From Collinsella sp. AF02-46-1 (GTDB taxonomy: Bacteria; Actinomycetota; Coriobacteriia; Coriobacteriales; Coriobacteriaceae), in assembly GCF_003465825.1 (NCBI RefSeq), contig NZ_QSBV01000002.1, positions 62,001 through 126,000 of the forward strand: a stretch of 64,000 bases of DNA. Direction: 5' to 3'. The notes beneath the pieces were generated by a model. The model made no database searches. It was not told where the DNA came from and saw only the letters and a list, made by a program, of their open reading frames with translations. Position 1 is the stretch's first letter, and each line of letters opens with the position of its first letter. Made by a program: the position numbers and the translations under genes. Of this stretch, positions 1 to 64,000 are shown in pieces.

Positions 1-673
1 GACCCGCCGACGCATTAGCCGTATCGACCGGTCTTGGTAAATCATTTGTTTTTTTGCTCAAATCCTCGATAGTGAGTGTGGCTCCGTTTTCGACCACAAA
101 GAAGGAGTCTAAGCCGCCAGAACGGTTACAGAGCATGTTGCCGTTAAGATCGATGATGGTGTCTTTGGTGATTTTAATCTGCTGATCCGAATAGGCAGAA
201 CCCGTCAGTCGGAACTTGCCGCCGTCGGCGAATTTCTTAGAAACATCGTTGCTTACCTCGGTATAGTCATTGGCACTGACGGTGGCGGGAGCGTTCGCGT
301 TTTCATCGTTATTCTCATCATCCGCAAGCTGTGCGTCGGAAGGCTGTGCGGCGCCCTTGGCCTCCACGCTATCGGCAGTCGAGCCCGCAGCAGCAGCGTC
401 TTCGGTCGCGCCGCCCTCGGTCTCGCCGCTATTCAGCTTTTTGGTATCCCCGTTGTTGGTGTTGCCTACATCAGTAGACTCACTTGAGGAACCCCCCCCC
501 ATCACAGTTTTCTCGGTAGAAACCGTCTGGGCATCGTTGGCAATGGCCTGCGAGATCGGGGGCATGACGAGCGACAGCACCAGGCTCAACACGGAGGCTC
601 CGCACAAAACGCCTGCCAGTACACGGCGCGTCGCTTTATTACTCTGCTTAGATTTGTCCGAATTCGCTTTCAT
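1..673 (-). CDS. Secreted surface protein, N-terminal part (partial, runs off the left edge)
   Basis: A minus-strand frame is open from an ATG at 673 to the window edge (224 codons), with GGGGAGGAG 7 nt upstream as ribosome binding site. Residues 1-16 are basic, 17-44 are hydrophobic, and a signal-peptidase-like site follows (AIA before ND near residue 46). Residues 47-130 are a low-complexity Ser/Thr/Glu/Asn linker. From about 150 the sequence resembles one rung of the beta-helix repeats of gut actinobacterial adhesins (ITKDTIIDLNGNML, then FFVVENGATLTIED). I infer a large cell-surface, adhesin-like protein; its ligand is unknown. Codons 58-61 contain nine consecutive G (492-500), so a one-base slip would truncate the protein near residue 60. 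A palindrome and a 28-bp element lie about 270 bp upstream, so expression may be regulated like the sugar genes. Confidence 0.8.
   Translation of the reverse strand, partial: MKANSDKSKQSNKATRRVLAGVLCGASVLSLVLSLVMPPISQAIANDAQTVSTEKTVMGGGSSSESTDVGNTNNGDTKKLNSGETEGGATEDAAAAGSTADSVEAKGAAQPSDAQLADDENNDENANAPATVSANDYTEVSNDVSKKFADGGKFRLTGSAYSDQQIKITKDTIIDLNGNMLCNRSGGLDSFFVVENGATLTIEDLSKKTNDLPRPVDTANASAG
492..500 (-). repeat. G9 homopolymer inside the surface protein gene
   Basis: Nine consecutive C on the plus strand (G on the coding strand) encode the Gly run at residues 59-61, just after the signal peptide. The frame is intact at nine residues. Gain or loss of one base would shift the frame. Such tracts are the classic substrate for slipped-strand phase variation, but whether it varies here cannot be seen from one sequence. 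Confidence 0.85.
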
Positions 674-1129
674 CGATGTCTCCTCCCCAAGAGACCGCAA
701 TCTTGCTCTTTCACCATCAAACGTATCTGCGCAATCTGTAATTGCGCTCGCTAATGATGCAATTATAATGATTGTTTAAACATCTGAGCAGCAAAACCGA
801 CATTTTTGTGCAAGTTCTCAATTCTCTTGACAATTGCTCGGATTTGCCTTCGTTTATTCGCTATCTATTTTTTGTTTCTGCTGGTAATTTAGTTGCCTAT
901 TATTTTTTAATGGCATTAGATTTATTTGCACAACAATTTGCTCAAGAGCAAACATCCTGTGAACGGTCGAAAATCGACCGTGAGCGGTAGGTCATTAACC
1001 GGGATGAATATCCTACCAAACTGATGAGAATATCTTTAACCCATCGGTGGTTAGAAGCATGATGTTAAGACAACAATATTTGAATTATCACACAGACTTT
1101 AGGTATCAATTCGCCCAAATCGCCTGAGT
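674..1129. promoter_or_regulatory. AT-rich upstream region of the surface protein gene, no gene seen
   Basis: This 456-bp gap has no convincing coding sequence. It is clearly more AT-rich than its surroundings and presumably holds the promoter of the minus-strand surface gene. It contains a palindrome at 937-952 (TTTGCTC, 2 nt, GAGCAAA) and a 28-bp element at 960-987. An open frame at 772-990 is unconvincing: no ribosome binding site and a composition like the non-coding flank. Confidence 0.5.
960..987. promoter_or_regulatory. 28-bp TGAACGG element, copy 1
   Basis: Begins TGAACGGTCG and ends GAGCGG, fitting TGAACGG-N15-NARCGG, the element also found at 37336, 43805, 48754 and 59612. It contains an internal 7-bp inverted repeat (CGGTCGA, 3 nt, TCGACCG). 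A 16-bp palindrome lies 7 bp away at 937-952 on the gene-proximal side. This palindrome-then-element order matches the copies at the sugar operons. Confidence 0.55.
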
Positions 1130-1162
1130 CCACCGCAAAAGAGCCTGCCCCTTTTGCGGTGG
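1130..1162. repeat. Palindromic hairpin element, CCACCGC type
   Basis: Twelve-bp arms (CCACCGCAAAAG and its complement) enclose a 9-nt loop containing GCCTGCCC. It lies just downstream of the minus-strand HAD gene. The element resembles those at 2091-2123, 3674-3706 and 3728-3764, which share a GCCTG or CCTGTCC loop and differ in stem sequence. It may act as a terminator, although no clear T-run follows on the minus strand. Confidence 0.6.
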
Positions 1163-1175
1163 TTCTCCCCCAGCG

Positions 1176-1997
1176 CTACAGCAGGTGCTCCTGGATGAAG
1201 ATCGCGATGCCGTCTTCGTCGTTGCCCGCGGTTACAAAGTCGGCGGCGGCACGGGTGGCGTCGCTGCCGTTTGCCATGGCCACACCCACGCCGGCGTCAG
1301 CCACCATGCAGGTGTCGTTATCGGCATCGCCAAACACGCAGATGTTCTGGAGCTCCATGTCGTTGAGCTCCGCCACGCGCACAAGGCCGCGCGTCTTGGA
1401 CACGCGGGGATCCATGAACTCGTAGAGCCGCTGCGTGGTTTGCAGAGCCGCCGCCTTAACAGTGTTATCGGCAAACGTCGACGCCCGCTCAATCACCCGC
1501 GGCATTACCTCGGGCGCCATGGTAAACATCACCTTGGGCTGCGGCTCACGCAAAAACTCGGCAAAATCGACCACCTGGTAGGGCACGCCGTCGACGCGCG
1601 ACAGGTGCTCGACGCATGCGTTGCTCTCGGGCACGTAGAACACGCCGTCTCGGGGGCAGACGGGCGTTGCCGGAAGGTCCGCCATGTGCTTGCAGATGCG
1701 CGCGATGGTCTCGCCCGGCAGCGGATAGCTCAGCTCGTTGATGTCGTGCGCGCGGTCAATGACCTCGGCACCGCCACAGCCCACCAGCACGTCTACCAGG
1801 CCTTCGATGCCCCAGAGCTCGTACATGGCCTCGGTCGCGTGGGCGTCACGCCCGGTGCACAGGCCAAAGAGCACGCCACGCTCGCGCAGGGCGCGGATCG
1901 CCGCCACGGTGCGCGGGGACACCGTGTGCTGGCTCGTGAGCAGCGTGCCGTCGATATCGCAGAACACGGCTTTGATGTGGCTAAAGGTGGTGTCCAT
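1176..1997 (-). CDS. Cof-type HAD-superfamily phosphatase
   Basis: A 273-residue soluble hydrolase. Motif I is VFCDIDGTLL near residue 11 (nucleophile and general-acid Asp of DxDGT). The C-terminal motif III/IV region reads NICVFGDADNDTCMV, followed by GVAMANGSD, typical of the Cof/YbiV sugar-phosphate phosphatase group with a C2 cap. The start is the ATG at 1997 with AAAGG upstream; an upstream extension to 2099 lacks family similarity. The substrate is not predictable from sequence; relatives act on sugar phosphates or flavin nucleotides. It stands alone between palindromic repeats, so it is probably transcribed by itself. Confidence 0.85.
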   Translation of the reverse strand: MDTTFSHIKAVFCDIDGTLLTSQHTVSPRTVAAIRALRERGVLFGLCTGRDAHATEAMYELWGIEGLVDVLVGCGGAEVIDRAHDINELSYPLPGETIARICKHMADLPATPVCPRDGVFYVPESNACVEHLSRVDGVPYQVVDFAEFLREPQPKVMFTMAPEVMPRVIERASTFADNTVKAAALQTTQRLYEFMDPRVSKTRGLVRVAELNDMELQNICVFGDADNDTCMVADAGVGVAMANGSDATRAAADFVTAGNDEDGIAIFIQEHLL

Positions 1998-2090
1998 GGG
2001 AGCCTTTCTGGGTTGTGCGGCGATGTGGGGTGTATTCGCAAACGGCGTACATGGTATACCAAGGCGCGGATGCTGCCTGTCAAAGCAAAA

Positions 2091-2123
2091 CCACCACAAA
2101 GGTGCCTGCCCCCTTTGTGGTGG
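2091..2123. repeat. Palindromic hairpin element, CCACCACAAAGG type
   Basis: Twelve-bp perfect arms (CCACCACAAAGG and complement) around a short TGCCTGCCC loop. It is nearly identical to 3674-3706. Both lie in gaps next to the MFS gene. Confidence 0.7.
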
Positions 2124-2153
2124 CAGGATGCAGGATGGCCTAGCCCGGAGCGC

Positions 2154-2218
2154 AAACCATCACAACATTCGACGTTTTTCGGCAAAATCGCGATTTTCAT
2201 CGAATGTTGTGATGGTTT
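2154..2218. repeat. 65-bp palindromic repeat, copy 1
   Basis: Nineteen-bp arms (AAACCATCACAACATTCGA and its complement) enclose a 27-nt interior. Near-identical arms recur at 6281-6343 and 7523-7587, with similar but rearranged interiors. All three copies lie between two minus-strand genes, here between the MFS stop codon and the HAD gene. It could act as an intergenic hairpin or terminator, or be a small mobile palindrome. Confidence 0.85.
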
Positions 2219-3499
2219 TTACTGCTTTGCGGCACGATCCAAGTGATTGCGTCCAAACAGCAGCAGCGCCGCGGGAACCGTCGTCACGACCATGCCCGCA
2301 CCAACGAGCGTCTGCTGCACGCCAAACGTCGCCGCCAGCCAGGGGGCAATCGCCAGCGGGGCTACGCCGGCAAACATGTTGCCAAAGCCCATGACCGAGT
2401 TGACGCGACCGAGCTGCTCGAGCGGGGCCGTCGTTTGCACGATCGTGTTGTGGAGCGGGTTGACGACGCCCCAGGCCACGCCTAGGGCAATCTGGCCGAC
2501 AAGGGCTACGCCCACGTACGGCGTCCCCACATAGAGCAAACTTCCCAGGCCCACGGACATAAGCGCCGCGAGCAGCGTTTTAAGGTTGACCAGGTGCGGC
2601 GGCAAACGGAGCGCGAGGACGGCGCCCAGCACCGCGCCCACACCGCTGGCCGACGAGAGCCAGCCCATCCACTCAACACCGACATGCAGGACATCGCGGT
2701 AGAAGAACGACTCCAGCGGATCGAAGGCTCCGTAGCCAAAGTTCGAAAGAAAAATGATGCAGAAAAGTAGCGCGAGGACGCTGTTGGTGAAGACCGTCTT
2801 GACGCTGGCTGCGAAGGTGACGCGGGAGGACGTGCTGGGGTTGGAGCTTTGTCCCGCACGCTCCCCTTCCTCTGCCGAATCAGCATCCGCATCCCCGGCG
2901 ACATGGCTGGTCTGCGGCCTAAAGCCCCAACCGGCGACGAGCGCCAGCACGGTAAAGAGCATCATGAGCACGAACACCGCGCGCGACGACGCAGCCGCCG
3001 CGACAAAGCCGCCCAGCGTGGGGCCAACGATGATACTCACGTTTGAAAACATGGCGATGGCGGAGTTGATGTCTTTGAGCTCGACAGGATCGTCGGTGAG
3101 GTAGGCCGGATAGGACGTGGCGATGGGCTGGGCGAATCCCATCACAAAGCCCAGAAACACCGCGCCGAGCAGGACGACGCCGGTCGCGCTACCAAAGGCG
3201 ATGATTGCCGTGCCAGTTGCGAGAGCGCCGATGATGCTCAGCAAGAAATGACGGCGCGGGCCCCAGGCGTCGAGCGCCGCGCCGCCCGCAAAGGATCCCA
3301 GGATCACGAAAACGTTCATGAACAGGACGGCCAGCGATGTCGCGACGACCGAAGCGTCATCCGCATAGGTGAGCGTTCCGATGACGCCGATAAAGTAGCT
3401 GGTCTGAAAGCCGGTGTAGATGAGAAAGCGCATTGCCACCAGGCGCTTGGCCTGCACGGACAGCGATGATTGAGACTTTGAGAAAAGAGAGGCGAGCAT
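2219..3499 (-). CDS. MFS transporter, drug/proton-antiporter type
   Basis: A 426-residue polytopic membrane protein with about 12 hydrophobic segments split by a charged central loop around residues 205-235 (rich in D, E and S). The loop between TM2 and TM3 reads GAALDAWGPRRHF, a variant of the MFS signature. The start ATG at 3499 has AAGGAG 6 nt upstream. The protein resembles the MFS_1/MFS_3 export group; substrate unknown. It is flanked by palindromic repeats on both sides, so it looks monocistronic. Confidence 0.8.
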   Translation of the reverse strand: MLASLFSKSQSSLSVQAKRLVAMRFLIYTGFQTSYFIGVIGTLTYADDASVVATSLAVLFMNVFVILGSFAGGAALDAWGPRRHFLLSIIGALATGTAIIAFGSATGVVLLGAVFLGFVMGFAQPIATSYPAYLTDDPVELKDINSAIAMFSNVSIIVGPTLGGFVAAAASSRAVFVLMMLFTVLALVAGWGFRPQTSHVAGDADADSAEEGERAGQSSNPSTSSRVTFAASVKTVFTNSVLALLFCIIFLSNFGYGAFDPLESFFYRDVLHVGVEWMGWLSSASGVGAVLGAVLALRLPPHLVNLKTLLAALMSVGLGSLLYVGTPYVGVALVGQIALGVAWGVVNPLHNTIVQTTAPLEQLGRVNSVMGFGNMFAGVAPLAIAPWLAATFGVQQTLVGAGMVVTTVPAALLLFGRNHLDRAAKQ

Positions 3500-3673
3500 G
3501 GAGACTCCTTGTTTCGTACGAATGCGGACGGCGGGCATTCGCCACCGTCTGTCAAATCAATCTATCCACATGAAACATTATGGACGCATCGAGCCCCTTT
3601 TCTCCGTTTTTCGCCCGTCATGAACTACTTGGTAGATTGTAAGGCATGTCCCACACATCTACTAAAGCAAAAT

Positions 3674-3706
3674 CCACCACAAAGGTGCCTGGCCCCTTTG
3701 TGGTGG
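3674..3706. repeat. Palindromic hairpin element, CCACCACAAAGG type
   Basis: Twelve-bp arms identical to those at 2091-2123, with loop TGCCTGGCC. It lies upstream of the MFS gene and downstream of the moaC-mobB gene. Confidence 0.7.
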
Positions 3707-3727
3707 AAATGACGTTTGCCCAGATAA

Positions 3728-3764
3728 AACCTGCCAAAACAAACCTGTCCCTTTTTGGCAGGTT
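3728..3764. repeat. Palindromic hairpin element, CCTGCCAAAA type
   Basis: Twelve-bp arms (AACCTGCCAAAA and complement) around a loop containing AACCTGTCC. It lies 24 bp beyond the moaC-mobB stop codon and may form part of its terminator. The loop resembles the neighbouring CCACCAC elements although the stem differs. Confidence 0.6.
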
Positions 3765-3787
3765 ATGGCAGCGCAGCGAGCCGGCCC

Positions 3788-5089
3788 TTAAAGGTGATCT
3801 TGGATAAGATCGCAGATGGCTCGGGCGTCGTTGATGTTGATGGCTCGGGTCGCAAAGCCGGCGTCGAAGGCCTGACGTGCCAGGGCTTCGTTGCAGGCAA
3901 GGGCCAGCGTGTGACCGTCGACCAGGTCGAGCGAGCTCTTGCCGCGCAGACGGTCGACACCGGAGCGCGCGACCACGATGTTGTCGAAGCCCTCGGTCTT
4001 GTAGCCCTCGATGATCACCATGTCGACATCGTTGTAGCGCGACAGCAGCTCGCGCGCGGGCATCTCGTCCTCCTCGCGCGTATCGGCGTACTCCGCCCAG
4101 CGCGTGGCGCAGATGAGGCCCACGTGCTTGGATCCGGCTTGGTGATGGCGCCAGGTGTCCTTAGCGGGTACATCGATATCAAAGCCGTGATGCCCATGAT
4201 GCTTGAGCGAACCCACGCGCAGACCGCGGCGGGTGAGCTCGGCGATAACCTTCTCGACGAGCGTGGTCTTGCCCGAGTTTTGGTAGCCGATAAACGCGAT
4301 CGCGGGGACGGCCGGTGTCGGAGCTGCGGGCGCGACGGCGACGGATGCGCTCGCGGGCGCGGCACCGTCAGCGGCCATGGCTTCAACAGCAGCGGCCTGA
4401 CGCTCTGCGCGATCCCACACACCCGAGCGGCCGCCCTCCTTGTGCAGCAGGCGCACGTCAACGATCTCCATGCCGCGATCGACGGCCTTGCACATGTCAT
4501 AGATCGTAAGGCACGCGGCACTCGCGCCGGTCAGGGCCTCCATCTCGATACCCGTCTTGCCCGTCACGCCCGCCGTAACCAGTACGTGAAAGCCGACCTG
4601 CCCGTCCGCGCGCGCCGGCGCCCAGCCCTCGGGCACGTCCTCGGCCGGCGTCCCCGCCGCAGCGATGGGCGCAATGTCGCACTTGCTCTTGGTAATGAGC
4701 AGCGGATGGCACATGGGGATGATGTCGCTCGTGCGCTTGATGGCCATGATGCCCGCGACGCGCGCGCAGGCGAGCACGTCGCCCTTTTTGGCGCGATCCT
4801 GCAGCACCATGGCCTGCGTCTCGGGGTGCATGAGGATGGTGCCCTCGGCGATGGCGATGCGATGGGTCTCGGCCTTGTCGGACACGTCGACCATGCGTAC
4901 CTCGCCCTTGGCGTCCACGTGCGTCAGCTCGTCGCGACGGGCGTCGCGGGCGGGCTCGGTGGCAGCACTGGCAGTCGGCTGCGCGGACGCGTCGGCGTTG
5001 CCAGCATTCGCCGCAGCCGTGACTTTGTGGGCAGACATCGCGGCCCTGCGAGCGGCCTTGGTGGCATCGGCGTACCTGCTCTTGGCCAT
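3788..5089 (-). CDS. MoaC-MobB fusion: cyclic pyranopterin monophosphate synthase with MGD-biosynthesis adaptor
   Basis: A 433-residue fusion. After an Ala-rich leader, residues about 50-245 are MoaC: MCHPL (catalytic His), GIEMEALTG (two Glu) and DMCKAVD (Asp and Lys), which convert the MoaA product to cyclic pyranopterin monophosphate. Residues about 275-430 are MobB, with P-loop GYQNSGKTTLVE and VDMVIIEGYKTE; this GTP-binding adaptor assists attachment of GMP to molybdopterin. The two domains are separate proteins in most bacteria. The start ATG at 5089 uses a GGAGGA that lies inside the last codons of moaA, with 4 bp between the genes, so the two are translationally coupled. Confidence 0.92.
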   Translation of the reverse strand: MAKSRYADATKAARRAAMSAHKVTAAANAGNADASAQPTASAATEPARDARRDELTHVDAKGEVRMVDVSDKAETHRIAIAEGTILMHPETQAMVLQDRAKKGDVLACARVAGIMAIKRTSDIIPMCHPLLITKSKCDIAPIAAAGTPAEDVPEGWAPARADGQVGFHVLVTAGVTGKTGIEMEALTGASAACLTIYDMCKAVDRGMEIVDVRLLHKEGGRSGVWDRAERQAAAVEAMAADGAAPASASVAVAPAAPTPAVPAIAFIGYQNSGKTTLVEKVIAELTRRGLRVGSLKHHGHHGFDIDVPAKDTWRHHQAGSKHVGLICATRWAEYADTREEDEMPARELLSRYNDVDMVIIEGYKTEGFDNIVVARSGVDRLRGKSSLDLVDGHTLALACNEALARQAFDAGFATRAININDARAICDLIQDHL

Positions 5090-5093
5090 ATGA

Positions 5094-6149
5094 TCATCCT
5101 CCGATTTGGGACATAAATCGTTGTGTGCCCTCAATTATCGCGTGTTCCTGCGGTTTGTGGGCGACGGCATCGCGCCAAATCGAAAGTACCTGCATATCAT
5201 CACCACGGCGCAGGGCGTCGCGCACCGAATACTCGGCATCGCTGAACAGGCACGGACGCACGTTGCCGTCTGCCGTCAGGCGCAGACGGTTGCAATTCGC
5301 GCAAAAATGGTTGGACATGGCGCTGATGAAGCCGACCGTTCCCGCCGCGCCCGGAAAGTGCCAGTAGCGTGCAGGGCCCGCGCCGGCAGGAGCGTCGTTG
5401 ATGTCGAGCGGCTCAAGCTCGCCCAGACCAACCGCGGCGGCCCCGGCATTGATGCGCGCCCGCAGCTCGTCGCTCGGCACGGTGTCGCTCGCATCCCACA
5501 GCGCCGGATTGAGCGCAGGCGCATGCGGGTCCACAGCGCAATGCGAGCTCGTGCGCTCGTCGCCGATGGGCATATATTCGATAAAGCGCAGGTGGATGGG
5601 GCGGTCGAGCGTGAGCCGCGCGAGGGCCGCCACATCTTGATTGAGCCGGCGCACCACAACGCAGTTGACCTTAACGGGTTCAAAGCCCCAAGCCAGCGCC
5701 GCGTCGATGCCGGCCATGGTCTGCTCGAGTCGACCCAGGCGCGTGATCTTTCCAAACAGCGTAGGGTCGAGCGTGTCGAGCGAAATGTTGACGCGGTTAA
5801 GCCCGGCATCTTTGAGCTGCGGCGCCAGCTTGGGCAGCAGGGCGCCGTTGGTGGTAAGCGAGATGTCCTCGATCTGCGGAATCGCGCGGATGTCGCGAAT
5901 GAGCGGGATAATACGGCGGCTGACCAGCGGCTCGCCACCCGTCAGGCGTACGCGGCGAATTCCCTCCCCCGCCACCAGGCGCACAAAGCGGGCGATTTCC
6001 TCGGCGCTGAGCAGCTCGTCGTGCGCGCGGGGCGCCACGCCATCGGCCGGCATGCAGTAAATGCAGCGGAAATTGCACTTGTCGGTAACGGCAATGCGCA
6101 GGTAGTTGATATCGCGACCAAAGCCGTCATGTTGCACGTGCCCGTCCAC
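5094..6149 (-). CDS. moaA: GTP 3',8-cyclase MoaA
   Basis: A 351-residue radical-SAM enzyme that performs the first step of molybdenum cofactor synthesis, GTP to 3',8-cyclo-7,8-dihydroGTP. The N-terminal cluster motif is CNFRCIYC (Cys25, 29, 32). GGEPLVS is the SAM-binding GGE motif. The C-terminal FCANCNRLRL...RPCLF holds the second Fe-S site. The GTG at 6149 is chosen as start because GGGGAGG lies 6 nt upstream and the N-terminus then matches the family; frames further upstream have no similarity. Moa and mob enzymes imply a molybdenum enzyme elsewhere in the genome. Confidence 0.93.
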   Translation of the reverse strand: MDGHVQHDGFGRDINYLRIAVTDKCNFRCIYCMPADGVAPRAHDELLSAEEIARFVRLVAGEGIRRVRLTGGEPLVSRRIIPLIRDIRAIPQIEDISLTTNGALLPKLAPQLKDAGLNRVNISLDTLDPTLFGKITRLGRLEQTMAGIDAALAWGFEPVKVNCVVVRRLNQDVAALARLTLDRPIHLRFIEYMPIGDERTSSHCAVDPHAPALNPALWDASDTVPSDELRARINAGAAAVGLGELEPLDINDAPAGAGPARYWHFPGAAGTVGFISAMSNHFCANCNRLRLTADGNVRPCLFSDAEYSVRDALRRGDDMQVLSIWRDAVAHKPQEHAIIEGTQRFMSQIGG

Positions 6150-6280
6150 GCAGCCTCCCCTCACGCGGCGTTTTATTCTTCGGAAAACATAATACCGCAC
6201 GAGAGAATCATGCCGACACCCGTACGACAGGACAGGTCGCTTCGAGCAAAACGGACTTTCCAAGCCCATCCTCAGCATAC

Positions 6281-6343
6281 AAACCATCACAACATTCGAT
6301 GCTTTTTCCGATTTTGGCGAAAAACGTCGAATGTTGTGATGGT
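6281..6343. repeat. 65-bp palindromic repeat, copy 2
   Basis: Same AAACCATCACAACATTCGA arm as at 2154, with the complementary arm at 6327-6343. The interior holds a second inverted repeat (TTTTTCCG and CGAAAAA). It lies between moaA and the next minus-strand gene. Confidence 0.85.
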
Positions 6344-6383
6344 CTGCCTGCCCACAGCACCCCGTAGAAGGGCCAGAACGCCC

Positions 6384-7421
6384 CTAAAGGCCACCACCCC
6401 AGTGTCGAATCACGAATTCTCGCAGGTCGTTTTGACGTTTCTGGAACGCTTCGCTTCGGTCGCACGTGAGACCCATAGCGAGTGCGATGGCGTTCACCGC
6501 CCGGTGCAATTGCAGCTGGTGGGCAAACTGAGTCCCGGTGAGGACGATCATCCTAAAGCCCAGCGCGCTCAGCACGGTCATACGCTCCGCATCCGACGCG
6601 CTGCGCTGTTTATCAAGATGGTCCGAACCGTTGTATTCAATTCCCGTACCGCTCGCAGGCGCATATACGTCAATCTCGAAATACCCGGCCTTAGCGAGAT
6701 ACTTGAACTCGCTGGGAACATCGACCCGATGGTTGAGCTCGATCTTGGCGTATCCCAGCCCTCCCTGGGAACGTTTTGCTACGACCATGATTGCGGTGGC
6801 CGTCTCCATGGGCGATCGCGCGCCATCGTGCACGCGTTTGAGCACGGCGGCCGCGCGTATGGCCCCCTGACGAGATCGGTTCTCATTGCAATAAGCAATC
6901 AAATCGGCAACGGTATACCTCTGCCCCATCTCGATATAATTGCCTGTCGACAGATGATTCAAATGGTATCGGGCACAGATTTCGTAGCCATATTCCAGCT
7001 GCTCGGGCTCGCTCATCCACGAACCCGCTTGGACAAAGCACATGACCTCATCAACCACTAGAAGGCCCTCTGCCACCTCGATAAGATGGCCTGGAGGTAC
7101 CGGCGCCCCAAACACGTGGCACCTAAATCCAGCCGGCGTCGAGCGCTCAAAATCGAAGTTGACGAGCGTGTCGATATGATCGAGCTCTTCTCGTGGAATA
7201 CCAAGCGAAACCAGATAGTCGGTAACGATCCCAACTGCCGTTGAAGCCCTCAGCCCCTTGGCATCGAGCCCCAATTTGGGCAGGTCCGCAGTCGGCTCCG
7301 CCTCGTTAGCAAGCGAGTCCTCATCGTATAGGCTGCTTGCTCGCGAGAGCGGCTCGGACGGGCGCGCCACGTTGTGGTACAGCCAGGCAGTCTTATGGGA
7401 CAGGACGATCGGCAGGTCCAT
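6384..7421 (-). CDS. Unknown protein with C-terminal Vsr/DUF559-like nuclease-type domain
   Basis: A 345-residue soluble protein; no full-length family recognised. Residues about 245-320 read EIDVYAPASGTGIEYNG, then H, R, D and R in a helix, then LSALGFRMIVLTGTQF. This follows the very-short-patch-repair/DUF559 endonuclease pattern (vD, EyDG..H, D..R, LGf.Vlrlt). Here Asn replaces the Asp after the core Glu-Tyr, so activity is uncertain. The N-terminal half begins IVLSHKTAWLYHN and has the general look of AbiEi-type or transcriptional-regulator proteins that often carry this tail; that is a weak inference. The start ATG at 7421 has GGAGGG 5 nt upstream. It sits between two copies of the 65-bp palindrome and looks monocistronic. 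Confidence 0.6.
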   Translation of the reverse strand: MDLPIVLSHKTAWLYHNVARPSEPLSRASSLYDEDSLANEAEPTADLPKLGLDAKGLRASTAVGIVTDYLVSLGIPREELDHIDTLVNFDFERSTPAGFRCHVFGAPVPPGHLIEVAEGLLVVDEVMCFVQAGSWMSEPEQLEYGYEICARYHLNHLSTGNYIEMGQRYTVADLIAYCNENRSRQGAIRAAAVLKRVHDGARSPMETATAIMVVAKRSQGGLGYAKIELNHRVDVPSEFKYLAKAGYFEIDVYAPASGTGIEYNGSDHLDKQRSASDAERMTVLSALGFRMIVLTGTQFAHQLQLHRAVNAIALAMGLTCDRSEAFQKRQNDLREFVIRHWGGGL

Positions 7422-7522
7422 GAGCCCTCCAATGGAGTCGGATAACCAACCTTATTCCCCTGCCCACGGGTCCGCACACCTTCGTGCGCGAGAAAGCGAT
7501 TCCACCCGGTCGAGTGGTAGAA

Positions 7523-7587
7523 AAACCATCACAACATTCGATGCTTTTCCCGATTTTGGCAAAAAACGTCGAATGTTGTGATGGTTT
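7523..7587. repeat. 65-bp palindromic repeat, copy 3
   Basis: AAACCATCACAACATTCGA arm at 7523-7541 and complement at 7569-7587; the interior is almost identical to copy 2. It lies between the unknown gene and the ABC exporter stop codon. Confidence 0.85.
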
Positions 7588-7636
7588 GAAGCGAGGTGAG
7601 AGGCACGGAGGGGTCAAAGCATCGTGCTCGAACGGG

Positions 7637-9535
7637 TTAGTCCAACTCTTTTAAGCCATGCGTCAGCTGCCAGTACTCGCCGTGCTGGGCGAGCAGTTCT
7701 TCGTGCGTGCCGCACTCGATGATGCGGCCGTGTTCGAGGACCATGATGGCGTCGGCGTCGCGGACGGTGGACAGGCGGTGCGCAATCATAAACGTGGTGC
7801 GTCCGCGCATGATGCGGTCCATACCGCGCTCGATGAGCTTTTCGGTACGCGTGTCAATGCTCGAAGTGGCCTCGTCCAGGATGAGCACCGGCGGATCGGC
7901 TACCGCAACGCGCGCGATGGCGAGCAGCTGGCGCTGGCCCTGCGACAGGTTGGCGCCGTCGGCCGTGACCGGCGTGTCGTAGCCTCTAGGCAGGCGGCGG
8001 ATAAACGAGTCGGCGCAGGCTGCCTCGGCAGCGGCGCGCACCTCCTCGTCGGTCGCGTCGAGCTTGCCAAAGCGGATGTTCTGCGCAATGGTGCCGCTAA
8101 ACAGGTGCGTGTCCTGCAGCACAATGCCGAGCGACCCGCGCAGGCTGGCCTTGGCAATGTGCTTGACGTCAATGCCGTCGTACGTGATCTCACCATCATC
8201 GACCTCGTAGAAACGGTTGATGAGGTTGGTGATGGTCGTCTTACCGGCGCCTGTGGAGCCCACAAAGGCGATCTTTTGGCCCGGCTTGGCAAACAGGTTG
8301 AGGTCCGTGAGCACACGGGTGCCCGGCACGTAGGAAAAGTCCACGGCATGGAAGCGCACGTCGCCGGCAAGCGGAACCAAACCGCACGTGAGCTCGGTAC
8401 CGCCGGCAGACACCGCGCGGCCCGACTCATCAACGGCAGCCACATCATGCAGGTGCCCGTACGCGCCCACGCCCTGGCCCTCGGGAATCTTCCATGCCCA
8501 CGCGGCGTCGCCCGTCTGCACCAGCTCCACGCAGCCCTCGTCCACCTCGGGCTCAAGATCCATGGCGGCAAACAGGCGCTCGGCGCCGGCCAACGCGTTG
8601 AGCAAGAAGTTGCCCAGCTGCGTAAACTGGTTGATGGGCATGGCCGCCTGGCGCACAAAGACCAGGTAGCTCGCGAGCGCACCTACGTCGGCGAGCCCCT
8701 TGATGCAGAGTATGCCGCCCGCCACGGCGACGATAGCATAGTTGACATAGCCAATCACGACGGTCATGGGCACCATGGAGTTGGCATAGCTCACGGCGGC
8801 GGTGCCGGTGCGGCGAAGCTCGTCGTTGCGGCGGGTAAAGCCGGCGACATTCGCTGCCTCGTGATTAAAGACCTTGATGACCTTTTGGCCCGAGACCATC
8901 TCTTCGACATATCCGTCCAGGTCGCCAAGCGATGCCTGCTGGGCGGCAAAGAAGCGCTTAGAGCGCGCGCCCGAGTAGCGCGCATACAGCACAATGGCCG
9001 CATCGCACACGAGCGTGATAATCGTGAGCTGCCAGTTAAGGATGATGAGCATGGCCGTGGTGCCCACAACCTGAATGGCGGCCTGAATCACGTTGGCAAA
9101 GCTGTTGTTGAGCGCCTCGGAGACGGTGTCGACGTCGTTGGTGAAAAAGCTCATGATGTCGCCCGAGCGCGTGCTGTCAAAATAACTGAGCGGCAGCGTC
9201 TGGATGTGCGCGAACAGGTCGCGGCGAATATCGGACACCACGCGTTGGGCCGCGCGCACCATGATCTGTGAGTAGCCCAGGGCCGAGAGCACGCCCGCGG
9301 CGTAGATGATCGCCGTCAGGATGACCTGCTTGGCAAGCAGTTCCTCCCCGCCCGTGGCCAAACCGTTAACGATGGGGCGCACCATGTAGGTGCCGGCGAG
9401 GCTCGCGATGGCGGCGACGGAGGCGAGCACGCCCACCGCGAGCAACGAGAACTTGGCATGCCCCATGTAGGAGAGCAGGCGGCGCACAGTGCGCTTGAGG
9501 TCGGCCGGGCGTGCTTGGGCTGCGGTCTTAGGCAT
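7637..9535 (-). CDS. ABC exporter half-transporter (consensus NBD), heterodimer subunit
   Basis: A 632-residue fused membrane-ATPase protein. Residues about 30-320 hold six transmembrane helices of the type I exporter fold. The nucleotide-binding domain has Walker A VGSTGAGKTTITN, signature LSQGQRQLLAIAR and Walker B VLILDEATSSID with an intact catalytic Glu. A long insert (AWKIPEGQGVGAY onward) precedes the NBD. The ATG at 9535 overlaps the end of the upstream ABC gene by 8 bp, and a GGGGGTGA site lies within that gene's end. The pair resembles LmrCD/TM287-288-type heterodimeric drug or peptide exporters. Confidence 0.9.
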   Translation of the reverse strand: MPKTAAQARPADLKRTVRRLLSYMGHAKFSLLAVGVLASVAAIASLAGTYMVRPIVNGLATGGEELLAKQVILTAIIYAAGVLSALGYSQIMVRAAQRVVSDIRRDLFAHIQTLPLSYFDSTRSGDIMSFFTNDVDTVSEALNNSFANVIQAAIQVVGTTAMLIILNWQLTIITLVCDAAIVLYARYSGARSKRFFAAQQASLGDLDGYVEEMVSGQKVIKVFNHEAANVAGFTRRNDELRRTGTAAVSYANSMVPMTVVIGYVNYAIVAVAGGILCIKGLADVGALASYLVFVRQAAMPINQFTQLGNFLLNALAGAERLFAAMDLEPEVDEGCVELVQTGDAAWAWKIPEGQGVGAYGHLHDVAAVDESGRAVSAGGTELTCGLVPLAGDVRFHAVDFSYVPGTRVLTDLNLFAKPGQKIAFVGSTGAGKTTITNLINRFYEVDDGEITYDGIDVKHIAKASLRGSLGIVLQDTHLFSGTIAQNIRFGKLDATDEEVRAAAEAACADSFIRRLPRGYDTPVTADGANLSQGQRQLLAIARVAVADPPVLILDEATSSIDTRTEKLIERGMDRIMRGRTTFMIAHRLSTVRDADAIMVLEHGRIIECGTHEELLAQHGEYWQLTHGLKELD

Positions 9536-11357
9536 GGCGCTCACCCCCTTCCAAGGGTAATCCGCTGGGGGCGAAGGAAAACGGATCGTTCGCGCAGCGA
9601 TCGTCGCAGCCGTCGCCGGTGTCTGCGTTCCCAGCGAACTCCATCTGCGAGGCATAAATCTCCTGGTAGATGTTGTCGCCCGCCAGCAGCTCCTCATGCG
9701 TGCCCACGCCGTGGACACGGCCGTCGTCCAACACAATAATGCGGGCGGCATCCATGACGCTCGCAATGCGCTGCGCAATGACAATCACCGTCGTGTTGGG
9801 AATCTGAGCGATATGCTCGCGGATCTTGGCGTCGGTCGCCATATCGACCGCGCTGGTCGAATCGTCAAAGATGAGCACACGCGGATGCTTGAGCAATGTA
9901 CGCGCGATGCACAGGCGCTGCTTCTGCCCGCCCGAGACACCGGCACCGCCCGGGCCCAGATAGCCGTCAAGGCCGCCGATGCGATCCAGGAACTCGTCCA
10001 CGCATGCCGCCCGGCAGGCACGCAGGAGCTCCTCGTCGGTGGCATCGGGCGCGCCCCACTGCAGGTTCTCGCGCACGGTACCCGTAAACAGCACGTTCTT
10101 TTGCAGCACAATGCCCACCGCGTCGCGCAGGGCAACCAGGTCGTAATCGCGCACATCGCGCCCGCCCACGAGTACGGCGCCTTCGGTGGCGTCGTACAGG
10201 CGCGCGATCAGCTGCACAAGCGAACTCTTGCCCGAGCCCGTGCCGCCGAGCACGCCCACCGTGGAGCCTGCCTCAATGCAAAGGTCAATATGCTCGAGCA
10301 CATCCTCGGCAGCATCCGCGCGGTACTTAAACGACACGTCGCGAAACTCGATGCTTCCGTCGGCCACCCCGTGCACGGCAGCGGCAGCGTCGGGCGCTTG
10401 GATAAGCGAACGCTCGTCGAGCACCCGTGAGATGCGCTCCACGCTGGCAAGTGCGCGGGTGAGCAGCAAAAACACGTTGGAAATCATCATGAGCGAGTTC
10501 ATGATCAGCAGCACGTAGCTCATAAAGCCCGTGAGCGAGCCCACGCCCAAGCGACCTTCGATGATCATGCGGCCGCCAATCCACAAGATCGAGAGCGCAG
10601 CCACGTACATCGAGAGTTGGAACACCGGCAGGTTGAGCACAGCGGTACCGAAAGTCTTGGTCGCCGTGCCGGCGAGCTCGGTATTGACGGTGTCGAACTT
10701 GTCGCACTCGTGCTCGGCGCGCACGTAAGCCTTGACGGCGCGCACGGCGGTGAGGTCCTCCTGCACCACACCGTTGAGATGGTCCATCGAGGTCTGCAGC
10801 TGGCGGTAGAGCGGACTGACGCGATAGGTGATAACGCCCAGTACGATCGCCAACACCGGCAGGATGATCGCGAATACCGTAGCAAGCGGACGCGACAGCA
10901 CCAGCGCATAGACCAAGCCGACGATGAGCGTCACGGGGCCGCGCACCATGGGGCGAAAGCCGTTGCCGATGGCGTTTTGGATGACGGTGATATCGGTGGT
11001 CATGCGCGTGACGAGCGAGCTGGCGTCGTAGTTGTCCAGATTGCCAAAAGCGAGCGTCTGGATCTTGCGATACTCGGCCTCGCGCAGGTTAGCGCCCAGC
11101 CCCGAGGCAACGCGGGCGGACGTGCGTGCATAACCCAAGCCAAGTACCAGCGAACATGCGGCGCATACCAGCATATACGTGCCCTGTAACAGCATGTAGT
11201 TGATGTCGCCCGCGGGCACGCCCACATCGATGATATTTGCCATGATGACCGGGATAAACAGCTCGAGCGCCGTCTCGGCAGTCACAAAGAACACGCCGAG
11301 CATGGCGTCGCGGCGGTATGCCCCCAGATAGGAAAACAAAATCTTGAGATTGCGCAC
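9528..11357 (-). CDS. ABC exporter half-transporter (degenerate NBD), heterodimer subunit
   Basis: A 609-residue type I ABC exporter half. It has six N-terminal transmembrane helices, Walker A LGGTGSGKSSLVQ, signature VSGGQKQRLCIAR and Walker B VLIFDDSTSAVD. Asp replaces the catalytic Glu, the usual mark of the degenerate ATP site in heterodimeric exporters, so this subunit should pair with the product at 7637-9535. The GTG at 11357 is used as start, with GGGGGAT about 10 nt upstream. A MATE pump and a MerR regulator follow on the opposite strand, making a local multidrug-export neighbourhood. Confidence 0.9.
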   Translation of the reverse strand: MRNLKILFSYLGAYRRDAMLGVFFVTAETALELFIPVIMANIIDVGVPAGDINYMLLQGTYMLVCAACSLVLGLGYARTSARVASGLGANLREAEYRKIQTLAFGNLDNYDASSLVTRMTTDITVIQNAIGNGFRPMVRGPVTLIVGLVYALVLSRPLATVFAIILPVLAIVLGVITYRVSPLYRQLQTSMDHLNGVVQEDLTAVRAVKAYVRAEHECDKFDTVNTELAGTATKTFGTAVLNLPVFQLSMYVAALSILWIGGRMIIEGRLGVGSLTGFMSYVLLIMNSLMMISNVFLLLTRALASVERISRVLDERSLIQAPDAAAAVHGVADGSIEFRDVSFKYRADAAEDVLEHIDLCIEAGSTVGVLGGTGSGKSSLVQLIARLYDATEGAVLVGGRDVRDYDLVALRDAVGIVLQKNVLFTGTVRENLQWGAPDATDEELLRACRAACVDEFLDRIGGLDGYLGPGGAGVSGGQKQRLCIARTLLKHPRVLIFDDSTSAVDMATDAKIREHIAQIPNTTVIVIAQRIASVMDAARIIVLDDGRVHGVGTHEELLAGDNIYQEIYASQMEFAGNADTGDGCDDRCANDPFSFAPSGLPLEGGERHA

Positions 11358-11617
11358 GCAGGTTCATCCCCCATCAAACGTTGTTCGCAAACCCACGTAT
11401 TATGGCGCGCCGTGCGGCGGTGTCAAGTGTTCCGAAATCGATTTCTGCAAGGCTAGTGCAGGCGCTAAGCTCGCAAGGTGCATCTCTGTATTCAATTGGA
11501 AATGAACGCGAGCGCGACTTTTTTCGCCCCGCTGCCAACATAAACCTTGACTCTATAATCGTTGTAGGGTTTTCACTACACTGGTACGTAAACAAGCCCA
11601 GCCAGAAAGCCCCGCCC

Positions 11618-12964
11618 ATGGAACACGACCTCACACGCGGCAATGTCCTCAAGACCATCGCGGTCTTTGCCCTGCCCTATATGCTCTCGTACTTTTTGCA
11701 GATGCTCTACGGCATGGCCGACCTGTACATGATGGGGCAGTTCAGCGGCGCCGCCGGCATCACCGCCGTAGGCAATGGCGCGCAGACGCTCTATATCATT
11801 ACCGTGACGCTCGTGGGCCTGGCCATGGGAACGACGGTTATCGTCGGCCACGCCGTGGGCTCGCGCCGGTTTGACCGCGCCGAGACCGCCATCGGCAATA
11901 CCATCACGCTCTTTATGGGTGTCTCGGTGGTACTGGCCGCTGTCCTGCTCGCGCTTTGCCCGCAGATCGTGGCGCTCATTGGCACTCCCGCCGAAGCCGT
12001 CGAAGGCACTGCCGCCTACCTGCGTATCTGCTTTATCGGCATTCCCTTTATCGCCGCGTACAACATTCTTTCGGCCATCTTTCGCGGGCTGGGCGATTCG
12101 CGCTCGCCCATGTACGTAATTGGCGTGGCATGCATCATCAACATCGCGCTCGATTTTCTGTTTATCGGCCACATGGGGCTCGGCCCCGTGGGCGCGGCGC
12201 TCGGCACGGTGACCGCGCAGACGGCCAGCGTTGCCCTCGCGCTCGTGTGGCTCAAGAGCCGCCGCACGAACATCCACGTTAAGCGCAGCGACCTGCGCCC
12301 CCAGCCCGAGGTGCTCGGTAGCATTCTTAAGATCGGCGTGCCCGTGGCCGTGCAGGACGGCTGCATCCAGGTGGCGTTTATGTTCATCACCGTCATCGCC
12401 AACCACCGCGGTCTGGTCGACGCCGCCGCCGTGGGCCTGGTCGAAAAGATGATCAGCTTTTTGTTCATTGTGCCGAGTTCCATGGGCGCTACCGTCAGCG
12501 CGCTCACGGCGCAAAATGCCGGCGCGGGCAAGGGCGATCGCGCGCGTCAGGTACTCAAGGACGCCATGACCATCTCGGTGGTGTACGGCTGCCTGATCAC
12601 GGTGCTGATGTGGCTGGTGGCGCCGGCGTTTATCGGCTTTTTTGCCAAGGACGCTGCAGTAGTCGCCGCCGGTACCGGCTATATGCGCAGCTATATTTTC
12701 GACGCGATCTTTGCCGGCATCCACATTTGCTTTAGCGGCTTTTTCGCTGCGTATGGCAAGAGCTACATTGGCTTTGCGCACAACGTGCTGGCCGTGGTGC
12801 TCATTCGCGTGCCCGGCGCATGGCTGCTGTCGAACGCCTATTCCGACACGCTGTTCCCCATGGGCATCGCCTCGCCGTGCGGGTCGATTCTGTCGGCGGG
12901 CATCTGCGTGATTGCATTTACCGTGCTCAACCGGCGCGGGGCTTTTGACAAGCTGGTGGCGTAG
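11618..12964 (+). CDS. MATE family efflux transporter
   Basis: A 448-residue integral membrane protein with about 12 transmembrane segments in two homologous halves (YMLSYFLQMLYGMADLYMMG in the first; the second starts near IGVPVAVQDGCIQVA), as in NorM/DinF-type cation-coupled multidrug antiporters. The ATG at 11618 starts MEHDLTRGN; the upstream ribosome binding site (AGAAAG) is weak. A longer frame back to 11381 has no transporter similarity. A MerR regulator follows 55 bp downstream on the same strand and may control it. Confidence 0.9.
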   Translation: MEHDLTRGNVLKTIAVFALPYMLSYFLQMLYGMADLYMMGQFSGAAGITAVGNGAQTLYIITVTLVGLAMGTTVIVGHAVGSRRFDRAETAIGNTITLFMGVSVVLAAVLLALCPQIVALIGTPAEAVEGTAAYLRICFIGIPFIAAYNILSAIFRGLGDSRSPMYVIGVACIINIALDFLFIGHMGLGPVGAALGTVTAQTASVALALVWLKSRRTNIHVKRSDLRPQPEVLGSILKIGVPVAVQDGCIQVAFMFITVIANHRGLVDAAAVGLVEKMISFLFIVPSSMGATVSALTAQNAGAGKGDRARQVLKDAMTISVVYGCLITVLMWLVAPAFIGFFAKDAAVVAAGTGYMRSYIFDAIFAGIHICFSGFFAAYGKSYIGFAHNVLAVVLIRVPGAWLLSNAYSDTLFPMGIASPCGSILSAGICVIAFTVLNRRGAFDKLVA

Positions 12965-13019
12965 CGGGGCGACGCGGGCCTAGCGCCTCTCCCCTGTTTT
13001 TACCGAAAGGAGTGGTCCT

Positions 13020-13868
13020 GTGACCGACATGCCAAGTGAACACACCGAGGGCCTGCTCCGCATTGGCGAGGTGGCGCGCCTGCTCAATTTAAGCGTGGGC
13101 ACACTGCGTCATTACGAGCAGATGGGGCTGTTGGAGCCGGCATATGTCGATCCGGCAAGTGGGTACCGCTACTACGGATCGCGGCAGCTCTCCACCCTCA
13201 ACACCATCGGCAACCTGCGCGTTCTCGACTTGCCGCTGGCGCAGATTCGCGAGTTTGTCACTACGCGCGATATGGATTTGATACAACGGCAACTGACCAA
13301 GCAACAGGAGTTAATTGAGCACAGGCGGCGTGAGTTGGAGCGCATGTCGCGCAAGATTGACCAGCGGCTTGCCTTGCTTCATGGCGCTTTGAATGCTGAT
13401 CTCGACACCATTAGCGAAATCGAGGAACCCGAACTTCGCTGCGCCACGCTGCACGAGCGCGTCAATCCCACCGACGCCTATTCGCTGGGATGGCATATCC
13501 GCCAGCTTCAGCAGGGGCAGCACGAAACCTTTGCCTATCTGGGCAATCTGGGTGTGGGCATCGCGCCCGAACGCCTCGCCGCCGGCGACTTTGATGGCTA
13601 CGACGAGGTCTTCCTGCTGCTCGATGACACCGATGATTACTTGGGCGACGTTGAGACGCGACCTGCCGCGCGCTGCCTGACCATAAGCTTCCGCGGCACG
13701 CACGGGCAAGCAGCCCCGCGCTATAAGCAGCTGCTCGGCTATATGCGCGAGCACAACCTGGCGCCCACCGGGCCTTCGCGCGAGATCGCCCTTATCGATG
13801 ACATCATCAGCGACGACCCGGCAACCTACGTAACGCAGATCACGGTGCCGGTTGCCCCAGCAAAGTAA
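13020..13868 (+). CDS. MerR family transcriptional regulator with effector-binding domain
   Basis: A 282-residue regulator. Residues about 11-80 are a MerR winged helix (RIGEVARLLNLSVGTLRHYE, then SGYRYY), followed by a coiled-coil dimerisation helix (about 85-125). Residues about 140-280 look like a GyrI/BmrR-type drug-binding domain. The start is GTG at 13020 with AAAGGAG 8 nt upstream. Its position directly after the MATE pump suggests a BmrR-like regulator of efflux, activated by a small hydrophobic ligand; this is inferred from context. Confidence 0.85.
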   Translation: MTDMPSEHTEGLLRIGEVARLLNLSVGTLRHYEQMGLLEPAYVDPASGYRYYGSRQLSTLNTIGNLRVLDLPLAQIREFVTTRDMDLIQRQLTKQQELIEHRRRELERMSRKIDQRLALLHGALNADLDTISEIEEPELRCATLHERVNPTDAYSLGWHIRQLQQGQHETFAYLGNLGVGIAPERLAAGDFDGYDEVFLLLDDTDDYLGDVETRPAARCLTISFRGTHGQAAPRYKQLLGYMREHNLAPTGPSREIALIDDIISDDPATYVTQITVPVAPAK

Positions 13869-13871
13869 GAA

Positions 13872-13901
13872 CCGCCCGGAAGGCATCGTGCTTCCGGGCG
13901 G
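13872..13901. terminator. Terminator hairpin between merR-like gene and ligA
   Basis: Eleven-bp arms CCGCCCGGAAG and CTTCCGGGCGG with an 8-nt loop, placed between the convergent stop codons at 13868 and 13926. It probably serves both directions; no long T-run follows. Confidence 0.65.
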
Positions 13902-13925
13902 ATCTTCACTTTGGTTATCGATGCG

Positions 13926-16187
<2,262 letters not shown>

Positions 16188-16339
16188 CTAGAGTACCACC
16201 GGTCGCAACGGGGCCGAATAGCGGTCTCAAACCGCACCGAATCGGCAGCCGCCAGACTGGGGTGGGTCGCGCGATTAAACCATGCTTTTATCAGCTCTAA
16301 ATGATCCGTTTTCCTCTGTCCCAACGGATCAATAGGAAA

Positions 16340-16378
16340 AGAGGGGGCTGTCCCGCGTTGGCGGAACAGCCCCCCTCT
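16340..16378 (-). terminator. Rho-independent terminator of the HtrA gene
   Basis: A strong hairpin (GAGGGGGCTGT arm, inner CCGC/GCGG) lies 26 bp past the minus-strand stop codon at 16404, followed by TTTTCC on that strand. Confidence 0.85.
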
Positions 16379-16403
16379 GGCTCGATATGTGCGAAACGGC
16401 TCG

Positions 16404-17864
16404 TTAGAAACCCTGACCGTTGCCCTGACCCTGACCTTGCTGGCCCAGCAGCTCCTCCAGGTACTGGCGCAGCTGCTCGTCGGTAATACCGCCGTTGCCG
16501 GTGTCGGTCGAACTGTCGTCCTGCTGCTGGTTCTGCAGCTCCTCGTCGGAGCCCAGCTCGACGGTGACCTTCTTCTCTTCCTTGCCGCGCATGAGCGTGA
16601 TCTCGACCTTCTCACCCACCTCGTGGCTGCGCAGTGCGATGATCAGGCCATCGGCGCTCGAAATCTCATCGTCGCCCAGCTTGGTGATGACGTCGCCCTC
16701 CTGAATGCCGGCCTTGGCGGCAGGACCATCCTCAACGACGCTCGCCACATACGCGCCGCTATCGGTGCTCAACTTGTTGGTGCGGGCGTTAAGCGCATTG
16801 ACGCTCGAAAGCGTAGCGCCCATGTACGGATGCACCGGCGTCTTACCGTCGATGATCTGGTCGGCAATGTTCTTGGCGTAGTTAACCGGAATGGCAAAAC
16901 CCACGCCCGAGCTGGAGCCCGAGTAGCTCTCGATAAGCGAGTTGATACCCACAAGCTCGCCATTGTCGTTGACGAGCGCGCCGCCGGAGTTGCCCGGATT
17001 GATGGCGGCATCGGTCTGGATCATGTTGGCATAGATGGTGTTGCCGCTGGTAGAGCTCATGGCCGTGGAGCGATACAGCGCCGAGACGATACCGGTGGAG
17101 ACAGACTGTTCGTTGCCGAAGGGCGAGCCGATCGCCATGACCCACTCGCCCACGTTGAGCTTGGAGGAATCACCAATCTCAATCGGCGTGAGCTTGGAGG
17201 CGTCGGCGTCCTTGAGCTTGATGACGGCCAGGTCGCTCGAAGCGTCGTTGCCCACGAACTCGGCCTCGTACGTGGTGCCGTCGTCCATGGTAACCACGTA
17301 CTGGTCGTAACCATCGACCACGTGGTTGTTGGTGAGGATGTGGCCCTCGGTATCGAGCACAACGCCCGAGCCGACGCTGCCCGAGCTGTCCGACTCGTCG
17401 GCAGACTGCGAAAGCGAGCCATTCTGGCTACCGCTCGAAGTGGCGGTGATGGAAACGACGGAGGGCAGGGCCTTGGCAGAAACGGCCTCGGCAAGTGTGG
17501 TGTCCTCGGAGTCGATTGTAATCTTTTGCGTCGACGAACCCGAAGCACCCGCCGTCACGGCATTCTTTCCGCCGCCAATGTTGAGCGTGCCACTCATAAT
17601 GAGCGCGATGACCAGCAGGGCGCCGCAGGCACAACCGGCAAGCGCCGTAATAAAGATCGGCAGCTTTTTGGTCTTGGTCTTGACCACTGTGTGCTTGTTT
17701 ACAACCTGCTGGCCGCCCAACGGCTTGCCGGTCTGAGTGTCGTAGGCCTGCACGTAGGGAATGTTGCTGTCGGCAGGCGTTGACTCCACCTGCACGCGCG
17801 GTTGCTGCTGAGTCTCGCCGGCATTGCCCGCATCCTGGGGACGCTGGGAATCGTTCTCGCTCAT
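16404..17864 (-). CDS. Membrane-anchored HtrA/DegP-like serine protease with PDZ domain
   Basis: A 486-residue protein. Residues 1-66 form a cytosolic, Gln/Pro-rich low-complexity tail, and about 68-91 form one transmembrane helix. Then comes an extracytoplasmic trypsin-like domain with the triad His (LTNNHVVDG), Asp (SSDLAVIKL) and Ser (NPGNSGGALV). A PDZ domain follows (AYVASVVEDGPAAKAGIQEGD), then a Gln/Gly-rich tail. It acts in envelope protein quality control. The start ATG at 17864 has AAAGGA upstream. The TM-protease-PDZ order is typical of actinobacterial HtrA. Confidence 0.93.
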   Translation of the reverse strand: MSENDSQRPQDAGNAGETQQQPRVQVESTPADSNIPYVQAYDTQTGKPLGGQQVVNKHTVVKTKTKKLPIFITALAGCACGALLVIALIMSGTLNIGGGKNAVTAGASGSSTQKITIDSEDTTLAEAVSAKALPSVVSITATSSGSQNGSLSQSADESDSSGSVGSGVVLDTEGHILTNNHVVDGYDQYVVTMDDGTTYEAEFVGNDASSDLAVIKLKDADASKLTPIEIGDSSKLNVGEWVMAIGSPFGNEQSVSTGIVSALYRSTAMSSTSGNTIYANMIQTDAAINPGNSGGALVNDNGELVGINSLIESYSGSSSGVGFAIPVNYAKNIADQIIDGKTPVHPYMGATLSSVNALNARTNKLSTDSGAYVASVVEDGPAAKAGIQEGDVITKLGDDEISSADGLIIALRSHEVGEKVEITLMRGKEEKKVTVELGSDEELQNQQQDDSSTDTGNGGITDEQLRQYLEELLGQQGQGQGNGQGF

Positions 17865-17893
17865 AGCTGCGATCCTTTCGTCAAATAACCAAA

Positions 17894-17917
17894 GGCCCGC
17901 CAAACACGTGGCGGGCC
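17894..17917 (-). terminator. Probable terminator of the cysteine-peptidase cluster
   Basis: Hairpin GGCCCGCCA/TGGCGGGCC followed by TTTGG and an AT-rich stretch on the minus strand. It lies about 120 bp past the stop codon at 18037 and upstream of the HtrA gene. Confidence 0.6.
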
Positions 17918-18036
17918 ATCATTGTTCACGTTGAGTTGTACCCCAAGCTGGGCAGTCCCGAGCACTAGATGCCAAGATTTCAGCTTTGCTTAAGTAATGA
18001 CATGCTTATAGGCCAATTCGTTTTATGCCGTCATGT

Positions 18037-18621
18037 CTATTCGATATAGCAGTCGATAGCAAAACTATATGTTGAATCGTTAATAAAGTCTGTAATCGTC
18101 GCGCCCATACCCGATCCGCACGTCCACTTATCCTTCTCCGCATCGTATGGCGTTGGCCCCCACCCCGTTTCATATGATGCTTCGCTTTCTGTGAAGTAGT
18201 TCATCACATATTTATCTTTCTGCATGAGCGCATACCAAGCGTTTGCATACATCACAAGCGGATCGATTTGGACTATCGAGTACTTTCCGGAACGAATCTC
18301 AATTTCTGTTTTATCGTTATAGTAAGCGACTGTGAGCTCAATCTTGGCAAGCAGCGGCAACGTTTCATCTGATTCCCTCTGGATTGTTATGACATCACCG
18401 GCCATAGCGTCGGCAGACACAGTTTTGCTCTCTGGCGTGAAAATAGTCTCTCTGCTTCTTGTTCGCGTTTTTTCATTGCCATTTTCATCTCTGACCACCG
18501 TGTCGACCACGAGCGTCAATCGCTTCTGAGCGTCCGGCAACTCCACGGCTTCTGCCATCCCGGCTCGCATCAAAATAGGAGCCCCCGCCATCAGACCTAA
18601 GAACTGCTTTCTATCAATCAT
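18037..18621 (-). CDS. Small exported protein of unknown function
   Basis: A 194-residue protein; no family recognised. It begins with a signal-peptide-like segment (basic MIDRKQ, hydrophobic core to about residue 23, AEA before VELPD). The mature part is beta-rich and charged (TLVVDTVVRDENGNEKTRTR, then TIEIRSGKYSIVQIDPL). The C-terminal region has two Cys (CGSGMGATITDFIND, AIDCYIE) that could form a disulfide outside the cell. The ribosome binding site is AGGGGAATGAAGA before the ATG at 18621. It is the last gene of a tightly spaced three-gene group with a secreted cysteine peptidase. Base composition is visibly lower in GC than neighbouring genes. Confidence 0.65.
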   Translation of the reverse strand: MIDRKQFLGLMAGAPILMRAGMAEAVELPDAQKRLTLVVDTVVRDENGNEKTRTRSRETIFTPESKTVSADAMAGDVITIQRESDETLPLLAKIELTVAYYNDKTEIEIRSGKYSIVQIDPLVMYANAWYALMQKDKYVMNYFTESEASYETGWGPTPYDAEKDKWTCGSGMGATITDFINDSTYSFAIDCYIE

Positions 18622-18624
18622 TCT

Positions 18625-18981
18625 TCATTCCCCTTGTCTACTTGATTTGACTTTCTCAGCTGAATGGGGATACAGAACAGTCCCGTCAAGTTCCTTATCT
18701 TCCACAAAAACTAGAATCCATTTATCACCTGCTTTCAACCCTGAGACATATCCGGAACTTGACTTACGGCGCATATCGATTCTCTTACGGCAACCACTTG
18801 GCATAAGCGCCTCAAATTGCCCGTTATGAACATCCGATAGAGCGCGCACCTCGACTGCAACAACCGTGTCGTTTTCTCCCCCATTAGTCGCCCTTAACAG
18901 AAAGAAGCTCGCTGCGGTGAGCAAAGCAAAGGAAAGCACCAATAGGAGCATTGCCCTTCGAATGAACTTGTCGCCGTTCAC
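18625..18981 (-). CDS. Small single-pass membrane protein of unknown function
   Basis: About 118 residues from a GTG at 18981, with AAGGG 12 nt upstream; a TTG start at 19002 is possible. Basic MNGDKFIRR is followed by one hydrophobic helix (MLLLVLSFALLTAASFFLL). The extracytoplasmic part has VVAVEVRALSDVHNGQFEAL and ends Lys/Ser-rich. It is 8 bp downstream of the cysteine-peptidase gene and 3 bp upstream of the next, so the three are co-transcribed. No family recognised; lower GC than the flanks. Confidence 0.55.
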   Translation of the reverse strand: MNGDKFIRRAMLLLVLSFALLTAASFFLLRATNGGENDTVVAVEVRALSDVHNGQFEALMPSGCRKRIDMRRKSSSGYVSGLKAGDKWILVFVEDKELDGTVLYPHSAEKVKSSRQGE

Positions 18982-18989
18982 GAGTACAA

Positions 18990-20117
18990 TCAACCCTTGC
19001 AATATGTGCCATCGTGAGACGTGTAAATTGATACGTCATATGGAAGAAACTGTAGCTGGTTTGTCCATCCATTCCAAACAACAAGCAGGTACTTCTTGGC
19101 ATTCGAGTATGTGTTATGCATCGCCACGTAGCCCACAACTGCCATTGCGTGCCCGCTGCCATTTGACCGGAGCCTTCCAGAGAAAATACTCAGATTCCCC
19201 GAGTCGGTATTCACCCTAAAGGAATCCCATGACGGATACCAAACGAATGACGTCTCAAGCTCCTTGCCTCGTCTTGCACAAAACTCCTTTAAGGCCGGAG
19301 CGGGTTTGTCAGGAGAAGTCTTGCCTTGAGTAAAGTACAGACCAGTCGCTTGATCATATTTCTTTTCTTCTTCTTCCCATGTCCCCGACAGCCTCCAAAG
19401 CTCCGAGTATAAATCGGACAATTTAAGGCGGTTCAAAGTCACATAGTGACTGCTAACTGCAAACATTGCCGAAACAGCGCAAGCATAAGTCCCCGTTTCT
19501 TTGATAACTTCTGTTTGCGTTGGCGTTATTATTCCCGAAACCGTTTTGCTCGCATCAACAACATATCCCTGTTTATACAAATCCTTGGCAGATACAAAAA
19601 CGTCATCGAAATGTTCCGGCGATCCGCTGCGATTGCCTCCCGAGGACAATTTATTTGGTACTTTTTTTCCACTTGCGTCTAAAACAATGTTTTTATCTAA
19701 GTCGGCAACGCCAACAGTTAGCTCGTCAATCTTTAACGCAACGACGTTATCCGAGGATGCGAGGAGTGCAATTTCTTCGCTTGCACTCTCGATAGGTAAA
19801 AGAGCGTTCGGAGCCAAGCAGTATTCGCTGATCCACCAAGATCGCTCTGAATCAAATACGACGTAGCCATAGTTAACGTCATCCCGCTTCGCACGAACGA
19901 TATACCCGATTGATTCCCCATCGGAATTCACCATTTTTACTGGGTCACAAGCGGTCACCGGCTCATCCGATACATCATCAAAGAAAGCCTGCGCTTGCTC
20001 CACAGCTATTTGCGGTGTGACACGGACCAAGTCGTCGTCTCCAAAAACCAACCTTGGAGACATCAGGGCGGCAAGCAACACTATGAATCCGACAATCACC
20101 TTTCTCGAATAACGCAT
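18990..20117 (-). CDS. Secreted papain-like cysteine peptidase (C10/C39-like)
   Basis: A 375-residue protein from the ATG at 20117 (GGAGGA 4 nt upstream). A signal peptide covers residues 1-26 (hydrophobic VIVGFIVLLAALM). Residues 30-140 resemble an inhibitory propeptide (GYIVRAKRDDVNYGYVVFD). The catalytic part has Gln201 (oxyanion-hole candidate), Cys213 in YACAVSAMFAV, His323 in GSGHAMAVVGY and Asn349 in VVWNGW. This order and spacing fit papain-fold peptidases of the streptopain or C39-like groups. Assignment rests on motif reading only. The lower GC suggests acquisition by transfer. Its target is unknown: host protein, a rival's protein, or its small partner proteins. Confidence 0.7.
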   Translation of the reverse strand: MRYSRKVIVGFIVLLAALMSPRLVFGDDDLVRVTPQIAVEQAQAFFDDVSDEPVTACDPVKMVNSDGESIGYIVRAKRDDVNYGYVVFDSERSWWISEYCLAPNALLPIESASEEIALLASSDNVVALKIDELTVGVADLDKNIVLDASGKKVPNKLSSGGNRSGSPEHFDDVFVSAKDLYKQGYVVDASKTVSGIITPTQTEVIKETGTYACAVSAMFAVSSHYVTLNRLKLSDLYSELWRLSGTWEEEEKKYDQATGLYFTQGKTSPDKPAPALKEFCARRGKELETSFVWYPSWDSFRVNTDSGNLSIFSGRLRSNGSGHAMAVVGYVAMHNTYSNAKKYLLVVWNGWTNQLQFLPYDVSIYTSHDGTYCKG

Positions 20118-20252
20118 TTCTTCCTCCATCCGTGTAGTAGGGAGATACGGTAACTAAATGATATTCGCTAGATAGTGCTATACGTTTGATATTGTTTTTA
20201 CTGACACACTTTTAATCGGTGAAAGGTCTTCTTTTCGCCCTAAACGAGAAAA

Positions 20253-20278
20253 GGGTACTGGAGAAATCTCCGGTACCC
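20253..20278 (-). terminator. Terminator of glnR
   Basis: Hairpin GGGTACTGGAG/CTCCGGTACCC with loop AAATC-like, followed on the minus strand by TTTTC. It lies 24 bp beyond the stop codon at 20302. Confidence 0.8.
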
Positions 20279-20301
20279 TCACATTGCCCTCTATTTACTT
20301 G

Positions 20302-20964
20302 CTAGTCCTTAAACAGATAGCCCACGCCGCGGACGGTGGTGATATGTGCCGCGATCTGCGGGCCCACCTTGGAGCGGATGCGTCGAATGTGCACGTCGAC
20401 GGTGCGCGTGCCGCCGCAGTACTCAAAGCCCCACACGCGGTGCAGCAACACCTCGCGGCTGTAGGCACGGTTGGGATGCGTCGCCAAAAAGCTCAGCAGC
20501 GAGTACTCCATCAGCGTCAGGTCGATGGGCTCGTTATCGAGCGTCACCTGGTAGGTGGCCAGGTTGATCTCGAGGTTGTCGATGTTGAGCACATCGTCGG
20601 CGGCGACGGTCTCCTCCTCGCCCATCAGGCGCTGTGCACGAGCCTTAAGCTCGTTGGGCGTCGCCGTGGGGCATACAAAGTCGGCATGCGCGTGATTCGG
20701 CAGGCGCAGGGTGCCGAGCGCCTCGTCGTCGACAATCACCAACATGGGGACGCCGCCGCGATCGTCAAGCCACTTGGCAATCTGATCGATGCGGTCGCTG
20801 CGGATGCCGTCGGAGTCGAGGATCAGCAGGTCAAAGTCGTGCGCCGCAGTCGGTGAATCGGGAGTTGCCAGGCTCACCTCGACACCCAGGGTGGTCGTCA
20901 AGCTGCGGGCAAACTCGTGGAAGCGCGTCGTGCGCGCCATGAACAGGGCACTCTTTTCGGACAT
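20302..20964 (-). CDS. glnR: GlnR-type OmpR-family transcriptional regulator
   Basis: A 220-residue regulator. Residues 1-115 form a receiver-like domain (LLILDSDG) that lacks the usual acidic phosphorylation pocket. Residues about 125-220 are an OmpR winged helix (LTLMEYSLLSFLATHPNRAYSREVLLHRVWG...TVDVHIRRIRSKVG...VRGVGYLF). Actinobacterial GlnR is an orphan regulator of nitrogen genes that includes the glnA promoter among its targets. Its position 50 bp downstream of glnA strongly supports that role. The ATG at 20964 has GGAGG upstream. Confidence 0.85.
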   Translation of the reverse strand: MSEKSALFMARTTRFHEFARSLTTTLGVEVSLATPDSPTAAHDFDLLILDSDGIRSDRIDQIAKWLDDRGGVPMLVIVDDEALGTLRLPNHAHADFVCPTATPNELKARAQRLMGEEETVAADDVLNIDNLEINLATYQVTLDNEPIDLTLMEYSLLSFLATHPNRAYSREVLLHRVWGFEYCGGTRTVDVHIRRIRSKVGPQIAAHITTVRGVGYLFKD

Positions 20965-21014
20965 ATCGGCCTCCAAAGAAATGAGCTCAATCGTACTGGA
21001 ACAAGCCAGCGCGA

Positions 21015-22352
21015 TTAGGAGTTCGCCAGGTAGTGTTTGATCTCCCACTCGGTGATCGTAGACTCAAACTTATGCCACTCGTCGCGCTTCTTTTTGAGGA
21101 AGAAGCTGTGGATGTGCTCGCCGAGGGCATCCTTCATAAACTGCGAGTCCTCAAACACGTCGAGCGCCTCTTTGAGCGAGCGCGGCAGTGGCGTGTAGCC
21201 GGCCTCGAGCATCTGACGGCCGGTGAGCTTGAGCGTCTCGGCCGTGGCCTCGGGCGGGAGTTCCAGTTTGCGCTCGATGCCGTCCAGACCAGCCGCCAGC
21301 GTGACGGCGTTGACCAGGTACGGGTTGGCCATGGGGTCGGGGCTACGAAGCTCGATGCGCGTGGACAGCTGCTTGCCGGGCTTGTAGACCGGGATGCGGA
21401 CCATGCTCGCGCGGTTGCGCAGGCCCCACGTGGCGTACTGCGGCACGGAGTCGCCACCCGTGGTGATGCGTTTGTACGAGTTGACCGTGGGGTTGGTGAT
21501 GGCGCTGATCTCGCGGGCATGCGCCAGAATGCCGGCCATATAGTGCTTGGCGACGTCGGAGAGATGGTACTTCTCGTCGTCCTCGCCCCAAAACACGTTG
21601 TTGCCGTCGTGGTCGAATAGCGACTGGCACAGGAACATAGCGCTGCCATCCTCGCCCGCCAACGGCTTGGGCATAAAGGAGGCGTGGCAACCGCTCTCGT
21701 AGGCCTGCTGCTTAATGATGAGTTTGGCCGTGGTGATGGCATCGGACATGCTCAGGGCCTCGGCGTGGCGCAGGCTCATGCCGTGCTGCGAGCGACCGGC
21801 GGCGTGGAAGGTGTACTCCACGGGCACGGACATCTTCTCGAGCGTGAGGACCGTGTTACGACGCAGGTCGCGAGCGGCATCGCTCACCGAAAGATCGAAG
21901 TAGCCCACGTTGTCGAGCGGCTCGGGCGTGTGCTCGTCGGGGAAGTAGTAATACTCCAGCTCGGCGCCCACGTTGAGCAGATAGCCAGCTTTCTCGGCCT
22001 TGCGGAACATGCGACGCAACGCATCGCGCGGGTCACCGGCAAACGGCTTGCGATCGGGAGTGCACACGTCGCAGAACACGCGGGCGACGCCGTTGTGGCT
22101 CGGGCGCCACGGCAAAATCTGGAAGGTCGAAGCATCGGGAAACGCCAGCATGTCGGCTTCCTCGGGCGTGGCAAAGCCCTCGATGGCGGAGCCGTCAAAG
22201 CCAATACCCTCCTCAAAAGCGACCTCGAGGTCCTCGGGGCTAATGGCAAAGTTCTTGAGGCGGCCGAGAATGTCGACAAACCACAGACGAACAAAGCGGA
22301 TGTCACGTTGCTCTACGGAGCGGAGTACGTAATCGATGTTCTGCTGGTTCAT
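21015..22352 (-). CDS. glnA: Glutamine synthetase type I (GSI-alpha)
   Basis: A 445-residue enzyme making glutamine from glutamate, ammonia and ATP. The N-terminal beta-grasp has DILGRLKNFAI; DGSAIEGF marks the family; metal ligands sit in GAELEYYYF; NPTVNSYKRITTGGDSVP and NRASMVRIP are the conserved catalytic loops. The length is that of GSI-alpha (about 445), which lacks the adenylylation loop of GSI-beta, so control is probably by feedback and GlnR. The start ATG at 22352 has AAAGGGGAG 6 nt upstream. Confidence 0.96.
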   Translation of the reverse strand: MNQQNIDYVLRSVEQRDIRFVRLWFVDILGRLKNFAISPEDLEVAFEEGIGFDGSAIEGFATPEEADMLAFPDASTFQILPWRPSHNGVARVFCDVCTPDRKPFAGDPRDALRRMFRKAEKAGYLLNVGAELEYYYFPDEHTPEPLDNVGYFDLSVSDAARDLRRNTVLTLEKMSVPVEYTFHAAGRSQHGMSLRHAEALSMSDAITTAKLIIKQQAYESGCHASFMPKPLAGEDGSAMFLCQSLFDHDGNNVFWGEDDEKYHLSDVAKHYMAGILAHAREISAITNPTVNSYKRITTGGDSVPQYATWGLRNRASMVRIPVYKPGKQLSTRIELRSPDPMANPYLVNAVTLAAGLDGIERKLELPPEATAETLKLTGRQMLEAGYTPLPRSLKEALDVFEDSQFMKDALGEHIHSFFLKKKRDEWHKFESTITEWEIKHYLANS

Positions 22353-22486
22353 GTCGCTCCCCTTTCTTTCGGGCGGGTTTCGACTGGTCTATATCGCAGA
22401 TACTATCGCAGAAAAATGTTTCCGCAGGGTTAAAGCGTATCAAGCGCTCAAAAAACGTGCTTGAGCAGGCCGTTGCGAACGAGCGG

Positions 22487-23509
22487 CTAGCGCGAGGTCG
22501 AAGCGCGGTGTTCGATGCGGCCGGGGATCTCCATGCGCTTGGGAGCCAGCCTTGCGGCCTCGCCCACCGTGGTGGTGACCACATCGATGCGCTCGGACAG
22601 ACGCTCGACCACGCGCTCGGCGATGGCGAGGGTGTCCTGCGCGGCCGTGGTCACGCCGCCAAAGAGCACATGGTTCCAAGGGTAATCGTCAAATGTCGCG
22701 ATCTTGAGCCCAGCCGGCAACGAAGGTCCCAGCTGTGCCAGCGCCTCGGTCAGACGTAGGAAGACCAAGCCGTTGACGGCGATAAGGCCGAGCTTTTTAC
22801 CTGCGTTGTCGCGAATAGTCTCGTCTAAGCGACCAACGCCCGTGGCACCGCCGTCGGCCAGGGTGACGACCTCGCCGGCCAGGCCGCGGCGCGAAAGCTC
22901 GTCGACAAAGGCCTCGGCACGCTCGCGACGCACAGGGCTGTCGTCGCTTGCCTCGGTGAGCAGACACAGGCGCTCGCTGCCCGCGACAGCCAAGGCGTCT
23001 ACCAGGCCGGCGACCAGTTCACGGTTGTTGGAAGTCACCAGATCGACACCGCCGGCGGCAATATCGCGGTCGAGCAGCACGACGGGCAAGCGTCCCGCTG
23101 CCGCGGCGATTGCCTCGTCATTGCCGCCACAGGTGTTGACGACCAGGCCGTCCACGCCGGCATCGATAAGTCTGGTGAGCGACTCTGCCTCCTTGGCGGG
23201 GTCGTTGCCACTAATGGCCGTCATGAGCGAGCAGCCGCGCGCGGCGGCACTGGCGGAAAGCCCTTCGAGCATGGCGCTCGAGAACGGGTTGGCGATGTCG
23301 GCCAAAATCACGCCGATGAGGTTGGTACGCGAGCTGCGCAGATTGCGCGCGGCGGCACGTGGACGATAGCCGGTGCGCTCGATAACTGCCGCGATGCGAG
23401 CGCGGGTTTCCTCGGTCATCTGCCCGGGGCGGTTGTTGAGATAGCGCGAGACCGTGGCCGGGCTCACGCCCGCCTCGGCGGCAATGTCCTTGATTCTCAT
23501 CTGCGCCAT
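22487..23509 (-). CDS. LacI family regulator, probable repressor of KDG catabolism genes
   Basis: A 340-residue regulator. Residues 1-60 are the LacI helix-turn-helix and hinge (MRIKDIAAEAGVSPATVSRYLN), then a periplasmic-binding-protein-like ligand domain (LIGVILADIANPFSSAMLEGL, VLLDRDI, ATFDDYPWNHVLFGGVTTAAQD). It is divergent from kdgK, and the intervening DNA carries CGAAACCGATTTCG, a LacI-type palindrome centred on CG. I infer a KdgR-like repressor responding to KDG or a related sugar acid. The start ATG at 23509 has GGGGTG upstream; a start at 23557 is possible but has no ribosome binding site. Confidence 0.85.
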   Translation of the reverse strand: MAQMRIKDIAAEAGVSPATVSRYLNNRPGQMTEETRARIAAVIERTGYRPRAAARNLRSSRTNLIGVILADIANPFSSAMLEGLSASAAARGCSLMTAISGNDPAKEAESLTRLIDAGVDGLVVNTCGGNDEAIAAAAGRLPVVLLDRDIAAGGVDLVTSNNRELVAGLVDALAVAGSERLCLLTEASDDSPVRRERAEAFVDELSRRGLAGEVVTLADGGATGVGRLDETIRDNAGKKLGLIAVNGLVFLRLTEALAQLGPSLPAGLKIATFDDYPWNHVLFGGVTTAAQDTLAIAERVVERLSERIDVVTTTVGEAARLAPKRMEIPGRIEHRASTSR

Positions 23510-23574
23510 AGCGCACCCCGTTTCCCAATTGTCGGCAGTCTGAGCCATTTTAGGCATTTTTTTAAAAATCCCGC

Positions 23575-23640
23575 TTGCAAAACGTTGTAGATGAGTATAC
23601 TACAACTCGAAACGAAACCGATTTCGTAAACCGATTTCGG
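23575..23640 (+). promoter_or_regulatory. kdgK promoter and LacI-type operators
   Basis: TTGCAA (23575-23580), 15 nt, TATACT (23596-23601), then the palindrome CGAAACCGATTTCG at 23613-23626 and a second half-matching site AAACCGATTTCGG at 23628-23640. The same promoter-operator layout recurs at 26921-26970 upstream of the YczE-like gene. The operators lie just downstream of the -10 box, a repressing position. Confidence 0.7.
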
Positions 23641-23643
23641 CAA

Positions 23644-23701
23644 GCGTTGGCACGGAGGTGCAAAGATGCACCCTACCGTCTTGGCACCTCCGTGCCAACG
23701 C
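23644..23701 (+). ncRNA. kdgK leader hairpin A1 with conserved loop
   Basis: An 18-bp perfect stem (left arm 23644-23661, right arm 23684-23701) capped by a 22-nt loop containing AAGA, then GCACCCTACC, then TCTT. The leader of the YczE-like gene has a stem of unrelated sequence (26978-27029) capped by a 22-nt loop identical at 19 positions. A paired stem that changes while the loop stays fixed is the signature of a selected RNA structure. It begins 4 bp after the last operator, so it is the 5' end of the kdgK transcript. Confidence 0.65.
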
Positions 23702-23744
23702 CATATCAAAGGTGAACGCACGAGCAAGAAGGAGCTGCGCGACC

Positions 23745-24779
23745 ATGGGTAAAACGGTTCTTACCTTCGGCGAGATCATGATGAGGCTCTCGCCCAAAGA
23801 TCACCTGCGCATTGAGCAGGCCACCGAGTTTGATGTCCGCTACGGCGGTGCCGAGGCCAACACCGCCCTTTCCCTGGCCTACCAGGGTGACAAGGCCGCT
23901 TACGTCTCCGTTGTCCCGGCCAACCGTCTGGGCGAGTGCGCCCTGCGTTCGCTGAAGGTCTACGACGTCGATACCTCGCGCGTCGTGCGCCAGGGCGACC
24001 GTCTTGGCTCCTATGTGTTTGAGGTCGGCGCCTCGCAGCGCGGCAACGGCTGCGTCTACGACCGCAAGTACTCTGCCATCAACATGGCCAAGCGCGACGT
24101 CTTTGACTGGGACGAGATCCTCAAGGGCATCGACGTCTTCTACTTCTCCGGCGTGACGCCCGCCGTCTCCGACGAGATGGCCGCCGCCTGCAAGGATGCC
24201 CTCACCGCCTGCCGCGCCAAAGGCATCACCACCGTGTGCGACGTGAACTATCGCGGCAAGATGTGGTCGCCCGAGAAGTCGCAGGCCACCATGAAGGAAC
24301 TCCTGCCGCTCGTTGACATCTGCATTGCCAACGACGAGGACGCTCCTGCCGGTCTCGGTATGACCTGCGTCTCCGGCTCCCTTGCCCACGGCATCGAGGA
24401 GCGCGACACCTACGTCGAGATGGCCCGTCAGATCTGCGCCGAGTACGGTTGCAAGAAGGTTGCCTCGGTCGTCCGCAACATCTCCTGCGTCGAGCGCTCC
24501 ATCTGGATGGGCATGCTCTTTGACGCCGAGAGCGGCGAGCACTGGTTCTCCCCTGCTCACGATGTGCACGTGCTCGAGGGCGTTGCCGCCGGCGACGCTT
24601 TTAACGCCGGCCTCGTCCATGCCCTCATCAACGACTTCGACCCGCAGGACGCCGTCAACTACGCGATTGCGGCCTCGATCCTCAAGCTCACCATCAAGGG
24701 CGATTCCAACCTGGTGACCGCAGACGAGATCGCAGCCGTGGCATCCGCCGCCGACGGTGGCACTCGCGTCGCGCGCTAA
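23745..24779 (+). CDS. kdgK: 2-keto-3-deoxygluconate kinase
   Basis: A 344-residue PfkB-family sugar kinase. The N-terminus is GKTVLTFGEIMMRLSP; YGGAEANTALSLAYQG and the C-terminal catalytic motif LEGVAAGDAFNAGLVHAL (Asp base; family motif GAGDAF) are present. In this locus it should phosphorylate KDG to KDPG, the step before the aldolase encoded next. The ATG at 23745 has AAGGAG 10 nt upstream. Codon use is strongly biased to C/G-ending codons, suggesting high expression. KDG specificity is inferred from context; fructokinase-like relatives exist. Confidence 0.9.
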   Translation: MGKTVLTFGEIMMRLSPKDHLRIEQATEFDVRYGGAEANTALSLAYQGDKAAYVSVVPANRLGECALRSLKVYDVDTSRVVRQGDRLGSYVFEVGASQRGNGCVYDRKYSAINMAKRDVFDWDEILKGIDVFYFSGVTPAVSDEMAAACKDALTACRAKGITTVCDVNYRGKMWSPEKSQATMKELLPLVDICIANDEDAPAGLGMTCVSGSLAHGIEERDTYVEMARQICAEYGCKKVASVVRNISCVERSIWMGMLFDAESGEHWFSPAHDVHVLEGVAAGDAFNAGLVHALINDFDPQDAVNYAIAASILKLTIKGDSNLVTADEIAAVASAADGGTRVAR

Positions 24780-24793
24780 GCCGTCCCCATTCC

Positions 24794-24833
24794 GCGGGCC
24801 GCAGCTTTCCATACCCATACCTCTGCGGCCCGC
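24794..24833 (+). ncRNA. kdgA leader hairpin A'
   Basis: Eleven-bp perfect stem GCGGGCCGCAG/CTGCGGCCCGC with an 18-nt pyrimidine-rich loop that includes ATACCCATACC, a looser relative of the A1/A2 loop core GCACCCTACC. It lies 15 bp after the kdgK stop codon and before the pseudoknot element. Confidence 0.45.
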
Positions 24834-24852
24834 TCCCCGATTCCTCCGGTCG

Positions 24853-24983
24853 GGCAAAACCACCAGTCCCATTCCGGTTTTGCCTGGCATTTCCTACACG
24901 ACTGGTCGCGCAGCCGGTTTTGGAATTGCTTGTGACCCCAAGCAGTGCCTCCGATAACCAATCCAAAACCGGCTCATGACCAG
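24853..24983 (+). ncRNA. kdgA leader: covarying pseudoknot (B) plus switch-like long stem (C)
   Basis: B: P1 GGCAAAACC (24853-24861) pairs with 24876-24884. The loop strand ACCAGTC (24862-24868) pairs with GACTGGT (24900-24906) as a pseudoknot. C: AGCCGGTTTTGGA (24912-24924) pairs with 24962-24974 and encloses a small hairpin followed by the invariant GCAGTGCCTCCGATAACC (24942-24959). CTGGTC (24902-24907) can instead pair with GACCAG (24978-24983), which would exclude the pseudoknot. Every helix is matched, in different sequence, at 27054-27179. No protein fits this 254-bp gap. I read it as a cis-regulatory RNA of kdgA, possibly a riboswitch; no known class was recognised. Confidence 0.7.
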
Positions 24984-25033
24984 CATATTTGGCAATCACG
25001 CGCCCGCGCGCGCCGTACATCGAAAGGAACATC

Positions 25034-25675
25034 ATGTTCGATCAGTTCTACACCACGCTTGAGTCCCTGGGCATCGTGCCGGTCGTCGTGCTCGACAAGG
25101 TCGAGGACGCCGCTCCGCTCGCCCACGCCCTTATGGCAGCAGGCATGAAGTCCGCCGAGGTCACCTTCCGCACCGCCTGCGCCGCCGAGTGCATCGCCGC
25201 CATGGCCGAGGCCGAGCCTGAGATGTGCGTTGGCGCCGGCACCGTCCTGACTGTCGAGCAGGTTGAGCAGGCCCGCGCCGCCGGTGCCAAGTTCATCGTC
25301 TCCCCGGGCTACAACGAGGACGTCGTGAAGCACTGCATCGACATCGACCTGCCCGTCCTTCCCGGTACCGTGACCCCCTCCGAGGTCACCGCGGCCGAGA
25401 ACCTGGGCCTCAAGATCACCAAGTTCTTCCCCGCGGCTCAGTATGGTGGCCTGAACACCATCAAGGCCCTCGCCGCTCCGTTTGTCGGTCATCGCTTTAT
25501 GCCCACCGGCGGCGTGAGCACCGCCAACGTCGAGGAGTACCTGAGCTCCAGCGCCATCATCGCCTGTGGTGGCACCTGGATGGTCAAGCCGGCTCTGTTC
25601 GCCGACGGCGACTTCTCCAAGGTCGAGCAGATCGCCCGCGAGGCCATGGACGTCGTCAAGAAGGTCCGCGGCTAG
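25034..25675 (+). CDS. kdgA: KDPG aldolase (2-keto-3-deoxy-6-phosphogluconate / 4-hydroxy-2-oxoglutarate aldolase)
   Basis: A 213-residue class I aldolase cleaving KDPG to pyruvate and glyceraldehyde 3-phosphate. The Schiff-base lysine is Lys130 in LKITKFFPA, and the catalytic Glu42/Arg46 pair sits in AEVTFRT. GTVTPSE and PTGGVS are the phosphate and substrate loops. Length is normal. The ATG at 25034 has AAAGGAAC 4 nt upstream. It follows kdgK across a 254-bp structured leader, so it can be co-transcribed and separately tuned at the RNA level. Confidence 0.95.
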   Translation: MFDQFYTTLESLGIVPVVVLDKVEDAAPLAHALMAAGMKSAEVTFRTACAAECIAAMAEAEPEMCVGAGTVLTVEQVEQARAAGAKFIVSPGYNEDVVKHCIDIDLPVLPGTVTPSEVTAAENLGLKITKFFPAAQYGGLNTIKALAAPFVGHRFMPTGGVSTANVEEYLSSSAIIACGGTWMVKPALFADGDFSKVEQIAREAMDVVKKVRG

Positions 25676-25692
25676 GTTTAGCTCTCTATCGT

Positions 25693-25730
25693 GAAAGGGG
25701 GCGTGTCCTAGACCTCGCCCCCTTTCTTTT
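25693..25730 (+). terminator. Rho-independent terminator after kdgA
   Basis: GAAAGGGGGCG (25693-25703) pairs with CGCCCCCTTTC (25716-25726), followed by TTTT. Confidence 0.85.
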
Positions 25731-25966
25731 AAAGCGGCTCGGAAGCGCGCCGTTTCCGTCACGAACAAGAACCAAAACCGTCTTGTATGCTGATAGAACG
25801 TGACGGAAGCGACACGCCCCCGAGCCGCTTTTCCTACTCGGCTGGTAGTCGCGCCCAGCTGAGCCACTTCGACAAAAGCCGAGCCACCAAAACAGCTGCG
25901 GCGCCGCCTGAAGGAATGGACCCTTGCTTCCGGTCTTTTCCTCCAAGCGGCGCCGCAGCTTTTTCA
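25731..25966 (+). ncRNA. Candidate structured RNA between kdgA and the GntR gene
   Basis: No gene is visible here, but two large folds are. First, nested helices of 12 bp (25731-25742 with 25820-25831), 10 bp (TTCCGTCACG 25754-25763 with 25799-25808) and 6 bp (ACAAGA with TCTTGT, loop ACCAAAACCG). The apical AAGA...TCTT resembles hairpin A. Second, a 14-bp stem AGCTGCGGCGCCGC (25894-25907 with 25947-25960) followed by TTTTT, terminator-like. Together they could be an independent small RNA or downstream processing structures of the kdg transcript. Confidence 0.45.
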
Positions 25967-25987
25967 TGCCCCGATGTGTCCCAGCAC

Positions 25988-26050
25988 TTGCGGTGAAATA
26001 GGGACTGTTTACGCCGTCAGAGCCGCAAAACAATCCTTATTTCACCGCAA
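25988..26050. repeat. 63-bp palindromic repeat, TTGCGGTG family, copy 1
   Basis: Arms TTGCGGTGAAATA (25988-26000) and complement TTATTTCACCGCAA (26037-26050), with an interior carrying GGGACTGTTT and AAAACAATCC. A second copy with the same arms and related interior is at 33696-33758. It lies 16 bp past the GntR gene stop codon. Confidence 0.7.
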
Positions 26051-26066
26051 CTAATGTAGGGGCGAG

Positions 26067-26759
26067 TTAGATGGCCGAGTCTTTGGACAGCTCAAAGTAG
26101 TCGGGATGCAAGGCGATAACCGGACCCTGCTCCTCGGGCATCAGGTGCAAGTGCGTCTCTGCCAGGTAGCTCGCCGTGTCGGTATCGCCCCTCTTAATGG
26201 CCTCGAGAATCCGACGATGTTGTCGACGAATCGGCTCCCAATCCAGATCCTGCGACACCATACGCAACCAGTTGTATCGCTCAAAATGCGTGTTGACGCT
26301 CTTCATCCAATCCCACAGCATGTGACGACCGGCAATCTCAAAACACGTCTCATGAAACAGGTTATCCAAGTCGAAAAAGCGACGCGTCTCGCTATGGTCG
26401 AGCGACTCGGACTCGGCAAGAATCTGCTCGAGCCGATGCTTTTGCTCGGACGTGGCAGCCGAACAACATTTAATGAGTACGCTTCTTTCGAGTTTCTCGC
26501 GCAAGAAACAGGCATTCTCGGCGTGTTCCATGCTGATCTTAGAGACGTAGGTGCCGCTCTTGGGACGCGTTTCCACCAGCTCTTGCTCGCGCAGGCGCAC
26601 AAAGGACTCGCGAATTGGCGTGCGCCCGATCCCCGTCTCCTTTTCCAGACCAATCGCCGAAAGGCGCGTGCCGGGCTTGAGCTCGGCATAGATGATCTTG
26701 GAGCGTAATGCGTTGTATGCCTGATCTTGCAGGCTCTGATAATGCTGGTGCTGTTCCAT
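26067..26759 (-). CDS. GntR family regulator, FadR/FCD subgroup
   Basis: A 230-residue regulator. The winged helix covers residues about 8-75 (AYNALRSKIIYAELKPGTRLS, then GRTPIRESFVRLREQELVETRPKSGTYVS). The C-terminal all-helical FCD domain (about 85-215) has the metal/ligand His and Asp pattern (DLDNLFHETCFEIAG, HRRILEAIKRGDTD, ETHLHLM). FCD regulators commonly answer to sugar acids or organic acids (UxuR, ExuR, GntR), which fits this uronate locus. The start ATG at 26759 follows GAGGG; a GTG at 26801 lacks a ribosome binding site. It is divergent from the YczE-like gene. Confidence 0.8.
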   Translation of the reverse strand: MEQHQHYQSLQDQAYNALRSKIIYAELKPGTRLSAIGLEKETGIGRTPIRESFVRLREQELVETRPKSGTYVSKISMEHAENACFLREKLERSVLIKCCSAATSEQKHRLEQILAESESLDHSETRRFFDLDNLFHETCFEIAGRHMLWDWMKSVNTHFERYNWLRMVSQDLDWEPIRRQHRRILEAIKRGDTDTASYLAETHLHLMPEEQGPVIALHPDYFELSKDSAI

Positions 26760-26884
26760 AAAGCCCTCGGATGAAGCCCACGGTTTGTCGAATAACTCCA
26801 CGTAATACTATCGCATCCCCCATCCCACGGCGATGTTTGAGGGGTAGGGCCGGGATTCGGCTTTTGACCGATAAGTTGTTGCAA

Positions 26885-26904
26885 TTAGGTGAACGTTCAC
26901 CTAA
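26885..26904. promoter_or_regulatory. Perfect 20-bp LacI-type operator palindrome
   Basis: TTAGGTGAACGTTCACCTAA, a perfect palindrome centred on CG, 16 bp upstream of the TTGCAA -35 box at 26921. It matches the operators upstream of uxaC, the transporter, GH105 and the dehydrogenase gene, so the YczE-like gene appears to answer to both regulators of the locus. Confidence 0.8.
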
Positions 26905-26920
26905 TTTCTTCTATTTCGCT

Positions 26921-26970
26921 TTGCAAATGGATTCCCATGCGTATACTAAATCTCAACGAAACCGATTTCG
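26921..26970 (+). promoter_or_regulatory. Promoter and CGAAACCGATTTCG operator of the YczE-like gene
   Basis: TTGCAA (26921-26926), 15 nt, TATACT (26942-26947) and the palindrome CGAAACCGATTTCG (26957-26970): the same elements and -35/-10 spacing as kdgK. It implies control by the LacI regulator at 22487-23509. Confidence 0.7.
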
Positions 26971-26977
26971 TCAAGCC

Positions 26978-27029
26978 TGGGCAATAGGATGCTAAGACGC
27001 ACCCTACCATCTTGGCATCCTATTGCCCA
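26978..27029 (+). ncRNA. Leader hairpin A2 with conserved loop
   Basis: Fifteen-bp stem (TGGGCAATAGGATGC 26978-26992 with 27015-27029) capped by a 22-nt loop differing from that of A1 at only 3 positions (core GCACCCTACC). It starts 7 bp after the operator, at the 5' end of the transcript. Confidence 0.65.
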
Positions 27030-27053
27030 TGCCATGCCATTTGCTTTCTTCCC

Positions 27054-27179
27054 GTCTCGTTGAGCCCTTCAGTCCCATTCTGGCACAACGAGACATTCCT
27101 AGACGACTGACCATGGGGCCGGCTTTTCTGCCGTTGAGGCAGTGCCTCCGATAACCCTCTTTTTGCCGGCCCAGGTCAG
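27054..27179 (+). ncRNA. Leader of the YczE-like gene: pseudoknot (B) plus switch-like stem (C), second copy
   Basis: P1 GTCTCGTTG (27054-27062) pairs with 27086-27094. Loop strand TCAGTC (27069-27074) pairs with GACTGA (27105-27110). C outer strand CTGACC (27107-27112) pairs alternatively with GGTCAG (27174-27179). GGGCCGGC (27116-27123) pairs with 27165-27172; a CTGCC/GGCAG hairpin is followed by the invariant 18-nt strand (27139-27156). Compared with the kdgA leader, stem sequences differ but pair, while single-stranded CAGTCCCATTC, CCTA and the 18-mer are kept. Confidence 0.7.
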
Positions 27180-27222
27180 ACATTTCTCTTTAAATATCCT
27201 TCAATCGAAAGGATGCAGCAGC

Positions 27223-27906
27223 ATGCGACCGCTCATCATCATGCATGGCGAGAAGATCGACTGGCGTCATACCGTCATAAGAATGCTGATGTATCTGGCG
27301 GGCGTTGCCGTGCTGGCACTCGGTATGAGCCTCCAGACGGCATCTGGCCTGGGCGTCGCCGCGCTCACGTGCTTTGCCACGACCCTATCCATGCTCACGG
27401 GCAAGACGCTCGGCTTTTGGATTACAACTACCTATGTCGCTTACATCGCGGCGCAGCTCGCCATCTTGCGACGCGAATTTCAACCGCGCATTTTGCTCGA
27501 GCTTTGCTTTTCAACGCTAATGGGCGGCTTCACCGATCTGTTCATGGCGTTCAACCCGCTGCATCCCACGGCGCTCCCCGCGCAGGTTGCGACCATGCTG
27601 CTCTCCCTCGCTATCACCGCATTTGGCGTCAGTCTCGTCGTCAACATGGGCGTTGTCCCCAACGCACCCGACGGCTTGGTGCAGGTCATTGCGGAAAAGC
27701 TCAAGCGCCGTTTTGGAGACGTAAAGGTCATGTTCGATTGCTCGCATGTCGCCGCCTCGCTCACGCTGTCGCTGGTATGCATGCACAACTTAGGCGGCTT
27801 TGGCGTAACCACCGCCATCTCGGCACTGTTCTTGGGCCACATCATCAACTTCGCCAACAAGCTGTTTGCCCAGCGATTCGTCCGCATGGCGTTTGGCGCC
27901 AAATAG
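27223..27906 (+). CDS. YczE/YitT-like integral membrane protein
   Basis: A 227-residue membrane protein. About five hydrophobic segments begin with MLMYLAGVAVLALGMSLQTASGLGVAAL, the pattern of YczE/YyaS/YitT proteins (an internal GLGVxxLT motif). Function in the family is not established. Its promoter, CGAAACCGATTTCG operator and structured leader copy those of kdgK and kdgA, and a second uronate operator lies upstream, so I infer a role in uronate or KDG metabolism, perhaps transport. The ATG at 27223 has AAAGGA 10 nt upstream. A 27-residue upstream extension would read through the leader structure and is rejected. Confidence 0.75.
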   Translation: MRPLIIMHGEKIDWRHTVIRMLMYLAGVAVLALGMSLQTASGLGVAALTCFATTLSMLTGKTLGFWITTTYVAYIAAQLAILRREFQPRILLELCFSTLMGGFTDLFMAFNPLHPTALPAQVATMLLSLAITAFGVSLVVNMGVVPNAPDGLVQVIAEKLKRRFGDVKVMFDCSHVAASLTLSLVCMHNLGGFGVTTAISALFLGHIINFANKLFAQRFVRMAFGAK

Positions 27907-28075
27907 CGAACAGCCGCGGAGCAAACGAGGCTCGAGTGCCCGGCATATCGATGTCGCAAATAACGACGCACGCGCTATACGGACGATGAGGAATAGCCCG
28001 TCGCAAACCCCGCAAGCGGAGCTATATGTTGCTATAACTTGACATAAATTGGTCCATTGCCAGCCGGCATGCAAA

Positions 28076-28105
28076 AGGCCCCAAGCCATTCGCGGCTTGG
28101 GGCCT
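28076..28105 (-). terminator. Terminator of the AlbA_2-type gene
   Basis: AGGCCCCAAGCC/GGCTTGGGGCCT with a 6-nt loop, followed by TTTTGC on the minus strand, 25 bp past the stop codon at 28130. The gap 27907-28075 holds nothing recognisable. Confidence 0.8.
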
Positions 28106-28129
28106 GCCTGGTAACACAGGTCTTTCGGA

Positions 28130-29383
28130 CTACGCTCGCTCGTATTTCGTGGCGCGGCCTGTCCCCTGTTTCATGATCGCGTTTCGGCTGAGCAGAGATT
28201 CGAGCGCGGACAATGTTCGCGCACGGCTCAGCCCCGTCTGTTTCTCAATCTCACTTCGCGACATAATTCGTCCGCCCGACAAGGCCTTAAGAACCTGAGC
28301 CTCTTCTCCAGACCCTTCAAAGGCATCGGTAACGGGCAACGCGACAGCTACCACGCCGCCACGAATATCAAAGACCGGCTGATTAATCGAATCGCGATAG
28401 GCACGCCTAATGCGCGCAATTCCCGTTCCAAACTTCTCGATATAGTCCAACTTTAAGAAGACCTCGGCAACGATGGGATTTCTGAGCACGGATATCTGTC
28501 CATACAGGTATTGCTCCGTCGTCAAGCCAGCGGGCAACGACCCGGGTGAAGTCACAACGACGCGATCATCATACAGAGCAACCTGAACATTCGCTTGCAC
28601 GTCCCACGTCCGATGCACTAGAGCGTTTGCAACTGCCTCGCGGAATGCCTCGAGGGGAATCCGGTCGGTCTGAACACGCTCGACACCTTCGATGCGCTCA
28701 TAACGATAGTAGCGCGCGAACATGGCAACTGCTCTATCAACCTGCTCAATTGCAGACAGGCCCGTCGTCGTCTCACGATCTAAAAGCACGTCCTCGGTGT
28801 CGCCAAAACGAACGCAGTCGATGCCCGGAAATTCGTTGTTATCCGCCAATATCGCCGCGGCATTGGTATAGCCATCCTTGCCGAGCAGGCGAAGCGTTCG
28901 CATGATATCCGACGTGAGCTCAGAAATGCCTAGATGCTCGATGCACTTGTGTTCGAGCGTATGAAAACTCAGGTCCTGGCGAGCCGAGGTGAGCGCATCG
29001 AACGTCAGATTGCTGCCTTCGAGCGTCAGCCTGCCGTATTCAAAACGGTCGACCTCTACCGTCGCCGAATCATTTCGCCTGTAGGCCTTCCCCTTGCTTC
29101 GATAGGGCTTGTCCTGCCCCTCGTAAACCGTAAGCGTTACAGTTCCGCGGTTCTCGTCGAGCTCGAGCGTGTAACGAGGCGCAGGATCCAGACTGTCATT
29201 AATCATGTTCTCGATGCGCAGACACTCCGCAACCGGGTCAGAAAGACCGACTGCAACACCACCGTCGTCAACGCCAAACTCTATCTTGCCCGTCCCGTAG
29301 TTTGCATAGGCGCTCACCGTTTTAAGAAACGTCGGCGTTACGCTTTCCTTGTATTCGACGGTAGGACTCTCTCTGACAACCAT
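28130..29383 (-). CDS. AlbA_2 (Schlafen-type) ATP-binding regulator
   Basis: About 417 residues from the ATG at 29383. The N-terminal AlbA_2 domain covers about 5-120 (ESPTVEYKESVTPTFLKTVSAYANYGTGKIEFGVDDGG cut to its core YKES...AYAN...GVDD). A C-terminal HATPase-like region (PLEAFREAVANALVHRTWD, SPGSLPAGLT) and a last winged helix (MSRSEIEKQTGLSRARTLSALESLL) follow. Such proteins are usually annotated as transcriptional regulators or ATP-binding proteins; no defined target is known. The start is chosen because AAGGAGAAGG precedes it; an ATG at 29413 has no site. Two TTTGCGTACGG repeats upstream suggest autoregulation. Confidence 0.75.
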   Translation of the reverse strand: MVVRESPTVEYKESVTPTFLKTVSAYANYGTGKIEFGVDDGGVAVGLSDPVAECLRIENMINDSLDPAPRYTLELDENRGTVTLTVYEGQDKPYRSKGKAYRRNDSATVEVDRFEYGRLTLEGSNLTFDALTSARQDLSFHTLEHKCIEHLGISELTSDIMRTLRLLGKDGYTNAAAILADNNEFPGIDCVRFGDTEDVLLDRETTTGLSAIEQVDRAVAMFARYYRYERIEGVERVQTDRIPLEAFREAVANALVHRTWDVQANVQVALYDDRVVVTSPGSLPAGLTTEQYLYGQISVLRNPIVAEVFLKLDYIEKFGTGIARIRRAYRDSINQPVFDIRGGVVAVALPVTDAFEGSGEEAQVLKALSGGRIMSRSEIEKQTGLSRARTLSALESLLSRNAIMKQGTGRATKYERA

Positions 29384-29423
29384 ACGTACGGTCCTTCTCC
29401 TTTTCATGCTCATCTGAACCGTA

Positions 29424-29494
29424 TTATAAGACGAAAAACATTTGCGTACGGCTTAGAATCAGACGCAAACTGTTTTCGTCTTATTTGCGTACGG
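29424..29494 (-). promoter_or_regulatory. Promoter region with two TTTGCGTACGG repeats
   Basis: TTTGCGTACGG occurs at 29441-29451 and 29484-29494, 43 bp apart (about four helical turns). Each is flanked by GACGAAAA-like sequence, and a TATAAT lies nearby at about 29424 on the minus strand. It is probably a binding site array for the AlbA_2-type protein or another regulator. Confidence 0.5.
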
Positions 29495-29575
29495 AAACTA
29501 GATACAAATTTCACGTTCATACGACTATTTACCAAACGCATAGTGTTTTCGTCCGGCAATGCGTCCGTAATCCAA

Positions 29576-29611
29576 ACAAAAAGGCCCCGAGCTCGTGTTG
29601 AACTCGGGACC
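29576..29611 (-). terminator. Orphan terminator-like hairpin
   Basis: GGTCCCGAG/CTCGGGGCC hairpin followed by TTTTTG on the minus strand, but no minus-strand gene lies upstream of it. It could end an unrecognised short transcript from 29612-29790, or be a remnant. The rest of 29495-29700 shows nothing else. Confidence 0.4.
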
Positions 29612-29712
29612 TCTTGCGCCGCGCATCTATGAGAGGAGAAATGCGATGCGCACGGGCGCTACTCCATGTAGCAGATATCGCGACGAGCGGCTGCAACCGT
29701 TCACCTTTTAAA

Positions 29713-29727
29713 AGTGAACGTTCACCT
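29713..29727. promoter_or_regulatory. Uronate-regulon operator upstream of the kduD-like gene
   Basis: AGTGAACGTTCACCT, a near-perfect match to the AGGTGAACGTTCACCT palindrome, 104 bp before the gene start. An adjacent GTTCACC-TTTTAAAA-GTGAAC arrangement (29699-29719) adds a second half-site pair, and CCGTTCA at 29697 resembles half of the 28-bp element. Confidence 0.7.
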
Positions 29728-29830
29728 GATTCTAGGAAAACCTGACTTTTAATTCCTCCGCTTCTCCTATACTGAACTTGTAATAGAAGCAAGACTTATA
29801 TAGATGAACGTTTCTTTTGGAAGGATTGTA

Positions 29831-30640
29831 ATGTCTAACCTTATGGACAGCTTCCGCCTGGACGGCAAGGTCGCGCTCGTGACCGGCGCCACCTATGGCA
29901 TCGGCATGGCCATGGCCGAGGCACTCGGCGAAGCCGGCGCCAGGATCGCCTTTAACGCCCGTCACGCCGACAAGGTCGCCGAGGCCGAGAAGCACTACCG
30001 CGAGCTGGGCTTTGATGCTCACGGCTATGTTGCCGACGTCACCGACGAGGCCGTCGTCGCCGAGCTCATCGCCAAGATCGAGGCCGATTTTGGCACCACG
30101 CCCGACATTCTGGTCAACAACGCAGGCGTCATCCAGCGCACCCCGATGCTCGACATGAGCGCCGAGGACTTCCGTCGCGTCGTCGACATCGACCTCAATG
30201 CCCCGTTTATCGTGTCCAAGGCCTGCCTGCCGGGCATGATCGCCAAGGGTCACGGCAAGATCATCAACATCTGCTCCATGATGAGCGAGCTCGGCCGCGA
30301 GACCATCGCGGGCTATGCCGCCGCCAAGGGCGGACTCAAGATGCTCACCAAGAACATCTGCTCCGAGTTTGGCGAGGCCAATATCCAGTGCAACGGCATT
30401 GGGCCCGGCTACATCGCCACGCCGCAGACCGCACCGCTGCGCGAGACGCAGCCCGACGGCAGACGCCACCCGTTTGACCAGTTCATCATTGCCAAGACGC
30501 CGGCCGCCCGTTGGGGCACGCCCGAGGACCTGAAGGGCCCCGCCGTGTTCCTGGCTTCCGACGCATCGAACTTCGTCAACGGGCACATTCTGTACGTGGA
30601 CGGCGGCATCCTCGCATACATCGGCAAACAGCCGCAATAA
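29831..30640 (+). CDS. kduD: SDR dehydrogenase, KduD/DhuD-like (2-keto-3-deoxygluconate-forming)
   Basis: A 269-residue short-chain dehydrogenase. The cofactor motif is GKVALVTGATYGIGMAMAE; NNAG is at residues about 92-95; the catalytic Ser is in NICSMMSE and Tyr/Lys in YAAAKGG; the C-terminus ends YVDGGILAYIG as in KduD and gluconate 5-dehydrogenase. In pectin or glycosaminoglycan use the enzyme reduces the 5-keto-4-deoxyuronate isomer (DHU) to KDG. The next gene encodes an RpiB-type isomerase, the pair described as DhuD-DhuI. The ATG at 29831 has AAGGA 7 nt upstream. Gluconate 5-dehydrogenase activity is the alternative. Confidence 0.85.
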   Translation: MSNLMDSFRLDGKVALVTGATYGIGMAMAEALGEAGARIAFNARHADKVAEAEKHYRELGFDAHGYVADVTDEAVVAELIAKIEADFGTTPDILVNNAGVIQRTPMLDMSAEDFRRVVDIDLNAPFIVSKACLPGMIAKGHGKIINICSMMSELGRETIAGYAAAKGGLKMLTKNICSEFGEANIQCNGIGPGYIATPQTAPLRETQPDGRRHPFDQFIIAKTPAARWGTPEDLKGPAVFLASDASNFVNGHILYVDGGILAYIGKQPQ

Positions 30641-30653
30641 GGAAACCGGGCGA

Positions 30654-30763
30654 GGCGGTCGGCAGTTAAGTCTGCTGCTCGAACAGTCCTGCGCAAGACG
30701 GAAAGCACATTAAGTGCTTTCCTTTGCGTGCGGAACTCGCGACAGACTTAACTGCCGACCGCC
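30654..30763 (+). ncRNA. Long structured leader hairpin upstream of the RpiB-type gene
   Basis: A perfect 21-bp stem (30654-30674 with 30743-30763; inner ends TTAAGTCTG/CAGACTTAA) encloses a 68-nt interior holding its own helices, CGCAA/TTGCG and GAAAGCAC/GTGCTTTC (30701-30721). It sits between kduD and the isomerase gene, parallel to the structured gap between kdgK and kdgA. No T-run follows, so it is more likely a processing, stability or regulatory structure than a terminator. Confidence 0.55.
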
Positions 30764-30847
30764 CGCATAGCTCATCGCGGATTGGCTTTGCCGCCGCCCG
30801 CGCACAGAAACAAAAAACTGGAAGATTTAGTTGAAAGGTTAACTCAA

Positions 30848-31489
30848 ATGAAGATCGCTCTAATCAACGAGAATTCTCAGAACTCCAAGAACCCTATGAT
30901 CGAGGCTGCCCTTAAGAAGGTTGTCGAGCCCATGGGGCACACCGTCTTTAACTATGGCATGTATGCCGACGCCGACTCCAAGCCCCTCACCTACGTGCAG
31001 AACGGCATTCTTGCTGCCGTGCTGCTCAACTCCGGCGCTGCCGACTACGTCGTGACCGGTTGCGGCACCGGCGAGGGCGCCATGCTCGCCTGCAACTCCT
31101 TCCCCGGCGTGCTGTGCGGCCATGTTGCCGACCCGCTGGATGCCTACACCTTTGCCCAGGTCAACGATGGCAATGCCGTCGCCATGCCCTTCGCCCTCAA
31201 GAACGGCTGGGGCCAGGAGCTCAACCTCGAGTACACCTTCGAGAAGCTCTTTGGCTTTGGTTCGGGCAACGGCTACCCCGCCGAGCGCGTTGAGCCCGAG
31301 CAGCGCAACAAGAAGATTCTCGACGGCGTGCGCGCTGTGACCATGCGTCCGCTCGTCGACGTCCTGGGCGAAATCGATCAGGATCTGGTGAAGGGCGCCC
31401 TCGCTGGCGAGCACTTCCAGGAGTACTTCTTTGCCAACGCCACCGACGAGGCCATCATCGCCAAGGTCAAGGAGCTCTTGGGGCTGTAA
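30848..31489 (+). CDS. RpiB/LacA/LacB-family isomerase, DhuI-like
   Basis: A 213-residue sugar isomerase. It starts MKIALINENSQNSKNPM and has the family core VTGCGTGEGAMLACNSFPGVLCG (here GCGTGEGAMLACNSFPGVLC) with the catalytic Cys-like region, then DPLDAYTFAQVNDGNAVAMP. The family includes ribose-5-P and galactose-6-P isomerases. DhuI of streptococci, encoded beside a KduD homologue, isomerises 4-deoxy-5-keto-uronate to DHU; that context matches here, so I favour a DhuI-like role. The ATG at 30848 has GAAAGG about 12 nt upstream. Confidence 0.75.
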   Translation: MKIALINENSQNSKNPMIEAALKKVVEPMGHTVFNYGMYADADSKPLTYVQNGILAAVLLNSGAADYVVTGCGTGEGAMLACNSFPGVLCGHVADPLDAYTFAQVNDGNAVAMPFALKNGWGQELNLEYTFEKLFGFGSGNGYPAERVEPEQRNKKILDGVRAVTMRPLVDVLGEIDQDLVKGALAGEHFQEYFFANATDEAIIAKVKELLGL

Positions 31490-31532
31490 TAAGGTCCACG
31501 GGGCGCACCGCCCCCCCAACAAGCCGCCAGAC

Positions 31533-31573
31533 AAAAGGCGCCGCGACAATCCATGTGTCGCGGCGCCTTTTTT
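31533..31573 (+). terminator. Terminator of the kduD-isomerase unit
   Basis: AAAAGGCGCCGCGACA (31533-31548) pairs with its complement (31556-31571), running into TTTTTT. It lies 45 bp beyond the stop codon at 31489 and before the convergent oxidoreductase gene, which it may also serve. Confidence 0.85.
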
Positions 31574-31628
31574 GATTGGCTATCGCTTGAGCCACCGCAA
31601 GGCGGCCGCTCCCCTATTTGCCGAGAGC

Positions 31629-33578
31629 CTACAGCTCGCAGGCAACCTTGTAGCCATCGCCGATGGCATCGCGGATGTTGCCGCACTTGTTGGCATCGCC
31701 CAGCACGTGGGTGGCAACACCGGCAGCGGCAAGGTCGTCGGCCAACTTGGTATTGGGACGATAGCCCATGGCGAGCACCAGCGTATCGGCATCGGCGATG
31801 GTGTGGGCCTCGCCATCCTTCTCGTAGCTGATGGCATCCTCGGTGATCTCGGTCACCTTGGCCTCGGTTAGCACATGGACGCCCTTGGAGAGCATGCGCG
31901 TGATGAGCACCGCGCGACCGGCACCACCCTCGTTGGCGGCGAGCGTCTTGGTCATCTCGATAACGGTGATGTCGCGGTTTGCCGGCGACAGATCGTTGAC
32001 CAACGGGGCCAGGTAATCGGCCGTCTCGCAACCGACGGTGCCGCCGCCCACGATGACAATCTTCTTGCCCGGGAAAGCCTTGCCACCCAGCAGGTCGTCA
32101 GCCGTCATGACCTGCTTAAATCCCTGCATAAAGGCCGGGGCGATGGGTTCGGCGCCATAAGCCAGGACAACCTCGTAGCCCGCGTAGTCGCGCTGGATGT
32201 CCTCGGCCGAAAGCTCGGTACCGAAGACGCACGTGACGCCGGCCTCGGCCAGGCGACGGTACTGATACTTGATCACGCGCGTGAGCTCCTGCTTTGCCGG
32301 CGGAACGGCCGCAATGCGCATCTCGCCGCCCGGCTCGTCCTGCTTATCCACGAGCACCACGTTATGGCCGCGCTTGGCGGCAATATAGGCTGCCTCCATG
32401 CCCGCGGGACCGGCACCCACAACGAGCACGTTCTTTGCCTCGGCGGCAGGCTCGTAGCCAGCCTCGTCACGCTCCACGTCCGGGTTGACGGTGCAGGAGA
32501 TGCGCTTGCCAAACATGATACCGTTCAGGCAGCGCAGGCAACCGATGCAGGGGCGGATGTCGTCGGCGTTGCCGGCAGCAGCCTTGTTGCAGAATTCGGC
32601 ATCGCACAGATTGGCGCGGCCCATCATGCAAATGTCGGCAGCGCCGTCCTCGATCAGCTCCTCGGCGATCCATGCCTCGTTAATGCGGCCGACCGTGGCA
32701 ACGGGAATGTTGACGTGCTTTTTGATCTCGCGCGAGCAGGCGGCGTGCGAGGCCTGCTGCGTGCCGGCGGCGGGAATGGCGGAACCGCGCTTGATGGTGG
32801 TGCCGCCCGACACATGAATCATGTCGACGCCGGCCTTCTCCAGGCGACGCGAGACGTAGATCATGTCGTTGAGGGTCAGGCCGCCATCGGTGTACTCGTC
32901 GCCCGAGATACGGACGTCGATGATAAAGTCCTTGCCGCAGCGCTCGCGAATCTCGGCGATGACCTCGAGCAGGAAGCGCATGCGGGCGTCGAGCGAGCCG
33001 CCGTACTCGTCGGTGCGCTTGTTATAGAGCGGGGTCAAAAAGCCGCCGAGCATGCCGTGGGCGTGTGCCGCATGGACCTCGACGCCGTCGACACCGGCCT
33101 TCTGCATGCGCACAGCAGCGTCACCAAACTGATGCGTGAGCTCGTGGATCTCATCGACCGTGATGGGGCGCGGCGCCTCGCGGGCATAGGACGGGCCCAC
33201 AAAGGACGGAGCGATCAGGCGCGGCGTGCCCGGAATGTTAAAGGCCATGTAGGCGGGGTGGAAGAGCTGCGGCATGATCTTGCAGCCATACTCGTGGACG
33301 GCCGCGGCGAGCTTTTCCCAGCCAGGGATAAACGTGTCGTCGTAGCAGCACATGTCACCCGGTAGATAGGTATAGGTGGGCTCGACCGTCACGACCTCGG
33401 TGATGATGAGGCCCACGCCGCCCTTGGCACGGGCACGGTAATGATCGACCAAGTCGTCGGTCACATAGCCATGATCGGCCAGGTTCGTGGACACCGGCGG
33501 CATAAAGACGCGGTTCTTGACCTCGGTCGTACCGACCTTGATCGGGCTAAAGAGCATCGGGTAGGCGGAAGACTCCAT
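31629..33578 (-). CDS. NADH:flavin oxidoreductase / enoate reductase (Old Yellow Enzyme with Fe-S and FAD domains)
   Basis: A 649-residue multi-cofactor reductase. Residues 1-360 form an FMN-binding TIM barrel (LFSPIKVGTTEVKNRVFMPP, HAAHAHGMLGGFLTPLYNKRTDEYGG cut here to its core). A 4Fe-4S site follows (CIGCLRC, then C 11 residues on), then FAD- and NAD(P)-binding Rossmann parts (VLVVGAGPAGMEAAY near 390; IVIVGGGTVGCETADYL near 520). Homologues include 2,4-dienoyl-CoA reductase and the bile-acid enzymes BaiCD/BaiH; the substrate cannot be assigned. The ATG at 33578 has AAAGGAA upstream. It is separated from the upstream gene by a palindromic repeat. Confidence 0.88.
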   Translation of the reverse strand: MESSAYPMLFSPIKVGTTEVKNRVFMPPVSTNLADHGYVTDDLVDHYRARAKGGVGLIITEVVTVEPTYTYLPGDMCCYDDTFIPGWEKLAAAVHEYGCKIMPQLFHPAYMAFNIPGTPRLIAPSFVGPSYAREAPRPITVDEIHELTHQFGDAAVRMQKAGVDGVEVHAAHAHGMLGGFLTPLYNKRTDEYGGSLDARMRFLLEVIAEIRERCGKDFIIDVRISGDEYTDGGLTLNDMIYVSRRLEKAGVDMIHVSGGTTIKRGSAIPAAGTQQASHAACSREIKKHVNIPVATVGRINEAWIAEELIEDGAADICMMGRANLCDAEFCNKAAAGNADDIRPCIGCLRCLNGIMFGKRISCTVNPDVERDEAGYEPAAEAKNVLVVGAGPAGMEAAYIAAKRGHNVVLVDKQDEPGGEMRIAAVPPAKQELTRVIKYQYRRLAEAGVTCVFGTELSAEDIQRDYAGYEVVLAYGAEPIAPAFMQGFKQVMTADDLLGGKAFPGKKIVIVGGGTVGCETADYLAPLVNDLSPANRDITVIEMTKTLAANEGGAGRAVLITRMLSKGVHVLTEAKVTEITEDAISYEKDGEAHTIADADTLVLAMGYRPNTKLADDLAAAGVATHVLGDANKCGNIRDAIGDGYKVACEL

Positions 33579-33695
33579 ACAGGGTTCCTTTCGTTTGAGC
33601 CGCTCGGCGGCAGTTACTGACCTATCTATCGTAGCAGTAACCGCGCCGTACCCGACCGCGCACGCTCCCCCGGCTTTTACTCAGCCCACAAAAAG

Positions 33696-33758
33696 TTGCG
33701 GTGGAATACGGAGTAGATAAGGCCTTTGACAGCCAAAACAGTCCGTATTTCACCGCAA
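33696..33758. repeat. 63-bp palindromic repeat, TTGCGGTG family, copy 2
   Basis: TTGCGGTGGAATACGGA (33696 onward) with complement TCCGTATTTCACCGCAA (33742-33758); the interior includes CCTTTGACAGCC. It matches the copy at 25988-26050, including the trailing CTGATG/CTAATG, and lies 17 bp past the GltD-like stop codon. Confidence 0.7.
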
Positions 33759-33775
33759 CTGATGGGCGGGGTGGG

Positions 33776-34993
33776 TTAGAGGCCCAGATAGCTGGTCATG
33801 CCTTCGACGGCGAGCTTGGCGCCGGCTACGGCATGGACCACGGTGAGCGGGCCGTTGACCACGTCGCCGGCGGCAAAGACGCCAGGCACGGTGGTCATGC
33901 CGCACTCATCGACCGAAAGAAGACCGCGATGGTCGGTCTCCAGACCGCCCGTCGTAAGCACCAGTTTGTCCTTGGGCACCTGCGAGGCCGCAATCACAAC
34001 CGTGTCGGCGGGCACATGGTCAAGTTCTTCCTCGTAGCCCACCACGTTGTCGCCCTCGTCAAAGATAGCCGTCTCGAAAACCGGACCGTTATCGTCGATG
34101 GCGCAAATCGCCTTGCCGCGCACGATCTCGGCACCGTCAAGCTCGGTCAGCTCCACCTCGTCATCGATGGCCGAGATATGGCGCGATCGGGCATACACGG
34201 TAACCTTGCGAGCGCCCGAGCGCAGAGCCGTGCGGGCAACATCCATGGCCACGTTGCCGGCGCCGATAACCGCCACGTTCTGACCGATCGCCACGCTCGT
34301 GGGATCGACCAGGTAATCGATACCAAACAGTACGTTACCACGCGACTCGCCGGGAATACCCAGCTTGCGGGCGCGCCAGGTACCGGTACCGACAAAGACC
34401 GCATCGTAGCCGTCGCGCAACAGGTCGTCGATATGCAGCGCGCCGCCAATGGTGGTCGAGGGACGGACGCGTACGCCAAGCGAGCACATCACGTGACGGT
34501 ACTTTTGCACGAGAGCACGGGGCAGGCGAAACTCGGGGATGCCGTACTCCAGCACGCCGCCGATCTCGGGGCGTTGCTCAAACACCGTGACGGCACAGCC
34601 CAGCTGGGCCATCTTAATGGCCACGGTAATGCCGGCAGGACCGGAACCGACCACGGCAACCTGCTTGCCGCACGACGGCGCAGGCTTCCACTCCCTACGA
34701 TCCAAATACGCAGTCGAGATATAGTTCTCGATGCTCGAGAAATGCACCGGTGCGCCCTTGCGGCCCTGAATGCACGCGCCCTCGCACTGGCCCGAATGGT
34801 TGCAGATCATGGAGCAGACCGCGCTCATGGGGTTGTTCTGGAACAGCAGCTCACCTGCCTCTTCCAGACGACGCTGCTTGAAAAAGTCAATGACCTGCGG
34901 AATAGGCGTCTGCACCGGGCAGCCTTTAAGCTGGCAGAACGCCCTTTTGCAACCTAGGCAACGATTCGCCTCTTCGACAATGTGGATAGCCAC
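33776..34993 (-). CDS. GltD-family NAD(P)-dependent oxidoreductase (glutamate synthase small-subunit-like)
   Basis: A 405-residue flavoprotein from the GTG at 34993 (AAAAGGGGAG 4 nt upstream). N-terminal Fe-S cysteines: CLGCKRAFC, then CSMICNHSGQCEGAC. The FAD motif is VAVVGSGPAGITVAIKMAQLG and the NADPH motif is VAVIGAGNVAMDVARTALRSGA. No large GltB-like subunit is adjacent, so a role as an electron-input module (NfnB or SudA type) for a partner such as the following flavin reductase is as likely as glutamate synthesis. It is downstream of the GH105-epimerase pair. Confidence 0.85.
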   Translation of the reverse strand: MAIHIVEEANRCLGCKRAFCQLKGCPVQTPIPQVIDFFKQRRLEEAGELLFQNNPMSAVCSMICNHSGQCEGACIQGRKGAPVHFSSIENYISTAYLDRREWKPAPSCGKQVAVVGSGPAGITVAIKMAQLGCAVTVFEQRPEIGGVLEYGIPEFRLPRALVQKYRHVMCSLGVRVRPSTTIGGALHIDDLLRDGYDAVFVGTGTWRARKLGIPGESRGNVLFGIDYLVDPTSVAIGQNVAVIGAGNVAMDVARTALRSGARKVTVYARSRHISAIDDEVELTELDGAEIVRGKAICAIDDNGPVFETAIFDEGDNVVGYEEELDHVPADTVVIAASQVPKDKLVLTTGGLETDHRGLLSVDECGMTTVPGVFAAGDVVNGPLTVVHAVAGAKLAVEGMTSYLGL

Positions 34994-35096
34994 GCAACTC
35001 CCCTTTTTGATGTAATCCAATGAGGCGACGATAAAAACCCTTCACCGCCGCCCCCAGTCAAGCAAACTCAATATGCCGCCACGGCAAAAGCCAATG

Positions 35097-36026
35097 CTAT
35101 ATCTCGCGATGCGGAGCCCCGCAGCGAGCGGACATGCGCTCGAGTGTCGCCAGGCAGCTAGCCGCCGTCGCCGGCACGCTGTTCTCGACCACACAAGGAA
35201 TCCCCGAACAGGCGGCAGCCGCCCAGGCCACCACGGGCTCAAAGTCATAGCGGCCCGTCTCGCCCACGCCGTGGCACACCAGGCGAGAACCCGTACCATC
35301 GCACCAGCCGGCTTCGTCCTCGTTGTCGACGACCTCAAAATCCTTGGCGTGCAGCACGCGAATCTTACTGCCGCATAAGTAGAGCATACGCGCGGTGATT
35401 TCCTGCGCCTCGCCAACGACGCTGGGATGCAGCAGCGACACCGGGTCGTAGATCACGCCGAGCGCCGGGCTCGGGACGCGCTCCAGCACCTCACGGCAGC
35501 GATCTGGCGTGTTGACCGTCTCGTTCCAGCCGGGCTCGATCAGTATTTGCCCACCCACGGCCTCGGCGCACTCGCAGACGCGCGCGAGTCCATCCATAAA
35601 CGCATCGAGTGCCTCGTCGGTCATACGGTCGCCAGCAACGCAGTTCTGCGCATTGGGACGACCGGTCTCGGTGCCAACCGGACAGCCGCCGAGCATCTGA
35701 GCAAAGTTCAAGCACGCCTCGTACTCGGCAAAGTTATCCGTGAGCTGTTGTCGATCGGGCGTCGCCAGATTCTTATAACAGCCGAGCACGGCGACCGAAA
35801 CGCCCGCCTCATCGAGCACCGCACGCAAATGCTCGGCGAGCTCGCGGGTCAGACCGCATCGATCGATTCCCATTGATGCGTAGAGCACCTTGCTCGGCAG
35901 CTGAATGCACGAAAAGCCCAGCTCTCCTGCCATGCGAATGCGTTCCTCGACGGTCCCCTGCGGAAGATCGTGTAAACGCACGCCCGGAGTAATGGCCCCC
36001 ACGCTATTCACGCCCCTTATGAGCAT
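35097..36026 (-). CDS. Sugar-phosphate isomerase/epimerase-like TIM barrel
   Basis: A 309-residue protein of the xylose-isomerase-like/AP-endonuclease-2 fold. It contains ILIEPGWNETVNTPDRC (Glu metal ligand), GVIYDPVSLLHP (Asp, His), KIRVLHAKDFE (His, Lys, Asp) and a final VVENSV Glu, the usual metal-binding set of IolE/epimerase relatives. The reaction is unknown; it is probably isomerisation or epimerisation of a uronate-derived sugar. The ATG at 36026 overlaps the end of the GH105 gene by 23 bp, so the two are co-transcribed and coupled. Confidence 0.75.
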   Translation of the reverse strand: MLIRGVNSVGAITPGVRLHDLPQGTVEERIRMAGELGFSCIQLPSKVLYASMGIDRCGLTRELAEHLRAVLDEAGVSVAVLGCYKNLATPDRQQLTDNFAEYEACLNFAQMLGGCPVGTETGRPNAQNCVAGDRMTDEALDAFMDGLARVCECAEAVGGQILIEPGWNETVNTPDRCREVLERVPSPALGVIYDPVSLLHPSVVGEAQEITARMLYLCGSKIRVLHAKDFEVVDNEDEAGWCDGTGSRLVCHGVGETGRYDFEPVVAWAAAACSGIPCVVENSVPATAASCLATLERMSARCGAPHREI

Positions 36027-37242
36027 TGATGCCCGGCGTGTAGCCGCCAAACGGGTCATCGATGGAGCACACGCCCGAAGGGGCGAGCGGATCGCGCTTA
36101 CCGGCCAACTTGTCATGATGCATAGTCTCGATATAGGCGAGCACCAGCGGCGCCACGCCCTTCGCGTCGTTTTTGACGACGGGCTCGCTCATGTAGTAGC
36201 CAAACGTGCCCTCGCGGTGCGCGGTGTTGCCAAGACCCGCCACCAGGCAGATGTTGTCGAGCGCCAGCTGTCCGTCGCGCTCGGACAGGCACGTGTCGCA
36301 GATGCCGTCAAACGCACGGCGGCCGTACTGGTAGTAGCGCTCGCCCAGCACGCCCAGGCGCACGCCCTTCATGATGGCGTTGGCAAAGATGGCGCTGCCC
36401 GACTCCTCCAGATAGTTGGGGGCGATATTGGGCAGGTTGATGACCTGGTGCCACATACCGGTCTTCTCGTCCTGATACGGCAGCATGGCGTCGATCAGGT
36501 CGTGGAACATCTTGCGGATCTCGTCCTTCTCGGCCGACATCGAGGGCGGCATGAGCTCCCAGGTATCGATGAGCGCCATGGCGAACCAGCCCTCGGCGCG
36601 CAGCCAGAAGTTGGCCGAAAGGCCGGTGACGGGATCGCACCAGAACTGCTTGCGGCTCGCGTCGTAGGCGTGATAGTACAGGCCGTTGAGGGGGTTGCGC
36701 ATCAGGTCGTGCACCACCTGGAACATATGGAAGCTATCCGAGCAGGCACGGCGGTTGTGGAAGCTCAGCTCGTACTGCATGTAGAACGGCTGCGCCATGT
36801 ACATGCCGTCGAGCCAGATCTGGTTGGGGTAGACGGCTTTGTGCCAAAACACACCCTCTTTGGTACGCGGCTGGGTCTCGAGCTGACGGTAGATGGTATC
36901 CATGGCGGCACGGTACTTGGGCTTGCCCACCAGGTCATAGAGTTTGTAGAGGGTTTTGCCCGCGTTGACGTTGTCGAGGTTGTACTCCTGGGGATCGTAA
37001 TGCTTGATGGTGCCGTCATCCTGGACAAAGAAGTCGATATAGTCGTCGGCGAAGGTCAGGTAACGCTGCTCGCCGGTGATCTCGTACAGCTCGATGAGCG
37101 CCTTGATCATGCAGCCGTCAATGTAATTCCAGGTGTTCTCCTTGCCGGCGCGAAGCTTTTCGATATTCCAGGCCGGCGCCTGAGGCGTAGAGGTCTCGAT
37201 CAACTGCTCGATATAACGGTCCAGAATCTGATTGCAACCCAT
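36004..37242 (-). CDS. GH105 unsaturated rhamnogalacturonyl/galacturonyl hydrolase
   Basis: A 412-residue (alpha/alpha)6-barrel hydrolase that removes the 4,5-unsaturated uronic acid from the non-reducing end of oligosaccharides made by pectin lyases. The catalytic Asp is Asp145 in QIWLDGMYMAQPF, matching Asp143 of YteR. HKAVYPN, DSFHMFQ, FWLRAEGWFAMALID and NYLEESGSAIFANA are further family motifs. No signal peptide, so it works in the cytosol. The ATG at 37242 has AGAGGGGA upstream. Two uronate operators lie 26-85 bp upstream. Its product would feed the DhuI/KduD branch. Confidence 0.9.
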   Translation of the reverse strand: MGCNQILDRYIEQLIETSTPQAPAWNIEKLRAGKENTWNYIDGCMIKALIELYEITGEQRYLTFADDYIDFFVQDDGTIKHYDPQEYNLDNVNAGKTLYKLYDLVGKPKYRAAMDTIYRQLETQPRTKEGVFWHKAVYPNQIWLDGMYMAQPFYMQYELSFHNRRACSDSFHMFQVVHDLMRNPLNGLYYHAYDASRKQFWCDPVTGLSANFWLRAEGWFAMALIDTWELMPPSMSAEKDEIRKMFHDLIDAMLPYQDEKTGMWHQVINLPNIAPNYLEESGSAIFANAIMKGVRLGVLGERYYQYGRRAFDGICDTCLSERDGQLALDNICLVAGLGNTAHREGTFGYYMSEPVVKNDAKGVAPLVLAYIETMHHDKLAGKRDPLAPSGVCSIDDPFGGYTPGINAHKGRE

Positions 37243-37267
37243 TGCTGTCCCCTCTGACGTTATTGAT

Positions 37268-37335
37268 GGGTGAACGTTTCCCCTAGTGTAACGCGAACGG
37301 GGATTATAGGGTGAACGTTAACCCTATAATCCCCG
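37268..37335. promoter_or_regulatory. Operator pair and 38-bp palindrome upstream of GH105
   Basis: GGGTGAACGTTTCCC at 37268-37282 and GGGTGAACGTTAACCC at 37309-37324. The second lies inside a 38-bp palindrome (37298-37335; arms CGGGGATTATAGGGT) with a single mismatched pair. Each arm contains ATTATA/TATAAT, so -10-like boxes face both ways around the operator core. Confidence 0.65.
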
Positions 37336-37363
37336 TGAACGGCAAACTTTTAACGGCAAACGG
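37336..37363. promoter_or_regulatory. 28-bp TGAACGG element, copy 2
   Basis: Starts TGAACGGCAAAC and ends CAAACGG, 11 bp beyond the operator. It overlaps the last codons of the SGNH hydrolase gene, so the pattern is kept even where coding sequence constrains it. Confidence 0.5.
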
Positions 37364-38018
37364 CGGTGAGGCCCGCAGCGATGCGATGCGCCAGGCGCTC
37401 ATAGCCGGCAGGGCTGTAATGCAGACCGTCCGGCATGTAGAGCTCGCGGTGCTCCGGCAAAAACGGGCTGATGCCGCTTTGCGCATACAGGTCGATCACC
37501 GGCACCGAGTAGCGATCGCAAACCTCCAGCATCGCCTGCACATAGGCGTCTTGCGTCAGGCCCAGATGGTTGGCCTCGTTGCTTGCCGGAATATCCTTCT
37601 CGTGTTTGCCGCTCGTCTTGCACGGCGTCATAAACACCAGCTTTGCCTGAGGCGAGCGCGCCGTGATGGTGCGGATCAGGTAGTCGAGCGCACCGTAGAA
37701 CTCGTGCACGTCCGTGCTGCCCAGCTCTCCCAGCGGCACGTTACGGCTAAAGTCGTTAACGCCGCCAAAGACGATGCAGATATCTACCGTGTGATCGATG
37801 CCGTCCAAGCGCTCGACAAACGAATCGCTACGGTCGGCCTTGACGGCAATACGCGAACCCTTAATACCAAAGTTCTCGATCGTAGCGCCGCCCAGCAGCG
37901 CACCCAGGTGCGAAGTCCAGGAGATATCGTTGCCTCCCCCGCCGCATCCGTTATCGCCCCAGGTGGTCGAATCGCCAAAGCAGCAGATGGTCAATTCGCT
38001 CAAGTTTTTCGTTTCCAT
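37350..38018 (-). CDS. SGNH/GDSL hydrolase, probable cytosolic acetylesterase
   Basis: A 222-residue esterase. Block I CFGDSTTWGDN has the catalytic Ser, GxxND is FGGVNDF, and block V DGLHYSPAGYERLA gives the Asp/His. Length and motifs fit the GDSL family that includes rhamnogalacturonan acetylesterases. Its place as the last gene of the GH28-CE8 operon suggests removal of acetyl groups from pectin oligosaccharides. No signal peptide. The ATG at 38018 has GAGGAGAAG 4 nt upstream; a longer frame to 38387 overlaps the CE8 gene and is rejected. Confidence 0.8.
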   Translation of the reverse strand: METKNLSELTICCFGDSTTWGDNGCGGGGNDISWTSHLGALLGGATIENFGIKGSRIAVKADRSDSFVERLDGIDHTVDICIVFGGVNDFSRNVPLGELGSTDVHEFYGALDYLIRTITARSPQAKLVFMTPCKTSGKHEKDIPASNEANHLGLTQDAYVQAMLEVCDRYSVPVIDLYAQSGISPFLPEHRELYMPDGLHYSPAGYERLAHRIAAGLTAVCR

Positions 38019-38086
38019 ATTCTTCTCCTCACCCGCACACCGGCGGTCATACAGGTACATACCGTTCATTCGCAACATCCGAGGGG

Positions 38087-40252
38087 CTATGCGTGGGCGC
38101 ATTCCGCAACTTGCGAATCGAGCCATTCGATATCCTCGGCAAGATGCGCCACGCCCAGGTGGTGTCCACCCGGGCAGACCTCGTGCAGAAGGTTTTCGTC
38201 CTTGCCCAGCAGCGCGTAGGCGTCGCGAACGATATCGAGCTGCTCGTCTACGTTCGCAAGCCCGCGGGCGCCGTTGAGATGGTCTTTCTCGCAGCTCTGA
38301 ACCAAGAGCGGCCGTGGCGCGACAAGCGATGCAATGTCGCCCATGTCGAGCAGACGCCAGAGTCCAGGCGTGTAATTGCAGCTGCAATTGCCGTTGAGGT
38401 GCAGTAGCGAATCATCAACGCCGTACAGATAGCCCGAGACAAACGCCTTGCGCACGCGCGGGTCGAGCGCGGACAGGTACAACGTCATGTAACCGCCGCC
38501 CGAAAAACCAAAGCAGCCCAGGTCGTCCATGGCAATGTCACCGCGTGTCTCCAAGTAATCAATCAAGCGCATGTTGTCCCAGGCGTTGAGGCCCGCGACC
38601 GTAAGACCCAGCGGCTCGGCCATACGTGCTTGATTCAGACACGTACCGCGCAGGTAGCTGTTCTCGTCGTCGCCCTGACCCTTCCAGTCACGACGGTATC
38701 CCCAACCACGCGCATCGGGGCAGACGGTCACGTAACCCATGCGCGCCAAACGCAGACCGTAGTCGTAATTGAACTTACGCACGGCATCGTCGACCGCCGG
38801 CACGCCCGCAACGCCGGCTATGCTTGCAGCACCCGCCCCCTGGTGACCATGCGGGCAGATATAGCAGCGCTTGAGTCCCCGCTCGTCAAGCTTGGGGCGG
38901 GACGGCTCCAACAGGTAAAACGGCATCCACACATCGTGCTCAACCTGCAACACCGCATGAGTACGCACGATGCTGCCGGCAACCCGCACGCGATTGAGCT
39001 CACGAATCTCAATCGGGGCGCGGTCCATAAGCGAAAGACCCAAAATATCGTACAGACGAGTCCTGGTCGCAGCCTTCCATGCCTCAAAGTCTGTGGGAGT
39101 CTTGCCCGTAAATGCGGCCGAGCGCCCCTCGCGCTTCAGTCGGGCGCGCAGCGCAGGTTCGTCCTCGTAGTACGTCTCGATGTGCACGGTGCGGCCATTG
39201 GCAGATAGCCCGGCCGTCTCTACCGCATCACCGTCGCCGCCCTCGGGATCCCAACCATCCGTGCCGGCAAGCACTCGGTCACGCGCATAGCGTTCGGAAT
39301 CCTGACCGGTCAGGCAATGCGCCCACGGCACCCAAGCGGCAGTATCACCCGCCGGGCCAAACAGGGCACCGCCGGCATACAGGGTGCCGTCATGTGCCGC
39401 TGGCTTATTCCAATCCCACCAGCCCTCGAGTGAAATATGGGGGCCCAGCCAGCATTCGAGCAAAACGGTCTGGGCCCACTCGCGCCATGGACGACCCAGA
39501 TAGACCGATCCGGGGGCAATGCCCTCATCGGCTGTAAACGAACAGCCATGAAACACAAATCCGTACGGCTCGCCCTGAGGCGTGGAGGCTGCCGTTACAT
39601 ACCCGTTGACATCCATATCGCGGTTGAGCGAGCGAATCTCACACCCCTCAAAGTAGGCACGCGCGCCGCCAAAGATAAAGTCGACATCGCCCTCGATCCG
39701 GCAACGTCGAAAATACTGCCGCCCCACGCGGCGCGGGGCGAACTGCTTGGGGCCTATAAAGCCGCCCGGCTTGGCCTCGCGCGGCGGCAGCGGCCCCAAA
39801 AAGAGCGTGTCCTGGTGTCCCTTAATGCAGCAGGCATCGACAACCAGGCGGTCACCATCGGCATACAGGGCAATCGCCTGGCCGACCTCGCGCCCATCAC
39901 CGGCGTTGTTTTCGATTGTTAGACCCGCAAGCGTCACGTCGTCGGCATCGACCAGCACCGTGTACGTACGGAAGGTGCCGAGTCTTCCATCCTGGCAGCT
40001 ACCATCTTCCGAAGGCATCTTGGCACCCAGGCCTCCCACGATACGCACGCTGTCGGCCGTCTCGCCCTCGAGCGTCACATGCGGACGACGAATTTCGACC
40101 CGTTCGCGGTACTCACCCGGCGCCACCAGCACGCGCACCGGCACGGTCGCATCGGGCACACACCGCTCCGCCGCCTCGAGCGCCGCCGAAATGCTGCGAT
40201 ACGCGCCTTCGCGTTCGAGCGATACCTCAAAGAGCTGTTCTTTACCACTCAT
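38087..40252 (-). CDS. Two-domain pectin esterase: CE8 pectin methylesterase fused to an alpha/beta hydrolase
   Basis: A 721-residue fusion. Residues about 8-330 are a CE8 beta-helix: Gln147-Asp148 in GHQDTLFLG, Asp191 in GDVDFIFGGA and Arg254 in YLGRPWREWAQTV, the catalytic set of pectin methylesterases. Residues about 350-715 are an alpha/beta hydrolase (RLYDILGL, ICPHGHQGAG, nucleophile GFSGGGYMTLYLSALDP, LVQSCEKD, final His in CPGGHHLGVAHL), like acyl-esterases or acetyl-xylan esterases. No signal peptide, so both esterases act on imported oligosaccharides. The ATG at 40252 has only a weak GAAAG upstream. It lies between GH28 and SGNH genes in one operon. Confidence 0.88.
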   Translation of the reverse strand: MSGKEQLFEVSLEREGAYRSISAALEAAERCVPDATVPVRVLVAPGEYRERVEIRRPHVTLEGETADSVRIVGGLGAKMPSEDGSCQDGRLGTFRTYTVLVDADDVTLAGLTIENNAGDGREVGQAIALYADGDRLVVDACCIKGHQDTLFLGPLPPREAKPGGFIGPKQFAPRRVGRQYFRRCRIEGDVDFIFGGARAYFEGCEIRSLNRDMDVNGYVTAASTPQGEPYGFVFHGCSFTADEGIAPGSVYLGRPWREWAQTVLLECWLGPHISLEGWWDWNKPAAHDGTLYAGGALFGPAGDTAAWVPWAHCLTGQDSERYARDRVLAGTDGWDPEGGDGDAVETAGLSANGRTVHIETYYEDEPALRARLKREGRSAAFTGKTPTDFEAWKAATRTRLYDILGLSLMDRAPIEIRELNRVRVAGSIVRTHAVLQVEHDVWMPFYLLEPSRPKLDERGLKRCYICPHGHQGAGAASIAGVAGVPAVDDAVRKFNYDYGLRLARMGYVTVCPDARGWGYRRDWKGQGDDENSYLRGTCLNQARMAEPLGLTVAGLNAWDNMRLIDYLETRGDIAMDDLGCFGFSGGGYMTLYLSALDPRVRKAFVSGYLYGVDDSLLHLNGNCSCNYTPGLWRLLDMGDIASLVAPRPLLVQSCEKDHLNGARGLANVDEQLDIVRDAYALLGKDENLLHEVCPGGHHLGVAHLAEDIEWLDSQVAECAHA

Positions 40253-40383
40253 CTGTCATTACGCTTTCTGTCACAGAACACCCACCGTGCAATACCGGCA
40301 CCTATAGATTGCGTGCGACAGCCGGGCAGACCCGACCGTCGCACGCCTCAACATGCCGTATTCACTTGTGCAGGAGCACTACC

Positions 40384-41979
40384 CTACGCGCGGATAACCT
40401 TGTCGACGTTTTGCAGCTGCAGCTCGTCGCCATCCTGACCCTCGATGCGCACGTTCTGCAGGTCGAGGACTTTCACGTTCTGCGCGATGATGCCCTGGCG
40501 CACCATGGGCTCCACGCCGCAGGCCATGGCCGGCACAAAGGGCTCGGCATCGGCGGCAAAGGTCACATGGACATCCTGGAACGTCAGGCGCGTCACCTTG
40601 CTCTCGGGAAGGCCCGTGATATAGGCCGCGGCCGCATGGCAGTTGGTGGCCTCGATATCGCAAAACGTCGTGGCGCCAAAGCCGGGCGTACGGTCGTCGA
40701 CGGGCAGCGCCTCGCGAGACTGAACGTAGTCGGTCTTGCCGTCCTTGTCGCAGAAGTAGAACGAGTTAACCACGAAGGGCGTGAGCACCTTATCCATGCG
40801 AATGTGCTCGAAGGTGATGCCCTCGTTGACGGCGTCCTTGCCGCGTCCGCGGCGTGTCTTGACGCGCAGGCCGCGGTCGGTGCGCTCAAAGAGGCACTTG
40901 CTCACGGTGAGGTCCTTGATGCCGCCGGCGGCCTCGGATCCCAGCACCACGGCGCCGTGGCCGTCGTGCATGTAGCAGTGCGAGATCAGCACGTCGTGCG
41001 TGGCGGGACGGAGCTCGGGTTCAATGCCCAGTTTGCCGCTCTTGATGGCGATGCAGTCGTCCCCCACCGAGAACTGACAGCCAAGGATGCGGACAAAACT
41101 GCAGCTCTCGGGATCGAAACCGTCGGTGTTGTGGGAGTTCTTGGGACCCTCGATGGACAGGCACAGGGCATCGACGTGCTCGCACAGAATGGGATGGATA
41201 TTCCACGCCGGGCTGTTGCGCACGGTAAAGCCGGCAAGACTCACGTTTTCGCACTCGGACAGGAAGATCATGCGCGGGCGGGCGACCTCGCGGCCCTCCT
41301 CGGGACGGAAGATGTTCTTAAAGTCCTTGTTCCACCAGTTGTCCTCGGCAAAATCGGTCTGGCCGTCGATGGCGCCGCGGCCATAGATGCACACGTCGTG
41401 CACGCTCAGGCCCGTAAAGGTCGAACAGTAGGTCGAAAAGCTCTCGCCTTCCCAGCGGCCCAGGGGCAGCATGTCGGTGCCGGCATACCCGGCGCCCTCG
41501 TCGCCCGTGACCGTGCCCGGAATGTAGGCAAGCGCCGCGCGCTCGTGACGGGCCAGCAGCACCGCGCCCTCGGCAAGCTCGATGTTGATATTGCTCTTAA
41601 GGAAGAGGGACTTGATGCGGTAGTTGCCGGCGGGGATCAGCACGCGCCCGCCCTTGGGGCAGGCCATGATGGCAGCCTGAATGTTGGTGGTGTCATCGTG
41701 CTCGGCATCGCCCTTGGCTCCGCAGTCGCGAACGTTGATGGTAAAGGGCTCCGCCGGCGTGGTGACGCCTACGCTCAACTCGCGCTCGCCGCAGACAAAG
41801 CGGATCAGGTTGCGCTTGCCGGGGGTCAGGCCATCGACATAGGTCTCGACCGTATTCGTGGTACCGGCGGGCTCATCGTTGACAAAGATCTCCCACGTAT
41901 CGGCACAGGTAAAGTAGCCGCCATCGTCGAGCTCGATAACGGCCGCGCGGGCATTGCGCCAGATAACGTTCGTCTCCAT
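40384..41979 (-). CDS. GH28 polygalacturonase (cytosolic, probably exo-acting)
   Basis: A 531-residue beta-helix hydrolase. A fibronectin-like N-terminal part (residues 1-80; VNDEPAGTTNTVETYVDGL) precedes the GH28 catalytic core: NTD at 284-286, GDD at 306-308, GHG at 340-342 and RVK at 372-374. This set hydrolyses alpha-1,4-galacturonic linkages. The N-terminal extra domain and absence of a signal peptide resemble exo-polygalacturonases acting on oligogalacturonides inside the cell. The start ATG at 41979 follows GAGGGAGAG. The transporter gene upstream ends at 42094 with a terminator in between, so expression may rely on read-through or an undetected promoter. Confidence 0.92.
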   Translation of the reverse strand: METNVIWRNARAAVIELDDGGYFTCADTWEIFVNDEPAGTTNTVETYVDGLTPGKRNLIRFVCGERELSVGVTTPAEPFTINVRDCGAKGDAEHDDTTNIQAAIMACPKGGRVLIPAGNYRIKSLFLKSNINIELAEGAVLLARHERAALAYIPGTVTGDEGAGYAGTDMLPLGRWEGESFSTYCSTFTGLSVHDVCIYGRGAIDGQTDFAEDNWWNKDFKNIFRPEEGREVARPRMIFLSECENVSLAGFTVRNSPAWNIHPILCEHVDALCLSIEGPKNSHNTDGFDPESCSFVRILGCQFSVGDDCIAIKSGKLGIEPELRPATHDVLISHCYMHDGHGAVVLGSEAAGGIKDLTVSKCLFERTDRGLRVKTRRGRGKDAVNEGITFEHIRMDKVLTPFVVNSFYFCDKDGKTDYVQSREALPVDDRTPGFGATTFCDIEATNCHAAAAYITGLPESKVTRLTFQDVHVTFAADAEPFVPAMACGVEPMVRQGIIAQNVKVLDLQNVRIEGQDGDELQLQNVDKVIRA

Positions 41980-42029
41980 GGGTCTCTCCCTCAAATGTAA
42001 TCAGAAGTTCATACTACTCGTTTTTAAAA

Positions 42030-42071
42030 AAGGGCCGTACCCGCCGGTGGATCTCCGGTGGCACGGCCCTG
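42030..42071 (-). terminator. Terminator after the GPH transporter gene
   Basis: AGGGCCGT/ACGGCCCT outer stem with inner CCGG repeats, followed on the minus strand by TTTTTT. It lies 23 bp past the stop codon at 42094 and 51 bp before the GH28 start, so it may attenuate expression of the esterase operon. Confidence 0.8.
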
Positions 42072-42093
42072 TGGTTTGGACGATGCGCCTGCC

Positions 42094-43653
42094 CTACTCG
42101 GCGGGAATTACGCTGCCGTCCTGGAAGCCAACATTGTTGTGGGCAAAGCAGTCCTCGTACTTAAAGCCGGAGAGCTCCTCGCAAAGCGCCTTGACCTCGG
42201 GCTTGACGTCGGCCATCTTGCCACCCTCCTTGACACGGTGGATCTCGTCGCAAAGGATGTCGCACTGCTCCTTGTCAATCTTGATGCCGCGGGCAAGGAC
42301 GGCCGCGAGCAGGAAGAAGCCGGCGCAGCCGATGAGCATGTAGCCGCAGATGTACAGAGGCACGGTGGCGGGCTGGGTCACGGCGTCGCTGTTGCCGGCG
42401 GTCTGAATGAAGCCGGAGGCAGCAAGGACGATAGCCCATACGTTGACGGCAACAGCCTGGGCAATCTGCTGGCAGAGCTGCTGTGCGGAGCTGTAGATGC
42501 CCTCGCGACGACGCAGGGTGATGAGCTCATCGACATCGGGGATGTAGTTGAGCAGAACATCGGGCAGATACTGGAAGCCAACGTAGAAGAACTTCCAGAT
42601 GGCGAAGATGATGGGGTAGGCGATCATGGCGATGGCGACCGTGGAGGTGCCGTTGATCTGACCAAAGGCGAAGTAGTTGTAGGCGATGATGCACGCAGCG
42701 CAACCGACGTTGGCCAGGTACCAAGACTTGTGGAAGCCCTTCTTGGCCATGAGGGCGACCCAGATAGCGGTGCAGACGATAGCGACGACCTTGCCGGGCA
42801 TCTCCATCACGGACTCGTAGGACTTAGGAATCTGCAGGCAGTAGACGATGAAGAAGGACAGGCAGGCAGACCAGCAGGCAGCAGCGAGCTTCGTGGAGAC
42901 CTGTGCATACAGGACCTTGCGGAAGGACTTGTTGCGGAAGGTGGAGACAACGTCGATGAAGAACTTCTTGATACCCTCGCCGACGCTCTCGATTTTCTCC
43001 TGAGCGACCTCCTCGGGGGTGTGCTCCCACGTGGACAGGTACACGCACAGCAGCGAGATTGCCATGACCGAAGCGTTAATCGTAGCAATAATGAAGTAGC
43101 TGAACGGGTTGGTCTCGCCGAAGGTGCCAAAGCCAAAGCCGACGAGTGCTGCCATCAGGAAGCCGGCGGCGTTACCAAAGAGGTGCTTGTAGCCGGTGAG
43201 GTACGTACGCTCCTTGAAGTCATCGGTCATCTCGATGGTAAGCGGCGACAGGTTGGCGGTGCAGAACGTGTACGCGACGTTGTAGATCAGGTACAACACA
43301 AAGTAGTACGGGAAACCAAACGGCGTAGCCACAAAGATGAGCGGCTCGGCGACCATCATCGGGATAGCCAGCAAGATCCAGAAACGGCGGCGGCCAAAGA
43401 TGCGGCCGATCTTAGTAGCGTAGAAGTTATCGGCCACAAAGCCCATGAGCGGGCACAGAATGGCGTTGAGATAGATGGCGAACGAGCTGATCAGCGCAGC
43501 CTCGCCTGCGGACAGACCGCACTCCGTGGACAGGAACAGCACCATGTAGCTGTGCGTAAAGCTCAGGGCACCGGAGTTGAGCATGCCGCCCATACCAAAG
43601 CCCAAGCGCGTCCAGAATGTGATCTTGCGCTTTTTACCGATCTTGTTAGTCAT
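42094..43653 (-). CDS. GPH-family (MFS) sugar:cation symporter, probable oligogalacturonide/uronide importer
   Basis: A 519-residue membrane protein with about 12 transmembrane segments. The N-terminus FWTRLGFGMGGMLNSG and the loop FVADNFYATKIGRIFGRRRFWILLAIP (core GRRRFWIL) are typical of glycoside-pentoside-hexuronide symporters. The C-terminal cytosolic tail has PDVDELITLRRREGIYSS, the GPH signature. It stands upstream of the GH28-CE8-SGNH genes and shares the uronate operator, so oligogalacturonides or galacturonides are the likely cargo. The ATG at 43653 follows AGAGGGAG; a longer start at 43731 has no site. Confidence 0.85.
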   Translation of the reverse strand: MTNKIGKKRKITFWTRLGFGMGGMLNSGALSFTHSYMVLFLSTECGLSAGEAALISSFAIYLNAILCPLMGFVADNFYATKIGRIFGRRRFWILLAIPMMVAEPLIFVATPFGFPYYFVLYLIYNVAYTFCTANLSPLTIEMTDDFKERTYLTGYKHLFGNAAGFLMAALVGFGFGTFGETNPFSYFIIATINASVMAISLLCVYLSTWEHTPEEVAQEKIESVGEGIKKFFIDVVSTFRNKSFRKVLYAQVSTKLAAACWSACLSFFIVYCLQIPKSYESVMEMPGKVVAIVCTAIWVALMAKKGFHKSWYLANVGCAACIIAYNYFAFGQINGTSTVAIAMIAYPIIFAIWKFFYVGFQYLPDVLLNYIPDVDELITLRRREGIYSSAQQLCQQIAQAVAVNVWAIVLAASGFIQTAGNSDAVTQPATVPLYICGYMLIGCAGFFLLAAVLARGIKIDKEQCDILCDEIHRVKEGGKMADVKPEVKALCEELSGFKYEDCFAHNNVGFQDGSVIPAE

Positions 43654-43735
43654 CGAGCTCCCTCTCTTTTCTCGATTGTCTTGTAACAAGACATTGGAGT
43701 CCATACCGATGTCTGTCTGCATATCGCCCACTCGT

Positions 43736-43910
43736 AGGGTGAACGTTTAGCTAGATTATGCGCGATTGCGTATGATAGGTGAACGTTCACTTCTATATTA
43801 TCCTTGAACGGTCGTTTTTTGCCGTTAAACGGACATCTGACTTGAAAAAAATCACGATTACATGGGTATTGAGTGGGTTTAAATTTGAGGTCGATTAGGT
43901 GAACGTTTAT
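43736..43910. promoter_or_regulatory. Three uronate operators upstream of the GPH transporter
   Basis: AGGGTGAACGTTTAG at 43736-43750, AGGTGAACGTTCACTT at 43777-43792 (best palindrome) and TTAGGTGAACGTTTATT at 43895-43911. A possible minus-strand promoter TTCACC-N17-CATAAT overlaps the middle site. This is the densest operator cluster in the window. Apart from the 28-bp element, the remaining gap shows nothing. Confidence 0.7.
43805..43832. promoter_or_regulatory. 28-bp TGAACGG element, copy 3
   Basis: Begins TGAACGGTCG and ends TAAACGG, 12 bp upstream (relative to the transporter gene) of the main operator at 43777-43792. Same orientation as the other copies. Confidence 0.6.
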
Positions 43911-43974
43911 TGTTTTCGCCGCTCCCGTACCCTCAGAAAGACACGCCCGAACAGACAGAACAAACATGGCCCCG

Positions 43975-44000
43975 CCGGGAACACTCCCGACGGGGCCATG
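43975..44000 (-). terminator. Terminator of the uxaC-uxaB-uxaA operon
   Basis: CATGGCCCCG/CGGGGCCATG stem with inner GCCGGG/TCCCGAC pairing, followed by TTTGTT on the minus strand. It lies 33 bp past the uxaA stop codon. Confidence 0.75.
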
Positions 44001-44032
44001 GTCAATAGCGCCCTATGCGAACCCATTTACCG

Positions 44033-45517
44033 CTACAGGCAGACGCCGTCCTTCCAGATGCTGATCTCGTGACAGCCGCGGCGCTCGGCACTCGTAAGCT
44101 TGCCGCTCGCCGTCTCTAGCACCAGCTGGTACAGGTCGTGGGCAGCCTCGTCGAGTGTACGCTCGCCCGTGGCGACCACGCCGGCGTTAAAGTCCATCCA
44201 GTTGGCCTTGTGGTCGCACAGACGCTGGTTGGTGAACACCTTGAGTGTAGGCGCCGGTGCGCCAAACGGCGTGCCGCGGCCGGTCGAGAACAGGATTACG
44301 TGGCAGCCGGCAGCCGTCAGGGCCGTGGTGGATACCATGTCGTTACCCGGGCCGCACAGCATGTTCAGGCCATGCTTGGTAGCCTGACCGGCATACGGCA
44401 GCACGTCGACGATGGGGGCAGATCCGCCCTTTTGCACGCAGCCGCAGCTCTTGTCCTCGAGCGTGGTAATGCCGCCGTCCTTGTTGCCGGGGCTCGGGTT
44501 CTCATAGACGACCTCCCCGTGGCTGATAAAGTAGTCCTTAAAGCCGTTGAGCATGTCGGCAGCTGCGTTAAAGACGTCCTGGCTCTCACAGCGATCGAGC
44601 AGAATGCTCTCCGCGCCAAACATCTCGGGAACCTCGGTGAGCACCGACGTGCCGCCGCGGGCGACGACCATATCGCTCACGCGACCGATCGTGGGGTTGG
44701 CGGTAATGCCCGAAAGACCGTCAGAGCCGCCGCACTTAAGGCCAATGACCAGCTCGGAGGCAGGAATGGGCTCACGCTTGGCCTGCTTGGCCAGGTCGGC
44801 AAGCTCGGACAGGATCTTGTGACCCTCGACCTGCTCGTCGGCTACATCCTGGCAGGCGAGGAATCGAACGCGCTCGCGATCGAAGTCACCGAGCTCGTCG
44901 AGTACCTGCTGGTGCGTGCAGTTTTCGCAACCGAGGGACAGGAACAGCACACCCGCAGCGTTTGCGTGACGCGAGAGCGCCACCAACAAGCGGCGCGTCT
45001 GGGCATGGTCGGCACCGGTCTGTGAGCAGCCAAAGGGATGCGGGAAGTAGTAAACGCCCTCCAGCGAGCCCTCGACCAGATCCTGAGCCTGCTCGCACAT
45101 GGCACGTGCGACCTCGTTGACGCAGCCGACCGTGGGGATGATCCACAGCTCGTTGCGCGTGGCGGCGCGGCCGTCAGCGCGGCGGAAGCCCATAAAGGTC
45201 TCGGGCTCAACCGGCTCAACGACCGGATGCGTCGGGTTGTAAGCGTACTCGACCTCGCCCGAAAGGTTGGTCTTGACGTTATGCGTATGAAGCCACTGAC
45301 CGGGCTGGATGTCGCCCGTCACGTGGCCGATAGGAAGACCGTACTTGACGACGTCCTCCCCCGCCGCAATGGCACGCACGGCCATCTTGTGGCCCTGCGG
45401 AATATCCTCCGCGGCAACGACCTCGCCCACCCCGGGAACCGCGACGGCGGTGCCCTTGGCAAGCGGCGACAGCGCGACGATCACGTTATCGGCCGGATTG
45501 ATCTGGATAGTGTTCAT
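44033..45517 (-). CDS. uxaA: Altronate dehydratase
   Basis: A 494-residue enzyme converting D-altronate to KDG and water. The N-terminal SAF-like domain covers residues about 10-90 (NVIVALSPLAKGTAV). The C-terminal catalytic domain has GFRRADGRAATRNELWIIPTVGCVN (core GRAATRNEL), the Fe/Mn-binding Cys/His set in HPFGCSQ and LGCENCTHQQV, and GLKCGGSDGLSGITANP. Third gene of uxaC-uxaB-uxaA. The ATG at 45517 has TTAGGACC upstream, a weak site. A GC-rich hairpin (45559-45584) lies in the 78-bp gap after uxaB. Confidence 0.93.
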   Translation of the reverse strand: MNTIQINPADNVIVALSPLAKGTAVAVPGVGEVVAAEDIPQGHKMAVRAIAAGEDVVKYGLPIGHVTGDIQPGQWLHTHNVKTNLSGEVEYAYNPTHPVVEPVEPETFMGFRRADGRAATRNELWIIPTVGCVNEVARAMCEQAQDLVEGSLEGVYYFPHPFGCSQTGADHAQTRRLLVALSRHANAAGVLFLSLGCENCTHQQVLDELGDFDRERVRFLACQDVADEQVEGHKILSELADLAKQAKREPIPASELVIGLKCGGSDGLSGITANPTIGRVSDMVVARGGTSVLTEVPEMFGAESILLDRCESQDVFNAAADMLNGFKDYFISHGEVVYENPSPGNKDGGITTLEDKSCGCVQKGGSAPIVDVLPYAGQATKHGLNMLCGPGNDMVSTTALTAAGCHVILFSTGRGTPFGAPAPTLKVFTNQRLCDHKANWMDFNAGVVATGERTLDEAAHDLYQLVLETASGKLTSAERRGCHEISIWKDGVCL

Positions 45518-45558
45518 TACAAATGGTCCTAACCCTACAGGTTGAGCAGAAGTCAGCG

Positions 45559-45584
45559 GGCGCCCGCCAGTTGCCCGGCGGGCG
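45559..45584 (-). other. Intercistronic hairpin between uxaB and uxaA
   Basis: GCGCCCGCC/GGCGGGCGC with an 8-nt loop and no T-run. It is probably an RNA stability or processing element rather than a terminator. Confidence 0.5.
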
Positions 45585-45595
45585 CACAGAAGGAT

Positions 45596-47110
45596 TTAGG
45601 CCTGGGCGTTGGCAAATGCCTGCTTGGCGCCCTCGGCGCGCACAACGGCAAGCGCGTTGACGACAAACTCCTCAAGGCCGGCGATCTGCGTAAGGTCCTC
45701 GCCCCACATCTGCTCGTTGCTGAGCACGTCGTGCACCAGCTCGGCATCGTCTGCACCGGCGTGGGCGGCGTAGAAATCGAGCACGAAGGCATCGTCCTGA
45801 GCGGTGTACTCGGTGCCGTCGGCGCGGCGCAGGTGCAGGCCATCGCCCTCGCGAGCAACGAGCTCCTGCGTATAGAAGGCAATGAGCGTAGCGAGGCTCG
45901 TCGCCAGGCACTTGGGCAGGTTGCCGGTCTCGGCAACATAGTCCTTGAGCGTGGGCAGGTCGCGAGCACGCCATTTGGCGGTTGAGTTGAGGCAAATGGA
46001 GAGCAGCGCGTGGTCGATAAACGGGTTGTCGAAGCGGTTCTCGACGGCGGCGGCAAAGGCCTTGCAGTCCTCGACATCAAGATCGGCGGCAAGCGTCGGG
46101 ATGACCTCGTCGTAGAGCATGGTGTTCATGAAGCCGCGAACGGTCTCGTCATGCATGCAATCGCGCACGATGTCAAAGCCGGCAACCCAGGAACCCGGAA
46201 CAAAGGCAGTGTGGGCGCCGTTGAGGATGCGGACCTTGCGCTTCTTGTACGGGGTGACATCGGGGGTCACAAAGACGCCCGGCAGGCCGGCCTTCACGAA
46301 GGGCAGACGCTCCTTGAGCGACTCATCGCCCTGGATACCCCACATCTGGAAGGGCTCGCGCACGGCCAGGAAGGGATCCTCGTAGCCTAGGCGCTCGGCC
46401 ACGGCAGCGGCCTCCTTGGGGTCGCGGATACGGCCGGGGACGATAGTGTCGACGAGCGTGGTGCAGACGGTGCAGTCGTTGGCCATCCACTGCGCAAACT
46501 CGTCCTCCCAGCCCCAGTCGCTCACGTACTGGTTCATGATGCGCAGCAGCTCCTCGCCGTTGTGATCGATGAGCTCACAGGCGAGCACGATGACGCCCGG
46601 CTTGCCGGCGGCCCAGCGGGTGTGGAGCACCTGGGCAAGCTTGGCGGGGAAGCTCGCGGGCGGCATGTCGTCGGCCTTGCAGGACGGATCGTAGGCGATA
46701 CCGGCCTCGGTGGTGTTGGAGACGATAATCTCCAAATCGTCGGAGACGGCGACCTCCATCATGGCGCGGTAGTCGTCCTCGCGATACGGATTGAGGCAGC
46801 GGCTGCAGGCGCTGATCACACGGGACTCGTCGACCGTGTTGCCGCTCTCCTTGCCGCGCACCAGCACGGTGTACAGGTCATCCTGAGCGTTAATGCCGTC
46901 GGCAAAGCCAAAGGCACCGCTGATGGGCTGGACCATGACAACCTTGCCGTTCCAGCCGGTTGCCTCGTTGCCCATGTCAAAGAAGCGGTCGACGAAGGCG
47001 CGCAGGAAATTGCCCTCGCCAAACTGCAGAACCTTCTCGGGCGCGTCCTTGGGCAGCAGGTAGCCCTTGTAGCCGATCTTCTCGAGCGTCTCGTAGCTGA
47101 TGTTCTCCAT
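45596..47110 (-). CDS. uxaB: Tagaturonate reductase (altronate oxidoreductase)
   Basis: A 504-residue member of the mannitol dehydrogenase family. The N-terminal NAD motif is VLQFGEGNFLRAFVDRFFD; TTEAGIAYDPS and LACELIDHNGE follow; the C-terminal catalytic region is KVRILNGAHTAFVPGSWVAG with the Lys/Asn/His set. It reduces D-tagaturonate to D-altronate with NADH. Fructuronate reductase (UxuB) is a close alternative, but the neighbouring altronate dehydratase favours UxaB. The ATG at 47110 has AAGGAGAG 7 nt upstream. Confidence 0.92.
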   Translation of the reverse strand: MENISYETLEKIGYKGYLLPKDAPEKVLQFGEGNFLRAFVDRFFDMGNEATGWNGKVVMVQPISGAFGFADGINAQDDLYTVLVRGKESGNTVDESRVISACSRCLNPYREDDYRAMMEVAVSDDLEIIVSNTTEAGIAYDPSCKADDMPPASFPAKLAQVLHTRWAAGKPGVIVLACELIDHNGEELLRIMNQYVSDWGWEDEFAQWMANDCTVCTTLVDTIVPGRIRDPKEAAAVAERLGYEDPFLAVREPFQMWGIQGDESLKERLPFVKAGLPGVFVTPDVTPYKKRKVRILNGAHTAFVPGSWVAGFDIVRDCMHDETVRGFMNTMLYDEVIPTLAADLDVEDCKAFAAAVENRFDNPFIDHALLSICLNSTAKWRARDLPTLKDYVAETGNLPKCLATSLATLIAFYTQELVAREGDGLHLRRADGTEYTAQDDAFVLDFYAAHAGADDAELVHDVLSNEQMWGEDLTQIAGLEEFVVNALAVVRAEGAKQAFANAQA

Positions 47111-47206
47111 CGATGTCTCTCCTTAGATTGCTGTTAGCGTGCAGGCAAAACGGGGGCGCCGCGTGTGGCAACGGCGCTCCCGAGTTCGGTGTGATTCGAT
47201 GCGGGT

Positions 47207-48634
47207 TTAGGCCTCGACGGTATCCAGGTCAAAGCCAAAGTAGCGGACCGCGTTGTTGTAGCTAATGTCGCGCACGATGGCTCCCAGCAGCTCCATGTCG
47301 GCCGGATACTTGCCCTGCTCGACCCACTCGCCGATCACGCCGCACAGCACGCGACGGAAGTACTCATGACGCGGGTAGGACAGGAAGGAGCGGGAATCGG
47401 TAAGCATGCCCACAAAGTTGCCCAGCACGCCCTCGTTAGCCAGAGCCGTGAGCTGCTCGCGCATACCGACCTCGTTGTCGTTGAACCACCAGGCAGAGCC
47501 GTTCTGGATCTTGCCGGCGGTCGGAGCCTCCTGGAAGCAGCCTATCACGGTATCGATCATGGTGTTGTCGATGGGGTTCAGGCTGTACAGGATGGTCTTG
47601 GGCAGACCCGTGGACTCCTGGATGGAGTTGAGGAAATCGGCCAGCTGGTCGGACGGCGTGTAGTTGGAGATACAGTCGTAGCCGGTGTCGGGACCGAGCT
47701 TGGCGAACATAGCGCGGTTGTTGTCACGCTTGCAGCCAAAGTGCAGCTGCATGGCCCAGCCAAGGCGGACATACTCGCCGGCGACGAACTGCATAAAGGC
47801 CGTCTTGTACTTGAGGACCTCGTCCTCGGTAAGCGGCTCGGCGGCAAGGCCCTTGGCAAAGATAGTCTCGATTTCGTCGGCGGTAGCCGGAACGTACATA
47901 ACGTAGTCGAGCGCGTGGTCGGAAGCGCGGCAGCCCAGCTCGTGGGCAACGTCGTAGCGCTTGGAGATGGCAGCCTTCATGCCCTCGAAGTCGCTGATCT
48001 CAACGCCAGCAACCTCGGAGAGATGCTTGCAGTAGTCGGCGAACTCCTGGCCACGCTCGATGCGCAGGGCGGCATCGGGGCGCATGGCGGGAACGACCTG
48101 AACGTCAAAACTGTCGTCGGCGGCAATCTTCTTGTGCCACTCAAAGCTGTCGGCGGGGTCGTCGGTAGTGCAGATCATGCGGACGTTGGACTGCTTGATG
48201 AGGTTGCGGCAGGTAAAGCTGGCCTCGGCGAGCTTGGCGTTGGCAAGGTCCCAGACCTCCTGAGCGGTTTTGCCGTTCAGGACGCCCTCGTAGCCAAAGT
48301 AACGCTTAAGCTCCAGGTGGCTCCACTCAAAGACGGGGTTGCCCACGCAGCGGCCCAGGGTCTCGGCCCACTTCTGGAACTTCTCGCGAGCAGGGGCATC
48401 GCCGGTAATGAAGCGCTCGTCGACGCCGTTGGCACGCATTAGGCGCCACTTGTAGTGGTCGCCGCCCAGCCAAACCTCGGTAATGTTCTCAAAACGCTTG
48501 TCGTCCCAGATCTCCTTGGGAGAAATGTGGCAGTGGTAGTCAACGATGGGCATACCCTCGGCAAAGTTGTGGAACAGTTCCTCGCCGGTTTTGGTGCTCA
48601 GCAGGAAATCCTGATCGTCCATGAAGTTTTTCAT
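47207..48634 (-). CDS. uxaC: Glucuronate/galacturonate isomerase
   Basis: A 475-residue amidohydrolase-like isomerase turning galacturonate to tagaturonate (and glucuronate to fructuronate). Family motifs: PIVDYHCHISPKEIWDDK near residue 27 (HxH metal pair), VRMICTTDDPADSFEWH, AMQLHFGCKRDNN, and the end GMLTDSRSFLSYPRHEYFRR. First gene of the uxa operon. The ATG at 48634 has AAAGGGG 8 nt upstream; the frame to 48700 runs through the operator and is rejected. Confidence 0.94.
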   Translation of the reverse strand: MKNFMDDQDFLLSTKTGEELFHNFAEGMPIVDYHCHISPKEIWDDKRFENITEVWLGGDHYKWRLMRANGVDERFITGDAPAREKFQKWAETLGRCVGNPVFEWSHLELKRYFGYEGVLNGKTAQEVWDLANAKLAEASFTCRNLIKQSNVRMICTTDDPADSFEWHKKIAADDSFDVQVVPAMRPDAALRIERGQEFADYCKHLSEVAGVEISDFEGMKAAISKRYDVAHELGCRASDHALDYVMYVPATADEIETIFAKGLAAEPLTEDEVLKYKTAFMQFVAGEYVRLGWAMQLHFGCKRDNNRAMFAKLGPDTGYDCISNYTPSDQLADFLNSIQESTGLPKTILYSLNPIDNTMIDTVIGCFQEAPTAGKIQNGSAWWFNDNEVGMREQLTALANEGVLGNFVGMLTDSRSFLSYPRHEYFRRVLCGVIGEWVEQGKYPADMELLGAIVRDISYNNAVRYFGFDLDTVEA

Positions 48635-48686
48635 CAAACAACCCCTTTGTTGGCGGAGCGGGCACACGATGCGCTCGTTATCCTCT

Positions 48687-48740
48687 AGGTGAACGTTCAC
48701 TATACTAATTCATTGCGACTTAAAAGGTGAACGTTCACCT
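48687..48740. promoter_or_regulatory. Two uronate operators upstream of uxaC
   Basis: AGGTGAACGTTCACTA at 48687-48702 and the perfect palindrome AGGTGAACGTTCACCT at 48725-48740, 38 bp apart centre to centre. A TATAGT on the minus strand lies between or over them, so binding should block transcription of the uxa operon. The LacI regulator gene ends 356 bp away. Confidence 0.8.
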
Positions 48741-48753
48741 AACCACCATGGGG

Positions 48754-48781
48754 TGAACGGTCGATTTTGTCCGTTCAACGG
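48754..48781. promoter_or_regulatory. 28-bp TGAACGG element, copy 4
   Basis: The most symmetric copy: TGAACGG, 10 nt, CCGTTCA, then ACGG. It lies 13 bp upstream of the perfect operator relative to uxaC. The rest of 48782-48960 has no recognisable gene. Confidence 0.6.
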
Positions 48782-48966
48782 TTGTTGGAGCCGTGACACG
48801 CATGCATTGCGGATGGACTAACGTCCCCGAACACCGAACCTGGGCGTTTTTGCTCAGGTGGGTCATGTCTCGGCGTACATTTTTGGGAATATTCAGCATC
48901 GGGGCGTACTGCGCACCGTCCTCGACGCCCTATTTGATGCGCATATCGCGCCCGATCGGCATAAAA

Positions 48967-49005
48967 AAGTGCCTCCGATGGCGATTTACGCCATCGGAGG
49001 CACTT
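48967..49005 (-). terminator. Terminator of the LacI regulator gene
   Basis: A 17-bp perfect stem (AAGTGCCTCCGATGGCG and complement) with loop ATTTA, followed by TTTTTTA on the minus strand, 91 bp past the stop codon at 49096. It shares the 12-mer AGTGCCTCCGAT with the leader element C. Confidence 0.85.
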
Positions 49006-49095
49006 AAAACAGTCGTTCTGAGCCTCTTTCGGAACACGCCATTGCTGAATACTCCAAAAAATGCACGCCGCAAGAGGGGGTACCTGACCAAACGG

Positions 49096-50175
49096 CTAAA
49101 TTCCCGCAAGCTCGCAGTAGCGGTCGACGTTGCTGGCAAACACCATCTCCACAGCACCCTTCTGCACGGGCTCCGCCGGAGTTTTACCCCACAGCAAATA
49201 CTCGCCCAAGGTCTTGGCACCACGGTAGGCCAAGCTCACCGGGTCCTTATAGACGATATTGGTAAAAATGCCACGGCGTAAGGCCAGGGCGCTCTCGGGG
49301 AACAGGTCGTTGCCGATCACCATGACCTTGCCGGCCTTGCCGCTCGAAACAAGCGCATCGGCGACCACCTCGGAACCAACGGCAAAAACGCTACAGATGA
49401 GCTCGGGAGCATCCGGCGCACTCAAGCGCTGCTCAAGCTCGCGCTCGAGCTGTTTGACTTGCGCATGGGCACCGGCAAGGTCCTCAACCCGCCATGGAAT
49501 ATCGTGCTCGCGCAGGTAATTATGAAAGGCGCGGGCGGTCAGATAGTGCGAGTCGGTATAAGGGTCGCCCGCCAACAGGAGCACGCGGGCGTCAGCCCCA
49601 GAAGCGTGGACCAGATTTGCCGCCTGCTCCGCCATAAGACTGCCCGCCGCGGAATAGTCCGCCAGACTGGCACCCAGGCGATCGAGGTGCGGGCGGTCGC
49701 CGTCTACGAGCTCGATTGTCACGCCCGCCTCGGCAATCTGCCTCAAGAGCTCGGTTGCGCGGTCATCGCCCGGAACATAGGCAAGCAGGCCATCAATCTT
49801 CTCGCCCACCTGCAGACGCTCATCAATCTGCTCGAGCGCATCGGCGTAGCCACCCACGCCAAATTCAACGCGCTCAACCGTAATGCCCTGATCGATGACC
49901 TCCTGCTCAAAGCGGTTGCAGCCTTCCCAAAGGTAACGGAAAAAGTACGCCCCCTCGCGCGATGCGCGGGGCAGGCAAAACACCAAGTTGATATCCTTGC
50001 GGCGCAGGCTCGAGGCACTTGTGTTGCGGTGGTAACCCATGGCCTCGGCCTTGGCATTCACCTTGGCACGCACGGATTCGCTCACGCCGGCCTTGCCCGT
50101 CAGGGCCTTATGCACGGTATTGATGGAAACGCCAAGCTCGGCGGCTATGTCCTTCATGGTTACGCGAGCGCTCAT
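49096..50175 (-). CDS. LacI family regulator of the uronate regulon
   Basis: A 359-residue regulator. The helix-turn-helix MKDIAAELGVSINTVHKAL covers residues about 7-25; the recognition helix reads NTVHKAL rather than the usual ATVSR, which fits an operator of its own class. The hinge and a sugar-binding domain follow (LVFCLPRASREGAYFFRYLWEG, LLAYVPGDD, LIGND-like VMVIGNDLFPESALALRRG). It lies directly upstream of the uxa operon, whose promoter carries AGGTGAACGTTCACCT; I infer that this protein binds it. The ATG at 50175 has GGAGTAAC upstream. The effector is probably galacturonate, tagaturonate or a derivative. Confidence 0.82.
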   Translation of the reverse strand: MSARVTMKDIAAELGVSINTVHKALTGKAGVSESVRAKVNAKAEAMGYHRNTSASSLRRKDINLVFCLPRASREGAYFFRYLWEGCNRFEQEVIDQGITVERVEFGVGGYADALEQIDERLQVGEKIDGLLAYVPGDDRATELLRQIAEAGVTIELVDGDRPHLDRLGASLADYSAAGSLMAEQAANLVHASGADARVLLLAGDPYTDSHYLTARAFHNYLREHDIPWRVEDLAGAHAQVKQLERELEQRLSAPDAPELICSVFAVGSEVVADALVSSGKAGKVMVIGNDLFPESALALRRGIFTNIVYKDPVSLAYRGAKTLGEYLLWGKTPAEPVQKGAVEMVFASNVDRYCELAGI

Positions 50176-50272
50176 GGGGTTACTCCGTTATAGATAAGTT
50201 GCCAATTAACAGTACAGGTAACGATACCCCAAAATCACCCTTCAACTCGCCACGCTCGCCCCCAAATGTGCA

Positions 50273-50306
50273 AAGCGCCCCGCGAACGGATGCTCGCGGG
50301 GCGCTT
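50273..50306 (-). terminator. Terminator of the feo operon tail gene
   Basis: AAGCGCCCCGCGA/TCGCGGGGCGCTT with an 8-nt loop, followed by TTTGCAC on the minus strand, 12 bp past the stop codon at 50319. Confidence 0.8.
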
Positions 50307-50318
50307 GGATGACGAACC

Positions 50319-50519
50319 TTACTTGATACCGCGGCCCAAGTCTTCGGCAATTTTGTCCACGCCCTTAAGTGCGGCGCAGGTCTTTTTGTTGGAACAATGT
50401 CCTGTGCAAACGCCACCTTGAGCGCAGTCGGCGCAGGTGCCCTTGCGATAAATGCGCACGCACACGGCGACAAACGCAATACCGATAATAGCCAGTACAA
50501 CAATATCGATAGGTGCCAT
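50319..50519 (-). CDS. FeoB-associated Cys-rich membrane protein
   Basis: A 66-residue protein. One N-terminal transmembrane helix (IDIVVLAIIGIAFVAVCVRIY) is followed by a Cys-rich tail CADCAQGGVCTGHCSNKKTC, the pattern of the small FeoB_associated family that sits next to feoB in many Gram-positive and gut bacteria. It probably helps iron handling at the transporter. The ATG at 50519 has GGAGG 6 nt upstream. A terminator separates it from feoB, so it is expressed by read-through or its own promoter. Confidence 0.82.
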   Translation of the reverse strand: MAPIDIVVLAIIGIAFVAVCVRIYRKGTCADCAQGGVCTGHCSNKKTCAALKGVDKIAEDLGRGIK

Positions 50520-50636
50520 AGCAAGCCTCCTCTAGTTAACCATCACTTACTTTACCCCATTCTCCACCTGCCAATAAGGGACAGGTATATTTTGGTCGGT
50601 TTTATCTGCGGAAACGCCACATCTCCCTCACCAAAA

Positions 50637-50665
50637 AGCCCGAGTGTCGCTGGGACACCCGGGCT
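50637..50665 (-). terminator. Terminator after feoB
   Basis: AGCCCGAGTGTC/GACACCCGGGCT stem, followed by TTTTTGG on the minus strand, 30 bp past the stop codon at 50695. Confidence 0.85.
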
Positions 50666-50694
50666 CGTGGAAAGGGGCTGATCCTTATTCGGAC

Positions 50695-53022
50695 TTAAGC
50701 GGAAACTGCAGCGGAAGCGGTGTTGGTCTCGTCCTCGTCGGTCCAAGCGTGCTTGGGCATGGGACGGAAGATCTGGAAGAGCATCGCAACCAGCAGAACG
50801 ATGGCTACAACCGTCCAAATACCAAACTGGCCAAAGACAAGCAGGTTGTAGAACTGGTTGATGAACAGGCCGATCACCCAGGCAAAGGCGCACTCGTAGC
50901 CGATGGCAATCGCGGTCCACTTGCCGGAGTCCATCTGGTTGCGGATAGTGCCCATGGCGGCAAAGCACGGGGCGCACAGCAGGTTAAAGGCGCCAAAGGC
51001 AACGCAAGCGCCCATGGTGGGGAACATGCCCGCAAACGCGGTCCACAGGCTCGGGTCGGTCTCGGCGGCGTCGGCAACGGACAGCAGCGAGCCGGCGGTG
51101 GCGACGACGTTCTCCTTGGCGACAAGTCCAGAGACAGTCAGCGCGGTGGCCTGCCAGGTGCTAAAGCCGAGCGGGGCGAAGATCCAAGCGACCAGGTTGC
51201 CCAGCATGGCGAGCACGGAGTAGTCCATAAACTCCTCAGGGATGCCGTCCATCGCAGGCAGGAAGCCGAAGGAACCGTTGTAGCTACCAAAGTTGGAGAG
51301 GAACCAAACCACGACGGTGGACGCGAAGATGACCGTGCCGGCCTTCTTGATAAAGGCCCAGCAGCGCTCCCATACATGCAGCGCCCAAGAGCGGATTGCC
51401 GGGAAGTGATAGGCGGGAAGCTCCATAACGAACGGCGTCGGGCGACCGGCGAAGAGCTTGGTCTTCTTGAGCATGAGGCCCGAGGCGATGACGGCAAAGA
51501 CGCCCAAGAAGTAGAACAGCGGGCTGATCCATGCGGCGGTGGTGGAAGAATCGCCGATGATGGAACCCATGAGCAGAGCGATGATCGGCAGCTTGGCGCC
51601 ACAGGGAATGAACGTGGTGGTCATGACCGTCATGCGGCGGTCCTTCTCGTTCTCGATGGTCTTGGTGGCCATGACGCCGGGGACGCCGCAGCCCGAGGAC
51701 ACGAGCATGGGGATGAAGGACTTACCGGACAGGCCAAAGCGGCGGAACACGCGGTCCATGATGAAGGCGACGCGGGCCATGTAGCCGCAGTCCTCCAAGA
51801 AAGACAGCATCACGAACAGCAGGAACATCTGCGGCACGAAGCCGAAGATGGCGCCCAGACCGCCGACGATACCGTCACAGACCAGCGAATCGACCAGGCC
51901 ACCGTCCTCGGTGCCGCCCGCCACAAGGGCATCGTGCACCACGGTGGTAATACCCGGAACATAGGGGCCGTACTGTGCCGGGTCGACCGAGTCGGCGGCG
52001 TCACCCGCAGCCTCGACAGCTGCGTCGTAGGCGTCGCGGCCCTGGCCGAGCACATACCAACCGTCGGTGCCAAAGAGCTGGTCGTTGGTGAAGTCGGTCA
52101 CCGTGCCGCCCAGGGTGGAAACGGCGATGTAGTACACGCAGAACATGATGACCACAAAGATCGGCAGGCCCAGGATACGGTTGGTAACCACGCGGTCGAT
52201 CTTCTCGGAGGCGCTCATCTTGGCCGGAGCTTTGGTCATGCACTCGTCGATAATGTGGGCAATCACGCCATAGCGCTCGCCGGTGATGATGGACTCGGCG
52301 TCGTCGTCGCAATCCTGCTCGCACTGGGCGACCAGCTGCTCGACGCGAGCGGCCTTCTCCTTGGTGAGGTTGATGAGCTTGCAGGCGTCCGCGTCGCGCT
52401 CAAACAGCTTGACAGCGTAGTAGCGACGCTTGTTGGCGGGAACGCTCGCCGGCAGGTTGTTCTCGATGTGGTCCAGAACGTCCTCGATGGAGGAATCGAA
52501 CTTGTGCTCCGGCACCTGGCCCTTGGAAGCAGCGGACTTCTTGACCTGCTCAAAGAGCTCGGTAATGCCCTTGTTCTTAAGAGCCGAGATCATCATGACC
52601 GGGCAGCCGAGCTTCTTGGAAAGCTTGTCCGTGTCAATCTTGTCGCCGTTCTTCTCGACCAGGTCGGCCATGTTGAGGGCGACGACCACGGGCAGGCCGG
52701 TCTCGATGACCTGAAGTGCCAGGTACAGATTGCGCTCAAGGTTGGTCGCGTCGACCACCTGGACAACGACATCGGGCTCGCCGCTCATGAGGTAGTCGCG
52801 CGAGCACTGCTCCTCGGGGCTGTAGGGGGAAAGCGAGTAGATGCCGGGGAGGTCCGTAATCGTGACGTTCTTGTCACTCAGGAGCTTGGCTTCCTTTTTC
52901 TCAACCGTGACGCCGGGCCAGTTGCCAACGTAGCCGTTGGCGCCGGTGATCAGGTTGAAAAGCGTGGTCTTGCCGCAGTTGGGGTTACCCGCCAGCGCGA
53001 CATGGATCTGAGAATCCGCCAT
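50695..53022 (-). CDS. feoB: Ferrous iron transport protein B
   Basis: A 775-residue inner-membrane iron(II) permease. The N-terminal G domain has G1 GNPNCGKTTLFN near residue 12, GVTVEKKEA (G2), DLPGIYSLSPYS (G3) and NMADLVEKNG (G4). A spacer helical domain follows, then two Gate regions with about 8-10 transmembrane helices (GYMARVAFIMDRVFRRFGLSGKSFIPML core, GCGVPGVMATKTIENEKDRR). The ATG at 53022 has AAGGA upstream. It is third in feoA-feoA-feoB. A dyad in the gap before it suggests iron-responsive control. Confidence 0.96.
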   Translation of the reverse strand: MADSQIHVALAGNPNCGKTTLFNLITGANGYVGNWPGVTVEKKEAKLLSDKNVTITDLPGIYSLSPYSPEEQCSRDYLMSGEPDVVVQVVDATNLERNLYLALQVIETGLPVVVALNMADLVEKNGDKIDTDKLSKKLGCPVMMISALKNKGITELFEQVKKSAASKGQVPEHKFDSSIEDVLDHIENNLPASVPANKRRYYAVKLFERDADACKLINLTKEKAARVEQLVAQCEQDCDDDAESIITGERYGVIAHIIDECMTKAPAKMSASEKIDRVVTNRILGLPIFVVIMFCVYYIAVSTLGGTVTDFTNDQLFGTDGWYVLGQGRDAYDAAVEAAGDAADSVDPAQYGPYVPGITTVVHDALVAGGTEDGGLVDSLVCDGIVGGLGAIFGFVPQMFLLFVMLSFLEDCGYMARVAFIMDRVFRRFGLSGKSFIPMLVSSGCGVPGVMATKTIENEKDRRMTVMTTTFIPCGAKLPIIALLMGSIIGDSSTTAAWISPLFYFLGVFAVIASGLMLKKTKLFAGRPTPFVMELPAYHFPAIRSWALHVWERCWAFIKKAGTVIFASTVVVWFLSNFGSYNGSFGFLPAMDGIPEEFMDYSVLAMLGNLVAWIFAPLGFSTWQATALTVSGLVAKENVVATAGSLLSVADAAETDPSLWTAFAGMFPTMGACVAFGAFNLLCAPCFAAMGTIRNQMDSGKWTAIAIGYECAFAWVIGLFINQFYNLLVFGQFGIWTVVAIVLLVAMLFQIFRPMPKHAWTDEDETNTASAAVSA

Positions 53023-53095
53023 TCAATCCTTCTTCCTTGTGTGCCCGCGCTGCTTTCTCCGCACGGGCTGGATAATGTGCTTCAACATTGCAAAT

Positions 53096-53115
53096 TTAAG
53101 TTAGAAAAACCTAAC
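53096..53115. promoter_or_regulatory. Possible DtxR/IdeR-like iron box upstream of feoB
   Basis: AAGTTAG, 6 nt, CTAACTT: perfect 7-bp arms in the 123-bp gap between feoA and feoB. It resembles the TTAGG...CCTAA dyads of DtxR-family iron regulators in actinobacteria. The position suggests separate iron control of feoB. Confidence 0.5.
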
Positions 53116-53145
53116 TTTATCTGCATAAATAGTTGCCGCGGGCCC

Positions 53146-53367
53146 TTACTGGACCTCGACGACGGCAGCCTCCTCCTTGCGGATGGAAAGCTCGTAGCCG
53201 CGCACGTTGATCTCGACCGGATCTCCGAGCGGTGCAACCTTAACGACCTTGAACGAAGTGCCCTTGATGAGGCCCAGGTCCATAAGGTGACGGCGAAGCG
53301 CGCCCTCGCCGTGAAGCTTGACGATGGTAGAGCTCTCGCCCACCTTAACGTCACCCAACGTCTTCAT
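53146..53367 (-). CDS. feoA: FeoA domain protein
   Basis: A 73-residue SH3-like protein (MKTLGDVKVGESSTIVKL, LRRHLMDLGLIKGTSFKVV, VEINVRGYELSIRKEEAAVV), the standard FeoA pattern. It is thought to interact with FeoB and modulate transport. The ATG at 53367 has AAAGGGGGAC upstream. It sits between a second FeoA gene and feoB. Confidence 0.92.
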   Translation of the reverse strand: MKTLGDVKVGESSTIVKLHGEGALRRHLMDLGLIKGTSFKVVKVAPLGDPVEINVRGYELSIRKEEAAVVEVQ

Positions 53368-53406
53368 CCTCTTGTCCCCCTTTCGGTTTTAATGAAATGC
53401 TGCGGA

Positions 53407-53649
53407 CTAACCGACGGTCATGATGTGCATGGCGACCTTGGTATCGATACCAAAGCGTGCGCCCAGCACGGTGACGATGATATTGGCGCCACTCGAGCTC
53501 ACCACGTGAACCTCACTGCCCTCGACAAAGCCGAGGTCCTTGAGGTGGTGCTTCATGTCCTCATTGCCCTTTACACGAGACACGTGCACGGTTTCGCCCG
53601 CTTTCACCATCGAAAGCGGCATGGCCGGCATCTGCGGTCCGCAAGACAT
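53407..53649 (-). CDS. FeoA domain protein, second copy
   Basis: An 80-residue FeoA-type protein (MPLSMVKAGETVHVSRVKG, HHLKDLGFVEGSEVHVV, RFGIDTKVAMHIMTV). It differs from the neighbouring FeoA at the N-terminus (MSCGPQMPAM). Two FeoA proteins before FeoB are common in anaerobes. The ATG at 53649 has AGGAG 9 nt upstream; first gene of the operon. Confidence 0.9.
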   Translation of the reverse strand: MSCGPQMPAMPLSMVKAGETVHVSRVKGNEDMKHHLKDLGFVEGSEVHVVSSSGANIIVTVLGARFGIDTKVAMHIMTVG

Positions 53650-53692
53650 GAGTGTGCTCCTAACGTCAGTTCGTCCTCAACATCGACGCAGC

Positions 53693-53746
53693 AAAAGTTA
53701 ACCACGTCTATGTTCGCTACAGTAAACTAGCACGTGGTTAACTTTT
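53693..53746. promoter_or_regulatory. Long inverted repeat at the feo operon promoter
   Basis: Fifteen-bp perfect arms AAAAGTTAACCACGT (53693-53707) and complement (53732-53746), 24 bp apart, starting 44 bp upstream of the first feoA. Each arm contains the palindrome GTTAAC. The spacing would put the promoter between two regulator-binding sites. The regulator is unknown; an iron or manganese sensor is the obvious guess. Confidence 0.6.
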
Positions 53747-53787
53747 TGGAAAGGGTCCCTATTCAGTTTTCGAAAAAGTTTCCCATA

Positions 53788-53824
53788 TGAAACAGGTGTG
53801 ACAAGGGGACAGCCCCTTTGTCAC
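53788..53824. repeat. Palindromic hairpin element, TGTGACAA type
   Basis: TGTGACAAGGGG/CCCCTTTGTCACA around ACAG. It lies just past the HPr stop codon (minus strand) and before the feo promoter, and belongs to the same style of hairpin as 2091-2123. It may terminate the HPr transcript. Confidence 0.5.
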
Positions 53825-53834
53825 ATTGTTGCGT

Positions 53835-54083
53835 TTAGAGGGAGAGGTTTCTGATCGACGTGACGCAGGAGGCCTCATCCACGCCCGAAACGCGGAAGAT
53901 GATGTCCTCGCCGCACTCGCCGTAGAGAGCCATGAGGCCCATCACGTCGCGACCGTCGGTATGGCGGTCGCCGATGCTGACCGACACGTCGCTACGATGT
54001 TTGGCAATGATGTCGTAGAGCAGCGCAACCGGGCGGGCATGCAGTCCCAACGGATCTTTAATCGTCTTTGTAAACTCGACCAT
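53835..54083 (-). CDS. HPr-like phosphocarrier protein with Asp46
   Basis: An 82-residue HPr: DPLGLHARPVALL with the phosphorylatable His15 and Arg17, then GRDVMGLMALYGECGEDIIF. Counting from Met1 puts Asp at position 46, where Gram-positive HPr carries the regulatory Ser of KSIMG. The protein can therefore take phosphate from enzyme I at His15 but cannot be a substrate of HPr kinase at residue 46, and Asp may mimic the phosphorylated state. The ATG at 54083 has GGGAGGGG 3 nt upstream. Single gene; no other PTS gene in the window. Confidence 0.85.
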   Translation of the reverse strand: MVEFTKTIKDPLGLHARPVALLYDIIAKHRSDVSVSIGDRHTDGRDVMGLMALYGECGEDIIFRVSGVDEASCVTSIRNLSL

Positions 54084-54185
54084 GTCCCCTCCCGCGGTAT
54101 CGCTCATTCGGCTGGCAAACCCAGCCACGTGGTAGTTATTGTACCGTTAGATGCTTGTCGAGAGCCCCTCCGGATACCCCGTGGT

Positions 54186-54395
54186 CAAAAAGTGGCAAAT
54201 ATGAGTACTGTCACCAATTTAGTAGCAGCAAAATCGAGAGCAAATTGCCTACTTTGAGCGATTCGAAGAGGCTGAAAGCCATCAAACTCCCTTCAAGGGG
54301 GTTAGATAAATTGATTTTGAGCCCATTTTTGCTCAAAACCGGCCGATAGATATGGCACTCATTTTGCAACAGTACTCATATTTGGCATTTTTTGC
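54186..54395. repeat. 210-bp element with terminal inverted repeats, no coding capacity
   Basis: The ends are CAAATATGAGTACTGT (54196-54211) and its perfect complement (54369-54384), flanked by A-rich and T-rich runs (AAAAAGTGG; GCATTTTTT). Inside are further hairpins, e.g. TTTTGAGC/GCTCAAAA near 54320-54340 and CCCTTCAAGGG. It fills most of the gap between the HPr gene and the permease terminator, is markedly AT-richer than its flanks, and looks like a non-autonomous mobile element or a stable structured RNA. Confidence 0.55.
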
Positions 54396-54428
54396 CCACA
54401 GGATCCAAAACCGTGCCCCAAAACACAA

Positions 54429-54456
54429 AAGGAGGAGCCTCGTAAGGCCCCTCCTT
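54429..54456 (-). terminator. Terminator of the APC permease gene
   Basis: AAGGAGGAGCCT/AGGCCCCTCCTT with a short loop, followed by TTTTGTGTTTTGG on the minus strand, 47 bp past the stop codon at 54504. Confidence 0.8.
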
Positions 54457-54503
54457 AGGAAAGGGAATCGATTTATTCCACAGCCGTAGATTAATCCTAG
54501 CCG

Positions 54504-55910
<1,407 letters not shown>

Positions 55911-56051
55911 TCATCTATTAAATGTCATCTAAACCCGTCCGAGCTGCAAGTGCGAACACGGACGGCGCACCTGCTAAGGGGAATGGGGAAAAGGGAGTCA
56001 ACAAAGCCATCCCCCTTAACGGCGCAAAGCAAACGTCCAAACGGACGAATA

Positions 56052-56507
56052 CTACTTGTTGGGGAAGGAATAACCTTCGACCGTCACGTGCAGTACCACG
56101 ACGCGGGAATCCGCGGCATCGGCCACGACACGGTAGGCCTCGTCAATTTCGACGACGGCAACGCCGCCGGCGGGAATCGTCACGGTCTCCCCCGCCCCCT
56201 CAAAGCGCTCGCGATCATCGATATCGCTGTAAGCGCGGGTGCAGGTGAGGCCTGCCTTGGGGGCGACCTCGACGGTCAGGCCGCCGTCGAGCGGAGCGAG
56301 CACGGCATGGTAGCGACGGTGACCGACCAGGTCGGCGGTTGCGGCCTCGCGGGAATAGACCCACCAGTAAACCAACGAGTCGCCGATGGAGTAAGCCACG
56401 TCGTGCTGTAGGTCGGCAACGCCATCGAGCGCCTGGCCGGTGCGCATCCACTTCTTGACGGACTTCATCTGAGCGTCGAAATCGGCGCGCGAGTTAAAGA
56501 CATGCAT
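56052..56507 (-). CDS. ebgC: Beta-galactosidase small subunit (EbgC/YhcH type)
   Basis: A 151-residue cupin-fold protein of the YhcH/YiaL/EbgC family (GDSLVYWWVYSREAATADLVGHRRYHAVLAPLDGG core GHRRYHA; DDRERFEGAGETVTIPAGGVAVVEIDEAYRV core RERF...IPAGG). EbgC is needed for full activity of EbgA in E. coli. The ATG at 56507 lies 3 bp after the ebgA stop codon region, with AAGGAGG inside the end of ebgA, so it is translationally coupled. Confidence 0.85.
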   Translation of the reverse strand: MHVFNSRADFDAQMKSVKKWMRTGQALDGVADLQHDVAYSIGDSLVYWWVYSREAATADLVGHRRYHAVLAPLDGGLTVEVAPKAGLTCTRAYSDIDDRERFEGAGETVTIPAGGVAVVEIDEAYRVVADAADSRVVVLHVTVEGYSFPNK

Positions 56508-56510
56508 GGC

Positions 56511-59534
<3,024 letters not shown>

Positions 59535-59554
59535 TCATCGTAGTGATTCTTGTG

Positions 59555-59651
59555 CAACCGGTTGTCCTTATCTTACGGGCGATGCAAAAAACTGTGCAAC
59601 CGGTTGTCCGCTGAACGGTCGATTTGGTCGGGTTAACGGTGCAACCGGTTG
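59555..59651. promoter_or_regulatory. Three CAACCGGTTG operators between ebgA and its LacI gene
   Basis: CAACCGGTTG at 59555-59564, 59597-59606 and 59642-59651, each in the wider form GTGCAACCGGTTGT. Spacing is 42 and 45 bp, close to four helical turns, so dimers would lie on the same DNA face and could loop. The divergent LacI protein is the likely ligand. The remaining gap to 59894 shows no gene. Confidence 0.8.
59612..59639. promoter_or_regulatory. 28-bp TGAACGG element, copy 5
   Basis: Begins TGAACGGTCGATTT and ends TTAACGG; it sits between the second and third CAACCGGTTG operators. This copy is beside a different operator class, so the element is not simply part of the uronate operator. 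Confidence 0.6.
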
Positions 59652-59894
59652 TACAACCACGACACTTATGTCACCCTGCGTATCGAAACTCAGCGCAAAA
59701 CAGCATTCCCAGGCGGCGGACAACGGCCGCGCCCATCTATGCCCCGCCCGTGCAAGCCATGTTCAACAGCAGCTTGAACGTGAAATGCCACCAGTGGCCG
59801 GATATCATGAACGCTGTTCAGGCGCACTATAGTAAGCTGTATCCGCACCAGCCCATATCAGTGCCAACTTCGACCGCATTTTCCAGGAGACGCC

Positions 59895-60911
59895 ATGACC
59901 CAACCAGTTCGCACCGCACCTACGCTTGCCGAGGTTGCCGCAGCTGCCGGCGTGTCGCGCTCCACGGCATCGCGCGCCCTCAACGATTCGCCCCGCATTA
60001 GCGAGGAAACCAAAAAGCGCGTCCGCGCGGCGGCCAAGGAAGTCAATTTTGTCCCCAACGCTCGTGGCCGAGCGCTCGCTGTCGGGCGCACGGAAATCAT
60101 CGCCGTGCTCGTGACCGAGCCCCTGAGTGAACTCTTCAGCGACCCCACCTATAGCGAGTTTTTGAGCGGCATTACCGAGGAACTGTCGGAGTCGTCCTAT
60201 CTGCCCGTTATCTTGCAGGCGTCTTCTACGCATGAGCGCAACCGCGCACGCGAGCACTTTGAGCGCCGCTCGTTCGACGCCGTGATCGACGTCTCCCCCT
60301 ACAAGGGCAGCGAGCTGCTCGAGGTGCTGCGCGAGCTGGGTGTACCCACCGTGTTGTGCGGCCAGCTCGAGGGCCACCCCTATCGCGATGTGTTCTCGAC
60401 AGTCTACTCTGACGACGAAGAGGGCGGACGCTTTGCAGCGCTCGCTATGAAAGAGCGCGGGCGCAAAGATATCGTCGCCGTGTTGGGACCGCAAGACAAC
60501 CCCGCTGTTGTCGACCGCCTGCGCGGCTACCGCGCCGCCTTGGGCGAAGACCTCCCAGACGCAAACGTTATCTATACCGGCTGGAACAGCGGAGACGGCT
60601 ATCAGGCCATGCACCAGATCCTCGCGCGCGAGATTGCTTTCGATGGCGTGCTCTGCGGATCGGACCGTATCGCGGCTGGCGTCATCACCGCGCTCAACGA
60701 GACAGGCCTATCCGTTCCGGCGGACGCTTCTGTCGTCGGCTTCGACGATCACGAGATTGCGACGCGCTGCGTCCCCGCGCTCACGACCGTCCGCCAGCCC
60801 CTGCGCGAAGAAGGCCACATGGCCGCCAACATTGCGCTCGACATGATCAAGGGTGCCAAGCCAACCACCACCGTCATGCACATGCAGCTCGTTCAGAGAG
60901 ACTCGCTATAA
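59895..60911 (+). CDS. LacI family regulator of the beta-galactosidase operon
   Basis: A 338-residue regulator. The helix-turn-helix TLAEVAAAAGVSRSTASRALN covers residues about 10-30, followed by the hinge and ligand domain (IIAVLVTEPLSELFSDPTYSEFLSGI core AVLVTEPL; VIDVSPYKG; SVVGFDDHEIATRCVPALTTVRQP core GFDDHEIA). It is divergent from ebgA with CAACCGGTTG operators between. The ATG at 59895 has CAGGAG 6 nt upstream. I infer repression relieved by a galactoside. Confidence 0.88.
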   Translation: MTQPVRTAPTLAEVAAAAGVSRSTASRALNDSPRISEETKKRVRAAAKEVNFVPNARGRALAVGRTEIIAVLVTEPLSELFSDPTYSEFLSGITEELSESSYLPVILQASSTHERNRAREHFERRSFDAVIDVSPYKGSELLEVLRELGVPTVLCGQLEGHPYRDVFSTVYSDDEEGGRFAALAMKERGRKDIVAVLGPQDNPAVVDRLRGYRAALGEDLPDANVIYTGWNSGDGYQAMHQILAREIAFDGVLCGSDRIAAGVITALNETGLSVPADASVVGFDDHEIATRCVPALTTVRQPLREEGHMAANIALDMIKGAKPTTTVMHMQLVQRDSL

Positions 60912-60917
60912 GAAACT

Positions 60918-61085
60918 GGGACGGGCTTTCCGCCAGACAGTTGTTGCGGAAAGCCTGTCCCGTTTTGAGTGCTCATTCTGGGGCACAGTTTCCGTTAGAC
61001 CGCTCAACCGGAAACTGTGCCCCATTATTTTGCCGAATTCTGGGTCGCGCTTTCCCAGAGGACCCCCTTTGGGAAAGCGCGACCC
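60918..61085. repeat. Three tandem hairpins of related design
   Basis: H1: GGGACGGGCTTTCCGC (60918-60933) with 60946-60961, followed by GTTTT, the likely lacI terminator. H2: GGGGCACAGTTTCCG (60980-60994) with 61009-61023. H3: GGGTCGCGCTTTCCCA (61042-61057) with 61070-61085. Each stem starts GGG, carries TTTCC on the left arm and GGAAA on the right, and differs elsewhere while still pairing. A partial fourth (ACGCACTTTCCGCG) follows without its partner. They fill the gap between the lacI and aspS stop codons. Confidence 0.65.
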
Positions 61086-61162
61086 GTTCTGGACGCAGAT
61101 TCCGGGACGCACTTTCCGCGACGCCCGGCCATCCCATGCCCCCACAACCTCGGCGCATAAAA

Positions 61163-61193
61163 AACGAGGGAAGGCACACGTCCTTCCCTCGTT
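61163..61193 (-). terminator. Terminator of aspS
   Basis: AACGAGGGAAGG/CCTTCCCTCGTT, then TTTTTT on the minus strand, 24 bp past the stop codon at 61217. Confidence 0.85.
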
Positions 61194-61216
61194 GCAAGCA
61201 ATTTGTGGCCGCTTGC

Positions 61217-63004
61217 CTACATCAAGCGCAGGCTGACGTCCTTGAGCTGGGCGCCGGAAACGGCACTCGGGGCGCCCGACATGAGGTCGGAGCCGCTGGC
61301 CGTCTTGGGGAACGCCATGACGTCGCGGATGGAGTCGGAGCCGGTGAGCAGCATGCACACGCGGTCCAGGCCCAGGGCAAAGCCGCCCATCGGGGGCGCA
61401 CCAAACTTGAGAGCCTCCATGAGGAAGCCGAACTGCGACTCGGCGCGCTCCTCGGTAAAGCCTAGGAGCTTGAGCATGGACATCTGCATTTCGGCGTTGT
61501 GGATACGCATACCGCCGCCGCCGGCCTCAAAGCCGTCCATGACAAAGTCGTAGGTGCAGGAACCGGCTGCCAGCGGGTCGGCCTCGATCTTGGCGATGTC
61601 GGTCTCGGTCGGCAGGGTGAAGGGCTGGTGCTCGGCAGCATAGGCCTTGCGATCCTCGTCCCAGTGGAACAGCGGGAAGTTGACGACCCACAGGAAGTCG
61701 TGGCCCTCGCGCTTGACCTCGAGCGCATTGGCCATGTGGGAACGCATGCCGCCCAGGATCTCGTCGGAGAGCAGGCGCGGGCCGGCGGCGAACATCACAA
61801 GGTCGCCGGGCTCGACGTCCATGCGCTCGCGCAGGGCAGCCATCTCCTCGTCCGAGAAGAACTTGACGATGGGGCTGTTGATGGAGCCGTCCTCGCGGAA
61901 GGCGATCCAGGCAAGGCCCTTGGCGCCAAACGTGGAGGCCACGCCGGCGAGCTTGTCGATCTTGGCGCGAGCCCAGGCACCGGCACCCTTGGCGTTGATG
62001 GCCTTGACGACAGAGCCCTCCTCGTTTGCAGCAGTCGCAAAGACCTTGAACTTGGAGTTGGCGAAGATGTCGGTCAGGTCGACCAAGTGCATGCCATAGC
62101 GGGTATCGGGCTTGTCGGAGCCATAGGTGTCCATGGCCTCCCAGTAGTTCATGCGACGCAGCGGCGTGGGCATCTCGACACCCATGCGGCCGAAGGCATC
62201 GGCAAGAACCTCTTCGAGCGCGCTCATAACGTCGTTCTGGTCCACGAAGGACATCTCGATATCGACCTGGGTGAACTCGGGCTGACGGTCGGCACGCAAG
62301 TCCTCGTCGCGGAAGCACTTGGCAACCTGATAGTAGCGCTCGACGCCACCGACCATAAGCAGCTGCTTCAGGAGCTGCGGGGACTGCGGCAGGGCGTAGA
62401 AGTTGCCCGGCTGGATGCGGCTGGGGACGATGAAGTCGCGGGCGCCCTCGGGCGTGGACTTGAACAGGGAGGGCGTCTCGACCTCCATGAACTCACGGTT
62501 GTGCAGCGCCTCGCGAATGGCAAAGGTAAAGTCGGAGCGCAGCTTGAGGTTGGCCATCATCTCGGGACGACGAAGGTCCAGATAGCGATAGCGCAGGCGG
62601 GTGTCCTCGCTGGTCTCGATGCCGTCCTCGATCTGGAACGGCGGGGTGACGGACGTGTTGAGCACCTCGGCGTGGTCGGTCAGGACCTCGATCTCGCCGG
62701 TGGCGAGCTTGGTGTTGGTGGTCTCCTCGCCACGGGCGCGCACGACGCCGTGAATCTTGATGGGCCACTCGGGACGCATGGTCTCGGCGATCTTAAAGGC
62801 GTCGCCGTCGGAGTGCTCGGGGTCGAAGGTGAGCTGCGTGATGCCCTCACGGTCGCGAAGGTCGCAGAAGATAAGGCCGCCGTGGTCGCGGCGACGGCTC
62901 ACCCAACCGGTGAGGGTGACCTCTTCGCCCACGTTCTCGAAGCGAAGCTCGCCGCAGGTACGGGTGTGCATGGAATGCTCATCGATGGGACGGGTCTGGC
63001 TCAT
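61217..63004 (-). CDS. aspS: Aspartyl-tRNA synthetase
   Basis: A 595-residue class II synthetase. The N-terminal OB-fold anticodon domain has TLTGWVSRRRDHGGLIFCDLRDREG (core RRRDHGGLIF). Motif 1 is near EVETPSLFKSTPEGARDF, motif 2 YYQVAKCFRDEDLRADRQPEFTQ (core CFRDEDLR), the bacterial GAD insertion lies about 300-420, and motif 3 is GGFALGLDRVCMLL. It charges tRNA(Asp); whether it also charges tRNA(Asn) depends on the gatCAB genes, not visible here. The ATG at 63004 has GGAGGATC upstream. Confidence 0.97.
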   Translation of the reverse strand: MSQTRPIDEHSMHTRTCGELRFENVGEEVTLTGWVSRRRDHGGLIFCDLRDREGITQLTFDPEHSDGDAFKIAETMRPEWPIKIHGVVRARGEETTNTKLATGEIEVLTDHAEVLNTSVTPPFQIEDGIETSEDTRLRYRYLDLRRPEMMANLKLRSDFTFAIREALHNREFMEVETPSLFKSTPEGARDFIVPSRIQPGNFYALPQSPQLLKQLLMVGGVERYYQVAKCFRDEDLRADRQPEFTQVDIEMSFVDQNDVMSALEEVLADAFGRMGVEMPTPLRRMNYWEAMDTYGSDKPDTRYGMHLVDLTDIFANSKFKVFATAANEEGSVVKAINAKGAGAWARAKIDKLAGVASTFGAKGLAWIAFREDGSINSPIVKFFSDEEMAALRERMDVEPGDLVMFAAGPRLLSDEILGGMRSHMANALEVKREGHDFLWVVNFPLFHWDEDRKAYAAEHQPFTLPTETDIAKIEADPLAAGSCTYDFVMDGFEAGGGGMRIHNAEMQMSMLKLLGFTEERAESQFGFLMEALKFGAPPMGGFALGLDRVCMLLTGSDSIRDVMAFPKTASGSDLMSGAPSAVSGAQLKDVSLRLM

Positions 63005-63260
63005 ACCAGTGATCCTCCTTTATGGATCTGTGCCGCCCCGTGTCGTTCCGGGCGGCGTCGTACAGATTTGCCCAGCCTGCGTAAACCGCGCAGCCAGACA
63101 TGGCGTTCTATCTTATCGCACTCGCGTCGATGTGCCGCGAAAAAGTGGCTCCTGCCCAAAGACTTGACGGAGACGAAACAATTGACGCGCCGCGACACCC
63201 GCCCGCGCTCGTCACGTGCGACAATATGCCCCAATAAAACAGCACTCGGAAAGGCCCGCC

Positions 63261-63893
63261 ATGACTGCACGCCTCATCGTTATGGATATCGACTCCACGC
63301 TCATCAACCAGGAGGTCATCGACCTGTTGGGCGAAGAGGCCGGCGTGGGCGAGCAGGTGGCACAGATCACCGAACGCGCCATGCGCGGCGAGCTTGACTT
63401 TAAGCAGGCGCTCGAGGAGCGCGTGGGGCTGCTCGCCGGCCTGGACGAGAGCGTGTTCGAGCGCACCTTTGAGCGCGTGTCATTTACCTCCGGCGCGTTG
63501 GAGCTTGTGCGCTCGGCGCACAGCAAGGGCTGGAAGGTCGGCGTGGTGAGCGGCGGCTTCCACGAGGTCGCCGACAAGATCGTGGCCGCTGCGGGCATCG
63601 ATTTTTGCCTGGCCAATCGTCTGGAGGTCGTGGACGGCAAGCTCACCGGCAAGCTGGCGGCAGACATTGTGACCAAGGAGTCCAAGCTCGTTCAGCTGCT
63701 GGACTGGGCAGTCGAGTGCGGTGTCGACATGGCCCATACCGTCGCGATCGGCGACGGCGCCAACGACATCCCCATGATTCAGGCCGCGGGCACGGGCATC
63801 GCGTTTTGTGCCAAGCCCAAGACGCGCGAGGCCGCCCCGTTTGCCATCGACGAGCGCAATCTGATGCTCGCCATGGACATCATCCTGCGCGAC
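63261..63893 (+). CDS. serB: Phosphoserine phosphatase SerB
   Basis: A 210-residue HAD phosphatase making serine from phosphoserine. Motif I is MDIDSTLIN (Asp9, Asp11), motif II VVSGGFHEVAD (Ser), a conserved Lys in KLVQLLD, and motif III/IV AIGDGANDIPMIQAAGTGIAF. The regulatory ACT domains of some SerB proteins are absent. The ATG at 63261 has GAAAGG 7 nt upstream. It is divergent from aspS across a 256-bp gap in which nothing further was recognised. Confidence 0.92.
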
Positions 63894-63932
63894 TAGCCAA
63901 TCCGTCTAGCAATTGAATCAGTCTGTCCTATA

Positions 63933-63966
63933 GTTTCCGAACAATTCTGTCTTAGTGTTCGGAAAC
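63933..63966. promoter_or_regulatory. Inverted repeat near the right edge
   Basis: Eleven-bp perfect arms GTTTCCGAACA (63933-63943) and complement (63956-63966) with a 12-nt spacer, about 40 bp past the serB stop codon. It could be a terminator-like hairpin for serB (no T-run) or an operator of the next gene beyond the window. Confidence 0.4.
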
Positions 63967-64000
63967 ATACCCTTTGAGTGCTAAACTTTGCGCCGTCGAA

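Follow-up and report, generated by a model that had tools for sequence, protein, structure and literature searches.

Two intergenic stretches of the window (the whole 64,000-nucleotide stretch of Collinsella DNA that was analysed) carry the same arrangement of strands with different stem letters. One lies before a gene for an aldolase of 2-keto-3-deoxygluconate (KDG) metabolism and the other before a gene for a membrane protein, which raises the question of whether a single kind of regulatory RNA could control both. The genes concerned and the parts of the two copies are the following.

23745..24779, + strand: kdgK, a PfkB-family, KDG-kinase-like gene, with every NCBIfam kinase model under its cut-off
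25034..25675, + strand: kdgA (eda), KDPG/KHG aldolase (TIGR01182, 241.8 bits, cut-off 156)
27223..27906, + strand: yczE, YczE-like membrane protein, DUF6198 (Pfam PF19700, 65.8 bits, cut-off 27; NCBIfam YczE, 35.2 bits, cut-off 205)
24850..24987, + strand: RNA copy A, whole, between kdgK and kdgA (covariance model R1, 152.3 bits, the copy itself being among the 25 sequences from which R1 was built)
24852..24885, + strand: copy A, P1 hairpin (24852-24861/24876-24885, loop 24862-24875)
24862..24868, + strand: copy A, pseudoknot 5' strand ACCAGTC
24900..24907, + strand: copy A, switch strand GACTGGTC, which can pair with 24862-24868 or 24978-24983
24912..24974, + strand: copy A, closing stem P3 (24912-24924/24962-24974) and inner hairpin P4 (24926-24932/24939-24945)
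24946..24959, + strand: copy A, unpaired bulge TGCCTCCGATAACC, the 3' part of an 18-mer
24978..24983, + strand: copy A, rival 3' strand GACCAG of the outer stem
27054..27184, + strand: RNA copy B, whole, leader of the yczE-like gene (R1, 104.6 bits over 27055-27184, the copy being among the R1 build sequences)
27054..27094, + strand: copy B, P1 (27054-27062/27086-27094) with inner GCC/GGC (27064-27066/27082-27084)
27069..27074, + strand: copy B, pseudoknot 5' strand TCAGTC
27105..27112, + strand: copy B, switch strand GACTGACC
27116..27172, + strand: copy B, P3 (27116-27123/27165-27172), P4 (27128-27132/27138-27142) and bulge TGCCTCCGATAACC (27143-27156)
27174..27179, + strand: copy B, rival 3' strand GGTCAG, followed by a T-rich tail

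An earlier note, made from the letters of this DNA, had described this shared architecture, and every strand that it named was found in place: P1 (in A GGCAAAACC, 24853-24861/24876-24884), the pseudoknot of ACCAGTC with GACTGGT (24900-24906) in A and of TCAGTC with GACTGA (27105-27110) in B, the closing stem and the rival strands GACCAG and GGTCAG. Two details had to be amended. The 18-mer that it took as unpaired is exact at 24942-24959 and 27139-27156, but its first four bases are paired and close P4, leaving a bulge of 14 nt; likewise, the CAGTC of its "unpaired" strand CAGTCCCATTC corresponds to the pseudoknot strand.

A comparison of relatives gave 25 copies, 20 of them distinct, from the window and 16 of the 43 genomes of the nearest genus (Collinsella where named). 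Including the window, copy A precedes kdgA, a metabolic gene, in 17 of 17 cases, and copy B precedes yczE in 8 of 8, both being on the sense strand in a leader position. Across the 25 copies a conserved unpaired core lies inside covarying stems. Changes on both sides of pairs are seen in P1 (7 of 12 pairs of helix 1 in the relatives' alignment), P3, P4 and the outer stem, and the bulge varies in 0 of 14 columns among the 17 A copies and in 1 of 14 among the 8 B copies, compared with 14 of 37 (A) and 19 of 23 (B) columns in the stretch after the RNA. In copy A the stems are about as variable as the flanking codons. Standard pairs fill 94.6% of cells in the pseudoknot version against 86.4% in shuffles and 93.1% against 83.9% in the outer-stem version, with 0 of 500 shuffles as high in either case, and a sliding control reaches about 45% at most. 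Moreover, G-U cells outnumber A-C cells (71 versus 14), which indicates that the + strand is the RNA.

Not all of this evidence has the same weight. The number of further pair types does not exceed that of shuffles (488 of 500 and 500 of 500 as high for the pseudoknot and outer-stem versions), and the sequences form about three groups, so that a single A/B split accounts for many of the double changes. The compensatory changes anticipated in homologues were borne out for P1 and the closing stem; the case is weaker for the pseudoknot, where changes are mostly from G-C to G-U, 0 pairs were counted as changed on both sides, and a single C-G to U-A position appears only after a one-column shift of the A rows. 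Support for the pseudoknot comes mainly from G-U changes and this one position, and should be taken with caution. The folding z-scores of the two window copies (-7.0 and -4.5) are weak evidence, because intergenic hairpins are common in the window and perfect hairpins are over-abundant there, with 32 of arms of at least 10 (merged) versus 2, 2 and 1 in three mononucleotide shuffles, counted without merging. What counts strongly is that the copies have boxes and an order of parts in common and show compensatory changes, and on these sequence comparisons the predicted structure and its placement are well supported.

The spread of the RNA is very narrow for a metabolite riboswitch, being one species group as far as searched. 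Model R1 was run on 65 family genomes and 396 class genomes, scoring the best 50 and the best 8 candidates per genome, respectively, so that weak relatives may be missed, and the same 16 genomes were found both times (16 of 396 in the class, one genus throughout). True copies score 100-157 bits against R1, whereas an unrelated hairpin cluster in the window (60981-61091), used as a noise yardstick, scores 24 bits. At 10 genomes of the genus with a kdgA match the RNA is absent, and R1 without filters gave only noise at 15 kdgA-match loci (best 12.1 bits) and at 23 of 30 further yczE matches, the other 7 being without a locus (best 16.5 bits). A loosened two-box pattern matched 25 of the 396 class genomes, which adds 9 to the 16 known, against 13 matches of its reversed control; R1 scored at most 16.2 bits on one locus from each of those 9 genomes and on two non-Collinsella matches. 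The more distant kdgA and yczE loci among those tested are without the RNA. A protein search with yczE returned 134 proteins, the names Collinsella and Enorma being among the 120 of 134 listed.

The earlier note also claimed two exclusive folds, and indeed both pairings can be drawn in every copy. The switch strand GACUGRYC pairs with both rivals in 20 of 20 distinct rows with at least 5 of 6 pairs, G-U counted and the rival 3' strand being whichever window of the tail pairs best: the pseudoknot has 6/6 in 19 rows and 5/6 in one, and the outer stem 6/6 in 16 and 5/6 in four. At its sixth position the switch strand has G in copy A and A in copy B, and both partner strands carry C and U there, respectively. 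In energy, forming the outer stem is worth -9.7 kcal/mol in A and -9.5 kcal/mol in B; the pseudoknot, before loop costs, stacks at a comparable -12.3 (A) and -9.2 (B), and in the A2 subgroup at only -6.2. From its sequence, then, the element is a candidate RNA switch that looks built to flip between two folds. The T-rich tail suggests an expression platform of the terminator type, although it is irregular, with 3-6 T among its first 10 nt, and not conserved. A terminator scan called nothing on the + strand at the two RNAs, the loops of 3-8 nt that it allows leaving out stems of this kind, and a single - strand site within copy A.

The reading that we prefer, while placing it somewhat short of an even chance, is a cis-acting two-state leader RNA of the KDG regulon, in which the pseudoknot opposes an outer terminator-like stem and a KDG-pathway signal sets read-through into kdgA or yczE. 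As the leader is copied, P1 would fold and its loop would capture the start of GACUGRYC, giving the pseudoknot. About 70 nt on, the strand GACCAG, GGUCAG or GGCCA would emerge and pair with those bases instead, so that P3 would grow into a single long outer stem which, with the T-rich tail, would terminate transcription. The P1 loop, CCUA linker and bulge of 14 nt would together bind the pathway's signal, for which a small molecule is the likeliest form, and this would hold the pseudoknot so that the polymerase continues into the gene. We infer the co-transcriptional switching, the termination, the ON direction and the ligand from this arrangement. The interpretation in the earlier note is thus partly supported, as regards a structured + strand RNA with covarying stems, rival pairings possible in every copy, a strict link of copy A to kdgA and membership of no known class.

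Other features around the leaders bear on how the signal could be read.

23613..23626, no strand: operator-like palindrome CGAAACCGATTTCG, kdgK promoter region
23644..23701, + strand: P0 hairpin of the kdgK leader, core AAGATGCACCCTACCGTCTTG
24794..24833, + strand: hairpin with loop CTTTCCATACCCATACCT, after kdgK and before copy A, possibly a third one of the P0 kind
26920..26947, + strand: promoter-like TTTGCA-16-TATACT upstream of P0 and copy B, weak alone (1 found, 1.5 expected from shuffles)
26957..26970, no strand: the palindrome CGAAACCGATTTCG again, yczE promoter region
26975..27032, + strand: P0 hairpin of the yczE leader, core AAGACGCACCCTACCATCTTG, upstream of copy B

The palindrome, a -10 and P0 are common to the leaders of kdgK and yczE. 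P0 is a second conserved hairpin in these leaders of the RNA-carrying genomes, new here, and the genomes with P0 are the same set as those with the RNA (n=16). Exact CGAAACCGATTTCG sites were looked at in 3 of the 16 genomes, three one-mismatch sites being left out; a third exact site precedes an L-lactate-dehydrogenase-like gene (named by eye) in 3 of 3, with neither the P0 core nor the RNA seen beside it in these genomes. In one of them, G013, an extra exact site occurs near the yczE leader. The 12-mer AGTGCCTCCGAT is confined to the RNA in 3 of the 16 genomes, and in the window it occurs additionally in a terminator-like hairpin at 48967.

The joint occurrence of P0 and the RNA in the same 16 genomes would also fit a protein-responsive leader, where the C-rich single strands of the P0 loop (CACCCUACC), P1 loop (UCCCAUUCC), linker (UUCCCUACA) and bulge (CCUCCGAUAACC) are sites of one RNA-binding protein or antiterminator that chooses the fold. 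A lineage-specific protein would suit the narrow spread, and these boxes look alike by eye; we regard this explanation as unlikely, although the strongest of the rivals. Less probable again is a passive element whose stems protect the kdgK-kdgA and yczE messages or mark their ends (processing, 3' end, stability), with no switch. Copy A is intercistronic, right after kdgK and another hairpin, in a window rich in intergenic hairpins; nonetheless, an almost invariant 14-nt bulge and two kept rival pairings would not be needed by passive hairpins.

The C-rich loops include, by eye, an anti-Shine-Dalgarno-like CCUCC, and copy B has its own promoter-like site and T-rich tail, as a trans-acting small RNA from early termination would, its CCUCC/UCCC boxes covering ribosome-binding sites of other messages. 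This is improbable: the gap between copy B and yczE (about 35-45 nt) is too short for another promoter, so that yczE is probably reached through the RNA, and the strict placement before two genes favors cis action. A mobile or recombination hairpin (REP-like, or a transposon end) is very improbable; the element is palindromic and its two copies lie 2.2 kb apart in a hairpin-rich window, but it occupies one or two fixed places per genome, R1 otherwise gave just two weak matches, both antisense and at that same place (best 50 candidates per genome scored), and G-U rather than A-C changes indicate RNA. A leader-peptide attenuator is refuted as a general explanation and scarcely credible at all: by eye, the ATG GGG CCG ... 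CTC CGA TAA frame of copy B, ending inside the 18-mer, is open in the window but one base short in L006 and interrupted by an in-frame TAA before the box in L022, no common frame is kept among A copies, and no short translatable frame is conserved.

Going beyond the preferred two-state leader, the RNA could be a new riboswitch class of the Collinsella aerofaciens group only, predicted to sense a KDG/2-keto-3-deoxy-6-phosphogluconate route intermediate (or the related inositol-route sugar acid) and to turn on kdgA and the membrane protein by a pseudoknot-against-terminator switch, with P0 as a second leader hairpin of the same regulon; this fuller proposal is possible but doubtful. The element is small, precedes a named enzyme gene and comes from a bacterium that is common in the human gut; having two copies, it offers natural variants ready for probing. 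If true, the proposal would tie the DUF6198 membrane family to sugar-acid metabolism, because the nearest yczE orthologues outside the group lie behind a kinase gene (an inositol-route kinase in the one tested). A pairing of the CCUCC box with the ribosome-binding site of its own gene was also considered and rejected, as by eye it is not kept across the B copies.

Among known systems, a search of the window with Rfam 15 (4227 models) gave at gathering score only aspS, elsewhere, and by E-value only matches far under gathering score, mostly to microRNA models, with mir-2300 (21.3 of 90 bits) and ivy-DE (17.7 of 41.4) at the copies. The RNA thus matches no known class among the Rfam 15 families, none of which, Collinsella-1 (RF01700) included, is at or near its gathering score; the earlier note had likewise recognised no class. 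The motif was not found in the literature searched, although the supplementary candidate lists of PMC8040213 may contain it. No KDG or KDPG riboswitch was found in the same literature. The last two columns of the table that lists Collinsella-1 reportedly stand for cis-regulatory and switch. Its entry in that table reads 'y n n' (Weinberg et al. 2010, PMC2864571). Collinsella-1 resembles the RNA described here in genus, in being structured and in similar size (model of 196 positions). However, 4 of 5 genomes tested carry RF01700, always elsewhere, and the window has no match.

The TRAP, LicT and HutP types are protein-dependent attenuators or antiterminators and also are leader RNAs with mutually exclusive stems, but none matched at this RNA through Rfam. 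Fluoride and ZTP-type riboswitches are pseudoknotted, bind metabolites and act on a terminator. Although the RNA described here differs from them in having no Rfam 15 match at or near gathering score and in a spread of one species group as far as searched, it resembles them in being a leader before metabolic genes where a hairpin loop would pair with a strand further downstream, for which a later strand can compete.

The leader RNA is present at two loci of the window (copies A and B), and every strand that the earlier note had named was found in the sequence at both. The copies, the second leader hairpin (P0) and the other features are located as follows:

23644-23701 and 26975-27032: P0 hairpins of the kdgK and yczE leaders, core AAGAyGyACCCUACCrUCUUG
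23745-24779: kdgK, KDG-kinase-like gene, 5' neighbor of copy A
24850-24987, + strand: copy A
25034: ATG of kdgA, KDPG aldolase gene, 3' neighbor of copy A
26067-26801, strand opposite to the RNA copies: GntR/FCD regulator gene, between copies A and B
27054-27184, + strand: copy B
27223-27906: yczE, YczE-like membrane gene (DUF6198), 3' neighbor of copy B
31629-33578, - strand: oxidoreductase like BaiCD, bilirubin reductase or another OYE-type enzyme, adjoining the KDG genes
63016-63099, - strand: aspS leader RNA (Rfam RF02930, 76.1 bits)

Besides the P1 hairpin, the loop pseudoknot and the closing stem P3, each copy has a helix additional to those of the earlier note, the inner hairpin P4. The conserved 18-mer, formerly read as unpaired, closes this hairpin with its first four bases, and only the 14-mer that remains on the 3' side of P3, UGCCUCCGAUAACC, is free.

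Judged from the sequences compared, the case for this RNA is carried by comparison across relatives, not by folding scores. Both copies fold far better than shuffles (z of -7.0 for A and -4.5 for B), a result of little weight in a window so rich in hairpins: after merging, it has 32 perfect hairpins whose arms are 10 or longer, compared with 2, 2 and 1 (unmerged) in three mononucleotide shuffles. This strong over-representation is window-wide, and some hairpins form families (ACCATCACAACATTCGA at 2154, 6283 and 7523). Three adjacent long, REP-like hairpins lie at 60910-61100 (minimum free energy of -115.8 kcal/mol over 191 nt). Also, a terminator-like hairpin at 48967-49005, AAGTGCCTCCGATGGCG, has 12 letters in common with the 18-mer, probably by chance, since this 12-mer was found only in the RNA in three relatives tested.

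With one mismatch allowed, the 18-mer occurs at 23 places in 16 of the 43 nearest-genus genomes; the window's own two copies bring the set to 25 sequences, of which 20 are distinct once aligned. Pairing was counted in the alignment of R1, the covariance model built from these copies, an alignment that follows the outer-stem fold. In the pseudoknot and outer-stem versions, 94.6% and 93.1% of the pairing cells pair, compared with 86.4% and 83.9% in shuffles (0/500 reach either), and when partners are slid along the alignment, about 45% pair at most. Moreover, the compensatory changes that the earlier note read between the two copies recur among homologues, being 13 and 15 the pairs changed on both sides (shuffle means of 9.4 and 11.0; as high in 0/500 and 3/500 shuffles). 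Further pair types are not in excess (28 and 30, with shuffle means of 30.0 and 33.9), and the single split between A and B accounts for many double changes. Changes within lineages are also observed. In A2, a subgroup of A copies (L008, L010, L013 and L023), P3 pairs 72-118 and 73-117 change from U-A to C-G, and the outer pair 58-131 is C-G instead of the U-A that most A copies have. The last P4 pair is C-G in the window's copy B and in one relative's row (L021), two rows that are misplaced in the alignment and were therefore read letter by letter, and U-A in other B copies. Paired positions hold 71 G-U cells versus 14 A-C cells, which indicates that the + strand is the RNA. The 14-nt bulge is variable at 0/14 columns in the 17 A copies and 1/14 in the 8 B copies; from the end of the RNA to the ribosome-binding site, 14/37 (A) and 19/23 (B) columns vary. 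The constancy of copy A stems is unremarkable, with variability close to that of the end of kdgK (45/220).

The two rival pairings described by the earlier note are possible in all 20 distinct rows. The switch strand, able to pair with the P1 loop (pseudoknot) or with a later 3' strand (outer stem), is GACUGGUC in A (ending in UU in L002), GACUGGCC in A2 and GACUGACC in B (AACUGACC in L022). Counting G-U as a pair and taking the best-pairing window of the tail as the 3' strand, it makes 6/6 pairs with the P1 loop in 19 rows (5/6 in one) and 6/6 with the 3' strand in 16 rows (5/6 in four). Its sixth base is G in A, where both partner strands have C, and A in B, where both have U, a single three-way change; A2 retains G, which faces U in the 5' strand. 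Two observations weigh against this: no pseudoknot pair is counted as changed on both sides in the R1 alignment, because the A rows are gapped in that column, and the variation is mostly from G-C to G-U. For these two reasons, the pseudoknot is likely, not proven.

Copy A precedes kdgA in 17/17 places, in agreement with the proposed link to KDG genes, and copy B precedes yczE in 8/8, window included. R1 matches 16/65 family genomes and the identical 16 among 396 class genomes. A scan of one genome per species (84,980 species), demanding an exact match to both boxes, gave 19 stretches: Collinsella records (titled C. aerofaciens or Collinsella sp.) account for 17, and unrelated MAGs for the other two. 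The latter were rejected as copies, their loci reaching at most 16.2 bits with R1 versus 100-157 for the true copies, which belong to its training set. The IMG/VR scan gave no match. The RNA is missing from 27 genus genomes, 10 of them with a kdgA match; in genome G039, by eye, a kdgK-like end is followed by a short gap and kdgA, with no RNA between. R1 gave nothing above noise at 15 kdgA-match loci or at the loci of 23 out of 30 further yczE matches. Outside the group, the three orthologues closest to yczE (63-66% identity) have starts overlapping the end of a kinase gene, which is IolC in the one tested (TIGR04382, 378.5 bits, cut-off 300). In genome G005 (L004, 1593-2209), the kdgA match is split in two pieces in different frames, and therefore this gene may be disrupted or an assembly error.

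In this order, the kdgK and yczE leaders have in common a -10-like GTATACT, the palindrome CGAAACCGATTTCG and the 23-pair hairpin P0, whose outer stems differ between leaders with compensating changes. P0 occurs in the same 16/65 genomes as the RNA, 16 times before kdgK and 7 before yczE. In 25 sequences including the window (18 distinct), 94.7% of its pairing cells pair versus 84.9% in shuffles; 7/23 pairs changed on both sides, a number reached by 73/500 shuffles, and further pair types show no excess over shuffles. The shared elements and the RNA copy suggest that the yczE leader is a composite, in which the kdgK promoter and P0 would have been joined by duplication to a copy of the kdgA-leader RNA, both parts apparently drifting with pairing kept. 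Another hairpin, between kdgK and copy A, has a similar loop and a possible likeness to P0. A different palindrome, AGGTGAACGTTCACCT, and its near copies lie at 26887, 29712, 43777, 48687 and 48725 (weaker at 37309 and 43737), being 7 matches with up to three mismatches versus 0.12 expected. Several adjoin hexuronate genes, and the palindrome may serve the GntR/FCD protein as its operator.

A promoter scan gave no site of kdgA's own. Its one promoter-like hit is followed by copy B and then by yczE, with about 35-45 nt from copy B to the start codon; thus, transcription probably passes through each RNA to reach its gene. The simplest scheme would be attenuation, with the outer stem and T-rich tail as the stop state, the pseudoknot as the go state, and a sensor made up of the P1 loop, the linker and the almost invariant bulge. 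The outer stem contributes -9.7 (A) and -9.5 kcal/mol (B), and stacking of the pseudoknot strands, loop costs excluded, -12.3 (A), -9.2 (B) and only -6.2 in A2. The rival strand is transcribed about 70 nt later than both pseudoknot strands. Of the first 10 nt of the tail, 3-6 are T, a feature not conserved across copies (window mean of 1.95 per 10 nt; at least 5 T in 3.9% of sampled 10-mers), and a terminator scan gave no + strand site at either RNA.

Based on the partner genes and the shared palindrome, the signal probably lies in the KDG route. Glucuronate isomerase, tagaturonate reductase and a gluconate 5-dehydrogenase of the window score above cut-off, and galactarate-dehydratase-like and GPH-symporter-like proteins below; the oxidoreductase at 31629-33578 does not reach the curated cut-off of any of the 8 models among the matches listed. 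A serious rival is that a protein, not a small ligand, would trigger the RNA, because its spread is narrow and the C-rich boxes recur.

As in the earlier note, no known class was recognized, neither the RNA nor P0 coming near the gathering score of any Rfam 15 family. Literature searches, judged by titles and abstract openings, gave no KDG or KDPG riboswitch, and this RNA may be in the tables of a screen of the human microbiome (PMC8040213), which has thousands of candidates. Its structure is clear, and from the sequence evidence it is a new candidate of the leader-switch kind, distinct from Collinsella-1, which is present in 4/5 genomes tested, always at sites other than the leader RNA.
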